Made by a program: the position numbers and the translations under genes. From an uncultured bacterium (lineage in GTDB: Bacteria; CAIJMQ01): 37,305 nucleotides of DNA. This document shows positions 1-37,305 of the stretch, piece after piece (the first letter of the stretch is position 1; the number at the start of each line of letters is the position of its first letter). The stretch spans positions 1 through 37,305 of the forward strand of contig CAIJMQ010000018.1 in assembly GCA_903821905.1 (NCBI GenBank), in the 5' to 3' direction. The notes under the pieces were generated by a model. That model was not told where the DNA came from. It searched no databases and saw only the letters and a list, made by a program, of their open reading frames with translations.

Positions 1-124
1 AAGTTGCACGTTTGGCAGATTCTCGAGCATGATTTAACGAGGGAAGTAATACTGCAGCCAATATTCCTATAATAGCGACCACCACTAAAAGTTCTATCAG
101 GGTAAAACCTTGATGTTTATTCAT
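1..124 (-). CDS. Type IV pilin/pseudopilin-like protein, N-terminal part (cut by window edge)
   Basis: The minus strand from an ATG at 124 reads [19 protein letters not shown] followed by [22 protein letters not shown]. This is the classic class III prepilin leader: a short basic peptide, cleavage after Gly in GFTLIEL with methylation of the following Phe, and Glu at +5 of the mature protein, then the hydrophobic assembly helix. Known role of the family: subunits of type IV pili or type II secretion pseudopili, processed by PilD. The start is supported by a strong AGGGAGG Shine-Dalgarno site. The rest of the gene lies outside the window, so major pilin and pseudopilin cannot be told apart. 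The [14 protein letters not shown] continuation resembles GspG/H-like pseudopilins of candidate phyla and PVC bacteria. Confidence 0.88.
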
Positions 125-167
125 CCGTTCCTCCCTTTTATAGTTATAACTTTACATTTTGATTATA

Positions 168-656
168 TTACAGCTTTTCAAGTTTATCAAACTTTGGCAT
201 ATTGCCTTCTGTGTTGGTTTTCGTTACTAAATGGAATACTGTTTTACTCATTTCTTGTTGTATTTCCTCTTGAGTAAGCTGAAGTGATTTTATCTGTTGC
301 GTATTGATGTATAGAAGCCCGCCCAGGAAAATTAGCAGCGCTATCAGAACTCCATTAAAAGCAAACGCAAATTTAAAGATAAAGCTATTTGATAACTTTC
401 TATCTTCAATTAGCTGTTTAGTTATAACTGTATTTAATTTATTTTCCAATTGCGGTAAATAGTTCTCCCAATATCCTTTAGAAGGTTTTTCTTTTGTTTT
501 GAGTTTTATCAGATTGTCTATTCGGGTCATGGCATTAAGATTTCCCATACATTTTTGACATTCAGCAAGGTGTTTCTTAATTTCATCTTTATCGGTTATA
601 TCCAAAGAATTGTCTAAGTAACCCGATAACAACTTCTCTATTTTATTGCAATTCAT
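168..656 (-). CDS. Membrane-anchored zinc-finger anti-sigma factor
   Basis: A 162-residue protein lying 22 bases downstream of an ECF sigma factor gene in the same orientation. Residues about 30-37 (HLAECQKC) are the H-x3-C-x2-C zinc-binding anti-sigma (ZAS, zf-HC2) motif. One hydrophobic segment at about 93-115 (FAFAFNGVLIALLIFLGGLLYIN) would anchor it in the inner membrane, with the N-terminal ZAS domain in the cytoplasm and about 45 residues outside. By family knowledge it sequesters the partner sigma factor until a signal releases it. The extracytoplasmic part is short and has no recognisable sensor domain, so the signal cannot be inferred. The position next to a pilin gene could be chance. 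Confidence 0.85.
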   Translation of the reverse strand: MNCNKIEKLLSGYLDNSLDITDKDEIKKHLAECQKCMGNLNAMTRIDNLIKLKTKEKPSKGYWENYLPQLENKLNTVITKQLIEDRKLSNSFIFKFAFAFNGVLIALLIFLGGLLYINTQQIKSLQLTQEEIQQEMSKTVFHLVTKTNTEGNMPKFDKLEKL

Positions 657-678
657 TTATATCTACCCCCTTTCTAAT

Positions 679-1218
679 TTATATATACACTAATTTTTCT
701 TTCAAGTTTTTTCTTGCCTGGAATAAACGCCAAGATATAGTTTTCTCCGGGCAACCTAAAATATTTGCTATTTCTCTATGGGGCAAACCTTCAAGTATGG
801 CCAACTCCACTACCATTCTTTGCTTTAGTGGTAAAGAACCTATGGCTTTTGTTATTTCTTCGTGTAACTGACGCTGTTCTTCAATTTCACCCGGGTCAGA
901 ATTATTTTCAATAGAGATATTCTCATCTAATGCAAATGTTTGCTTTCTCCCGATTTTCTTAAGGTGATTAATCGTCATATTCACAATTATTCTATATATC
1001 CACGTAGAAAAACTTGATTTCTCTTTAAAACTACCGATTGATTCATATGCTTTAATAAAAGCTTCTTGAGAAATATCGTCTGCATCGGCATGGCTATTCG
1101 TCATCCTATAAGCGACAAAATAAATTTGCTGTTTATATTTTTGCACCAATTTACCAAATGCATCTTTATCGCCTGCTTTCACTCTCTTAACCAACGCTAT
1201 ATCTTCATCTTTCCCCAC
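679..1218 (-). CDS. ECF-family RNA polymerase sigma factor (RpoE/SigW type)
   Basis: 179 residues, the usual length for ECF sigma factors. Sigma region 2 covers about 10-85 (DADDISQEAFIKAYESIGSF, then STWIYRIIVNMTINHLKK) and region 4 covers about 120-177 (LPLKQRMVVELAILEGLPHREIANILGC with a helix-turn-helix ending in WRLFQARKNLKEKL). The start is GTG at 1218 because a perfect AAGGAG lies six bases upstream. It forms a two-gene unit with the ZAS anti-sigma factor downstream, the normal arrangement for an autoregulated stress regulon. A GTCTAA sequence just upstream of the ribosome binding site resembles an ECF -10 element, but I could not find a convincing partner -35 box, so autoregulation is inferred from context only. 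Confidence 0.93.
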   Translation of the reverse strand: MGKDEDIALVKRVKAGDKDAFGKLVQKYKQQIYFVAYRMTNSHADADDISQEAFIKAYESIGSFKEKSSFSTWIYRIIVNMTINHLKKIGRKQTFALDENISIENNSDPGEIEEQRQLHEEITKAIGSLPLKQRMVVELAILEGLPHREIANILGCPEKTISWRLFQARKNLKEKLVYI

Positions 1219-1342
1219 TACCTACTCCTTAGTTTAGACAATTTTTATGTTAAATCCTTTGAATTATTTTTAGAAATTTTTCTTAATACGCAACGTGAGG
1301 ACTGATATAACAATCTTTGGTAGAAGTTGAATTAGTTGATAA

Positions 1343-2629
1343 TTACTCGCTAAATTCTATTCTACCTCCAACAATCGTGCATACAGCTTTTCCCTTGAAT
1401 TCCCATCCTATAAATGGAGAGTTTATGGAGAGAGATTTAATGTCTTCTTGCCTGAACTGCCATTGTTTCCGGGGATCCATTATAGCTAAATCCGCATCAT
1501 GCCCTATTTTTATTTGGCCTTTTTTCAAGTTCAGAATTTTTGCGGGATTGATTGTCAGTTTCTCGACTGCTTCGGAGAGTGTGAGTATTTCCCTTTCCAC
1601 CAATTGCTTCATCACAAGAGACAATGTGGTCTGAAGGCCTATCATCCCAAACGGAGCATTCTCATATTCAAACTCTTTTTCTGTTGAAAGATGGGGCGCA
1701 TGGTCTGAAACAATAGCATCAATCGTTCCGTCTTTAAGGCCTTTTTCTATTGCTTTTATGTCTTCTTTTGTTCTTAAGGGCGGATTTACTTTTGTATTTG
1801 TATCAAATGATTTAACTGCTTCTTCGGTTAATGTAAAGTGATGTGGAGTTACTTCGCAGGTAACTTTTACACCTCTTTTTTTTGCTTCTCTAATAAGTTC
1901 AACCGAACGTTTTGTTGACACATGGCAGATATGAAGCCGTGCACCTGTTAGTTCCGCGAGTAACAAATCCCTAGCGACCATTATTTCTTCTGACTCTTTT
2001 GGTATCCCTTGAAGCCCCAGAACAGTAGAAGTATAACCCTCATTCATACTTCCGCCGATTGACAGATTTTCATCCTCGCAGTGCTCAAGTATCGGGACAT
2101 TAAGCATTAAAGAATATTCCATAGCTCTGCGCATAAGCAGGGAATCTTTTACGCCTTTGCCATCATCTGAAAAACCAACAGCACCCAAGTTTTTAAGTTC
2201 AACCATTTCAGAAAGGGTTTCGCCTTTTCTTTCTTTTGTTATTGCTGCTATTGGATATATATTACAGTGAGCATCTCTTGCTTTTTCCAAGATAAAATCC
2301 AAGGTAGAGGCATTGTCTATGGGAGGAGTTGTGTTCGGCATACAGCAGATGCTTGTAAATCCGCCGTGGACTGCAGCGACACTGCCAGAAAGAATAGTTT
2401 CTACATTTTCTTTCCCGGGTTCGCGAAGATGTGTATGTATATCAATTAAACCAGGAAGAACTATCTTACCCTTTACATCTAAAACTTTTGCGTCTCTTGA
2501 TTTCAGATTTTTACCGATTTTAGAAAACTTCCCGCCTTCAATATAAATATCTAAAACTTTATCCGTTTTGGAAGAGGGGTCAATTACCCTGCCATTTTTA
2601 ATAAGAATTGCGCCTCTTGTTACCATCAT
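1343..2629 (-). CDS. pyrC: Dihydroorotase
   Basis: 428 residues, type I (class I) dihydroorotase of the cyclic amidohydrolase superfamily. It catalyses the reversible cyclisation of N-carbamoyl-L-aspartate to dihydroorotate, step three of UMP synthesis, in the cytoplasm. Visible motifs: the metal-binding [10 protein letters not shown] (about residues 64-73), the HCED and HICHVS segments, and the late SDHAPH motif with the catalytic aspartate. The ATG overlaps the pyrB stop codon (ATGATG over TGA), indicating translational coupling. A second in-frame ATG follows directly, so the start could be three bases later. It is the last gene of the pyrR-pyrB-pyrC operon; carAB, pyrK/D, pyrE and pyrF are not in the window. 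Confidence 0.96.
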
Positions 2630-3606
2630 ATTCTCTTCCCTCCGGTTCTACGACCTATAGCCCCGTTTCGTTGAGAGGCATGGGTTGGAGATCCTCCGAG
2701 TAAGATATAAAGTATCGCCATCCTAACAGCCACACCATTTGTCACTTGCTCTAATATAACTGAATTCTTGCCGTCCGCAACTTCAGGGTCTATTTCTACT
2801 CCTCTATTTATTGGACCGGGATGCATAATAAGAACATCCTTTTTCGCCTTCTTTAATCTTTCCTTTGTGATACCAAAATATTGTCTGTATTCTCGTATAG
2901 ATGGGAAGAAGCTGCCTTTTTGTCTTTCCATTTGTATGCGTAGAGCCATTATTACATCAACTTTTTCTATGACCTCATCAAGTGAGTTAAATATTTTTAC
3001 TCCCATATTTGCGAGATATGGCGGTATGAATGTTGGAGGAGCTACTATGAAAACCTCCGCCCCCATTTTAGTTAATCCCCAGATATTTGAGCGAGCAACT
3101 CTGGAAAAACGAATATCGCCTATTATTGCAACTTTGAGATTCTGAAGTTTTCCTTTCTTTTCACGTATCGTGAACATATCAAGAAGTGCCTGCGTAGGAT
3201 GTTCATGTGCACCGTCTCCTGCATTGATTACAGGAACTGATAGTTTTTTTGCCAAAAGATGTGGTATTCCAGCGCCGCTGTGCCGGACTACAACAGCATC
3301 TATTTTCATTGCTTCAATGTTTAGTGCGGTATCAAGAAGAGTTTCGTTTTTAAGAACTGAAGAGCCAGATGTTGAGAAATTCACCGTGTCTGCAGAAAGC
3401 CGTTTCTCTGCCAGCTCGAAAGATATACGTGTGCGTGTTGATGGTTCGAAGAAAAGGTTAACTATTGTCTTACCTCGTAATATTGGAACTTTTTTGATAG
3501 GGCGTTCGGATACTTCCTTGAAAGAAATCGAAGTGTCTAGAATATGAATAATTTCATCTGGGTTTAGTTCTTCAATGCCAAGAAGGTCTTTTCTCTTCCA
3601 ATTCAT
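2626..3606 (-). CDS. pyrB: Aspartate carbamoyltransferase catalytic subunit
   Basis: 326 residues. It transfers the carbamoyl group from carbamoyl phosphate to aspartate, the committed step of pyrimidine synthesis. The carbamoyl phosphate signature [13 protein letters not shown] is at about residues 53-65, with SAD and [13 protein letters not shown] (about 140) and the [10 protein letters not shown] loop (about 260) all present. Start: ATG at 3606 overlaps the pyrR stop by one base (TGATG). No regulatory pyrI gene is adjacent, so the enzyme is likely a bare catalytic trimer like the Bacillus form, with control through PyrR or substrate supply. The C-terminal extension ([23 protein letters not shown]) is somewhat longer and more basic than usual. 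Confidence 0.96.
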
Positions 3607-4169
3607 CAGGATTTAGCTATTTCTTCTTTATCTAATTTCTGTTTCGTTGCTATTACTCCTTCTTTCCCATCTATTTCTTTGAGTTTTACTTCCACAATCT
3701 CGCCTGCATTTACAGCCATTTTCTTTGATATATAATCGGGCTGAATGGGCAATTCTCTTTCTCCTCTATCTATCAAAACAGCAAGGCGGATAGAGGCAGG
3801 TCTCCCGAAATCCATTAAAGCATCCATCGCCGCTCTTATCGTTCTCCCCGTGAAGAGAACATCGTCGACAAGTATAACATTTTTTCCGTTAATATCGAAA
3901 TCAATTTCGGTTTCACGCACTACCGGGTCAGGTCCCACAGAAGTGAAATCATCACGATAAAGAGTAATATCGAGAATCCCTAAAGGAACATCTGCGCCAG
4001 TTTCTTTTTTTATTTCTTTAACCATCCTGGAAGCAAGTATATTCCCCCTTGACCTTATGCCAACAATCACAAGTTTTGAAAGTGAAGGATAATCTTTGAT
4101 AACTTGAGCAGTTATCTTATCCCAAGCTTCTACCACTTCCTTCTCTTCCATCACATTCTTCTCAACCAT
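3606..4169 (-). CDS. pyrR: Bifunctional pyr operon regulator / uracil phosphoribosyltransferase
   Basis: About 187 residues with a type I phosphoribosyltransferase fold. The PRPP-binding motif [21 protein letters not shown] is at about 98-118, and [11 protein letters not shown] and [15 protein letters not shown] are typical of PyrR. The family acts as a weak uracil phosphoribosyltransferase and, in many bacteria, as a UMP-dependent mRNA-binding attenuator of pyr genes. I prefer ATG at 4169 over the TTG at 4172 in the ORF track; AAGGAG at 4179-4184 lies nine bases upstream of the ATG. The predicted leader is only about 20 nt, too short for a classic PyrR attenuator, so regulation may act elsewhere or only the enzyme activity may be used. 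The C-terminus carries about 15 extra lysine/glutamate-rich residues. Confidence 0.94.
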
Positions 4170-4195
4170 CAATAATAACTCCTTCTAAGTTGGGG

Positions 4196-4224
4196 AAAAT
4201 ATCAAAATCACGAGTAATAGTCAA
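4196..4224 (-). promoter_or_regulatory. Sigma-70-type promoter of the pyrRBC operon
   Basis: On the minus strand TTGACT (4219-4224) and TATTTT (4196-4201) are separated by exactly 17 bases. Transcription would start near 4190, about 20 bases upstream of the pyrR ATG, directly before its AAGGAG site. The -35 box is near consensus and the -10 box is 4 of 6. It is divergent from the tRNA-Asn promoter some 20 bases away. Confidence 0.6.
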
Positions 4225-4244
4225 ATGGAGAAGGCATTGTTTGT

Positions 4245-4273
4245 TTGACTCAAAAAGTAGAAAATGCTATGCT
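4245..4273 (+). promoter_or_regulatory. Sigma-70-type promoter of tRNA-Asn
   Basis: TTGACT (4245-4250), 17-base spacer, TATGCT (4268-4273). Transcription would start near 4280, giving a leader of about 37 nt before the tRNA. Confidence 0.65.
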
Positions 4274-4316
4274 GCCAACATTAACAGGTCTTTGATTTTA
4301 TTAATAATCAGAAATT

Positions 4317-4389
4317 TCCCTGGTAGCTCAATCGGTAGAGCGGGTGGCTGTTAACCACTAGGTCGGGGGTTCGAGTCCCTCCCAGGGAG
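4317..4389 (+). tRNA. tRNA-Asn (anticodon GTT)
   Basis: A complete cloverleaf of 73 bases. The acceptor stem TCCCTGG pairs with CCAGGGA and is followed by discriminator G. The D arm holds AGCTCAATCGGTAGAGC, the anticodon arm GTGGCTGTTAACCAC has anticodon GTT, and the T arm holds GGGGGTTCGAGTCCCTC. No CCA is encoded after the discriminator (the genome reads GCTA), so CCA must be added enzymatically. Confidence 0.97.
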
Positions 4390-4490
4390 CTAAAGATTGC
4401 TATCTGTGCGGTTGAGAATTGTGTTGAAAAAGTTTTGTATATATTACTCGGTTTTTCTACCTTCCTATATAGAGTTCTGAAGTAATAACT

Positions 4491-4526
4491 GTAAATGGGG
4501 ATTCTTTATTTTATCCCCGAATTTAC
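4491..4526. repeat. Inverted repeat / hairpin in the 225-base gap between tRNA-Asn and the YchF-like gene
   Basis: GTAAATGGGGAT and ATCCCCGAATTTAC form a 12-bp stem with a two-base bulge around a 10-base AT-rich loop. No run of T follows, so it is not a standard intrinsic terminator. It may be a leader structure of the downstream gene, a factor-dependent 3' end of the tRNA transcript, or a protein site. I see nothing else in 4390-4614 except the AAGGAG ribosome binding site before 4615. Confidence 0.5.
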
Positions 4527-4614
4527 AAACAGCTCATAAACCTGGCTAGCCCAATTGTAACAGTATTTTGCAGTTAAATAAGTAAGAACATTTTTTGAAG
4601 GAGAATATTAAAAA

Positions 4615-5688
4615 ATGAAAATAGGACTTATAGGCCTGCCACAAGCAGGGAAGAAAACACTTTTCAGACTGCTTACGCAATACACATTTTCCGAGAAAGA
4701 TTTAGTTTCCAGTAAAACTGTTGAAAGCCTTGCTCAAATAAAAGACCCCAGGTTTGACCATCTTGCTTCGGCATATAAACCTAAAAAAATTACCCGTGCT
4801 CGAGTTGACATTGAATTACTCCCCAATTTAGAACCTGATTCAATAGAGAAGGGAAACATATTTAAAGATATTTCTGAACTTGATGCTGTTTGTCATGTAG
4901 TTAGGGCTTTCAATGATGATACTGTTTATCATATAAATGGCTCGGTAGATTTCACGCGTGACATAGACAGTGTTAATTCCGAGCTTATACTTAATGACCT
5001 GCTTTTTATCGAAAAAAGATTGGAGCGTATAGAAAATAATTTAAAGAGAATTAAAGACGTGGAGGCAATAAAAGAAAAAGAGCTTTTACTCAAGCTTAAA
5101 GCACAATTGGACAAGGAACTGCCTCTTCGGTTAATTAACCTAACTGACCAGGAAGCAAAGATTATTACGAGTTACCCGTTTATTACCGCAAAAAAGATGA
5201 TAGTTGTATTGAACGTTTCTGAAAACGAAATTAACAATACCGTGAATCTTGAAAAATTGAATAAGGAATATCAAGATAGAGATATTTACATTCTGCAAAT
5301 TTGTGCAAAAGTAGAATCAGAAATTGCTGAACTTGGAACTAACCAGGAGAGAGAAGAATTTCTTACAGTGCTTGGGATTAAGGAACCCGCGATAGATGCT
5401 CTAACACGCACGTGCATAAAGGCACTGGATTTGATATCTTTTTTTACAGTCGGTTCCGATGAAGTCCGGCAATGGCTGGTAAAAGCAAATTCATCAGCCC
5501 CCGTAGCAGCAGGTGTTATACACAGCGATTTGCAAAAAGGATTTATTCGGGCTGAGGTAATGAAATATGCTGATTTCTCAGCTCTGGGAAGCGAAGACAA
5601 ATTAAGACAAGCAGGCAAGGTTTCCCTTAAAGGGAAAGATTATATCGTTGAAGACGGCGATATAATGGATATTAAATTTAATGTTTGA
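4615..5688 (+). CDS. Degenerate YchF/OLA1-like GTPase with C-terminal TGS domain
   Basis: 357 residues, matching the length and order of YchF (Obg-family P-loop NTPase, coiled-coil insert, C-terminal DUF933/TGS domain). The alignment is clear: N-terminal MKIGLIGLPQAGKKTLF against the YchF GLPNVGKSTLF, LDAVCHVVRAF, the helical arm at about 130-180, LNVSENE in place of NKxD (YchF proteins use NVxE and prefer ATP), and the TGS region DLISFFTVGSDEVRQW. Two catalytic features are altered: the P-loop Ser/Thr after GK is Lys, and the G3 motif reads VDIELLPN instead of VDIAGLV. Nucleotide binding or hydrolysis may be impaired. AAGGAG precedes the start. A normal ychF copy is expected elsewhere; this looks like a divergent paralog. 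Confidence 0.8.
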   Translation: MKIGLIGLPQAGKKTLFRLLTQYTFSEKDLVSSKTVESLAQIKDPRFDHLASAYKPKKITRARVDIELLPNLEPDSIEKGNIFKDISELDAVCHVVRAFNDDTVYHINGSVDFTRDIDSVNSELILNDLLFIEKRLERIENNLKRIKDVEAIKEKELLLKLKAQLDKELPLRLINLTDQEAKIITSYPFITAKKMIVVLNVSENEINNTVNLEKLNKEYQDRDIYILQICAKVESEIAELGTNQEREEFLTVLGIKEPAIDALTRTCIKALDLISFFTVGSDEVRQWLVKANSSAPVAAGVIHSDLQKGFIRAEVMKYADFSALGSEDKLRQAGKVSLKGKDYIVEDGDIMDIKFNV

Positions 5689-5707
5689 TTGCTTTCCCCT
5701 CAATTAC

Positions 5708-5736
5708 TTGTTTTATATTTTTAAATATGGTAGTAT
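5708..5736 (+). promoter_or_regulatory. Possible promoter for the MscS-type TM-helix gene
   Basis: TTGTTT (5708-5713), 17-base spacer, TAGTAT (5731-5736). Both boxes are partial matches. The transcript would run through the hairpin at 5801-5828 before reaching the gene. Confidence 0.3.
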
Positions 5737-5800
5737 GATGTCCAGATTGATTAAGCGAGTGGTAGTATTTGGAATTATAAATTTTTCTAAAGAGATTATG

Positions 5801-5828
5801 CCTCGGCATTTTATGTCGAGGTTTTTTT
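5801..5828 (+). terminator. Intrinsic terminator (or leader attenuator) after the YchF-like gene
   Basis: CCTCGGC and GTCGAGG form a 7-bp stem (one G-T pair) with a 7-base loop ATTTTAT, followed by TTTTTTT. It lies 113 bases after the YchF-like stop and 38 bases before the next gene, whose AAAGGAGG site follows the T run. It ends the upstream transcript unless the promoter at about 5710 is used, in which case it sits in the 5' leader. Confidence 0.75.
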
Positions 5829-5865
5829 ATTTATAATAGAAAAAGAATAAAAAAAGGAGGAAAAG

Positions 5866-6543
5866 ATGGGGAATTTAGGAGAGATGTTAGTAGTACCTGC
5901 AAAAACGATGCTTACGCAAGTGGGCAATTTTGCGGTCAGCATACTGCTGGTACTTGTTATTCTTCTTGTTGGTTGGCTTATCTCCAAGTTTATCATAAAG
6001 GTTGGTGTTACCAAGATATTAGAACTATTAAAACTTGATAAGCTTTCCAAGAGCATCGAGTTTGATGATTTATTGGCAAAGGGAGGCATAAGTATTTCAC
6101 TATCCGAGTTAGTAGGAGTAATCTGTTATTGGATAGCCTTGTTGATTACTTTTATGGTTGCTCTCAATGCGGTAGGGTTAGTTATAGCTGCCAATCTATT
6201 AAATCAAATAGTGCTTTTCATACCTAATATTATAGCAGCCATATTTATCCTGGTAGCCGGGATGTTTGTAGCTGTAACATTGAAAACTATAGTGAAAACT
6301 GCCGCCGGAAACGCCGGGATATCTCAGGCTGCTCTCTTAAGCAAAATTACAGAAGTTGTAATTATGGTATTTGCTATTGCCATGGCTTTAGAACAACTGC
6401 AGATCGGCACCACAATTATCAATACCGTGATAACCATTATATTGGGTTCATTGGGCTTGGGATTTGCGCTGGCATTGGGCTTGGGCTGTAAGGATATTGT
6501 TGGTAAATCTGTAGCGGAATTTATTAATAAGTTGAAAAAATAA
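5866..6543 (+). CDS. MscS-superfamily conserved TM-helix protein lacking the channel beta domain
   Basis: 225 residues, almost entirely hydrophobic. At least four membrane segments are visible: about 20-45 (VSILLVLVILLVGWLISKFII), 83-107, 115-140 and 165-215. The pattern of a Gly-rich helix, an amphipathic KLSKSIEFDDLLAKGGI stretch, then LSELVGVICYWIALLITFMVAL matches the tandem conserved TM helix repeat (PF05552-type) found in MscS-like proteins. The soluble beta domain of MscS is absent, so it could be a small channel or an accessory membrane protein. A strong AAAGGAGG site precedes the ATG. The neighbour is mscL, which supports an osmotic-stress role by context only. Confidence 0.7.
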   Translation: MGNLGEMLVVPAKTMLTQVGNFAVSILLVLVILLVGWLISKFIIKVGVTKILELLKLDKLSKSIEFDDLLAKGGISISLSELVGVICYWIALLITFMVALNAVGLVIAANLLNQIVLFIPNIIAAIFILVAGMFVAVTLKTIVKTAAGNAGISQAALLSKITEVVIMVFAIAMALEQLQIGTTIINTVITIILGSLGLGFALALGLGCKDIVGKSVAEFINKLKK

Positions 6544-6576
6544 ATAGACATTATATAATATAACTTAAAGTCCATT

Positions 6577-6614
6577 AACCCTCTGTGATAGAATATATTG
6601 CAGAGGGTTTTTGT
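6577..6614 (+). terminator. Intrinsic terminator after the TM-helix gene
   Basis: AACCCTCTG and CAGAGGGTT form a perfect 9-bp stem around a 15-base AT-rich loop, followed by TTTGT. It lies 33 bases after the stop codon and ends 30 bases before mscL. Confidence 0.75.
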
Positions 6615-6644
6615 TTATAACAAAAATAAAAGGGGGATTTTTAG

Positions 6645-6998
6645 ATGTCTATTATTAAAGAGTTTAAGGAGTTTATAGGCAAAGGAAATGCGGTCGATAT
6701 GGCAATAGGTATCATAATCGGTGCCGCTTTCGGTAAAATTGTTACTTCTTTAGTAAACGACGTTGTCATGCCTCCTTTAGGAATATTGGTTGGTGGGGTT
6801 GATTTTAAGAATCTAAGGGCAACACTTAAAGCGGCGACAGATAATACACCAGCAGTTACTTTAAATTATGGGCAATTCATAAATACAGTGATTGATTTCT
6901 TGATTGTAGCATTTGTTATTTTCTTAATGATAAAAGGAATTAATAGTCTAAATAGACAAGTTCAAGCGAAAACAGTAGATGGGAAAAAGGCCAAGTAA
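6645..6998 (+). CDS. mscL: Large-conductance mechanosensitive channel
   Basis: 117 residues, slightly shorter than the E. coli protein (136). The N-terminal helix and TM1 read [38 protein letters not shown], the signature of MscL pore-lining helix 1. TM2 is [22 protein letters not shown], ending in a short basic C-terminal helix. The channel is a homopentamer in the inner membrane that opens on severe hypo-osmotic shock. An AGGGGGA site precedes the start. The C-terminal helical bundle ([12 protein letters not shown]) is reduced, as in several non-proteobacterial homologues. It follows a terminator, so it probably has its own promoter in the AT-rich gap. Confidence 0.96.
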
Positions 6999-7046
6999 CA
7001 ATTAAAAAGATTTGAAATATTTTTTTTATTTTGTTAGCATATAATT

Positions 7047-7133
7047 GACGTCTCAAAACTGGCGGGTAACCTTTACACATGGAATAACCATGGGGAATTG
7101 AGATGTCATTAGTTCATGCCGCCCGCCTGGGCA
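7047..7133 (+). promoter_or_regulatory. ZTP riboswitch (pfl RNA motif) aptamer
   Basis: All conserved parts are visible. P1 is GACGTCTCAA (7047-7056) with TTGAGATGTC (7098-7107). P2 is CATGG/CCATG around AATAA (7078-7092). The asymmetric joining strand is ACTGGCGGG on the 5' side and GGGGAA on the 3' side. After a short linker, P3 is TGCC/GGCA (7117-7120, 7130-7133), whose loop GCCCGCCTG contains CCGCC able to form the pseudoknot with GGCGG (7061-7065). CCGCCTGGGCA is the hallmark 3' element. The class binds ZMP/ZTP, which accumulate when 10-formyl-tetrahydrofolate is short, and normally turns expression on. Its position before pflB is the association that gave the motif its name. A TATAAT at 7040-7045 may be the -10 box, though it would start transcription inside P1. 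Confidence 0.9.
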
Positions 7134-7187
7134 AATACAAGCTGTTTACCAGGCTGGCAAACCTTCTAAAGGTAACAGCTCCGGGAG
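7121..7187 (+). promoter_or_regulatory. Expression platform of the ZTP riboswitch
   Basis: Two helices compete here. GCCCGCCTGG (7121-7130, the P3/pseudoknot strand) can pair with CCAGGCTGGC (7149-7158), 9 of 10 bases, which would destroy the aptamer core. Alternatively AGCTGTTTACC (7140-7150) pairs with GGTAACAGCT (7171-7180), leaving the aptamer intact. The two share bases 7149-7150, so they exclude each other. The second hairpin ends three bases before the Shine-Dalgarno GGGAG (7183-7187) of pflB. No T run follows either helix, so control is probably of translation and not intrinsic termination. Which state exposes the ribosome site needs folding analysis. Confidence 0.6.
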
Positions 7188-7193
7188 TTTAAA

Positions 7194-9425
7194 ATGAAGA
7201 AGAGTACCTGGAGAAATTTCAAAGGTCATCTCTGGCAAAGAGAGATAAACGTCAGGGATTTCATTCAGAACAACTACATTCCTTACAATGGAGATTCATC
7301 TTTCCTAAAAGGTCCCACAAACAGAACGCAAAATCTTAAAAGTAAAGTCGATAAACTATTCAAGCTTGAAAAAAAGAAAGGCGGAGTGCTTGACATAGAT
7401 ACAAAAACCGTATCTTCGCTCTTGACTTACGGTCCCGGTTACATAGACAAAAAAAACGAAATCATAGTAGGGCTTCAAACCGATAAACCATTAAAGAGAG
7501 GAGTCAATCCTTTCGGCGGGATAAAGATGGTCAGGAAGTCCTGCCAAGCCTATGGCTACAAGCTGGATAAAAGAATAGAAGATTACTTCCATTTCAGGAC
7601 TACACACAACGACGGAGTATTTAGGGTTTATACTGAAGAAATGAAAAAAGCGAGGGAAAACGGGGTCATAACCGGTCTTCCTGATGCTTACGGTAGAGGA
7701 AGAATTATAGGTGATTATAGGAGAGTCCCCCTTTATGGTGTAGATTTCCTTATAGAAAAAAAGCGTGCTGACAGAAATCTGCTGGGCAGAAAGTTAATGG
7801 ACAAAGAAAATATAAAACTTTCCGAGGAACTTTACAGCCAGATCGATTTTTTGGATAAGCTCAAGGATATGGCAAAGATGTATGGATTCAACATCTCCAG
7901 GCCAGCTTCAAATTCTGTAGAGGCAACTCAGTGGTTATATTTTGCATATTTGGGTGCAATAAAAGAACAGAACGGCGCCGCAATGTCGCTGGGCAGAATA
8001 AACACTTTCCTGGATATTTATTTTGAACGCGATTTAAAAGAAGGCTTATTAACCGAAGAAAATGTGCAGGAAACAATAGATGATTTCGTAATAAAACTGA
8101 GAATGGCAAGACAATTAAGAACCCCTGAATACGACGAACTTTTTGCCGGAGACCCGTTATGGATAACTGAATCCGTAGGAGGTATGGGAACAAATGGGAA
8201 AACACTTGTAACAAAAAGTTCTTTCAGGTTCTTAAATACTTTATATAATCTCGGCTCGTCATCAGAGCCAAATCTTACTGTTTTATGGTCAAAGAAGCTC
8301 CCCAAAAATTTCAAACAATTCTGCGCAAAAGTATCAATTGAAACAAATTCTATCCAATACGAAAATGACGACATGATGAGACCTCTTTATGGTGACGATT
8401 ATGGGATAGCTTGTTGTGTCTCTGCGATGAAATTAGGGAAACAGATGCAATATTTCGGTGCACGCTGCAACCTTCCCAAGGTTTTACTTATGGCTCTCAA
8501 CGGAGGGAAAGATGAGTTGACCGGAGAACAAATCGGACCAAAGTTACCTGTTTATAAAACCGAGAAACTTGATTACAAAGAGGTAATGAAGAGGTATAAC
8601 TTCTACCAGAAATGGCTCTGCAATCTTTATGTAAATACAATGAATGTAATACATTTCATGCACGATAAATATGCTTACGAGAAACTGCAGATGGCACTCC
8701 ACGACACGGATGTGGAAAGATTTATGGCTTTCGGAATCGCAGGATTATCTGTAATTGCAGATTCAATTAGCGCCATTAAATACGCAAATGTTAAGCCGAC
8801 ATATGGTAAAAACGGGCTTATTACAGATTTTAAAATTAATGGTGATTTTCCCAAATATGGGAACGATGATAACAGGGTGGATATGATGGCGACAAAAATA
8901 GTGACGGATTTTTATAATAATCTCAAGAAAACTCCAGCATATAGAAATTCAAAACATACTTTATCGATTCTGACAATAACTTCAAACATTGTTTACGGTA
9001 AAAAAACAGGCGCTACTCCCGACGGTAGAAAAAAGGGACAACCATTTGCTCCAGGTGCAAACCCTATGCATCAGAGAGATTCTGCCGGAGCACTAGCATC
9101 TTTGAATTCGGTATCCAAAATACCATATCAATGCTGTAGAGATGGGATTTCCAACACTTTCAGTATTCTTCCCAGTGTTATAGGGAAAGGGATACACGAA
9201 CAAATAGATAATCTTGTAACGATGCTAGACGGATATTTCTTAAAAGGCGGACACCATCTAAACGTAAATGTACTAAACAGGGAGCAACTTGTTGATGCGA
9301 TGAAAAACCCACAGAAGTATCCCAATCTTACCATAAGAGTTTCCGGTTATGCGGTCAATTTCCACAAACTTAGTAAACAACAACAGAAAGAAGTCATCTC
9401 ACGAACCTTCCATTGCAGTATTTAA
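7194..9425 (+). CDS. pflB: Formate C-acetyltransferase (pyruvate formate-lyase)
   Basis: 743 residues, near the usual 750-760. A cytoplasmic glycyl radical enzyme converting pyruvate and CoA to acetyl-CoA and formate. The catalytic cysteine pair is in GIACCVSAM (about residues 404-411, matching E. coli C418/C419), and the glycyl radical loop RVSGYAVNF is near the C-terminus (about 715). Both are intact, and the double cysteine marks a true PFL and not a diol dehydratase or choline lyase type. ATG at 7194 follows GGGAG by six bases. It is controlled by the ZTP riboswitch in its leader and followed by its activase. PFL formate feeds 10-formyl-THF synthesis, which explains the riboswitch logic. 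Confidence 0.97.
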
Positions 9426-9433
9426 TAAAATAT

Positions 9434-9540
9434 GATTACGGAGATTATTAACTGTAGATTACAGAGATTAAAAACTGCCAAATTACACAGACAAACAAAA
9501 TCTTTAATCGCTGAAATCTTTTAGAAATCTCTGCAATCAA
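9434..9540. repeat. Imperfect direct and inverted repeat in the pflB-pflA gap
   Basis: A 23-base unit, GATTACGGAGATTATTAACTGTA, is followed at once by a diverged copy, GATTACAGAGATTAAAAACTG. The second copy (GATTACAGAGATT, 9457-9469) is also an inverted match (12 of 13) to AATCTCTGCAATC at 9526-9538, giving a long stem around a 56-base AT-rich loop. It occupies nearly the whole 129-base intergenic space. It may be a small dispersed repeat or an mRNA structure that sets the PflB to PflA ratio. Confidence 0.55.
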
Positions 9541-9554
9541 ATGTTTTAGATTAT

Positions 9555-10283
9555 ATGAAAGGATACATCCATTCCATTGAAACATTAGGAGCTCTTGATG
9601 GGCCGGGATTGAGAGTTGTTGTTTTCTTTCAGGGATGTCCTATGCGCTGCAAGTATTGCCAGAACCCTGATACCTGGGCACTTAAAGACGGCATTCTAAC
9701 AGATACCAACACCCTCATCAAAAAAATAGAAAACTACAAACCTTATTTCGGAGTAAAGGGCGGCATTACTGTTTCCGGAGGAGAACCTTTTATGCAAGCG
9801 GAATTCCTTCTTGATTTACTAAAAAATCTAAAGAAAAGAAAAATTAAAACTGTAGTTGATACCTGCGGATATTATCTTTCATCTACCGTAAAAAAATGTA
9901 TTGAATATATGGACTTTGTCCTTCTTGATATAAAACATACCGTTAACACTGAACATAAAAAACTGACAGGAAAATCTCTCACAAATGTACTCAAATTTTT
10001 AAATTACTGCTGCAGCCAAAGAAAAAAACTTTGGATAAGGCAAGTAATTATCCCCGGTATCAATGATACTAAAAAAGACATGCAACAGCTTGCTTGTCTT
10101 GTAAAAGATTGCAAATCCATCCAAAAGATTGAACTGCTTCCTTATCATTTAATGGGCAAGTGGAAATGGAAAAAGTTAGGTAAAAAATATCTATTACAGA
10201 AGAAGAAGGGCCCTACACCTGAAAAAATCCGAAAATTGAAAATTTATTTATCCAGACAATTAAAATGCGCGGATGAAATTTAG
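9555..10283 (+). CDS. pflA: Pyruvate formate-lyase activating enzyme (radical SAM)
   Basis: 242 residues. The radical SAM cluster motif CPMRCKYCQNPDTW (C-x3-C-x2-C) is at about 29-41, followed by GGITVSGGEPFMQAEFL for SAM binding and VDTCGY; this is the short PflA form without extra ferredoxin clusters. It abstracts hydrogen from the PflB glycine to form the stable radical. It follows pflB by 129 bases that contain a repeat, with no good Shine-Dalgarno site, so expression may be lower than for pflB. Its stop codon overlaps the stop of the convergent GH94 gene by four bases. Confidence 0.95.
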   Translation: MKGYIHSIETLGALDGPGLRVVVFFQGCPMRCKYCQNPDTWALKDGILTDTNTLIKKIENYKPYFGVKGGITVSGGEPFMQAEFLLDLLKNLKKRKIKTVVDTCGYYLSSTVKKCIEYMDFVLLDIKHTVNTEHKKLTGKSLTNVLKFLNYCCSQRKKLWIRQVIIPGINDTKKDMQQLACLVKDCKSIQKIELLPYHLMGKWKWKKLGKKYLLQKKKGPTPEKIRKLKIYLSRQLKCADEI

Positions 10284-12661
10284 TAAAGCTCGACAACTAC
10301 TTCATTATGTTTCTTGCAGTTTTCAACCAACAGGAGATTACCCTTAACATCTTTGCCATTTAGGCTTAATTTCTTTACGCCTTTGCCCTTTGAACCGTTA
10401 TTTATCTTGACATTAAAATCCATTCCGCGGAATTTGCGCGTTATATGAATTTGTTTCCACTTTGACGGTAAACAGGGGTCAATTAATAAACCTTTATAAT
10501 CCGGTCTAATGCCTAAAATATATTGAGTGGCTGCATAATAAGACCAGGAAACCGTACCGCTAAGCCAAGGTATACGACCGGCACCAAAACGCCTACTGGG
10601 TTTGGCATGAGTCCATTGGCAGTGGACATACGGTTCAACCTGTCGAATCTCTGCTTTATCGTTAAAAGCCGATGGCATATAAGCACGATAATACTCATAA
10701 GCCCTATCATTATGTCCGAGCATCGTTTCGGCTATAACAGCCCAGCCTTGAGTATGATTAAAAATAGAACCATTTTCCTTTGTACCGGCTGGGAAAATAA
10801 CCCCGCCGTAAATATCCGTATTCTTCCTGAATGGCGGGGCCAATAACATCACTCCGTATTCAGAAAACAAGCGTTTATATACACTGTCCATTGCGGTTTT
10901 TGCCTGTTGTGACGTAGCAATTCCGCTGAGAATAGCCCAAGATTGTGTTTCAAGGAAAATCGAGCCCTCGGATTCGGATTTACTTCCGACTATACGACCA
11001 TCTTCACGCAATGCTCTTACAAACCATTCTCCGTCCCAAGTGTACTTTTGAATATTTTCATCAAGTTTCTTGAGATTATCTTTAGCCCAAGAAACTTCAT
11101 CGGGTTTATTTAGCATTTCTGCAACTTCGGCATATACGACAAAAGCATAATGCAGCTGAAACGCTACAAATACGGACTCCATCTCTACGCCGCGGCTCAA
11201 ACAATCATTCCAGTCCGCCTGAAGTGCATTAGGTAACCCATGAGAACCACTATGGTTTAGATTGAATTCTATCGCTCGGCGTAAATGTCCAAGGATAGTA
11301 TCCTCACCATTATCTGCATAAGGTAAAACCTTCTCGTAGAAAGATGTATCACCTGTTTCTTTTACATAAGTCGGCACAGCATTGAATAACCAAAGACAAT
11401 CGTCAGACCTATACTGGTCAGGGGTTTTTTCTTTACCGGGATGATGTTCAAATGGCTTAACAATTGAAATTGCTCCGCCATTAGAACATTGCCCTGTAAT
11501 CATCAACTCAAGCCGTTGGCGAGCTTCGTCAGGAATTAATGACAAAGCTCCAATCATATCTTGCACAGTATCACGATAGCCCAATCCGTCACGTTCTCCT
11601 GTATAAACCAGTGAAGCAGTACGAGACCAAGCATAAGTAATCAAACAGTTATATGCATTCCAGACATTAACCATACTATCAAAATCTTTATCGGGTGTTT
11701 CCACATTAAGCACATTAAGAAGACCATGCCATTTGTTCTTCACATTCTCAAATGCTTCGTGTACCTTATCCATTGAACTTAGTTCAGAGAGTGCTTTCTT
11801 TCCGTCATATGCAGCACTGCCTATTCCCATCACTACGGAAAATTCTTTACTTTGCCCCGGCGCAAGTTCAATATCTATCTGTAATGTTCCGCAACCATTA
11901 TCACCATAAGCGCATGAACCCATGCATTTGCCTTTTTCAACCACAATCGGATTAGAATAACTGCGATAAGGTCCCAAGAATATATCTCTGTCGGTATCAA
12001 AACCTGAAGGTTTTGCGCCAACAAGCCCCAAAAATAAGTATTTATCAATTACACGTGATTTGGGGTCAGATGGATTACCGGCATAATTAGGATGCACAAT
12101 ATAACTAATCATACCTTCGGTCATGCCACAGTCTATAATATGCTGAGAATATTGCTGGTTGAACACATCTTGGAAAATCGACCATTCGCTTGCAAACTCT
12201 ACAAAAGTAAAGATACTCAACTTGCGAGTTTTTTTAGATTCATTAGTAAGTTTTAAAACCCAACATTCATACAATTTATCCAGCGGAACAAAATAAGTAG
12301 ATTCAGAATTTATTTCGTTATAATTTGATTCGATAATAGTATAAGCTGTGCCGTGTCGGCAGGTGGTTTTATACTTATCCAACGGTTTACCTGTGGGCTG
12401 CCAACTTGAAGACCAGTAATCGCCGGATTCTTTATCTCGGATGTAAAAATATCTGCCAGGTTGGTCCATCGGAATGTTATTGAAGATTATGCGCGTAAAT
12501 CTACCGCGAGCTGCGGAACGCCAGAAACTATAACCACCGGCATTGTTTGTAATAATTGCGCCATACTCCGTAGAGCCCAAATAATTACTCCACGAACGAG
12601 GTGTGTTAGGTTTTGTGATTACATATTCTTTATTCTTGTCATCAAAATGTCCGAATTGCAT
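10280..12661 (-). CDS. GH94 cellobiose/chitobiose-type phosphorylase
   Basis: 793 residues, matching the 790-810 of cellobiose and N,N'-diacetylchitobiose phosphorylases. The N-terminus MQFGHFDDKNKEYVITKPNTPRSW and NYLG, NNAGGYSF and GRYFYIRD follow the GH94 beta-sandwich domain. The (alpha/alpha)6 barrel carries LGYRDTVQDM and ADWNDCL (about residue 483), whose aspartate is the general acid. The C-terminus has YILGIRPDYKGLLIDPCLP and KGVKKLSLNGK. The enzyme splits a beta-linked disaccharide with inorganic phosphate into a sugar 1-phosphate and free sugar in the cytoplasm, saving ATP. Motifs are shared between the cellobiose and chitobiose types, so the substrate is open. No cellulase, chitinase or sugar transporter is adjacent. 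No ribosome site: the -10 box sits six bases before the ATG. Confidence 0.93.
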   Translation of the reverse strand: MQFGHFDDKNKEYVITKPNTPRSWSNYLGSTEYGAIITNNAGGYSFWRSAARGRFTRIIFNNIPMDQPGRYFYIRDKESGDYWSSSWQPTGKPLDKYKTTCRHGTAYTIIESNYNEINSESTYFVPLDKLYECWVLKLTNESKKTRKLSIFTFVEFASEWSIFQDVFNQQYSQHIIDCGMTEGMISYIVHPNYAGNPSDPKSRVIDKYLFLGLVGAKPSGFDTDRDIFLGPYRSYSNPIVVEKGKCMGSCAYGDNGCGTLQIDIELAPGQSKEFSVVMGIGSAAYDGKKALSELSSMDKVHEAFENVKNKWHGLLNVLNVETPDKDFDSMVNVWNAYNCLITYAWSRTASLVYTGERDGLGYRDTVQDMIGALSLIPDEARQRLELMITGQCSNGGAISIVKPFEHHPGKEKTPDQYRSDDCLWLFNAVPTYVKETGDTSFYEKVLPYADNGEDTILGHLRRAIEFNLNHSGSHGLPNALQADWNDCLSRGVEMESVFVAFQLHYAFVVYAEVAEMLNKPDEVSWAKDNLKKLDENIQKYTWDGEWFVRALREDGRIVGSKSESEGSIFLETQSWAILSGIATSQQAKTAMDSVYKRLFSEYGVMLLAPPFRKNTDIYGGVIFPAGTKENGSIFNHTQGWAVIAETMLGHNDRAYEYYRAYMPSAFNDKAEIRQVEPYVHCQWTHAKPSRRFGAGRIPWLSGTVSWSYYAATQYILGIRPDYKGLLIDPCLPSKWKQIHITRKFRGMDFNVKINNGSKGKGVKKLSLNGKDVKGNLLLVENCKKHNEVVVELY

Positions 12662-12667
12662 GGGGAT

Positions 12668-12676
12668 ATTATATCA
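12668..12676 (-). promoter_or_regulatory. Extended -10 promoter of the GH94 gene, predicted leaderless
   Basis: The minus strand reads TGATATAAT followed by six bases and the ATG. The TGn extension compensates for the lack of a clear -35 box. Initiation about seven bases downstream would fall on the ATG itself. Confidence 0.5.
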
Positions 12677-12703
12677 GAATTTTTATTCTGTGCTTATTTT
12701 TAA

Positions 12704-12709
12704 TATAAT
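12704..12709 (+). promoter_or_regulatory. -10 box of the beta-CASP gene, very short leader
   Basis: A perfect TATAAT lies 14 bases before the ATG at 12724. The predicted leader is about 8 nt (CAAACC before ATG) with no Shine-Dalgarno sequence. The -35 region is weak. It is divergent from the GH94 promoter within a 62-base gap. Confidence 0.45.
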
Positions 12710-12723
12710 ACTTAAATCAAACC

Positions 12724-14121
12724 ATGAAAATTAAACTACTCGGTGCAGCCGGAGATGTAACTGGTTCAAGGTTCCTACTGGAAAGTGATGAATCTAAGGT
12801 TTTAATAGATTGCGGTTTATATCAGGGGAGAGAATCACGTGCGCACAACTGGGAAAAATTTCCAGTAGACCCTTCAAGTATAGATAACATAATTATCACG
12901 CATGCACACCTGGACCACTGCGGATATTTGCCAAAGCTGGTAAAAGAAGGATTCAATGGTAAAATATTCTGTACTCCTCCAACTGCAGAGATTGCGCAAA
13001 TTTCCCTTTTAGATTCTGCAAAATTACAAGAAGAGGATGCAGAATATAAAAAATTTAGACACGAACGGGAAGGGAAAAAGGGGCCACATCCTGAGATTCC
13101 ACTTTATACGGTCGAAGATGCGGAAAAGGTTTTCCCTTTATTTGAAACCGTGCCCTATAAAAATGAAATTCAAATTACTCCTGATATAAGAGCAACTCTT
13201 TATGACGCCGGGCACGTGCTTGGTTCATCAATGGTAGAGCTAATATTCAATAATAACGGTAAAGAAAATAAAATCATCTTCTCAGGCGATATAGGCAGAC
13301 AAGGAAACCCTATTCTTTGTGACCCGACTACTTTCCAGGAAGCCGATTATGTTTTTATGGAAACAACCTATGGTAATAGACTTCACGAAGACGGAAAGCC
13401 ATCTGTAGAAAAGTTTCAGAGAATAATAATAGATACTAAAAATAGAGGCGGTAATATCGTTATACCAACATTTGCCATCGAGAGGACACAGGACCTTCTC
13501 TTTTATTTAAGTCGTCTGTTAAGAGATAAAAAAATACCCCCCCTTAGGGTCTTTGTCGATAGTCCAATGGCTATAAATGTTACCGAGGTTTTCAAAAATT
13601 ATACTGATTACTTTGACGAAGAAACACGAAATCTTATTAAAAGCGGGAAGTCCCCGTTTGATTTTCCGTCACTAAAAACAACAAGGTTAAGCTCCGAGTC
13701 AAAAGAAATCAACGATGTAAAGGGAACTTCTATTATTATGGCCGGCTCCGGTATGTGTACGGGAGGTAGAATAAAACATCATCTTGTAAAAAATATTACA
13801 AGACCAGAAAGCACTATACTGTTTGTGGGTTACCAAGCGCAAGAAACTTTGGGAAGAGAAATACTCGAGAGGCCTCAGTCTGTTAGAATCTTGGGTAATG
13901 TATATTCCATCCGAGCAAAAATTGAAAAAATAAACGGATTCTCCGCTCATGCCGATAGAGATGAGCTGCTTAGATGGGTTTTGAGTTTCAAGGAAGCTCC
14001 CAAGAAAATATTTCTTGTCCACGGCGAAAAAGAGGTCGCAGAGAGCTTCGCTTCACTTTTGAGAGAAAAGATAAAAAGCGAAATCATAGCTCCGGGATAT
14101 CCCCAAGAATATACTCTCTAA
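12724..14121 (+). CDS. Metallo-beta-lactamase/beta-CASP family ribonuclease-like protein (YSH1/CPSF-73 type)
   Basis: 465 residues. The MBL domain starts at once (MKIKLLGAAGDVTGSRFLLE, LIDCGLYQG), with zinc ligands in THAHLDHCGYLPK (about residues 59-71), DAGHVLGS and FSGDIGR. The beta-CASP insert follows at about 220-380 (ETTYGNR, IPTFAIERTQDLL, VDSPMA, MAGSGMCTGGRI), and the RMMBL region ends the protein (NGFSAHADRDELLRW, FLVHGE). All catalytic motifs are present. Family members are RNA endo- or exonucleases related to eukaryotic CPSF-73; the bacterial YSH1-type copies are little studied. It lacks the N-terminal KH domains of archaeal aCPSF1. It may be transcribed with purE downstream, although purE has its own -10. 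Confidence 0.92.
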   Translation: MKIKLLGAAGDVTGSRFLLESDESKVLIDCGLYQGRESRAHNWEKFPVDPSSIDNIIITHAHLDHCGYLPKLVKEGFNGKIFCTPPTAEIAQISLLDSAKLQEEDAEYKKFRHEREGKKGPHPEIPLYTVEDAEKVFPLFETVPYKNEIQITPDIRATLYDAGHVLGSSMVELIFNNNGKENKIIFSGDIGRQGNPILCDPTTFQEADYVFMETTYGNRLHEDGKPSVEKFQRIIIDTKNRGGNIVIPTFAIERTQDLLFYLSRLLRDKKIPPLRVFVDSPMAINVTEVFKNYTDYFDEETRNLIKSGKSPFDFPSLKTTRLSSESKEINDVKGTSIIMAGSGMCTGGRIKHHLVKNITRPESTILFVGYQAQETLGREILERPQSVRILGNVYSIRAKIEKINGFSAHADRDELLRWVLSFKEAPKKIFLVHGEKEVAESFASLLREKIKSEIIAPGYPQEYTL

Positions 14122-14143
14122 ACTTTCTATTAAAAATTTTTCG

Positions 14144-14152
14144 TGATACAAT
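14144..14152 (+). promoter_or_regulatory. Extended -10 promoter of purE, predicted leaderless
   Basis: TGATACAAT ends seven bases before the purE ATG. No Shine-Dalgarno sequence fits between it and the start codon, and the -35 region is poor. Confidence 0.45.
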
Positions 14153-14159
14153 TTAAACT

Positions 14160-14666
14160 ATGAAAGAGAAAATTCTTATTAGTATCGTGATGGGCAGCGA
14201 CAGCGACTTGCCCGTTTCAAAAAATACCACAGAAATCCTTGATAAGATACATTTAGGTTACGAAGTAAATATTCTTTCCGCGCACAGAACACCCGAAGAG
14301 ACTGCTAAATATGCAAAAGGGCTTCAGAAACGCGGCATTGAAGTAGTAATCGCTTTAGCAGGAGGAGCGTTCCATTTGGCAGGCGTAATTGCTGCATATA
14401 CAACTATTCCCGTAATCGCGGTTCCCTTGGCAGTCCCACCCTTAAACGGCTTGGATTCATTCCTATCAACACTGCAAATGCCAAGAGGCATACCTGTTGC
14501 AGTTATGGCTGTCGGCAATTGGGGCGCAACGAATGCCGGGATTTTTGCATCTGAGATATTGGCATTGAAATATCCATCTATTAAAGTATCTCTAAGCAAG
14601 ATGCGTAAGGAATCAGCTCAAAAGGTCTGTGAGCAGAACAAAAAACTAAGTTGCAGGAAGAAATAG
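14160..14666 (+). CDS. purE: N5-carboxyaminoimidazole ribonucleotide mutase (class I PurE)
   Basis: 168 residues; the core aligns with class I PurE: SIVMGSDSDLPV (about 8-19), LSAHRTPEET (about 39-48, with the catalytic His in SAHRTP), ALAGGAFHLAGVIAAYTTIPVIAVP and the LNGLDSFLSTLQMPRGIPVAVMAVG loop. The enzyme moves the carboxyl group of N5-CAIR to C4, giving CAIR in purine synthesis. GGAFHLAG replaces the usual GGAAHLPG, a mild change at the active-site loop. The C-terminus has an extra basic tail (about 20 residues) that overlaps recX by 16 bases. A partner purK is not in the window. Confidence 0.93.
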   Translation: MKEKILISIVMGSDSDLPVSKNTTEILDKIHLGYEVNILSAHRTPEETAKYAKGLQKRGIEVVIALAGGAFHLAGVIAAYTTIPVIAVPLAVPPLNGLDSFLSTLQMPRGIPVAVMAVGNWGATNAGIFASEILALKYPSIKVSLSKMRKESAQKVCEQNKKLSCRKK

Positions 14667-15115
14667 AAAAAGCCAAAATAGCCGCATTCCGACTTCTTTC
14701 CTACCGCATGAGGTCATGCAAGGAAATATCCGATAAACTCAAAGAGAAAGGATTTCCTCAAGATATAATCCGCACTGTAATCAAAGATTTAAAAAGATTA
14801 GACTTCTTGAATGATCTGAATTTCGCTAAAGCATTTGTCGAAAGCCGTCTGATACATAACCCCAAAGGAAGAGCATTTCTGCGTTATGAACTATTTAAAA
14901 AAGGGGTAGAGAACAAAATTATAGACGAGGCAATCGGAGAAAAAATATCTGCCGAAAAAGAAGAGGATATAGCACAACTTTTAGCGGAAAAGGTCTGGCA
15001 GAAGAAAAAGAATGTTGAAGTAATGAAAAGAAAAGCCCAAACCTATAATTATTTAGCAAGAAGAGGTTTCCCTGCTTCTCTTGTAACAAAGATAGTAGAA
15101 GAGAAAAAGGACTGA
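14651..15115 (+). CDS. recX: Regulatory protein RecX
   Basis: 154 residues, typical of RecX, which caps RecA filaments and limits recombination. Three-helix repeats are visible: AFRLLSYRMRSCKEISDKLKEKGFPQDIIRTVIKDLKRLDFLNDLNFAKAFVESRL, then KGRAFLRYELFKKGVENKIIDEAI, then KAQTYNYLARRGFPASLVTKIVEE. The start is TTG at 14651, inside the end of purE, with purE sequence providing a GGAAG-like site further in; a later start would remove the first helix. recA is not in the window. The overlap with purE suggests co-translation without a functional link. Confidence 0.88.
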   Translation: MQEEIEKAKIAAFRLLSYRMRSCKEISDKLKEKGFPQDIIRTVIKDLKRLDFLNDLNFAKAFVESRLIHNPKGRAFLRYELFKKGVENKIIDEAIGEKISAEKEEDIAQLLAEKVWQKKKNVEVMKRKAQTYNYLARRGFPASLVTKIVEEKKD

Positions 15116-15135
15116 AATCTAAAGTTATCTTATCT

Positions 15136-16476
15136 TTACCTAAAATATCTCAGGTATAAAAACAGATTACAGAGCGCTATAACTATTATCATCGCCGGCA
15201 TTGCATATTTACAATATCTTGGCCAGCCAACCTTGTAGCCATTTTTCTCTGCATTTGCAATACCTACAACATTTGCTGATGCGCCGATTGGTGTACCATT
15301 GCCGCCAATATCAGTTCCCAAAGCAAGTGACCAAGATAATGTTCCCAAAGGAATTCCGGTTTTTGAAAGTCCAAAAATAACCGGGACCATAGTTGCAGCA
15401 AACGGTATATTGTCAATTATTGCCGATGCAAACGCTGAAAGCCATAGGATTATGGACACAGTTAAAAAGGCATTCCCCTTTGAGATACTGCCAATCCATT
15501 GTGCCAATATATCAAGAATTTTTGTGTATTCCAGTCCACCAACACATATAAAAAGCCCGAAGAAAAACAATAATGTCCGCCAATCAATCCGTCTAATGAC
15601 TTTATGATGCGATTTAAACATAAAAAGTAAAGTTAGGACGGCAGCAATTACTCCTATAAAAGCAACCGAAAGACCTGTCGATGCATGCGTAATAAGCAAA
15701 GTTGCAACGATAATAAATAAAACTACATATGCTAAAAACAACTGTTTATGTCGAATAGCCCTATTAGGATTTGGATACATTTTAGGGTTTAGTTCTGTTT
15801 TTGAAACCAGCTCTTTCTTGAAAACAATATAGAAAAATATTAACGTAAAAATTACTCCTATCCATGCAATTAGTCCTGTATTTTTCAGAAAATCAAAAAA
15901 CGTAAAACCAAATGATGTCCCTATGATTATGTTTGGCGGGTCACCGCACATTGTAGCGCTGCCGCCTGTATTTGCAGCAAAAATTTCAGAAATTATGACT
16001 GGTATCGGGTCAAATTTTAATAATCTCGCAAGTTCAATTGTAACAGTTGAAAGGAAAAGAAGAACTGTTATGCTATCAATAAACATTGAAAGAAATGCCG
16101 AAAGAAGTATAAAGGAAATAAATATCGGTACAACTTTGTAGTTTACCAGCTTAGCAACACAAAGACACAGCCATCTAAAAAAACCAACTCTTGCAAGTCC
16201 TTCCACCATCACCATCATCCCCGCAATAAAGATTATCGTCTGCCAATTGACGCCATGAGACACTCCTTCTTTAAGTCCTTTTGTTATCCAAAATGAAGGA
16301 TGGAAGATTTCTTTGATATTTAAAACCCAGAGGATTGCATCAGGCGTTCTTAATACAAAAATTGTAATTAGCAATGCACCTATTAACGCGGGAATGTACC
16401 TATGCCACTTTTCTAAAATAATTGAAACAAACATGGCCCCGAAAATTATAATAGCCAGTATTTGAGTCCCTGTCAT
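15136..16476 (-). CDS. ArsB/NhaD/SLC13-type ion transporter
   Basis: 446 residues with about 11-12 membrane segments. Features of the ion transporter superfamily are present: IIFIAGMMVMVEGLARVGFF in the first half, ANTGGSATMCGDPPNIIIGTSFGF (re-entrant hairpin with GDPPNI), and the second-half repeat LLFFFGLFICVGGLE, SAIIDNIPFAATMVPVI and DIGGNGTPIGASANVVGIA. The two hairpins with GDPPN and GTPIGASAN are the inverted-repeat substrate sites of the ArsB/P-protein/citrate group. The substrate could be arsenite, Na+/H+ or a dicarboxylate; no arsR/arsC or metabolic gene is adjacent to decide. GAGGAG lies 13 bases upstream of the ATG, somewhat far. It follows the ROK gene in the same direction with a 74-base gap. 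Confidence 0.85.
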   Translation of the reverse strand: MTGTQILAIIIFGAMFVSIILEKWHRYIPALIGALLITIFVLRTPDAILWVLNIKEIFHPSFWITKGLKEGVSHGVNWQTIIFIAGMMVMVEGLARVGFFRWLCLCVAKLVNYKVVPIFISFILLSAFLSMFIDSITVLLFLSTVTIELARLLKFDPIPVIISEIFAANTGGSATMCGDPPNIIIGTSFGFTFFDFLKNTGLIAWIGVIFTLIFFYIVFKKELVSKTELNPKMYPNPNRAIRHKQLFLAYVVLFIIVATLLITHASTGLSVAFIGVIAAVLTLLFMFKSHHKVIRRIDWRTLLFFFGLFICVGGLEYTKILDILAQWIGSISKGNAFLTVSIILWLSAFASAIIDNIPFAATMVPVIFGLSKTGIPLGTLSWSLALGTDIGGNGTPIGASANVVGIANAEKNGYKVGWPRYCKYAMPAMIIVIALCNLFLYLRYFR

Positions 16477-16550
16477 TTTATCTTTAATGCTCCTCTATGG
16501 CACTTCCTACATAAACAACATTCAATAAGACCAATGCTACGTAAAAAATT

Positions 16551-17492
16551 TTACTGAAGTACAAGTGAGGCACAGGATATAATCCCTGTATCCTTGCCCA
16601 ATTGGGCAGGGACAACTTTTACATCTTTTGCCAGCAGCGAGAAGCTCCTTTCATCTATGGTTTTCTTTATTGTTGAGAAGAGTATTTCTCCCACTTGTGC
16701 AACCCCACCACCGATGACAATAACTTGAGGATTTAATAAATTCACTAGTCCACTTAATAGAGTTCCCAGATATACTCCCACCTCTATCCATACTTCTTTC
16801 GCTAATTTATCACCTCTGTTATATGCTTCTGAGATTATTTTCGGAGTGATTTTATCTATTTTCCCGTAAACTATTTCTAATATCAAAGATTTTCTAACTT
16901 TCAACTTCTTTTTTGCCATATCCACAATATATTTAGCTCCAACATACTGTTCTATACAACCGATATTGCCGCATTTACATTTGGGACCGGCATAACAAAT
17001 CGGCATATGACCTATTTCAACCGCCGAATATTTAGCTCCTCTAAGAAGTTCGCCGTTCAATACAACGCCGCCCCCTACGCCTGTCCCCAGTGTTATACAA
17101 ATGATATTATCATAATTTTTCCCTGCACCAAATTTATACTCGCCCCAAGTAATGGCATTTGCATCATTATCAACTTTTACAGGAAGAGAAAATTTCTGTT
17201 CAAAGATTTTCTTCAAATTCAAATTATTCCAATTAGGAAGATTGGGAGCCAAAAAAACTTTACCATTTTTATCTACCAAACCAGGCGTCCCAATCCCTAT
17301 CCCCAGAAATTCTTTCTTAGGATAGTTCTTCATACAATTACCTATGCTTTCAGCCATTACTTTAATAATCTGTGCTCTACCCTTGCCTTGAGGAGTAGGT
17401 ATCTCTTTTTTACTTAAAATTTTACCTTTTTCATCAACAACTCCTATCTTAATAAATGTACCCCCCAAGTCCAGTCCTATAATCTTTTTCAT
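16551..17492 (-). CDS. ROK-family sugar kinase (glucokinase-like)
   Basis: 313 residues. The ATP phosphate site IIGLDLGGTFIKIGVVD is at the start, the sugar site includes LPNWNNL and VDNDANAITWGEYKFGAG with the catalytic aspartate in DNDAN, then ITLGTGVGGGVVLNGELLRG, and the ROK zinc motif GHMPICYAGPKCKCGNIGCIEQYVG (C-x-C-G-x2-G-C) with the ExGH glutamate. All residues for ATP-dependent hexose phosphorylation are present. Glucose is the usual substrate of this size class, but N-acetylglucosamine, fructose or mannose are possible. The ATG lies three bases after the stop of the SIS-domain gene, so the two are co-transcribed and coupled. Confidence 0.92.
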   Translation of the reverse strand: MKKIIGLDLGGTFIKIGVVDEKGKILSKKEIPTPQGKGRAQIIKVMAESIGNCMKNYPKKEFLGIGIGTPGLVDKNGKVFLAPNLPNWNNLNLKKIFEQKFSLPVKVDNDANAITWGEYKFGAGKNYDNIICITLGTGVGGGVVLNGELLRGAKYSAVEIGHMPICYAGPKCKCGNIGCIEQYVGAKYIVDMAKKKLKVRKSLILEIVYGKIDKITPKIISEAYNRGDKLAKEVWIEVGVYLGTLLSGLVNLLNPQVIVIGGGVAQVGEILFSTIKKTIDERSFSLLAKDVKVVPAQLGKDTGIISCASLVLQ

Positions 17493-17495
17493 GGT

Positions 17496-18047
17496 TTATT
17501 CCAGATTAGTATGATATTTTAGAAGGTCATTATTCTGCAATCCTTTTTTCTTCTGAATAAGAATTGCCACTATGTCGCATAAGATCAAAAGGCTCTGTTC
17601 AAAGAGGTTGCTTAGCGGCTGAAAAGACCTTTTTTCTGCAGGAGAATCCAGCTTAATAGATGCGGGTATATAAACTATAAAATCTGCAACTCTTGAAATT
17701 TCCGAGTCCTTTCTGGCAGTAATTAAAGCAATCTTCATCCCTATTTCTTTTGCTTTTTTAGCTACATTCAAGGGGAAAATACTCTTTCCGGAACCAGAAG
17801 CAACAATGAGAAGGTTGTCTTTGGAAACCGGCGGTTGAACAATCTCTCCGACAACATGCTCATCCAAACCAAGGTGCCCTAATCTCTTGGCAAAAGCTTC
17901 TATCATTAACTTGGTCCTGCCTGACCCAACTACAAAAACCTTACTCGAAGAAGAAATAGCTTCAATCAGCTTATCTACTCCTTCTACTTTATTTAAAGCA
18001 GAATTAATCTCTTTTATTACCTGTTCTTTAATTTCTAAAAAATCCAT
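17496..18047 (-). CDS. hxlB: SIS-domain 6-phospho-3-hexuloisomerase-like protein
   Basis: 183 residues, the length of 6-phospho-3-hexuloisomerase (PHI). The SIS domain contains VFVVGSGRTKLMIEAFAKRLGHLGLDEHVVGEIVQPP, LLIVASGSGKSIFPLNVAKKAKEIGMKIALIT and the C-terminal PLSNLFEQSLLILCDIVAILI, all characteristic of the HxlB group. PHI converts arabino-3-hexulose 6-phosphate to fructose 6-phosphate in the ribulose monophosphate pathway. The usual partner, hexulose-6-phosphate synthase, is not adjacent, so another ketose-phosphate isomerisation is possible. The catalytic GSGET segment reads GSGKS. An AGGGAGGGG ribosome site precedes the ATG. It is the first gene of a unit with the ROK kinase. Confidence 0.8.
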   Translation of the reverse strand: MDFLEIKEQVIKEINSALNKVEGVDKLIEAISSSSKVFVVGSGRTKLMIEAFAKRLGHLGLDEHVVGEIVQPPVSKDNLLIVASGSGKSIFPLNVAKKAKEIGMKIALITARKDSEISRVADFIVYIPASIKLDSPAEKRSFQPLSNLFEQSLLILCDIVAILIQKKKGLQNNDLLKYHTNLE

Positions 18048-18069
18048 TCCCCTCCCTACCTCTGGTGAT

Positions 18070-18078
18070 ATTTTACCA
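18070..18078 (-). promoter_or_regulatory. Possible extended -10 promoter of the hxlB-ROK unit
   Basis: The minus strand reads TGGTAAAAT, starting transcription near 18062, followed by the AGGGAGGGG site of hxlB. The -35 box is poor. It is divergent from the promoter at 18106-18135. Confidence 0.4.
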
Positions 18079-18105
18079 TACTCTGTTATTCAGCAAAATC
18101 ACCAT

Positions 18106-18135
18106 TTGACAACCTCTTATTTACTCTGGTATTCT
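18106..18135 (+). promoter_or_regulatory. Sigma-70-type promoter of the PAS-GGDEF unit
   Basis: A perfect TTGACA (18106-18111), an 18-base spacer ending in TGG, and TATTCT (18130-18135), so an extended -10. Transcription would begin near 18142, just before the AAGGAG of the 19-codon leader ORF. Confidence 0.55.
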
Positions 18136-18159
18136 TTTTTAGTTTCAAAGGAGAAACAT

Positions 18160-18219
18160 ATGTATTGTTCATCAGAATCCTACCCAAGAAGTTCCCAAAT
18201 ATACCCCCCAAAAAAATGA
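18160..18219 (+). CDS. 19-codon leader ORF coupled to the PAS-GGDEF gene
   Basis: ATG at 18160 is preceded by the only good Shine-Dalgarno in this leader (AAGGAG, 18148-18153, six bases upstream). It encodes MYCSSESYPRSSQIYPPKK and its TGA overlaps the ATG at 18216 of the large gene as ATGA. There is no separate ribosome site for the large gene, so it is probably translated by reinitiation after this peptide. The peptide has four serines, three tyrosines and three prolines but no run of one amino acid that would mark a classic attenuator. It is too short for the ORF track as such, and appears only as the tail of a longer frame starting at 17887. Confidence 0.55.
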   Translation: MYCSSESYPRSSQIYPPKK

Positions 18220-21191
18220 TAGATAAAAGTAAAACAAAAAAGCAACTTTTGAGTGAAATCAAGAAGTTAAGCAGACAGCTTGGCGAGCTGACAAAATCCG
18301 GAAGAGTATGCACATTACAGGAAAAACAATGCAGGGAATTAATACGAAAAGGGAAAGACGTCCTATTTACACTTGATCCGGAAGGCAACGTTACCTCTAT
18401 AAATGCAATAGCAAAGAAAATAGCTGGCTATAAACAAGAAGAGTTAATAGGTAAAAATTTTAGAACGTTAGTTACCGAACAAACTAAAAAGAAAACAGAA
18501 GAAGATTTCAGCCGTATGCTTAAAAAAGGGGAAATCACAACAGAAATTACATTACTTGGGAAAAAGGGTAAACCCTGTTTTTTCGATTGCAATGTCAAAA
18601 CTATTAAAAAAGGCAAGAAAATTACCGAGATAAAAGGGGTTGTTCGAGACATTACAAAATATAAACAAATTGAAGACGATTTGCAGGAAACAAAAAGACA
18701 GATAGAATTTGTGTTAGGAAGTACAAAAACAGGTTTGGACATCATAGATTCTAATTTCAATATTAGATATATAGATCCTGAATGGCAGAAAGTTTATGGT
18801 AACCATAAGGGGAAAAAATGTTACAAATATTTTATGGGGCGTAAAAGAGTTTGTCCCAACTGCAGTATAACTAAAGCATTTGCAACAAAAAAACCTGTTG
18901 TCAGCGAAGAGATTCTTATTAAGGAAAACAACCGCCCCATACAAGTCACCACGATGCCTTTCCAAGCCAAAGACGGTGAATGGCTCGTTGCAGAGGTTAA
19001 TGTAGATATAACCGAGCGTAAACGATTAGAAAACATTCTACAGGAATCCGAGGGGAAATTTAGGGGTGTAGTGGATAATATAGCCATCGGAGTATCTCTT
19101 ATTAGCCCAAACATGGAAATACTAGCATTAAATAAAAAGATGAAAGAGTGGTTCCCCAATATCGATGCCAATAAAAAACTTGTCTGTTATAAAGCATTCA
19201 ATAATCCCCCAAGCGAAACAATATGTTCTTACTGCCCGACTTATAAAACTTTAAATGACGGACAGATACATGAATCAATAACAGAGACACCTGCAGGCGA
19301 TAAGATTATCAATTACAGAGTTGTTTCCTCGCCTGTCATTAATAACAACGGTCAAATTGTAGCAGCCATAGAGATGGTAGAAGACATTACCAAGCGCAAA
19401 CAATCGGAAGAGGCTCTGCGTATAAGCGAGAAAAAGATTCGCGCCATTTTTGACCAGACTTTTCAGTTTATAGGTCTGATGACAGTGGATGGTAAGCTTA
19501 TTGAGGCAAACAGAACGGCTATGCACTTTGCAGGAATTAATGAATCGGATTGTTTGGGTAAACCTTTTTGGGATACGCCCTGGTGGACTCATTCAAAAGA
19601 GATGCAGAATAAGCTACGCGAAGCTGTAAAAAGAGCCTTGAGTGGTGAAACCGTACTCTTCGAAGCAACCCATCTTGCCGCCGATAAAAGTCTTCACTAC
19701 ATAGATTTTTCGCTTAAGCCAATTAAGGATGAGGACGGAAAGGTAGTTTTTCTTATTCCTGAAGGGCACGATATCACTGAGCGCAAACAATCGGAAGAAC
19801 AATTAAAAAAATACCAGACAAATCTGGAGGAATTAGTTGAAGAACGCACAAAGGAATTACAAAAGGTAAATAAACAAATCCGACAAGATGTAATTTCTTG
19901 CAATTTAATGAGCCAAGAAATAAGTGAAAGCGAAAAACGATACAGAGAACTTTGGGATAATGCGCCCGTTGCTTACCATACTTTAGACATGAAAGGTATT
20001 ATCACAAATGTAAACAAGACTGAAGTGAAATTGCTCGGTTATAAAACTGAAGAAATGATAGGTAAATCCATTTTTGATTTTATACTGCCTGAACAAAAAG
20101 AAGAAGCTGAAAAAAGATTCCAGCAGAAATTGTCCGGCAAACGCATCTCAAGGGCTGAAAGTAGAATATACATTAGGAAAGATGGTTCTAAAATTTATGT
20201 GTCTATTGATGATGCATTTGAATACGATAGTAATGGAAAAATTGTGGGGATTAAAACAACAATGGTGGATTTTACTGAAAACAAGAAGATGGAAGAAGCT
20301 TTGCGGGAATCGGAATCGCAGTACCGTACAACGATTAATTCCATGAGAGATGCAATCAATGTTGTTGATGCAGATTTACGGATTATCCTATGCAATAACG
20401 CCCTCCAAGAATGGCTGGGTGCCCTTGGCTTTAAAACGGATTTAATGGGGAAAAAATTATTTGATGTACTTCCTTTCCTGTCTGATAATGTCCGTAACGA
20501 ATATAATCAAGTATTTGAATCCGGGGAAATACTAGTAACAGAGGAACGCCTCAATTTGGGAGGGAAAGAATGGGTTACTGAAATACGCAAGATACCGATT
20601 TGGGAGGCTGGTAAAGTAATCAGGATACTTACCATAATTAGAGATGTAACTGAGAGAAGAAAAACAGAAGAAACCATCAGATACTTGGCTTATTATGATA
20701 CTTTAACTAATTTGCCAAACAGAACACTTTTTAATAATCGGCTGGCTTTGGAGTTGAGCCGCGCACAAAGAAACAAACAAAAAGTATCTGTTATGATGCT
20801 AGACCTTGATAAATTCAAGAATGTTAACGACAGCCTGGGACACAGTTTCGGTGACCAATTATTGCAGGATGTTGCTAAAAGATTGTCAGAGACTGTGCGT
20901 TCAAGCGATACTGTATCGCGTATGGGTGGAGACGAATTTATTTTATTATTACCAGAAATCACTAGTGGAGAAAATATCACTATTATTGCCGAGAAAATAT
21001 TAGAAACGATTAGAAAACCATTTTTAATTAATAATCAAAAGCTTCAAATTACTACAAGCATTGGAATCAGCATCTATCCCGTTGATGGGGAAGACGCAGA
21101 AACCCTGATTAAAAACGCTGACATAGCAATGTATCAAGCCAAACAAACCGGTCGAGACCGATACTCCCAACATAAAACTGATTCAAAATAA
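18216..21191 (+). CDS. Cytoplasmic multi-PAS diguanylate cyclase (six PAS domains plus GGDEF)
   Basis: About 991 residues. I place the start at ATG 18216 (MIDKSKTKKQLL), coupled to the leader ORF, and not at the TTG at 18165. A short coiled coil is followed by six PAS/PAC units, each closing with a D-I-T-x-R/K-K-like PAC end (VRDITKYKQ, VDITERKR, EDITKRKQ, HDITERKQ, VDFTENKK, RDVTERRK), with a coiled coil between PAS4 and PAS5. The C-terminal GGDEF domain starts at YYDTLTNLPNR, has the intact active site SRMGGDEF and the inhibitory I-site RSSD five residues before it. It makes c-di-GMP from two GTP and should be product-inhibited. No membrane segment is visible, so the signals are intracellular. 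PAS2 and PAS3 carry paired cysteines. Confidence 0.93.
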   Translation: MIDKSKTKKQLLSEIKKLSRQLGELTKSGRVCTLQEKQCRELIRKGKDVLFTLDPEGNVTSINAIAKKIAGYKQEELIGKNFRTLVTEQTKKKTEEDFSRMLKKGEITTEITLLGKKGKPCFFDCNVKTIKKGKKITEIKGVVRDITKYKQIEDDLQETKRQIEFVLGSTKTGLDIIDSNFNIRYIDPEWQKVYGNHKGKKCYKYFMGRKRVCPNCSITKAFATKKPVVSEEILIKENNRPIQVTTMPFQAKDGEWLVAEVNVDITERKRLENILQESEGKFRGVVDNIAIGVSLISPNMEILALNKKMKEWFPNIDANKKLVCYKAFNNPPSETICSYCPTYKTLNDGQIHESITETPAGDKIINYRVVSSPVINNNGQIVAAIEMVEDITKRKQSEEALRISEKKIRAIFDQTFQFIGLMTVDGKLIEANRTAMHFAGINESDCLGKPFWDTPWWTHSKEMQNKLREAVKRALSGETVLFEATHLAADKSLHYIDFSLKPIKDEDGKVVFLIPEGHDITERKQSEEQLKKYQTNLEELVEERTKELQKVNKQIRQDVISCNLMSQEISESEKRYRELWDNAPVAYHTLDMKGIITNVNKTEVKLLGYKTEEMIGKSIFDFILPEQKEEAEKRFQQKLSGKRISRAESRIYIRKDGSKIYVSIDDAFEYDSNGKIVGIKTTMVDFTENKKMEEALRESESQYRTTINSMRDAINVVDADLRIILCNNALQEWLGALGFKTDLMGKKLFDVLPFLSDNVRNEYNQVFESGEILVTEERLNLGGKEWVTEIRKIPIWEAGKVIRILTIIRDVTERRKTEETIRYLAYYDTLTNLPNRTLFNNRLALELSRAQRNKQKVSVMMLDLDKFKNVNDSLGHSFGDQLLQDVAKRLSETVRSSDTVSRMGGDEFILLLPEITSGENITIIAEKILETIRKPFLINNQKLQITTSIGISIYPVDGEDAETLIKNADIAMYQAKQTGRDRYSQHKTDSK

Positions 21192-21206
21192 ATAATAGTC
21201 AAAATC

Positions 21207-21235
21207 TTGCCTGAATTTAATTCTTCCTGTAAAAT
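21207..21235 (+). promoter_or_regulatory. Sigma-70-type promoter of the STAS-like gene, predicted leaderless
   Basis: TTGCCT (21207-21212), exact 17-base spacer, TAAAAT (21230-21235), then eight bases and the ATG. Initiation would fall within one or two bases of the ATG. No Shine-Dalgarno sequence is present. Confidence 0.55.
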
Positions 21236-21243
21236 ATAAACGT

Positions 21244-21606
21244 ATGGATTATGAAATTAAATTGTCGGATGACAAATCCTTTGTAATAGTCCATGTGAAA
21301 AAACACTTATCTACACAAGTAGCATTGGTTTTTACACAAGAGGCGGTAGACCTTGCCAGCAAACACAACATAAATTGTTATCTTATTGATATACGTGGTA
21401 TTAAAAATACATGGAGCCCTTTTGAAACTTATCAGTTTGCCCACGATCTTGAGAAATATGGACGGCAACGTTTACATAAGGTTGTTTTACTCGTTGACTC
21501 TACTGATAAAACACACGCTTTCCTTGAAACTACTATAGTAAATCAGGGTCATAATAATCATCTTTTCACTAATTATGACGAAGCTGTTGCTTGGCTAAAG
21601 AGTTAG
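21244..21606 (+). CDS. STAS/SEC14-like small protein
   Basis: 120 residues with an alternating beta-alpha pattern: MDYEIKLSDDKSFVIVHVKKHLS, TQEAVDLASKHNINCYLIDIRGI, FETYQFAHDLEKYGRQRLHKVVLLVDST and the closing YDEAVAWLKS. This is the shape of SpoIIAA/CRAL-TRIO-like STAS domains, where the last helix often reads EALxWL. The family has varied roles, such as anti-anti-sigma factors or small-ligand binding. No anti-sigma kinase is nearby, and a phospho-acceptor serine in the usual place cannot be identified with confidence. It follows the diguanylate cyclase in the same direction but has its own promoter. Confidence 0.6.
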   Translation: MDYEIKLSDDKSFVIVHVKKHLSTQVALVFTQEAVDLASKHNINCYLIDIRGIKNTWSPFETYQFAHDLEKYGRQRLHKVVLLVDSTDKTHAFLETTIVNQGHNNHLFTNYDEAVAWLKS

Positions 21607-21609
21607 TTT

Positions 21610-21647
21610 TTGAAAACATTTGATAAATTAAAACAAATTATTTTCAA
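21610..21647. terminator. Possible bidirectional terminator between convergent genes
   Basis: TTGAAAACATTTG and CAAATTATTTTCAA form an AT-rich stem of about 12 bp around an 11-base loop, between the STAS-like stop and the stop of the convergent GT2 gene (overlapping its last codons). T-rich stretches flank both sides (AGTTTTT upstream). The stem is weak in GC. Confidence 0.35.
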
Positions 21648-22333
21648 TCCACAAACCTGTATTTGAAGAGACAGAAAAAAGCGCTTAAACCATCCTTCAT
21701 CCTTATCTTTTTGCCTTCTTCATATCCTCTTCCCGAGTAAGTTATAGGAACTTCCCAGAGCTTATAGTTGTCTTTTAAAACTTTAGCAGTAACTTCCACT
21801 TCAAAATCAAACCCTGAAGATTTGAGATTGAAAGATTTTAAGATTTCGGTTTTGAACAACTTAAAACAGGTCTCAAAATCAGAAAGATTAACGTTATAAA
21901 GTATATTGGCAGTAAGATTCAAAAAGAAATTACCTGCGAAATGCCAGAATAAAAGAACTCTGTGCGCACTAAGAAACCGTGTGCCGTAAACCACATCGGC
22001 TTTACCGTCCAGAATAGGCTTTAAAAGGGCAGGGTATTCTTTAGGGCTATACTCTAAATCAGCATCCTGAATTATTACAAGTTCACCGGTGACATTAGGA
22101 AGTGCTGTCTTAATAGCAAAACCTTTACCGATATTTGAATTATGATGGAACAATTTAAAACCTTTCTCATTTTTAAGATTTTCTAAAATTTTTTCTGTTC
22201 CATCTGTAGAACCATCATCAACAACAATTAATTCTTTTTCAATATTACCCAAATCTACGTTAAATACCTCATCTATAGCTTTAGAAACGGTATTTTTTTC
22301 ATTATAAACCGGCATTATTATGGATAGTTTCAT
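21644..22333 (-). CDS. Family 2 glycosyltransferase (polyprenol-phosphate sugar synthase-like)
   Basis: 229 residues, a single GT-A domain. The start MKLSIIMPVYNEKNTVSKAIDEV, the ELIVVDDGSTDGTEKIL nucleotide-binding segment, the DXD-like IIQDADLEYSPKEYPAL, VVYGTRFL and the acceptor-side GFDFEVEVTAKVL and VPITYSGRGYEEGKKIRMKDG are those of DPM1-like enzymes that move mannose or glucose from a nucleotide sugar to a polyprenyl phosphate. It lacks C-terminal membrane helices, so it would be a peripheral enzyme. It is last in the HNH-pheT-ZapB-like transcription unit, 11 bases after the ZapB-like gene. Confidence 0.88.
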   Translation of the reverse strand: MKLSIIMPVYNEKNTVSKAIDEVFNVDLGNIEKELIVVDDGSTDGTEKILENLKNEKGFKLFHHNSNIGKGFAIKTALPNVTGELVIIQDADLEYSPKEYPALLKPILDGKADVVYGTRFLSAHRVLLFWHFAGNFFLNLTANILYNVNLSDFETCFKLFKTEILKSFNLKSSGFDFEVEVTAKVLKDNYKLWEVPITYSGRGYEEGKKIRMKDGLSAFFCLFKYRFVD

Positions 22334-22344
22334 GCTTAATATGG

Positions 22345-22593
22345 TTAATATTCTTTTAAGATTTTAAGAAGTGTCTTAACCTTTTCCTGAACAACTTTTC
22401 TCTCTTCCTCAAGAATTTTTATCCTGTCTTTTAGAAGCACATCTTCCTTATTGCCTCGTGTTAATTTCGTGGTCCGTACCTTGAGTTCTTCGAGTTCGTT
22501 TTTTAATTCATCTCTTTCTTTTTTGATTCTGTTGTATGCAGTAATGAGATTTTCAACCTTATCTGTAAACTCCGCCAATTTCTGCTCAAACAT
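22345..22593 (-). CDS. Short coiled-coil protein, ZapB-like
   Basis: 82 residues, almost wholly helical with heptad repeats (FEQKLAEFTDKVENLITAYNRIKKERDELKNELEELK, then LLKDRIKILEEERKVVQEKVKTLLKILKEY). The size and pattern fit ZapB, the division-site coiled-coil protein that bundles FtsZ through ZapA. It starts 22 bases after the pheT stop; many bacteria have zapA and zapB next to pheT, which supports the call. No zapA is adjacent. Coiled-coil sequence alone is weak evidence, so another structural role is possible. Confidence 0.6.
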   Translation of the reverse strand: MFEQKLAEFTDKVENLITAYNRIKKERDELKNELEELKVRTTKLTRGNKEDVLLKDRIKILEEERKVVQEKVKTLLKILKEY

Positions 22594-22615
22594 GCCTTTT
22601 CATTTCATTAAGGAG

Positions 22616-24994
22616 CTAACTTCTTAACTTTAACCCCAATTCTTCTTCCAATTTCCTGATAATATTATTCTGCAATTGATTAACTTCATCGTCAGTTAAT
22701 GTTTTTTTGTCTGAACGGAAACACAGGGAATAGGACATGCTCTTATGACCTTCCGGGACCTGCTTGCCTTTATAGTAATCGAAAAGTTTTATTCTCTGGA
22801 TAAGCCCGTCCCCTTCCTTGATCATGGTTTCCTCAATCTTATTTGAAGAAACTGGGTCTGGCACTATAAAAGAAACATCTCTTATAATAGGAGGATATTT
22901 GGGTGCTGATTTAATTTTTCTCCTAAGTTGAATAGATGGCATAAGTAATTCTAAATCAATCTCGGCAATATAAGTTTTTTCTTTGAGCGAGAATTTGTCC
23001 ATTAGAACAGAATTAGCTTCACCTATCATCCCTACATTAATATTATCTTTCAAGAGTGAGAATGTGTAGGTTTCACTAAAAATGGAGTGTTTCTCTTTTT
23101 TGTAAGAAAGTTCTATGCCCAATTCCCCGAAAAGTGTTTCTATTATTCCTTTTAAAACATAAAATGAAGCTTTTTGCTCGGGATTAATCCAGTTTGGTTC
23201 CTGCCAATCCCCAGTTATAAAAATCCCTATATGTAAATCTTCTTTCGGAGATTTGCTCTTTCCATATCCGTATATACTGCGAAGTTCAAAAATTCTTATA
23301 TTTTTCTCACCTCTCGAGATGTTCCCTTCCGACACCTGAAGCAGCGAAGGAACTAAAGAATATCTTAGGAACTCAAATTCTTCCGAGATAGGATTATCTA
23401 TTTTGATAGTCTCATCCGTAATGTTCATTAAAGATTTCTTTATTAAATCGGCGCTTATAAAAGAATAGTTTACTACCTCATTAAGGGAAAGCCGGTTCAA
23501 TATGCTTCGGCACTTTTTGATAACTTTTCCTCTATTATCTTCTCTAAGAGAAGGCATTCTACCCAAAGGAAGAGAAGTGGGTATAAGGTCATAATTATTT
23601 ATCCGCGCGATTTCTTCTATCAGGTCAATCTCTTCTTTAACATCATTTCTAAAGCTGGGGACTTTCACATGTAAACGATTACCATTTTTTTTCGTATCAA
23701 AACCTAATCTTTGAAGTATTTTGTTATAAGAAGCAACCTCTACTCCAAGTACTCTTTTAATTTCAGAAGGATTAAAGGAAATTGTCTTTTGAGTAACTTT
23801 TCCCTTTACATCAGCCGTTCCTGATATAATCTCCCCGCTTGCCAATTCCTGCATAAGATAGCAGGCTCGATTGGCTGCAAATACAGTTCCTTCCGGGTCT
23901 ACCCCTCTTTCAAAACGATAAGAGCTCTCTGTTGCCAGATTCAATGATTTTGACGTTTTTCTTATTGATTGCGGAGCAAAATTAGCGCTCTCAAGGAGAA
24001 TATTTTTTGTGTTCTGGCTAACTCCAGCTTCTTCGCCACCCATTACTCCGGCAAGAGCAATAGGTTTTTTACTATCCGCTATAACAAGGTCTTGGGAAGA
24101 CAAAGTTTTTTGAGCACCGTCCAGACAAAGAATTTTTTCGTTGTCTTTTGCCTTTCTGATTATAATTTGTCTATCTGAAATCTTATCGTAATCAAAAGCG
24201 TGTAGCGGTTGACCCGTTTCAAACATAACATAATTTGTTATATCCACTATGTTGTTTATCGGGCGGACACCTGCAAGAATAAGTCTTTTTTTCATCCATT
24301 GCGGAGAATCTTTAATTTGTATGCCCGTAATAATTCTTGCCGTATATCTCGGGCATAAGTTTGCATCTTTTACCTCAACATTTATTTTGTCTTTTGTCTT
24401 TTCTTTTGTTTCTTTGATTTTAATTGGCGGTAGTTTTAATTCTTGAGAAGTTAATGCTGCAATCTCTCTGGCTACACCGAGTATGGACAAACAATCGCCT
24501 CTGTTAGGAGTTATTTTAATTTCAACGACAGCATCTTTTAACCCCATTACATCCGATAATTCTTTTCCTACTTCGCACTTGTCAGGTAGAATCCATATTC
24601 CCTCGGAACTATCACTAAGCCCCAATTCAACTTCAGAACATATCATTCCCTCCGACTCGATTCCTCTAATTGCACGCTTTTCTATCTTTAATCCAGTGGG
24701 AAGGGTGGTGCCGGGTAGAACCACTGGGACCTTTATCCCTTCCTTTACATTAGAAGCACCGCAGATAATATGTTTGGGAGAACCTTCGCTAACATCTACC
24801 ATACATATTGTCAGCTTGTCCGCAGAAGGATGTTTTTTAACGGAAAGGACTTTACCTATCTTTATGCCTTGAAGGAGAGTGTCTTCTTCAATTCTTTCTA
24901 CTTCAATACCCAACTGTAATAATTTTTCAGCAAGTTCTTGGGTAGAAAAAGGGATATCTACGAACTCTTTAAGCCAATTGATTGGAACTTTCAT
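22616..24994 (-). CDS. pheT: Phenylalanyl-tRNA synthetase beta subunit
   Basis: 792 residues, full length for the bacterial beta chain. Domains in order: N-terminal MKVPINWLKEFVDIPFS, the tRNA-binding OB fold at about 40-150 (KHPSADKLTICMVDVSEGSPKHIICGASNV), the B3/4 editing domain (about 210-380, FETGQPLHAFDYDKI, GVMGGEEAGV, RFERGVDPEG), B5 (about 400-470), the catalytic-like core and the ferredoxin-fold anticodon-binding domain at the end (SAPKYPPIIRDVSFIVP, KSMSYSLCFRSDKKTLTDDEVN). It pairs with PheS to charge tRNA-Phe. pheS is not adjacent; instead the start overlaps an HNH gene as ATGA, and no strong ribosome site of its own is visible. Confidence 0.97.
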   Translation of the reverse strand: MKVPINWLKEFVDIPFSTQELAEKLLQLGIEVERIEEDTLLQGIKIGKVLSVKKHPSADKLTICMVDVSEGSPKHIICGASNVKEGIKVPVVLPGTTLPTGLKIEKRAIRGIESEGMICSEVELGLSDSSEGIWILPDKCEVGKELSDVMGLKDAVVEIKITPNRGDCLSILGVAREIAALTSQELKLPPIKIKETKEKTKDKINVEVKDANLCPRYTARIITGIQIKDSPQWMKKRLILAGVRPINNIVDITNYVMFETGQPLHAFDYDKISDRQIIIRKAKDNEKILCLDGAQKTLSSQDLVIADSKKPIALAGVMGGEEAGVSQNTKNILLESANFAPQSIRKTSKSLNLATESSYRFERGVDPEGTVFAANRACYLMQELASGEIISGTADVKGKVTQKTISFNPSEIKRVLGVEVASYNKILQRLGFDTKKNGNRLHVKVPSFRNDVKEEIDLIEEIARINNYDLIPTSLPLGRMPSLREDNRGKVIKKCRSILNRLSLNEVVNYSFISADLIKKSLMNITDETIKIDNPISEEFEFLRYSLVPSLLQVSEGNISRGEKNIRIFELRSIYGYGKSKSPKEDLHIGIFITGDWQEPNWINPEQKASFYVLKGIIETLFGELGIELSYKKEKHSIFSETYTFSLLKDNINVGMIGEANSVLMDKFSLKEKTYIAEIDLELLMPSIQLRRKIKSAPKYPPIIRDVSFIVPDPVSSNKIEETMIKEGDGLIQRIKLFDYYKGKQVPEGHKSMSYSLCFRSDKKTLTDDEVNQLQNNIIRKLEEELGLKLRS

Positions 24995-25632
24995 TTTTGT
25001 GTACTCATTCTATTTTTTACTCTTTCTAGCAATTTAGTAGCTACTTCTTCCAAAGTTTTTCCACTTTTTATAGAATTACATTCAAAACAACAAGTAACTA
25101 AGTTTTCTTTTGAATTATCCCCGCCTTTTGATATTGGTATCTTATGGTCTAATGTGGCATTATTCTGGGTTACTTTTTCACCACAATATTGACACCTATA
25201 ATCATCTCTTTCAAAGATAAGTTTCCTGTTTGCAGGGTTTTCGAAATAATCTTCCGATAATTCCTCTGTTGGAGTTTTATTTTTTTCTTGTTTTAATTCC
25301 AAGCTTTCTTCTATTTCTGAAGGGAGTTTCACCCTATAGATTTTACCTAAATGATGAACTCCCAGTATCTCTATATGTCCCTTTTTTATCAACGCCCTAA
25401 TATTTTCACTAACTGCGTTAGGACTTAATCCCTTCTTAAGGGAATTGCTCTTTGCGGATTTACTAACTTCTTTAGCAATAGTCCTGTCACCAACTTGAAA
25501 TGAATTTTTACCTGTTTCAAAAAAAGACCATCTTAGAAGATAATTATAAATTGACTGTTCAATAGGGGTTTGTAAAGGCGACAAATAATCAATAACCTCT
25601 TTGAAAATTTTTATTAATTCGGGTTTATCCAT
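24991..25632 (-). CDS. HNH nuclease-domain protein with N-terminal winged-helix-like region
   Basis: 213 residues. The C-terminal third is a zinc-ribbon HNH domain: RDDYRCQYCGEKVTQNNATLDHKIPISKGGDNSKENLVTCCFECNSIKSGKT, with CxxC pairs (CQYC, CFEC), the LDHKIP histidine and the asparagine of ENL. The N-terminal 110 residues look like a replication-initiator or helix-turn-helix type winged helix (IEQSIYNYLLRW, TIAKEVSKSAKSNSLKKGLSPNAVSENIRALIKKGHIEI). Such combinations occur in phage, plasmid and defence-related proteins as well as in stand-alone HNH proteins of unknown role. It has a strong promoter and precedes pheT with a four-base overlap. No good Shine-Dalgarno sequence is visible at the ATG. 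Function unknown beyond probable DNA cleavage. Confidence 0.85.
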   Translation of the reverse strand: MDKPELIKIFKEVIDYLSPLQTPIEQSIYNYLLRWSFFETGKNSFQVGDRTIAKEVSKSAKSNSLKKGLSPNAVSENIRALIKKGHIEILGVHHLGKIYRVKLPSEIEESLELKQEKNKTPTEELSEDYFENPANRKLIFERDDYRCQYCGEKVTQNNATLDHKIPISKGGDNSKENLVTCCFECNSIKSGKTLEEVATKLLERVKNRMSTQK

Positions 25633-25670
25633 ATCATATAGAATTATCAGAATACTTATTAGTAGACATT

Positions 25671-25700
25671 ATTGTAACTTTCCTATGTCTGAAATGTCAA
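25671..25700 (-). promoter_or_regulatory. Sigma-70-type promoter of the HNH-pheT-ZapB-GT2 unit
   Basis: The minus strand has a perfect TTGACA (25695-25700), an 18-base spacer and TACAAT (25671-25676). Transcription would begin near 25664, about 32 bases before the HNH start codon. Confidence 0.65.
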
Positions 25701-25722
25701 ACTCTGGAAGGGTAAATTCAAA

Positions 25723-26889
25723 CTATAACGCTTCTTCCTGACAGGATTTAACCAAATCATCAATCCCTTTCTGAAGTTCTGGGGGTAGGCCTAAAATAGC
25801 GGTATCCATAAAACCTCTCACTATAACTGCCTGAGCTTCTTCGGAGCTTAAACCCCTAGTCATAAGATATTCAATCTCTTCCTTGGCGATTTTGCCAACG
25901 GCCGCTTCATGCGACATTTCCAAATCTTTGCCTTTCCCTTCTAGTTCCGGGATGGCAAGTATACTTCCTTCAGGAGAAAGAATAAGTCCCCTGCACTCCA
26001 AATGTGCTTTTACGGAAGGGGCTTCTCCCTTCAAATGACCTCTCGTTATAATCGTTCCTCCGTTAGTTACGGCGCGGGCTATTATCTCGGCTTTCGTATT
26101 AGGTTTACTCAAAATTACGCGGGAACCAATATCTAAATGCGAACCGGAATGTGCATATAGAATCGAATTAAAACGCGCCGTTGCACCTTCGCCTACCAAA
26201 GTTGCCGTAGGATACATCTGAATAGAATTGACCGGCTTAAGACAAACATAGTTGGATAAGAACATCCCGCCCTCTTCCACAATTGCCTTTGACCTCGGAC
26301 GAACCATAACTTCTTCAGCCCAATTGTGAATCATTGTAAACTTAATGGTTGCATTTTTCTTTATATAGAATTCGGAAATACCGATATGAGCACCCTTCTT
26401 CACATAAGAAGCGGTAGTGCATCCGGTTATTATATTCAGCTGGGAACCTTCTTCGGCGATAATAAGATTATGGACATTCTGCAATAGATTTTCTTTCTTC
26501 AAGAACAGACACGATTGTATGGGATAGCCTGCCTTAACGCCCGGCAATGCTCTTATAAAATAACCGTTGCGTGATTCCTTGTCTGCTAAAATTGTATACT
26601 CATCACTGTCTTTGGCAACCGCTTTCCACCAATAATCCTTCAGCCAATCATATTTCTTTAAGGCATCGCTGATATTCATAACCTCAAGCCCCTTCTGTAA
26701 ACTTGCGGCATGAACAACGCTATGGTCTAATTGTATGAATGTACCGGCGCGTCCTTTCTCGGAAACATCCACTCCTGTTTCAATCATGCTCTTCTTATCT
26801 ACAGGAGATATCTTAGAAAGGTTTTTTTGATATGGATGCTCCTGCGTATCACGGTCGAAATCTTTAATCCACAACTCTTTGTTTGCCAT
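25723..26889 (-). CDS. sufB: Fe-S cluster assembly scaffold SufB/SufD family (minimal SUF/SMS type)
   Basis: 388 residues, shorter than E. coli SufB (495) and close to archaeal and anaerobe SmsB-type proteins. The right-handed beta-helix core is visible (AEEGSQLNIITGCTTASYVKKGAHIGISEFYIKKNATIKF, then GEGATARFNSILYAHSGSHLDIGSRVIL), followed by the helical end MSHEAAVGKIAKEEIEYLMTRGLSSEEAQAVIVRGF that contacts SufC. Conserved AHLECRGLI carries the cysteine of the scaffold. With sufC directly upstream (7-base gap) and no sufD, sufS, sufU or sufE, this is a two-component SufBC system for building Fe-S clusters in the cytoplasm. PflA and possibly other Fe-S enzymes here would depend on it. Confidence 0.92.
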   Translation of the reverse strand: MANKELWIKDFDRDTQEHPYQKNLSKISPVDKKSMIETGVDVSEKGRAGTFIQLDHSVVHAASLQKGLEVMNISDALKKYDWLKDYWWKAVAKDSDEYTILADKESRNGYFIRALPGVKAGYPIQSCLFLKKENLLQNVHNLIIAEEGSQLNIITGCTTASYVKKGAHIGISEFYIKKNATIKFTMIHNWAEEVMVRPRSKAIVEEGGMFLSNYVCLKPVNSIQMYPTATLVGEGATARFNSILYAHSGSHLDIGSRVILSKPNTKAEIIARAVTNGGTIITRGHLKGEAPSVKAHLECRGLILSPEGSILAIPELEGKGKDLEMSHEAAVGKIAKEEIEYLMTRGLSSEEAQAVIVRGFMDTAILGLPPELQKGIDDLVKSCQEEAL

Positions 26890-26896
26890 ATTTTTA

Positions 26897-27640
26897 TCAG
26901 TTCTTTGCTTTAATCTTTTCCGGCTCTTTTCTGTGACAACTTATACATCCTTTATAACCGTATTTGCGTATTCTGTTTAAGATGTCGTGAGGGTCTCCAA
27001 CACACTGCACTTTTTTATTCTCCAAAACACATCCCCTGCTTGCATTTACATAATCGAGAATATGTCCAGTATGTGTAATAATCAGAGCCGATTTATCCTT
27101 ACCGGATAATTTGTTTATAACATCTCCGATTAACGCTATATTCTCCAAATCTACGCCCGACTCCGGCTCATCTAAAAGCAATAGGTCGGGGGATTGGGCT
27201 GCGAGTTGTAAAAGTTCGGAACGCTTCATCTCCCCGCCGGAGAAACCTAAATTCAGGTCTCTATCCAGAAACTCTTTCATGTTTAGTTTGGAAGCCATCT
27301 TTTCTACATCAAATTTCTTATTAGATGCTTTACTGGCGAGGGCAATCATCTGTCTCATCTTCACGCCTCTTACCGTCGGCGGTCTTTGAAGCAGAATGCC
27401 AATCCCTAACCGCGCACGCTCATCTATCGACAAATCGTTTATCACTTTTCCCTTGAAAATAATCTTTCCTTTAGTTATTTTGTATTCGGGGAATCCCATT
27501 ATAGCCATAACAAGCGATGTCTTGCCTGAGCCGTTCTGACCGAACATAATGGAAGTGACCCCTTTTTCTATTTTCAGGTTCACTCCGTCAAGAATCTTCT
27601 TGCCTGACACTTCAATGTGTAGATTTTCTATTGATAGCAT
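26897..27640 (-). CDS. sufC: Fe-S cluster assembly ATPase SufC
   Basis: 247 residues, an ABC ATPase. Walker A MFGQNGSGKTSLVMAIMG (about 33-50), SufC-specific LLQRPPTVRGVKMRQM at the Q-loop, signature LGFSGGEMKRSELLQLAAQ, Walker B LLLLDEPESGVDLENI and H-loop LIITHTGHIL. SufC dimerises on SufB and drives the conformational change that builds the cluster. The C-terminus carries YKGCISCHRKEPEKIKAKN, an added CxxCH. ATG at 27640 has GAAGGTG upstream; a TATAAT at 27654-27659 on the same strand lies only 13 bases before the ATG, so the leader may be very short. Confidence 0.94.
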   Translation of the reverse strand: MLSIENLHIEVSGKKILDGVNLKIEKGVTSIMFGQNGSGKTSLVMAIMGFPEYKITKGKIIFKGKVINDLSIDERARLGIGILLQRPPTVRGVKMRQMIALASKASNKKFDVEKMASKLNMKEFLDRDLNLGFSGGEMKRSELLQLAAQSPDLLLLDEPESGVDLENIALIGDVINKLSGKDKSALIITHTGHILDYVNASRGCVLENKKVQCVGDPHDILNRIRKYGYKGCISCHRKEPEKIKAKN

Positions 27641-27670
27641 AACCGCACCTTCAATTATAAAATTTAACTA

Positions 27671-27732
27671 CAAAGGATAACACTAAACAAATTGAGTGGC
27701 AAGTGGAAAGGAAAAGGTTTTTCTTTGACGGC
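27671..27732 (-). repeat. 3' tail repeat, copy A (downstream of the 272-aa membrane protein gene)
   Basis: The minus strand after the stop codon reads GCCGTCAAAG, then CCTTTTCC, then ACTTGCCACTCAATTTGTTTAGTG and TATCCTTT. It matches copy B at 28586-28693 over most of its length, with small gaps (about 28 of 33 in the best block). It is truncated at the sufC side. Confidence 0.6.
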
Positions 27733-27734
27733 TT

Positions 27735-28553
27735 TTATCTTCCAAAAACTTCGTTAGATACCTTTTGGTAATTTGCTTGAGCTTGCGCGCCTTCTTGCGT
27801 CACCGCATTAACTTTATCAACGGCGTTATTAACAATCTCAGCTTTCGCTGAAATTTCTGCTTCTGGTCGATTATCAATAAGGGCTTGATAGTAACTTATT
27901 TTAGCTGTGAAAATCTCGTTATAAACATCTTTTGCTTTTTCATCAGATTTTATTAACTGCAAAAAAACATCTACTAAATTTTGGGAATACTTGGCAAGAA
28001 TAGGGCTTGCTTGATTGAAATACTGAACGACTTTGTCCTGTCGTTCATCGTTTAATTTTTGTAGAGCTTTATAAGCGGTTATATTATTCGCATAGCCAAC
28101 CTTTGAATCGGTTTTGTCGTCAACATTATTTTGTGCTGTATCCCAACGAACCTGAAAATCTGCTAGATATGTTTTTTGATTTTGGTTTAATTGTGTCAAC
28201 AAATCCCGGTTTCTCGTTGCAATTTCTGTTCCGAGTGGCGTCCTCACAGCGACAGCTTCCCAGTTATTAGCGAGAGAAGTCAAAAAACCAATCAATAACC
28301 CCGAAACGATCTCGAGAATGACAAATGCTATAATAATTTTTGCCACTTCATTCTTGAATTTTATTTTTGATTTAAGGCGATAGTAAAAGAATCCCGCCCC
28401 TATCGTAATAACCACAATAATAAACTCGTCAATTATTGACTTATTAAAACTTTGGGCAATTGTCCAGATTAAACCAGCTACAATGTAACCACCCCAGAAT
28501 GTCTTTTTCGTCGGAGGTTGATTGTTGCGATTCTTGTTTGTTTCGTTTTCCAT
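27735..28553 (-). CDS. Unknown membrane protein with a C-terminal helical domain
   Basis: 272 residues; I do not recognise the family. Three membrane segments are visible in the first 110 residues (GGYIVAGLIWTIAQSF, IIDEFIIVVITIGAGFFYY, IIIAFVILEIVSGLLIGFLTSLA), after a polar N-terminus rich in Asn and Lys. Residues about 120-272 are soluble and strongly helical (TRNRDLLTQLNQNQKTYLADFQVRWDTAQNNVDDK, LNDERQDKVVQYFNQASPILAKYSQNLVDVFLQLI, AEISAKAEIVNNAVDKVNAVTQEGAQAQANYQKVSNEVFGR). No cysteines or catalytic motifs stand out. No Shine-Dalgarno site precedes the ATG. It lies between two copies of a repeat, which suggests recent acquisition. Confidence 0.65.
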   Translation of the reverse strand: MENETNKNRNNQPPTKKTFWGGYIVAGLIWTIAQSFNKSIIDEFIIVVITIGAGFFYYRLKSKIKFKNEVAKIIIAFVILEIVSGLLIGFLTSLANNWEAVAVRTPLGTEIATRNRDLLTQLNQNQKTYLADFQVRWDTAQNNVDDKTDSKVGYANNITAYKALQKLNDERQDKVVQYFNQASPILAKYSQNLVDVFLQLIKSDEKAKDVYNEIFTAKISYYQALIDNRPEAEISAKAEIVNNAVDKVNAVTQEGAQAQANYQKVSNEVFGR

Positions 28554-28585
28554 AGCTTTATTTTATTAAATCCTCATCAGTAGAA

Positions 28586-28693
28586 TTGCCTACTTGAAAT
28601 ACCCTAAACAATTCGACACTAGAGTAAAGGATAGCACCAAACAAGGTAAGTGAGCAAGTATAGGAAAGGGTTCCATTTTCCCTTTGACGGCAA
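28586..28693 (-). repeat. 3' tail repeat, copy B (downstream of rsgA), holding a GlpM-tail relic ORF
   Basis: 108 bases bounded by TTGCC and GGCAA. On the minus strand it contains ATG GAA CCC (28676) to TAG (28590), 28 residues ending in CLVLSFTLVSNCLGYFK. The last 17 residues match the C-terminus of the GlpM-like protein at 29817 (VLALSFTLVSNRFGYFK) at 13 of 17 positions, with the stop codons aligned and high DNA identity (TACTTGAAATA, GACACNAGAGTAAA, GATA). An inner hairpin AAAGGG/CCCTTT is present. Most likely a decayed gene fragment or a dispersed repeat, and not a functional peptide gene. Confidence 0.6.
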
Positions 28694-28711
28694 ATCCTTT
28701 TGCTTCAACAA

Positions 28712-29776
28712 TTAAGATTTGTATTTCTTGAGTTGTTCTAATGCTTTTTTAACAAATTTCCCGAATTTTCGGTCTTTTCTTCTTTTTCCCAAATCGGTCA
28801 TCCCGTAATGCTCGGCTTCTTTTTTTAATTTAAAATAATTTGAATATTTATTCTTGTCTAACTTGTTGCGTTTTATAGCATTCAAGACAGCACATCCCGG
28901 TTCGTGTGTATGCGTACAGTCGCTGAATTTACACTTTTTTGATAAATAGGATATTTCATCAAATACTTTTTCTATCCCGGAGTTTGCGTCTGTCATGCCT
29001 ATTTCTCTCATCCCCGGATTATCTATTACAATCCCTCCGTTTTCCAGAAAATACATTCCCCTGCCGGAAGTGGTATGTTTGCCTCTGCCGGTATGCTCAC
29101 TTATTGTGTTAGTTTTTATAGTATTCGTTCCAAGCAGTTTGTTTATCAAAGATGACTTTCCCACTCCCGATGAGCCAAGGAAGCAATATGTTTTCCCTTT
29201 TGTTATATATGATATCAATTCATCCAATCCCTTATCAGCAACGGTACTGGCGGGGATAACACCTATATCCTTAAATCTATTTTTTATCTGGGTTATTTTA
29301 AAATTTAATTCTGCTTGGGAAACTAAATCGATTTTATTCAATACGATAGCGGGCTTTATGTTCCCGTCTTTTGCTATGGCAAGACACCTTTCAAAGCGAT
29401 TCAGATTATAATCTCTGTCAACCGACTCTACGGCAAACACAACGTCAATATTTGCAGCAATAACTTGAGTTGCGTTTTTATCGCTATACTTTTTCTTTAA
29501 TATTGTTTTTCTTGTCAATATTCCGTGAATTGTGGCTCGTCCCGAATCAAGTTCGGTAATAGCCACCCAATCTCCGACAGCAGGATAATCTTCTCTTGAT
29601 GAGGCATTGAACATTTGTCTGCCGGTTATTTTCGCCAAGTATTCATTAGTAGCATTTTTTACTCTATACGCTTCTTTGTGTTCGGCGATAACACGCGCAA
29701 CCAAGTAGGCATCTAACCCTAATGTTTTATGATTAGATTCAAAAAACGCACTATAACCTAAATCTTTCAGTTTCAT
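28712..29776 (-). CDS. rsgA: Ribosome small subunit-dependent GTPase A
   Basis: 354 residues. Circularly permuted GTPase: the N-terminal OB fold (VGDWVAITELDSGRATIHGILTRKTILKKKY), G4 first (IVLNKIDL, about 148), then G1 FLGSSGVGKSSLINKL (about 200), the GRGKHTTSGRGMYFL switch and G3 DNPGMREIG, then the zinc-binding end CKFSDCTHTHEPGCAVLNAI (C-x4-C-x-H-x5-C pattern). All GTPase motifs are intact. It checks late assembly of the 30S subunit and needs the small subunit for full activity. The C-terminal GKRRKDRKFGKFVKKALEQLKKYKS is the usual basic tail. No Shine-Dalgarno sequence is visible at the ATG. It is followed by repeat copy B. Confidence 0.95.
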   Translation of the reverse strand: MKLKDLGYSAFFESNHKTLGLDAYLVARVIAEHKEAYRVKNATNEYLAKITGRQMFNASSREDYPAVGDWVAITELDSGRATIHGILTRKTILKKKYSDKNATQVIAANIDVVFAVESVDRDYNLNRFERCLAIAKDGNIKPAIVLNKIDLVSQAELNFKITQIKNRFKDIGVIPASTVADKGLDELISYITKGKTYCFLGSSGVGKSSLINKLLGTNTIKTNTISEHTGRGKHTTSGRGMYFLENGGIVIDNPGMREIGMTDANSGIEKVFDEISYLSKKCKFSDCTHTHEPGCAVLNAIKRNKLDKNKYSNYFKLKKEAEHYGMTDLGKRRKDRKFGKFVKKALEQLKKYKS

Positions 29777-29816
29777 TTTATTATTCTGTAATTTCTAAAA
29801 GATGAGACATATTTAT

Positions 29817-30173
29817 CTACTTGAAATAACCGAAGCGATTGGACACAAGAGTAAACGATAATGCTAATACGAAAAAAATGGTTAGACCAACCAGAATTGC
29901 TTTATATGGGCCAATCCGAGGTGCAAAATACGCGACAGCAAGCATATAAGGCACCCAGGATAGAAGTGTGCCTGTAAGAACAAATTTGGCGTGCTGGCTT
30001 ACCGCCTGGCCACCGCTTATCTTGCCAATAAAGAAATACGCAACCAATGTAAATACGGGAATAAGTGTAGCAAGGCCGGAGAGTGTTTTGTGTCCGCTTA
30101 CCTGAAACGCAACGATAAGGACAGTAAACAATCCGCCGGTGACAAAATAAATGATGTAATTAGAAATATTCAT
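29817..30173 (-). CDS. GlpM-like small membrane protein
   Basis: 118 residues from the ATG at 30173 (MNISNYIIYF); the ORF track begins at a TTG 15 bases upstream. Four hydrophobic segments are visible: ISNYIIYFVTGGLFTVLIVAF, LSGLATLIPVFTLVAYFFIG, FVLTGTLLSWVPYMLAVAYF and AILVGLTIFFVLALSFTLVS. The size, four-helix plan and the LAGLA-x-x-P motif after helix 1 (LSGLATLIPVFTL) resemble GlpM, a small inner-membrane protein linked in Pseudomonas to alginate and glycerol metabolism, mechanism unknown. The last 17 residues are also encoded, decayed, in repeat copy B. It lies 60 bases after the helicase gene. Confidence 0.6.
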   Translation of the reverse strand: MNISNYIIYFVTGGLFTVLIVAFQVSGHKTLSGLATLIPVFTLVAYFFIGKISGGQAVSQHAKFVLTGTLLSWVPYMLAVAYFAPRIGPYKAILVGLTIFFVLALSFTLVSNRFGYFK

Positions 30174-30233
30174 GAACAGTAATCCCAATCATAGTTTAAG
30201 TTGAAATTTGATTGATAAATAATAGCATTATCT

Positions 30234-31661
30234 CTAATCTCTAAATCGTCTTGGTCTATTATTTCCCGACCGACCCGAGGCGGGCTGGGATGATTGATTG
30301 CGGTTATGGGAGAAGCGTCCGGGACGTGAACCACCCGAGTGCGGGCCACCTGAACGTGAGCCGCCTGAGTACGAACCACCACCCGAGTGCGAACGGCTTG
30401 GGCGCGGACCACTACCTGAGCGCGAACCACCAAAGCGTGAACCACCTGGACGCGAACGGTTATGCGAATATGATGAACCATGGTGCCTATCCCCCTCGGG
30501 GGAAAATTTATGAGCGGCGCTTGCCGGAGGAAGGTCTGCCGGGAGAGGTGAAATTGGGAGATTTTTCCTTATCAGTCTCTCAATACGGTGAACATCACTT
30601 CTCTGGTCTGAAGTAACAAACGAAATGGCATGCCCCTTAGCACCTGCACGGGCCGTTCGTCCGATACGGTGCACATAATCTTCACAGTTATCTGGTATGT
30701 CATAGTTGACCACCAATTCAATGCCTATTACATCAATACCCCGCGAGGCAACATCGGTAGCTACTAATATGCGATATTTCCCTGATTTAAACCCTTGAAG
30801 CGCCTCTCGGCGTTGAAAAAGTGAGCGGTTGGAATGAATCTCGGCTGCTCTATGGCCAATATTGCAAAGCACTCTTGTAAGTTTGCTGGCTCCGTGTTTT
30901 GTCCTGGTGAAGATAAGTGTGGGGCCGTGATATTGTTTAAGAAGTTTTTCCAGCAGACGGGATTTCAAATCTTTTGAAATAACAAAAATTTCCTGTGTTA
31001 CCTGGTCAACTGTTGTCCCGGTTGGAGCTACCTCTATTCTAATCGGCAATTTCATATATTTCGTAGCCATAGTCATAATCGCGTGAGGTATTGTCGCAGA
31101 GAAAAGCATGGTTTGCCGATTATGCGGAAGCACGTTAAAAATTGTTCTAATTTGCGGTTCAAATCCCATGTCCAACATTCGGTCAGCTTCATCAAGAACA
31201 ACAATGTGGACATTTTCAAGCCGCAGTGTTTTTTGCTCTAAATGGTCGTTGAGCCGTCCCGGTGTTGCTATAATAATATGCGGGTGCCGGTATATTGCTT
31301 GTATCTGAGGACGTATTGCCGTACCGCCAATAAGCACTGCAGTTCGAATCCCCATATCCACACCAACCTGGTGCAGCGCTTCGTCAACCTGGATAGCGAG
31401 TTCACGTGTGGGAACTATAACCAAGCCCTGCCCTTTGGTTTGAAGTAACTTCTGAATCATCGGAATACCAAAAGCAATCGTTTTACCGGTGCCCGTCTGT
31501 GCAATACCTACCACATCTTTACCCTGTATTGCGACCGGCATGGCTTGGCGTTGGATCGGGGTCGGTTCTTTAAATTTCAATTTTTCTAGTGTTTTCAAAA
31601 GAACGGGCGTGATACCCAACCCAGAAAACCCAGTATTTTGATGTTGACTATTCGGACTCAT
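30234..31661 (-). CDS. RhlE-like DEAD-box RNA helicase with Ser/Gly/Arg-rich tail
   Basis: 475 residues from ATG 31661 (MSPNSQHQNTGFSGLG); I prefer it to the GTG at 31697 because GGGAG lies between them, though 12 bases from the ATG. Helicase motifs in order: Q motif FKEPTPIQRQAM, motif I AQTGTGKT, Ia PTRELA, Ib TPGR, II VLDEADRM, III SATIP, IV LIFTRTKHGASK, V ATDVASRGID, VI HRIGRTARAG. The tail after about residue 375 is low-complexity (repeats of GGSR, SGG, RPG, HNR), probably an unstructured RNA-binding region. RhlE-type proteins unwind RNA in ribosome assembly and RNA decay, often in the cold. It has a strong promoter with a palindrome between the boxes. Confidence 0.94.
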   Translation of the reverse strand: MSPNSQHQNTGFSGLGITPVLLKTLEKLKFKEPTPIQRQAMPVAIQGKDVVGIAQTGTGKTIAFGIPMIQKLLQTKGQGLVIVPTRELAIQVDEALHQVGVDMGIRTAVLIGGTAIRPQIQAIYRHPHIIIATPGRLNDHLEQKTLRLENVHIVVLDEADRMLDMGFEPQIRTIFNVLPHNRQTMLFSATIPHAIMTMATKYMKLPIRIEVAPTGTTVDQVTQEIFVISKDLKSRLLEKLLKQYHGPTLIFTRTKHGASKLTRVLCNIGHRAAEIHSNRSLFQRREALQGFKSGKYRILVATDVASRGIDVIGIELVVNYDIPDNCEDYVHRIGRTARAGAKGHAISFVTSDQRSDVHRIERLIRKNLPISPLPADLPPASAAHKFSPEGDRHHGSSYSHNRSRPGGSRFGGSRSGSGPRPSRSHSGGGSYSGGSRSGGPHSGGSRPGRFSHNRNQSSQPASGRSGNNRPRRFRD

Positions 31662-31720
31662 AAATTTTTTTAACTCCCAACTTTGGCATAACGTCACATG
31701 CTATGCTAAAACTTACATTA

Positions 31721-31749
31721 ATCTTAGGCGGATCCGCCTAACCTGTCAA
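31721..31749 (-). promoter_or_regulatory. Promoter of the helicase gene with an 18-bp palindrome between -35 and -10
   Basis: The minus strand has a perfect TTGACA (31744-31749), a 17-base spacer and TAAGAT (31721-31726). The perfect palindrome TTAGGCGGATCCGCCTAA (31724-31741) fills the spacer and the first half of the -10 box. A repressor bound there would block RNA polymerase, so it is a strong operator candidate. The leader would be about 53 nt to the ATG at 31661. Confidence 0.65.
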
Positions 31750-31768
31750 GTAAAGTTTGACTAGATCT

Positions 31769-31801
31769 CGCCTCGCCCGCCAAGTAACAATTGGCGAGGC
31801 G
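31769..31801. repeat. GC-rich hairpin between tRNA-Ser and the helicase promoter
   Basis: CGCCTCGCC and GGCGAGGCG form a 9-bp stem; CGCCAA/TTGGCG offers an alternative inner pairing. It lies four bases beyond the 3' end of tRNA-Ser on the minus strand. No T run follows, so it could be a Rho-type or processing signal, or a dispersed repeat. Confidence 0.5.
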
Positions 31802-31804
31802 GGG

Positions 31805-31889
31805 CGGAGAGACAGGGATTCGAACCCTGGTACCCTTGCGAGTAACACGCTCTCCAAGCGTGCGCTTTCAGCCGCTCAGCCATCTCTCC
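31805..31889 (-). tRNA. tRNA-Ser (anticodon GGA)
   Basis: 85 bases, class II tRNA. The acceptor GGAGAGA pairs with TCTCTCC, with discriminator G. The D arm holds GGCTGAGCGGCTGAAAGC, the anticodon stem CACGC/GCGTG encloses TTGGAGA (anticodon GGA, with G at position 37 where A is usual), followed by a long variable arm TTACTCGCAAGGGTA and T arm CCAGGGTTCGAATCCCTG. CCA is not encoded (GCCCC follows). Confidence 0.96.
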
Positions 31890-31938
31890 AGTTTTATATC
31901 CTATAATGATGATTACTGACTAAAAAATAACTGATTTT

Positions 31939-33165
31939 CTATTCAGAAACTACCTGGTTTCTTCCACCTGTTTTTGCTTTATATAATCTTTCATCTGCGT
32001 TCTTTATCAATTCACCTCGCGTTTTGCTATCCGCCGGTAATGAAGAAACGCCGAAACTAACAGTAAGCTTGCCGTTTGGTTGTTTTTCTTCGTTATGGAA
32101 ATGCGTATTTTCTATTTCTTCTTTTAATTTCCGGGCAACAACTACTGCATCTTTCTTTTCCGTGTGGGGAAGAATGATAACAAATTCCTCTCCTCCATAT
32201 CTTGCCACAACATCTCTGCCTTTGGTATTTTTTTTGAATATGTCTGCGACTTTCCAGAGAACTTTATCGCCTGCAACGTGTCCGTTAGTATCATTATAGT
32301 GTTTGAAATAATCTACGTCTGCCATAATCAGCGAAATTGACTGTTCGCCTTTAATTCCCATTTCAGTAAACTCTTCCAGCTTTTCCTGGAAATGGCGATG
32401 ATTATAGATATTAGTGAGTCCATCAGTTATTGAGAGAAATTTAGTCTTTTCAAAAAGCTGTGCATTCTCTACCAGCAAAGATGCTTGGGAAGCGATTGAC
32501 ACCAACAATTCTAACTCCTGTGACAGAAAATCACGGGATTCTTTTGTCAGAACACCTACCATCCCAAAACTTCTCTCTCTTCTTTTTAGGGGGACAACCA
32601 AAATAGAAAAGTAACCCGCTTCTGACAGTTTTTTATATTTGGGGAATGAACTTAAATCGTTGATAAGGTGAGATTGTCCTTTTTGTATAACCTCTTCCCT
32701 TAAATCATCATCTAAAGTAATATTTTTCTCGCCCTCGTATATTTTCACAAAATATTTTTGTTCTTCATCGGAATAGAGTTCAAGAAATAGTATATTTACT
32801 TTTAATAGGTCCTTTATGGCTAAAAGCATCCTTTTAAGCACGGTGTGTAGGTCTTGTTCGGCCGTGAATGCGCTCATTAAATCACGAAGCGTAGAAAGAA
32901 GATGACTTCCTTCGGATTGGTCCGATTGAGTAAGCTCAAGTGTAGTGCTCATTCTCTGGTTTTCCCTCAAAAGATTAGAACTTATTTTATGGAGAGACCA
33001 AAAAGATATGAGTAATAGTATAAATGCAAAAGTATATAGAACAAGCACTGCGGGAATATTTTTGGGGAAAAGAGGAATAATGATTTTGCTGCCAAACCAT
33101 AGAGTAACTAATACTAAACAGGCAACTGATGCAAGAATGTTTGCAACAATACGACTTTTTATCAC
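31939..33165 (-). CDS. Membrane-bound GAF-GGDEF diguanylate cyclase
   Basis: 408 residues. Two membrane helices at about 9-32 and 38-58 form a hairpin with almost no periplasmic loop, followed by a coiled coil (LLRENQRMSTTLELTQ), a GAF domain at about 90-235 (STLRDLMSAFTAEQDLHTVLKRMLLAIKDLLKVNILFLEL, SILVVPLKRRERSFGMVGVL) and a GGDEF domain starting at SITDGLTNIYNHRHF, with the active site ARYGGEEF intact. The inhibitory site reads KGRD where RxxD is needed, so product inhibition is probably weak or lost, unlike the multi-PAS cyclase. The GTG start is two bases after the stop of the ABC ATPase gene, so it belongs to the same operon. Confidence 0.9.
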   Translation of the reverse strand: MIKSRIVANILASVACLVLVTLWFGSKIIIPLFPKNIPAVLVLYTFAFILLLISFWSLHKISSNLLRENQRMSTTLELTQSDQSEGSHLLSTLRDLMSAFTAEQDLHTVLKRMLLAIKDLLKVNILFLELYSDEEQKYFVKIYEGEKNITLDDDLREEVIQKGQSHLINDLSSFPKYKKLSEAGYFSILVVPLKRRERSFGMVGVLTKESRDFLSQELELLVSIASQASLLVENAQLFEKTKFLSITDGLTNIYNHRHFQEKLEEFTEMGIKGEQSISLIMADVDYFKHYNDTNGHVAGDKVLWKVADIFKKNTKGRDVVARYGGEEFVIILPHTEKKDAVVVARKLKEEIENTHFHNEEKQPNGKLTVSFGVSSLPADSKTRGELIKNADERLYKAKTGGRNQVVSE

Positions 33166-33167
33166 GC

Positions 33168-33899
33168 TTATTGTCCCTCGACCGTTCCAACTTCAAGCTC
33201 TATGTCGGCTCTACGTTCTACTCTTTCTATTTTGCCGTCTCTAATCCAGAATATTCTATCCGAGACATCTATCATTTTTAGGTCGTGAGTAGCGGATATT
33301 ATTGTGACTTCCTTTTCTCTGTTTAGAGTTTTGAGAAGTTGTATAATTTCTTTACCTGTATTCAAATCTAAGTTTCCCGTGGGTTCATCTGCCAACACAA
33401 TAGCTGGGTCATTTGCGAGTGCTCGGGCAATAGCTACTCTCTGTTGCTGTCCGCCGGAAAGCTGGAAAGGTTTATGGTGAACTCTGTCGCCCAGACCCAC
33501 ACGGGAAAGTAATGCGACTCCTTTTTCTCTTGAGTCATCTGCACTCATTCCGGCAAATACCATCGGAAGAGTCACATTTTCTAAGGCGCTCATTACGGGT
33601 ATCAAGTTAAATGTCTGGAAAATATATCCTATTTTTCTACACCTCAGCCATGCCAATTCATAGGCATCAAGTTGAGCTACGTCCACCTCATCAATATAAA
33701 CTCTACCTTCAGATGGTTTATCTAAACCGCCTATCATATTAAAAAGGGTGGTCTTTCCGGAACCTGACGGCCCCATTATAGATATGTATTCGCCTCTTTT
33801 AATTTCCATATCTATACCCTTTAGAGCTGGCACCGAGAGCTCACCTAAACGGAAAACTTTCGTTACTCCTCTTGTTCTGACTACATTCTCTGCTGGCAT
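33168..33899 (-). CDS. MacB/LolD-type ABC transporter ATP-binding protein
   Basis: 243 residues. Walker [26 protein letters not shown] (about 41-65), Q-loop [20 protein letters not shown], signature [19 protein letters not shown], Walker [17 protein letters not shown] and the H-loop [24 protein letters not shown]. This is the type VII ABC family (MacB, LolD, FtsE), which drives mechanotransmission through FtsX-like permeases and does not carry substrates through the membrane. The permease gene is 10 bases upstream. ATG at 33899. The function of the pair follows from the permease and is not known. Confidence 0.95.
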
Positions 33900-33909
33900 C
33901 TTATCTTCT

Positions 33910-34554
33910 TTATTCGTCCTTTCTCATAGCATCAGCAGGGACCATTTTCGCTGCTCTGTAAGCAGGATATATGGCACCAACAATTGTAAGTATAACACCA
34001 AAAAAAATTGCAATCATACCAGTTTTAATAATACTTAACCACGGGAATACCTTCCAGATTATACCGCCATATTTTATAAGCGATATCAAAATCATAGACA
34101 AATTTCCTATAATTACTCCTGCCACTGCTCCTATTATACCTTGGAATGCTGATTCTATTAAGAAAAGTTTGACTATGAAGCTATCCAACGCACCAAGACA
34201 TTTCATTGTCCCTATCTCTCTATATCTTTCGGTGACAGACATAAGCATTGCATTTGTAATTCCTACGACACATACCAGAAGAGATAGAGACATTAACCAG
34301 ATTTGTTGGGCTTTTATTCCCACACCGCCTGAAAGTCTTGCTTGAAGATATTCCGGGCCTTTTGTTAAAAGCGCTCCATTAATTGCGATTGATGAAAAAA
34401 TAGACGTCAAAAACGCTATTGCAAAGCTTATTCCCATAATTGTAATTATGGAACGCCCAAGCCTGATTTGGATGGACTGGTAACTCATCTGGATGGCCTT
34501 AAACATGGGTAAAACTATCTGTTTTTCTACTTTCATTTGACCGGTCTCAGCCAT
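33910..34554 (-). CDS. FtsX-like ABC permease lacking the periplasmic core domain
   Basis: 214 residues, half the size of MacB (about 400 with its periplasmic domain). After an N-terminal amphipathic stretch (LPMFKAIQMSYQSIQIRLGRS), TM1 is at about 35-60 and is followed by only about 25 residues (INGALLTKGPEYLQARLSGGVGIKAQQIW) before TM2, where MacB carries a domain of 200 or more. The FtsX core is complete: LLVCVVGITNAMLMSVTERYREIGTMKCLGALDSFIVKLFLIESAFQGIIGAVAGVIIG and the final TM4 with IYPAYRAAKMVPADAMRKDE (AAxxxPxxALR-like). The reading frame is intact and overlaps the PqqD-like gene by 8 bases, so the short form appears natural and not a deletion. Confidence 0.85.
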   Translation of the reverse strand: MAETGQMKVEKQIVLPMFKAIQMSYQSIQIRLGRSIITIMGISFAIAFLTSIFSSIAINGALLTKGPEYLQARLSGGVGIKAQQIWLMSLSLLVCVVGITNAMLMSVTERYREIGTMKCLGALDSFIVKLFLIESAFQGIIGAVAGVIIGNLSMILISLIKYGGIIWKVFPWLSIIKTGMIAIFFGVILTIVGAIYPAYRAAKMVPADAMRKDE

Positions 34555-34930
34555 TATTATTTACTCCATTTCTAGAAATTACCAAGCCTATTATCCTTCT
34601 TTGAGCTAATTTTTTCAAATATTCCAACGTAGAAACTTCCACTTCTTTGCGGTTTAATTGAAATTTTCTCTCTAACTCTATGATTATAGTTTCCACGGAA
34701 TTTTTCCCGTCACATAGTCCCCACATATATGCCCCAAGTTCATCAAGAGTTATAATTTTTTCACTTGGGATAAAAACAATTTTACTAAAAAAATCAATCA
34801 TTTTGCTTTTATCGCGCGGTATATAAAGAATTGCTCCACCTTTTTCGTTTTTCTCCCATCTAATAGAAGCATTCTTGACAGGTTTGGCAAGAAACATTTC
34901 TTCTCTTGTAAGTTTTCGCTTATTTATCAT
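34547..34930 (-). CDS. PqqD-like (RiPP recognition element) protein
   Basis: 127 residues. The C-terminal 75 residues (IPSEKIITLDELGAYMWGLCDGKNSVETIIIELERKFQLNRKEVEVSTLEYLKKLAQRRII) match the PqqD winged helix-turn-helix fold, including the DELGxxxWxLCDG segment. The N-terminal part (KPVKNASIRWEKNEKGGAILYIPRDK) supplies the beta strands. PqqD-type domains bind precursor or leader peptides of ribosomally made peptides and hand them to modifying enzymes. No radical SAM maturase or precursor peptide is in the operon, so the partner is unknown. It overlaps the upstream gene by four bases (ATGA) and the downstream permease by eight. Confidence 0.75.
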   Translation of the reverse strand: MINKRKLTREEMFLAKPVKNASIRWEKNEKGGAILYIPRDKSKMIDFFSKIVFIPSEKIITLDELGAYMWGLCDGKNSVETIIIELERKFQLNRKEVEVSTLEYLKKLAQRRIIGLVISRNGVNNNG

Positions 34931-35883
34931 TTATGGCAAATCACGTCTTTGGACAAATTTTCTAATATAGGATTTTCACCTACAGAAGTAGAAAGAAGGA
35001 CAAAAATCCTGTTAGTTTCCTTACAATACCATACTTTTCCTTCTTTAAGAATATTTTTTCGTGTAAATATTGGAATCCCCCTTTTTTGTATCGCACTAAA
35101 ATTAAATTCAGTATGGTTATTTTTCTCTTCTAACTTTACGCCTGAAAGGTAATTATTATAAATCGCATAAGCTACCGAGAACCATTCTGTTAATTTTTTT
35201 TCTTTCAGAAGCATATTCCCCAAAGCCCATCTTTCAATATCCAAACTGTCCTTTCCTTTATTAAAGCTTAACTTTAAATATCCGGATTTTAAAGAATAAT
35301 CAGCCAACTTGTAATCCTTGGGAGTATGGAAAACGAGGTCGTAAAGTCCCCAGGTCATTTTATCATCAGGGTGGTCTTCCAGAGAACTGTATATTTTACT
35401 GACTATGTCTTTTATATCCTCTTCTTTCTTAGAGTATACCCTCATCAATAAAACTCTTCCACAGGCTTTACAGTACCACGCTATACAAAAAGCTCTGAAA
35501 TTAGATTCTAGAATAAAAAATTCACCATTTCTTTCTTTGGTAAATATTTTTTTTGCTGGTGGGGGTAGTTTTCTTTGAACAGAAAATGGCAGTTTTTTTC
35601 TTTTTGTCTCTTTTTCTATGGTATCTATATTATTGGAAATGATTTTTTCTAAATAAAAGGAAGAGGCAGGTGTATGCCAATAAAGCTCTACTCGGACCAT
35701 AAAACCATCATCCAGAAAAACTTCTCCGTTGGAGTAATCTTTTGATAGTTTTGAAATATTCCATTCTTTGGGATGCAGAAAAGATATGCCTTGCCAGCCA
35801 AAAATGGCAAATTCACCCACGGTGCTTTTGTTAGTTGGACGCTCGGTAGAGGTTTCTATGCTGATGTCTCTATTTTCTTGCAT
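34927..35883 (-). CDS. Unknown tandem-repeat cytoplasmic protein of the PqqD-ABC operon
   Basis: 318 residues; no known family recognised. It consists of two similar halves. Half 1 (about 22-150): GWQGISFLHPKEWNISKLSKDYSNGEVFLDDG ending in IAWYCKACGRVLLMRVYS. Half 2 (about 155-318): TWGLYDLVFHTPKDYKLADYSLKSGYLKLSF ending in VWYCKETNRIFVLLSTS. Both share a W-x-x-F-x-P opening, an S-x-G-x-L strand and a WYCKxxxR close. No signal peptide or membrane segment is visible, so it is probably cytoplasmic. Half 1 has three cysteines in CIAWYCKAC. The start overlaps the Gfo/Idh gene by 28 bases and no Shine-Dalgarno site is seen. Stand-alone function unknown; tight overlaps on both sides tie it to the PqqD-like protein and the transporter. 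Confidence 0.7.
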   Translation of the reverse strand: MQENRDISIETSTERPTNKSTVGEFAIFGWQGISFLHPKEWNISKLSKDYSNGEVFLDDGFMVRVELYWHTPASSFYLEKIISNNIDTIEKETKRKKLPFSVQRKLPPPAKKIFTKERNGEFFILESNFRAFCIAWYCKACGRVLLMRVYSKKEEDIKDIVSKIYSSLEDHPDDKMTWGLYDLVFHTPKDYKLADYSLKSGYLKLSFNKGKDSLDIERWALGNMLLKEKKLTEWFSVAYAIYNNYLSGVKLEEKNNHTEFNFSAIQKRGIPIFTRKNILKEGKVWYCKETNRIFVLLSTSVGENPILENLSKDVICHK

Positions 35884-36779
35884 ATCAGATTGGCTAATTG
35901 TAGTGACTTCAAGCCATCTGTTCCGCTAACTTTCGGTGCCCTGTTATTTTTTATGCAGTCAAGAAAATCTCTGATTTCTTCTTTTAAGGGTTCTTTCTTC
36001 TCTATAGGAACAGACGCCTTTTTAACAGTATTGTTTTCTCCCTTTTCAAGTATATCTATGGTTTGATTAACATAGTCAAGGGAGATATAAGAAGTTGGCT
36101 GAAATACTCTAATTTTTCTCAAAACCTTTTCGCTAACCCTCGATGTTGTTATATTTGCTACACAACCTGAAGAAAAATAGATTCTTGCATTAACAATATC
36201 ACTTGTTTTGGAAAGCACTTTTACACCAAAAGCATCTACCGATTTTATCGGGGAATTAACGAGATTCAAAATTATATCCAAATCGTGAATCATTACTTCC
36301 ATTACTACATTTGTTTCTGTGCCTCTGCCGGGATAAGGTCCTACCCTATGGCATTCGATGAAACGGGGATTGGAAACTATTTCGTACAGTTTTACAACTG
36401 CCGGATTATATCTTTCTACGTGTCCAACCTGAAGAACTAATTTATTGTTTTCTGCCTTCTCAATGAGTTTTGAAACTTCTATCTCGTCTGAAGTAACTAC
36501 TTTTTCAACAAGTACGTTTACACCGTTCATCAAGAAATCTCGAGCTATGGGGTAATGAAATTTAGTGGGGGTAGCTATGCTCACGCCATCTACTTTACCA
36601 ATTAGTTCGTGATAATCTTTATAAGCTTTTGTATTAAACTCCGTAGCTACTTTATCTCTTCGCTCTTTTGAGGCATCACACACTCCTACGAGATTGACAT
36701 CTTCAAAATTAGAATAAACTTTTGCATGCTTTTCTCCCATATAACCTACGCCAATAACAGCGACATGCATTGTTTTCAT
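35856..36779 (-). CDS. Gfo/Idh/MocA-family sugar-nucleotide oxidoreductase (possibly GnnA-like)
   Basis: 307 residues. The NAD(P)-binding Rossmann motif VAVIGVGYMGEKHAKVYSNF is at the start, then VDGVSIATPTKFHYPIARDFLMNGVNVLVEK (the catalytic-region Lys of EKP kept, but EKV instead of EKP), GHVERYNPAVVKL and MEVMIHDLDIILNLV with the active-site HD. The C-terminal domain holds the sheet for dimerisation. Family members oxidise or reduce hydroxyls on sugars, often nucleotide-linked. Neighbouring lpxI suggests UDP-GlcNAc 3-dehydrogenase (GnnA) activity for amide-linked lipid A, but the expected partner aminotransferase GnnB is not in the window. It follows lpxI by 32 bases. Confidence 0.85.
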   Translation of the reverse strand: MKTMHVAVIGVGYMGEKHAKVYSNFEDVNLVGVCDASKERRDKVATEFNTKAYKDYHELIGKVDGVSIATPTKFHYPIARDFLMNGVNVLVEKVVTSDEIEVSKLIEKAENNKLVLQVGHVERYNPAVVKLYEIVSNPRFIECHRVGPYPGRGTETNVVMEVMIHDLDIILNLVNSPIKSVDAFGVKVLSKTSDIVNARIYFSSGCVANITTSRVSEKVLRKIRVFQPTSYISLDYVNQTIDILEKGENNTVKKASVPIEKKEPLKEEIRDFLDCIKNNRAPKVSGTDGLKSLQLANLICKKIETSA

Positions 36780-36811
36780 AATAAATTAAAGATTGGATTG
36801 TTATCTTTTTA

Positions 36812-37171
36812 TTAAATCCCTATTAGTGCAATATTGTGGGTATTACATTTTTTTATGAGGGATTTTTTTTCAAGGACTATGGTCTTTCCGGCTTCAAAAG
36901 CAATAGCAGCAATACCCACCTGAGATGCAACTTTTAAGGTTTCTAAGCCTACAACAGGTGGATGATCGAACCTTGAATCCTGGTTGTATCTTGCCACTTT
37001 TACCACAACTGCTCCTTTACCTGCCAATTTACCTCCTCGCAGTATAGTGGGATCTGTACCTTCTATGGATTCTACCGCGAAAATCATTCCTTCCTTTACA
37101 ACTACCGTATGACCTATATCAAGATGAGCAATATTCTTTGCAATCTCCCATCCTAAGTTTATATCAATGTT
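36812..37171 (-). CDS. lpxI: UDP-2,3-diacylglucosamine pyrophosphatase LpxI, C-terminal part only
   Basis: The ORF track starts at an internal ATG (37087), but the same frame continues upstream with clear LpxI sequence: DINLGWEIAKNIAHLDIGHTVVVKEG, then FAVESIEGTDPTILRGGKLAGKGAVVVKVARYNQDSRFDHPPVVGLETLK. This is the C-terminal DUF1009 domain (about 120 of 270 residues), with the conserved AVExIEGTD and RFDxPxxG motifs. LpxI hydrolyses UDP-2,3-diacylglucosamine to lipid X in lipid A synthesis. Homology stops at about 37171 and the frame meets a stop at 37187-37189, so the N-terminal half is missing. The break coincides with a plus-strand COX24-type gene. Either the gene is broken or the contig is chimeric here. 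Confidence 0.85.
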   Translation of the reverse strand, partial: NIDINLGWEIAKNIAHLDIGHTVVVKEGMIFAVESIEGTDPTILRGGKLAGKGAVVVKVARYNQDSRFDHPPVVGLETLKVASQVGIAAIAFEAGKTIVLEKKSLIKKCNTHNIALIGI

Positions 37172-37180
37172 TGGGAGAGT

Positions 37181-37270
37181 ATGTCGTCAGTAAAAAAGAA
37201 GCGTCGCGCCAAAATCGCTCGTCATAAACGCAAAAAACGTCGACGTCGCGATCGTCACAAGAAAAAATAG
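37181..37270 (+). CDS. AURKAIP1/COX24-domain small ribosomal protein (29 aa)
   Basis: ATG at 37181 to TAG, 29 residues: MSSVKKKRRAKIARHKRKK followed by RRRRDRHKKK. This matches the very short basic AURKAIP1/COX24 C-terminal domain proteins, best known from Bacteroidota and relatives (there close to MPSGKKRKRHKMATHKRKKRLRKNRHKKK), related to the extra 30S protein bS22 of actinobacteria. It is too short for the ORF track. GGGAG lies three bases upstream. All nine arginines use CGN codons, whereas neighbouring genes favour AGA, and the local GC is higher. It is therefore probably from another genome or another part of this one. Confidence 0.8.
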   Translation: MSSVKKKRRAKIARHKRKKRRRRDRHKKK

Positions 37271-37305
37271 TCGGCTCAATCGATTATCATGTGGGAATAT
37301 CCTCA

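Follow-up and report, generated by a model that had tools for sequence, protein, structure and literature searches.

Background

ABC systems such as MacB, LolCDE, and FtsEX combine an FtsX-fold permease with a LolD-like ATPase, and one of their permeases carries a large extracytoplasmic part. PqqD proteins form a recognised family of peptide chaperones. The SciW/Eag chaperones bind transmembrane segments (PMC7773334, PMC12881460).

In the present study, we analysed a stretch of 37,305 nucleotides from an uncultured bacterium (contig CAIJMQ010000018.1; hereafter, the window), in which relatives of these proteins are encoded side by side, and followed the genes into other genomes. They belong to a set of some six genes, which has the appearance of an ATP-driven envelope machine handling peptides or proteins. 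A description of such a system was not found in open-licence PMC text.

Results

Six minus-strand genes lie between positions 31939 and 36779. From upstream to downstream, they are joined by overlaps of 28, 4, and 8 bases and then by gaps of 10 and 2 bases. Thus, the coordinates, junctions, and domain calls confirmed the initial annotation of a closely packed six-gene operon. The first gene (35856-36779) encodes a Gfo/Idh oxidoreductase, whose nearest model is UDP-GlcNAc 3-dehydrogenase (NF040723; 250 bits, below the cut-off of 450). Because of this similarity, and because the gene follows a gene for the LpxI C-terminal domain (36812-37087, minus strand, truncated by the contig end, and outside the system), we regard it as a probable GnnA-like member of a lipid A operon. 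In the window's class, a run of BamA-OmpH-LpxC-LpxA-LpxI-GnnA genes directly precedes the operon, and this neighbourhood was seen at none of the other loci of the set. The oxidoreductase was therefore rejected as a component of the system. The last gene (31939-33165) encodes a membrane-anchored diguanylate cyclase, for which both the GAF and the GGDEF domain calls held; its GGDEF motif reads GGEEF. The cyclase and the lipid A neighbour are lineage-specific.

The second gene (34927-35883) encodes a protein of 318 residues with neither a signal peptide nor a transmembrane helix, and thus predicted to be cytosolic. The tandem repeat proposed for it is genuine, since its two halves matched each other in a profile-profile comparison (probability 96.6, E 6.6e-10). 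By Foldseek, each half has a PsbP/Mog1/DcrB-like fold (PsbP, E 8e-5; DcrB and SciW, E about 3e-3 to 6e-3), with TM-scores by target of 0.4-0.6 per domain. The PsbP and DcrB Pfam models gave no match at E<=1, a sequence search of the PDB with the family gave nothing below E 0.27, and no homology was found between the protein and the C-terminus of the giant permease described below. By analogy, the double DcrB/PsbP fold resembles the SciW/Eag chaperones; the similarity is broad (PsbP, Mog1, and DcrB) and does not point to a chaperone in particular.

The third gene (34547-34930) encodes a PqqD-family winged-helix protein with an extra N-terminal region of about 45 residues, a putative peptide-binding adaptor. 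The domain assignment was borne out (PF05402, 44.0 bits against a gathering cut-off of 23.4), and the profile matched the structures of the peptide-binding TbiB1 and of PqqD. The protein stayed below all NCBIfam PqqD equivalog cut-offs. It is the only PqqD protein in the genome assembly.

The fourth gene (33910-34554) encodes a small FtsX-type permease of 214 residues (PF02687, 64 bits) with about four transmembrane helices and no large periplasmic domain. The fifth gene (33168-33899) encodes an ABC ATPase with intact Walker A, LSGGQ, Walker B, and H-loop motifs. It is nearest to LolD, YbbA, and MacB, and scored 232.8 bits with the LolD model, below the cut-off of 307.75. An FtsX-fold permease is thus encoded together with a MacB/LolD-type ATPase, the arrangement by which we assign the system to the type VII ABC class. 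The NCBIfam equivalog cut-offs were not reached (lolCE, 48 against 362; MacB, 45 against 966), and M28X, the giant permease, fell far below them.

M28X consists of a signal peptide, an extracytoplasmic M28/PA-like domain without the catalytic Glu, transmembrane segments, a MacB-like FtsX part (PF02687, 52.6 bits), and a conserved C-terminal domain. The head matched PF04389 (41.4 bits in genome G000), and its predicted structure (pLDDT 90.7) matched the M28 aminopeptidase 2ek8 with a Foldseek E value of 8e-25. The general-base Glu is absent from all 49 sequences; the zinc-binding His is replaced by Tyr or Phe in 48 of them, and the next Glu, also a ligand, by His in all 49. According to the model, the head therefore has the M28 fold without the catalytic base Glu or the canonical zinc ligands, and it could still bind metal in some residual way. 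It had been proposed that the permease of the operon has lost its contact with the periplasm. This was not borne out, because M28X, as a second permease with a very large extracytoplasmic part, would supply the periplasmic reach. The gene next to that of M28X encodes a multi-pass membrane protein of about 660 residues with weak similarity to the OPT oligopeptide transporters (hereafter, the OPT-like protein).

At ten loci, the genes for M28X, the OPT-like protein, the 318-residue protein, the PqqD-like protein, the small FtsX permease, and the ATPase follow one another in this order on one strand. These loci come from Armatimonadota, Latescibacterota-labelled, Desantisbacteria, and unclassified genomes. 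In one phylum, represented by 85 genomes, the same cassette occurs without the small FtsX gene, and the 318-residue family is present in 81 of the 85; a small membrane protein is encoded there by a shared short open reading frame between the M28X and OPT-like genes. The genome of the window encodes M28X and the OPT-like protein on another contig, apart from the operon. As they adjoin hisS-aspS in both G000 and G005, a binning error as the cause of the split was rejected.

Among 290 genomes, all 10 with the 318-residue gene also had M28X, which occurred in 14 of the 290 (hypergeometric 1e-15, uncorrected for kinship). In the window's phylum, the four genomes without the 318-residue gene also had no close PqqD, OPT-like, or M28X gene. 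Omnitrophota have M28X with an OPT-like gene but without the 318-residue and PqqD-like genes. The PqqD-like gene follows the 318-residue gene in 58 of 62 informative loci, and the ATPase gene lies downstream of the latter in 34 of 52, about one third having no adjacent ATPase gene. No conserved substrate gene was found in the cassette. The linkage thus persists elsewhere, as expected of the distinct, undescribed gene set that the initial annotation had proposed: the 318-residue and PqqD-like genes remain linked in other genomes and, with no radical SAM enzyme close to the 64 PqqD loci, a radical SAM maturase is not their constant companion.

Discussion

These observations suggest that the operon contributes one half, cytosolic and driven by ATP, to a conserved envelope system of about six core genes. 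Of the functions considered, a type VII ABC machine that moves, inserts, or extracts a polypeptide is the most likely, and we propose it tentatively, at somewhat short of even chances. M28X and the small FtsX permease would form the two halves of a MacB/LolCDE-like complex on the ATPase, and M28X might pair with itself where the small permease is absent. On the outer side of the inner membrane, the M28-like head would bind a peptide or protein end, and the OPT-like protein may act as a conduit or membrane partner. On the cytosolic side, the PqqD-like protein and the double DcrB-fold protein could bind the substrate and then hand it over, so that the complex would move, insert, or extract a polypeptide in the envelope, with the cyclase as a possible local regulator. 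The more specific proposal of a dedicated machine of several under-studied phyla for polypeptide translocation or membrane-protein handling, ATP-driven and unlike the described secretion, insertion, and uptake systems, with an M28-like receptor head, an OPT-like conduit, and a PqqD/double-DcrB chaperone pair, is rather unlikely as a whole.

Nutrient uptake, in which the M28-like head would catch peptides or peptide-metal complexes and the OPT-like protein would import them with the help of the ABC complex, gated from inside by the PqqD-like and 318-residue proteins, is unlikely but the best of the alternatives. The OPT-like protein belongs to the core cassette, and in both G007 and G041 PqqD-like genes without the 318-residue gene adjoin true OPT transporters (PF03169, about 300 bits). 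However, the OPT match is marginal (PF03169, 25.1 against 25.8 bits in G000; E<0.01 for 5 of 17 members, best 1.5e-7), which also makes the conduit role weak. The OPT-like profile matched two true OPT proteins without significance and DUF6785 weakly. Moreover, to our knowledge, type VII ABC systems of known function (MacB, LolCDE, and FtsEX) do not import, and we know of no OPT protein that needs an ABC partner.

A signalling role is less probable still. M28X would sense an envelope ligand and, by way of its FtsX helices, pass the signal on to the ATPase and the cytosolic partners; in the window's lineage, the output would be c-di-GMP. The GAF-GGDEF gene directly follows the ATPase gene in G000, G005, and G044, and in locus L125 a cyclase gene is adjacent on the opposite strand. 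With the PADLOC model CARF_m8--CARF_LolE_TM, the membrane half of M28X gave a match (E 3.5e-57), and the name of this model suggests an association of related permeases with a sensor domain. However, of 48 informative loci, only 3 have a cyclase gene nearby on the same strand, which leaves the earlier suggestion of a report to c-di-GMP weak; as a common output, c-di-GMP was rejected. In addition, M28X showed no CARF domain in this comparison, its match ending at about position 681-685 of the 810 in the model.

Lol- or Lpt-like sorting of lipoproteins or lipopolysaccharide appears improbable. The position of the operon behind the lipid A gene run and the ATPase, nearest to LolD (233 bits), would fit such outer-membrane trafficking, but the run is confined to the window's class and the LolD score does not reach its cut-off. 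In addition, G001 and G002, which are without the system, keep FtsX-family permease genes of their own (about 420 residues), and a separate Lol-type permease therefore probably exists. The maturation and export of a RiPP, in which the PqqD-like protein would hand a precursor over to a maturase and the product would leave through the ABC complex, draws on the peptide-chaperone nature of PqqD and is strongly disfavoured, since, as had been noted for this operon, neither partner is at hand: no radical SAM (CxxxCxxC) enzyme, the only maturase type screened for, was found at the 64 PqqD loci, no small precursor reading frame is common across lineages, and the window's single radical SAM gene (9555-10283) adjoins a pyruvate-formate-lyase-like gene. 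The shared short reading frames stay within one lineage, and one of them is TatA-like.

A set kept in order over several candidate phyla, and in nearly all genomes of one, is probably basic for these cells, although the proteins that define it belong to no named family. The set ties PqqD proteins to a function other than the maturation of peptide cofactors and RiPPs, and adds to the MacB/Lol family a new type of permease whose head resembles an aminopeptidase. It also provides a neighbourhood for the function-free DUF6785 genes, which often precede M28X; no mention of DUF6785 was found in open-licence PMC text. The full cassette is present in a metagenome-assembled genome labelled Chthonomonas calidirosea; as this species has a cultured strain, the system is testable in principle.

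Comparison with known systems

In its membrane half and its C-terminal domain, M28X aligns to CARF_m8--CARF_LolE_TM, a candidate type III CRISPR accessory protein, over model positions of about 30-681 (E down to 5e-62). M28X differs in the M28-like head in front and leaves the last 125 or so model positions unmatched. The head shares its fold with the M28 aminopeptidases (BSAP/YwaD, 2ek8), the transferrin receptor, and nicalin, but, compared with the aminopeptidases, its catalytic Glu and zinc ligands are altered and it is fused to an ABC permease. The OPT-like protein has the multi-pass form of the OPT transporters and DUF6785, to which it is weakly similar, but lies below the OPT cut-off. 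The PqqD-like protein passes the Pfam cut-off of the PqqD/RiPP recognition element family and matches its structures, but it differs in falling below the NCBIfam equivalogs, in having no maturase nearby, and in its N-terminal region. Each half of the 318-residue protein has the fold of DcrB, SciW (Eag), PsbP, and Mog1; unlike these, it has two copies per chain, no type VI secretion context, and no PsbP/DcrB sequence match. As in MacB, LolCDE, and FtsEX, an FtsX-fold permease, a LolD-like ATPase, and a large extracytoplasmic part on a permease are found together. Unlike them, the system is below every NCBIfam equivalog cut-off, M28X bears an M28-aminopeptidase-like head, extra transmembrane segments, and a unique C-terminal domain, and the set further includes an OPT-like protein, a PqqD protein, and a double DcrB-fold protein.

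Methods

We scanned 84,980 species genomes for relatives of M28X, a giant permease with an M28-aminopeptidase-like extracytoplasmic head; 434 were found and 80 were kept. The genomes surveyed were mostly MAGs. Gene boundaries in relatives are those of mechanical ORFs, and neighbours were counted in unique loci with enough flank.

Results

The six minus-strand ORFs (31939-36779) are present at the coordinates given in the initial annotation, with junctions of 28, 4, and 8-base overlaps and 10 and 2-base gaps. Their reading as one operon holds for the layout but not for all of the membership. The Gfo/Idh gene, whose product is nearest to UDP-GlcNAc 3-dehydrogenase, is placed after LpxI, and in two genomes of the same class (G004 and G005) it lies within a BamA-OmpH-LpxC-LpxA-LpxI run (gene names read from sequences); it is a neighbour of the system and not a member. 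The GAF-GGDEF cyclase and the lipid A genes are lineage-specific, and a same-strand cyclase accompanies the 318-aa gene in only 3 of 48 loci, too few for the suggested reporting to c-di-GMP to be a common output of the system. The LpxI frame (36812-37305) has a stop about 115 bases before the contig terminates, which may reflect misassembly there.

Among the remaining genes, the PqqD-like protein scores above the Pfam PqqD threshold and is the single PqqD in the whole assembly (1.3 Mb, 84% complete). The 214-aa permease is of the FtsX type, its match being confined to the C-terminal FtsX domain, and the ATPase, with intact motifs, is nearest to LolD. As had been noted for the operon, no radical SAM enzyme was found linked to PqqD in the 64 loci examined, and a search of related loci found no small precursor ORF common across lineages.

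The tandem repeat proposed for the 318-aa protein was confirmed by homology between its halves (probability 96.6, E 6.6e-10). In an AlphaFold2 model built with 48 relatives (pLDDT 89.6, pTM 0.84), each half has the PsbP/Mog1/DcrB fold; among solved structures PsbP is closest (E 8e-5), followed by SciW and DcrB. The protein is probably cytosolic, since neither a signal peptide nor a TM helix was found in its sequence.

The 318-aa gene and a close PqqD gene are adjacent in four other genomes among the first 60 (G004, G005, G044, and G045), and in the latter two the pair is preceded by M28X and a polytopic OPT-like membrane protein. A profile search found the 318-aa family in 81 of the 85 genomes of the phylum of G045, in which the genes usually run M28X, OPT-like, 318-aa, PqqD, and ATPase. 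M28X is longer in this phylum, by about 800 residues, with a LysM match in one case, and a conserved small membrane protein of 61-75 aa is encoded between M28X and the OPT-like gene (L026:8392-8583; equivalents in L079, L076, L087, and L073).

The genome of the window encodes M28X (1552 aa; L118:8204-12862) next to the OPT-like protein (661 aa) on another contig, C105. The pair lies beside hisS and aspS both there and in G005, and its split from the 318-aa operon is thus a lineage feature.

Ten loci among the 80 relatives (L125, L131, L155, L158, L160, L161, L165, L167, L185, and L198) have the complete one-strand order M28X, OPT-like, 318-aa, PqqD, small FtsX, and ATPase. By record title they include Desantisbacteria (L131, which lies on contig G044:C33), groups of Armatimonadota with a Chthonomonas calidirosea MAG among them, and Latescibacterota; phylum labels are record titles, some doubtful, and several Gemmatimonadota-titled records resemble Latescibacterota-titled ones in gene arrangement. 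Three loci have a TatA-like ORF immediately upstream of the 318-aa gene (L155:17497-17712, L161:18019-18237, and L242:10684-10884); in L155 and L161, this ORF separates the OPT-like and 318-aa genes. In L081 and L082, PqqD and the ATPase are parted by inserted genes with a likeness to restriction-modification genes, among these a DNA cytosine methyltransferase.

The linkage of PqqD to the 318-aa gene was upheld by the gene-neighbourhood search, PqqD following in 58 of 62 loci. The OPT-like gene (47/61) and M28X (43/52) are found ahead, and the ATPase (34/52) and small FtsX (12/52) after. In a set of 290 genomes, most of them from different phyla, all 10 that have the 318-aa gene belong to the 14 with M28X (hypergeometric 1e-15, uncorrected for kinship), while 14 of 38 M28X genomes, mostly Omnitrophota, are missing the 318-aa gene. 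M28X and the OPT-like protein are therefore the wider core, and the 318-aa/PqqD pair is an addition always accompanied by that core in these samples.

M28X begins with a sequence resembling a signal peptide; about 800 extracytoplasmic residues come next, and after them TM segments and a MacB-like FtsX unit. The model of its first 800 residues (pLDDT 90.7) matches M28 aminopeptidases (E near 1e-24). M28X is probably no aminopeptidase: the zinc His is replaced by Tyr or Phe in 48 of 49 sequences, and in all 49 the general-base Glu is missing and the Glu after it is His. Residue 286 (Glu or Asp in 45/49) and Asp368 (48/49) could still hold a metal. In G060, M28X (L122:6892-11748) has an F5/8 type C (galactose-binding-like) domain within its extracytoplasmic part. 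DUF6785/DUF6784 membrane proteins are often encoded immediately ahead of M28X (L119:3713-5662, L122:4571-6592, L136, L152, and L189); no mention of DUF6785 was found in the open-licence literature searched.

Discussion

No description of this cassette turned up in a search of open-licence papers. Its FtsX and ATPase parts suggest a mechanical ABC machine of the MacB/Lol type, in which M28X would pair with the small FtsX asymmetrically where the latter is present and with itself where it is absent. The M28-like head may bind the ends of peptides or proteins on the outer side of the inner membrane, and PqqD and the double DcrB-fold 318-aa protein may bind polypeptide inside. The place of the OPT-like protein in this mechanism is the least secure, because its OPT match falls under the threshold. 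Two other genomes have PqqD-like genes that lack a 318-aa partner but adjoin true OPT transporters (L028:4582-7163 and L029:7109-9591), and a wider PqqD-OPT association is possible.

Most likely, the system acts on a polypeptide of the envelope by moving, inserting, or extracting it; a role in uptake, in sensing, or in the sorting of lipids or lipoproteins is also possible.

The PADLOC model CARF_m8--CARF_LolE_TM strongly matches the membrane half and C-terminal domain of M28X (residues 1250-1529, E 3.5e-57), the model's end being unmatched, which hints at a permease module common to M28X and a candidate CRISPR accessory protein. SciW is one of the Eag chaperones, which keep the transmembrane domains of secreted effectors stable (PMC7773334, PMC12881460); by analogy, the SciW-like fold offers a lead to the function of the 318-aa protein.
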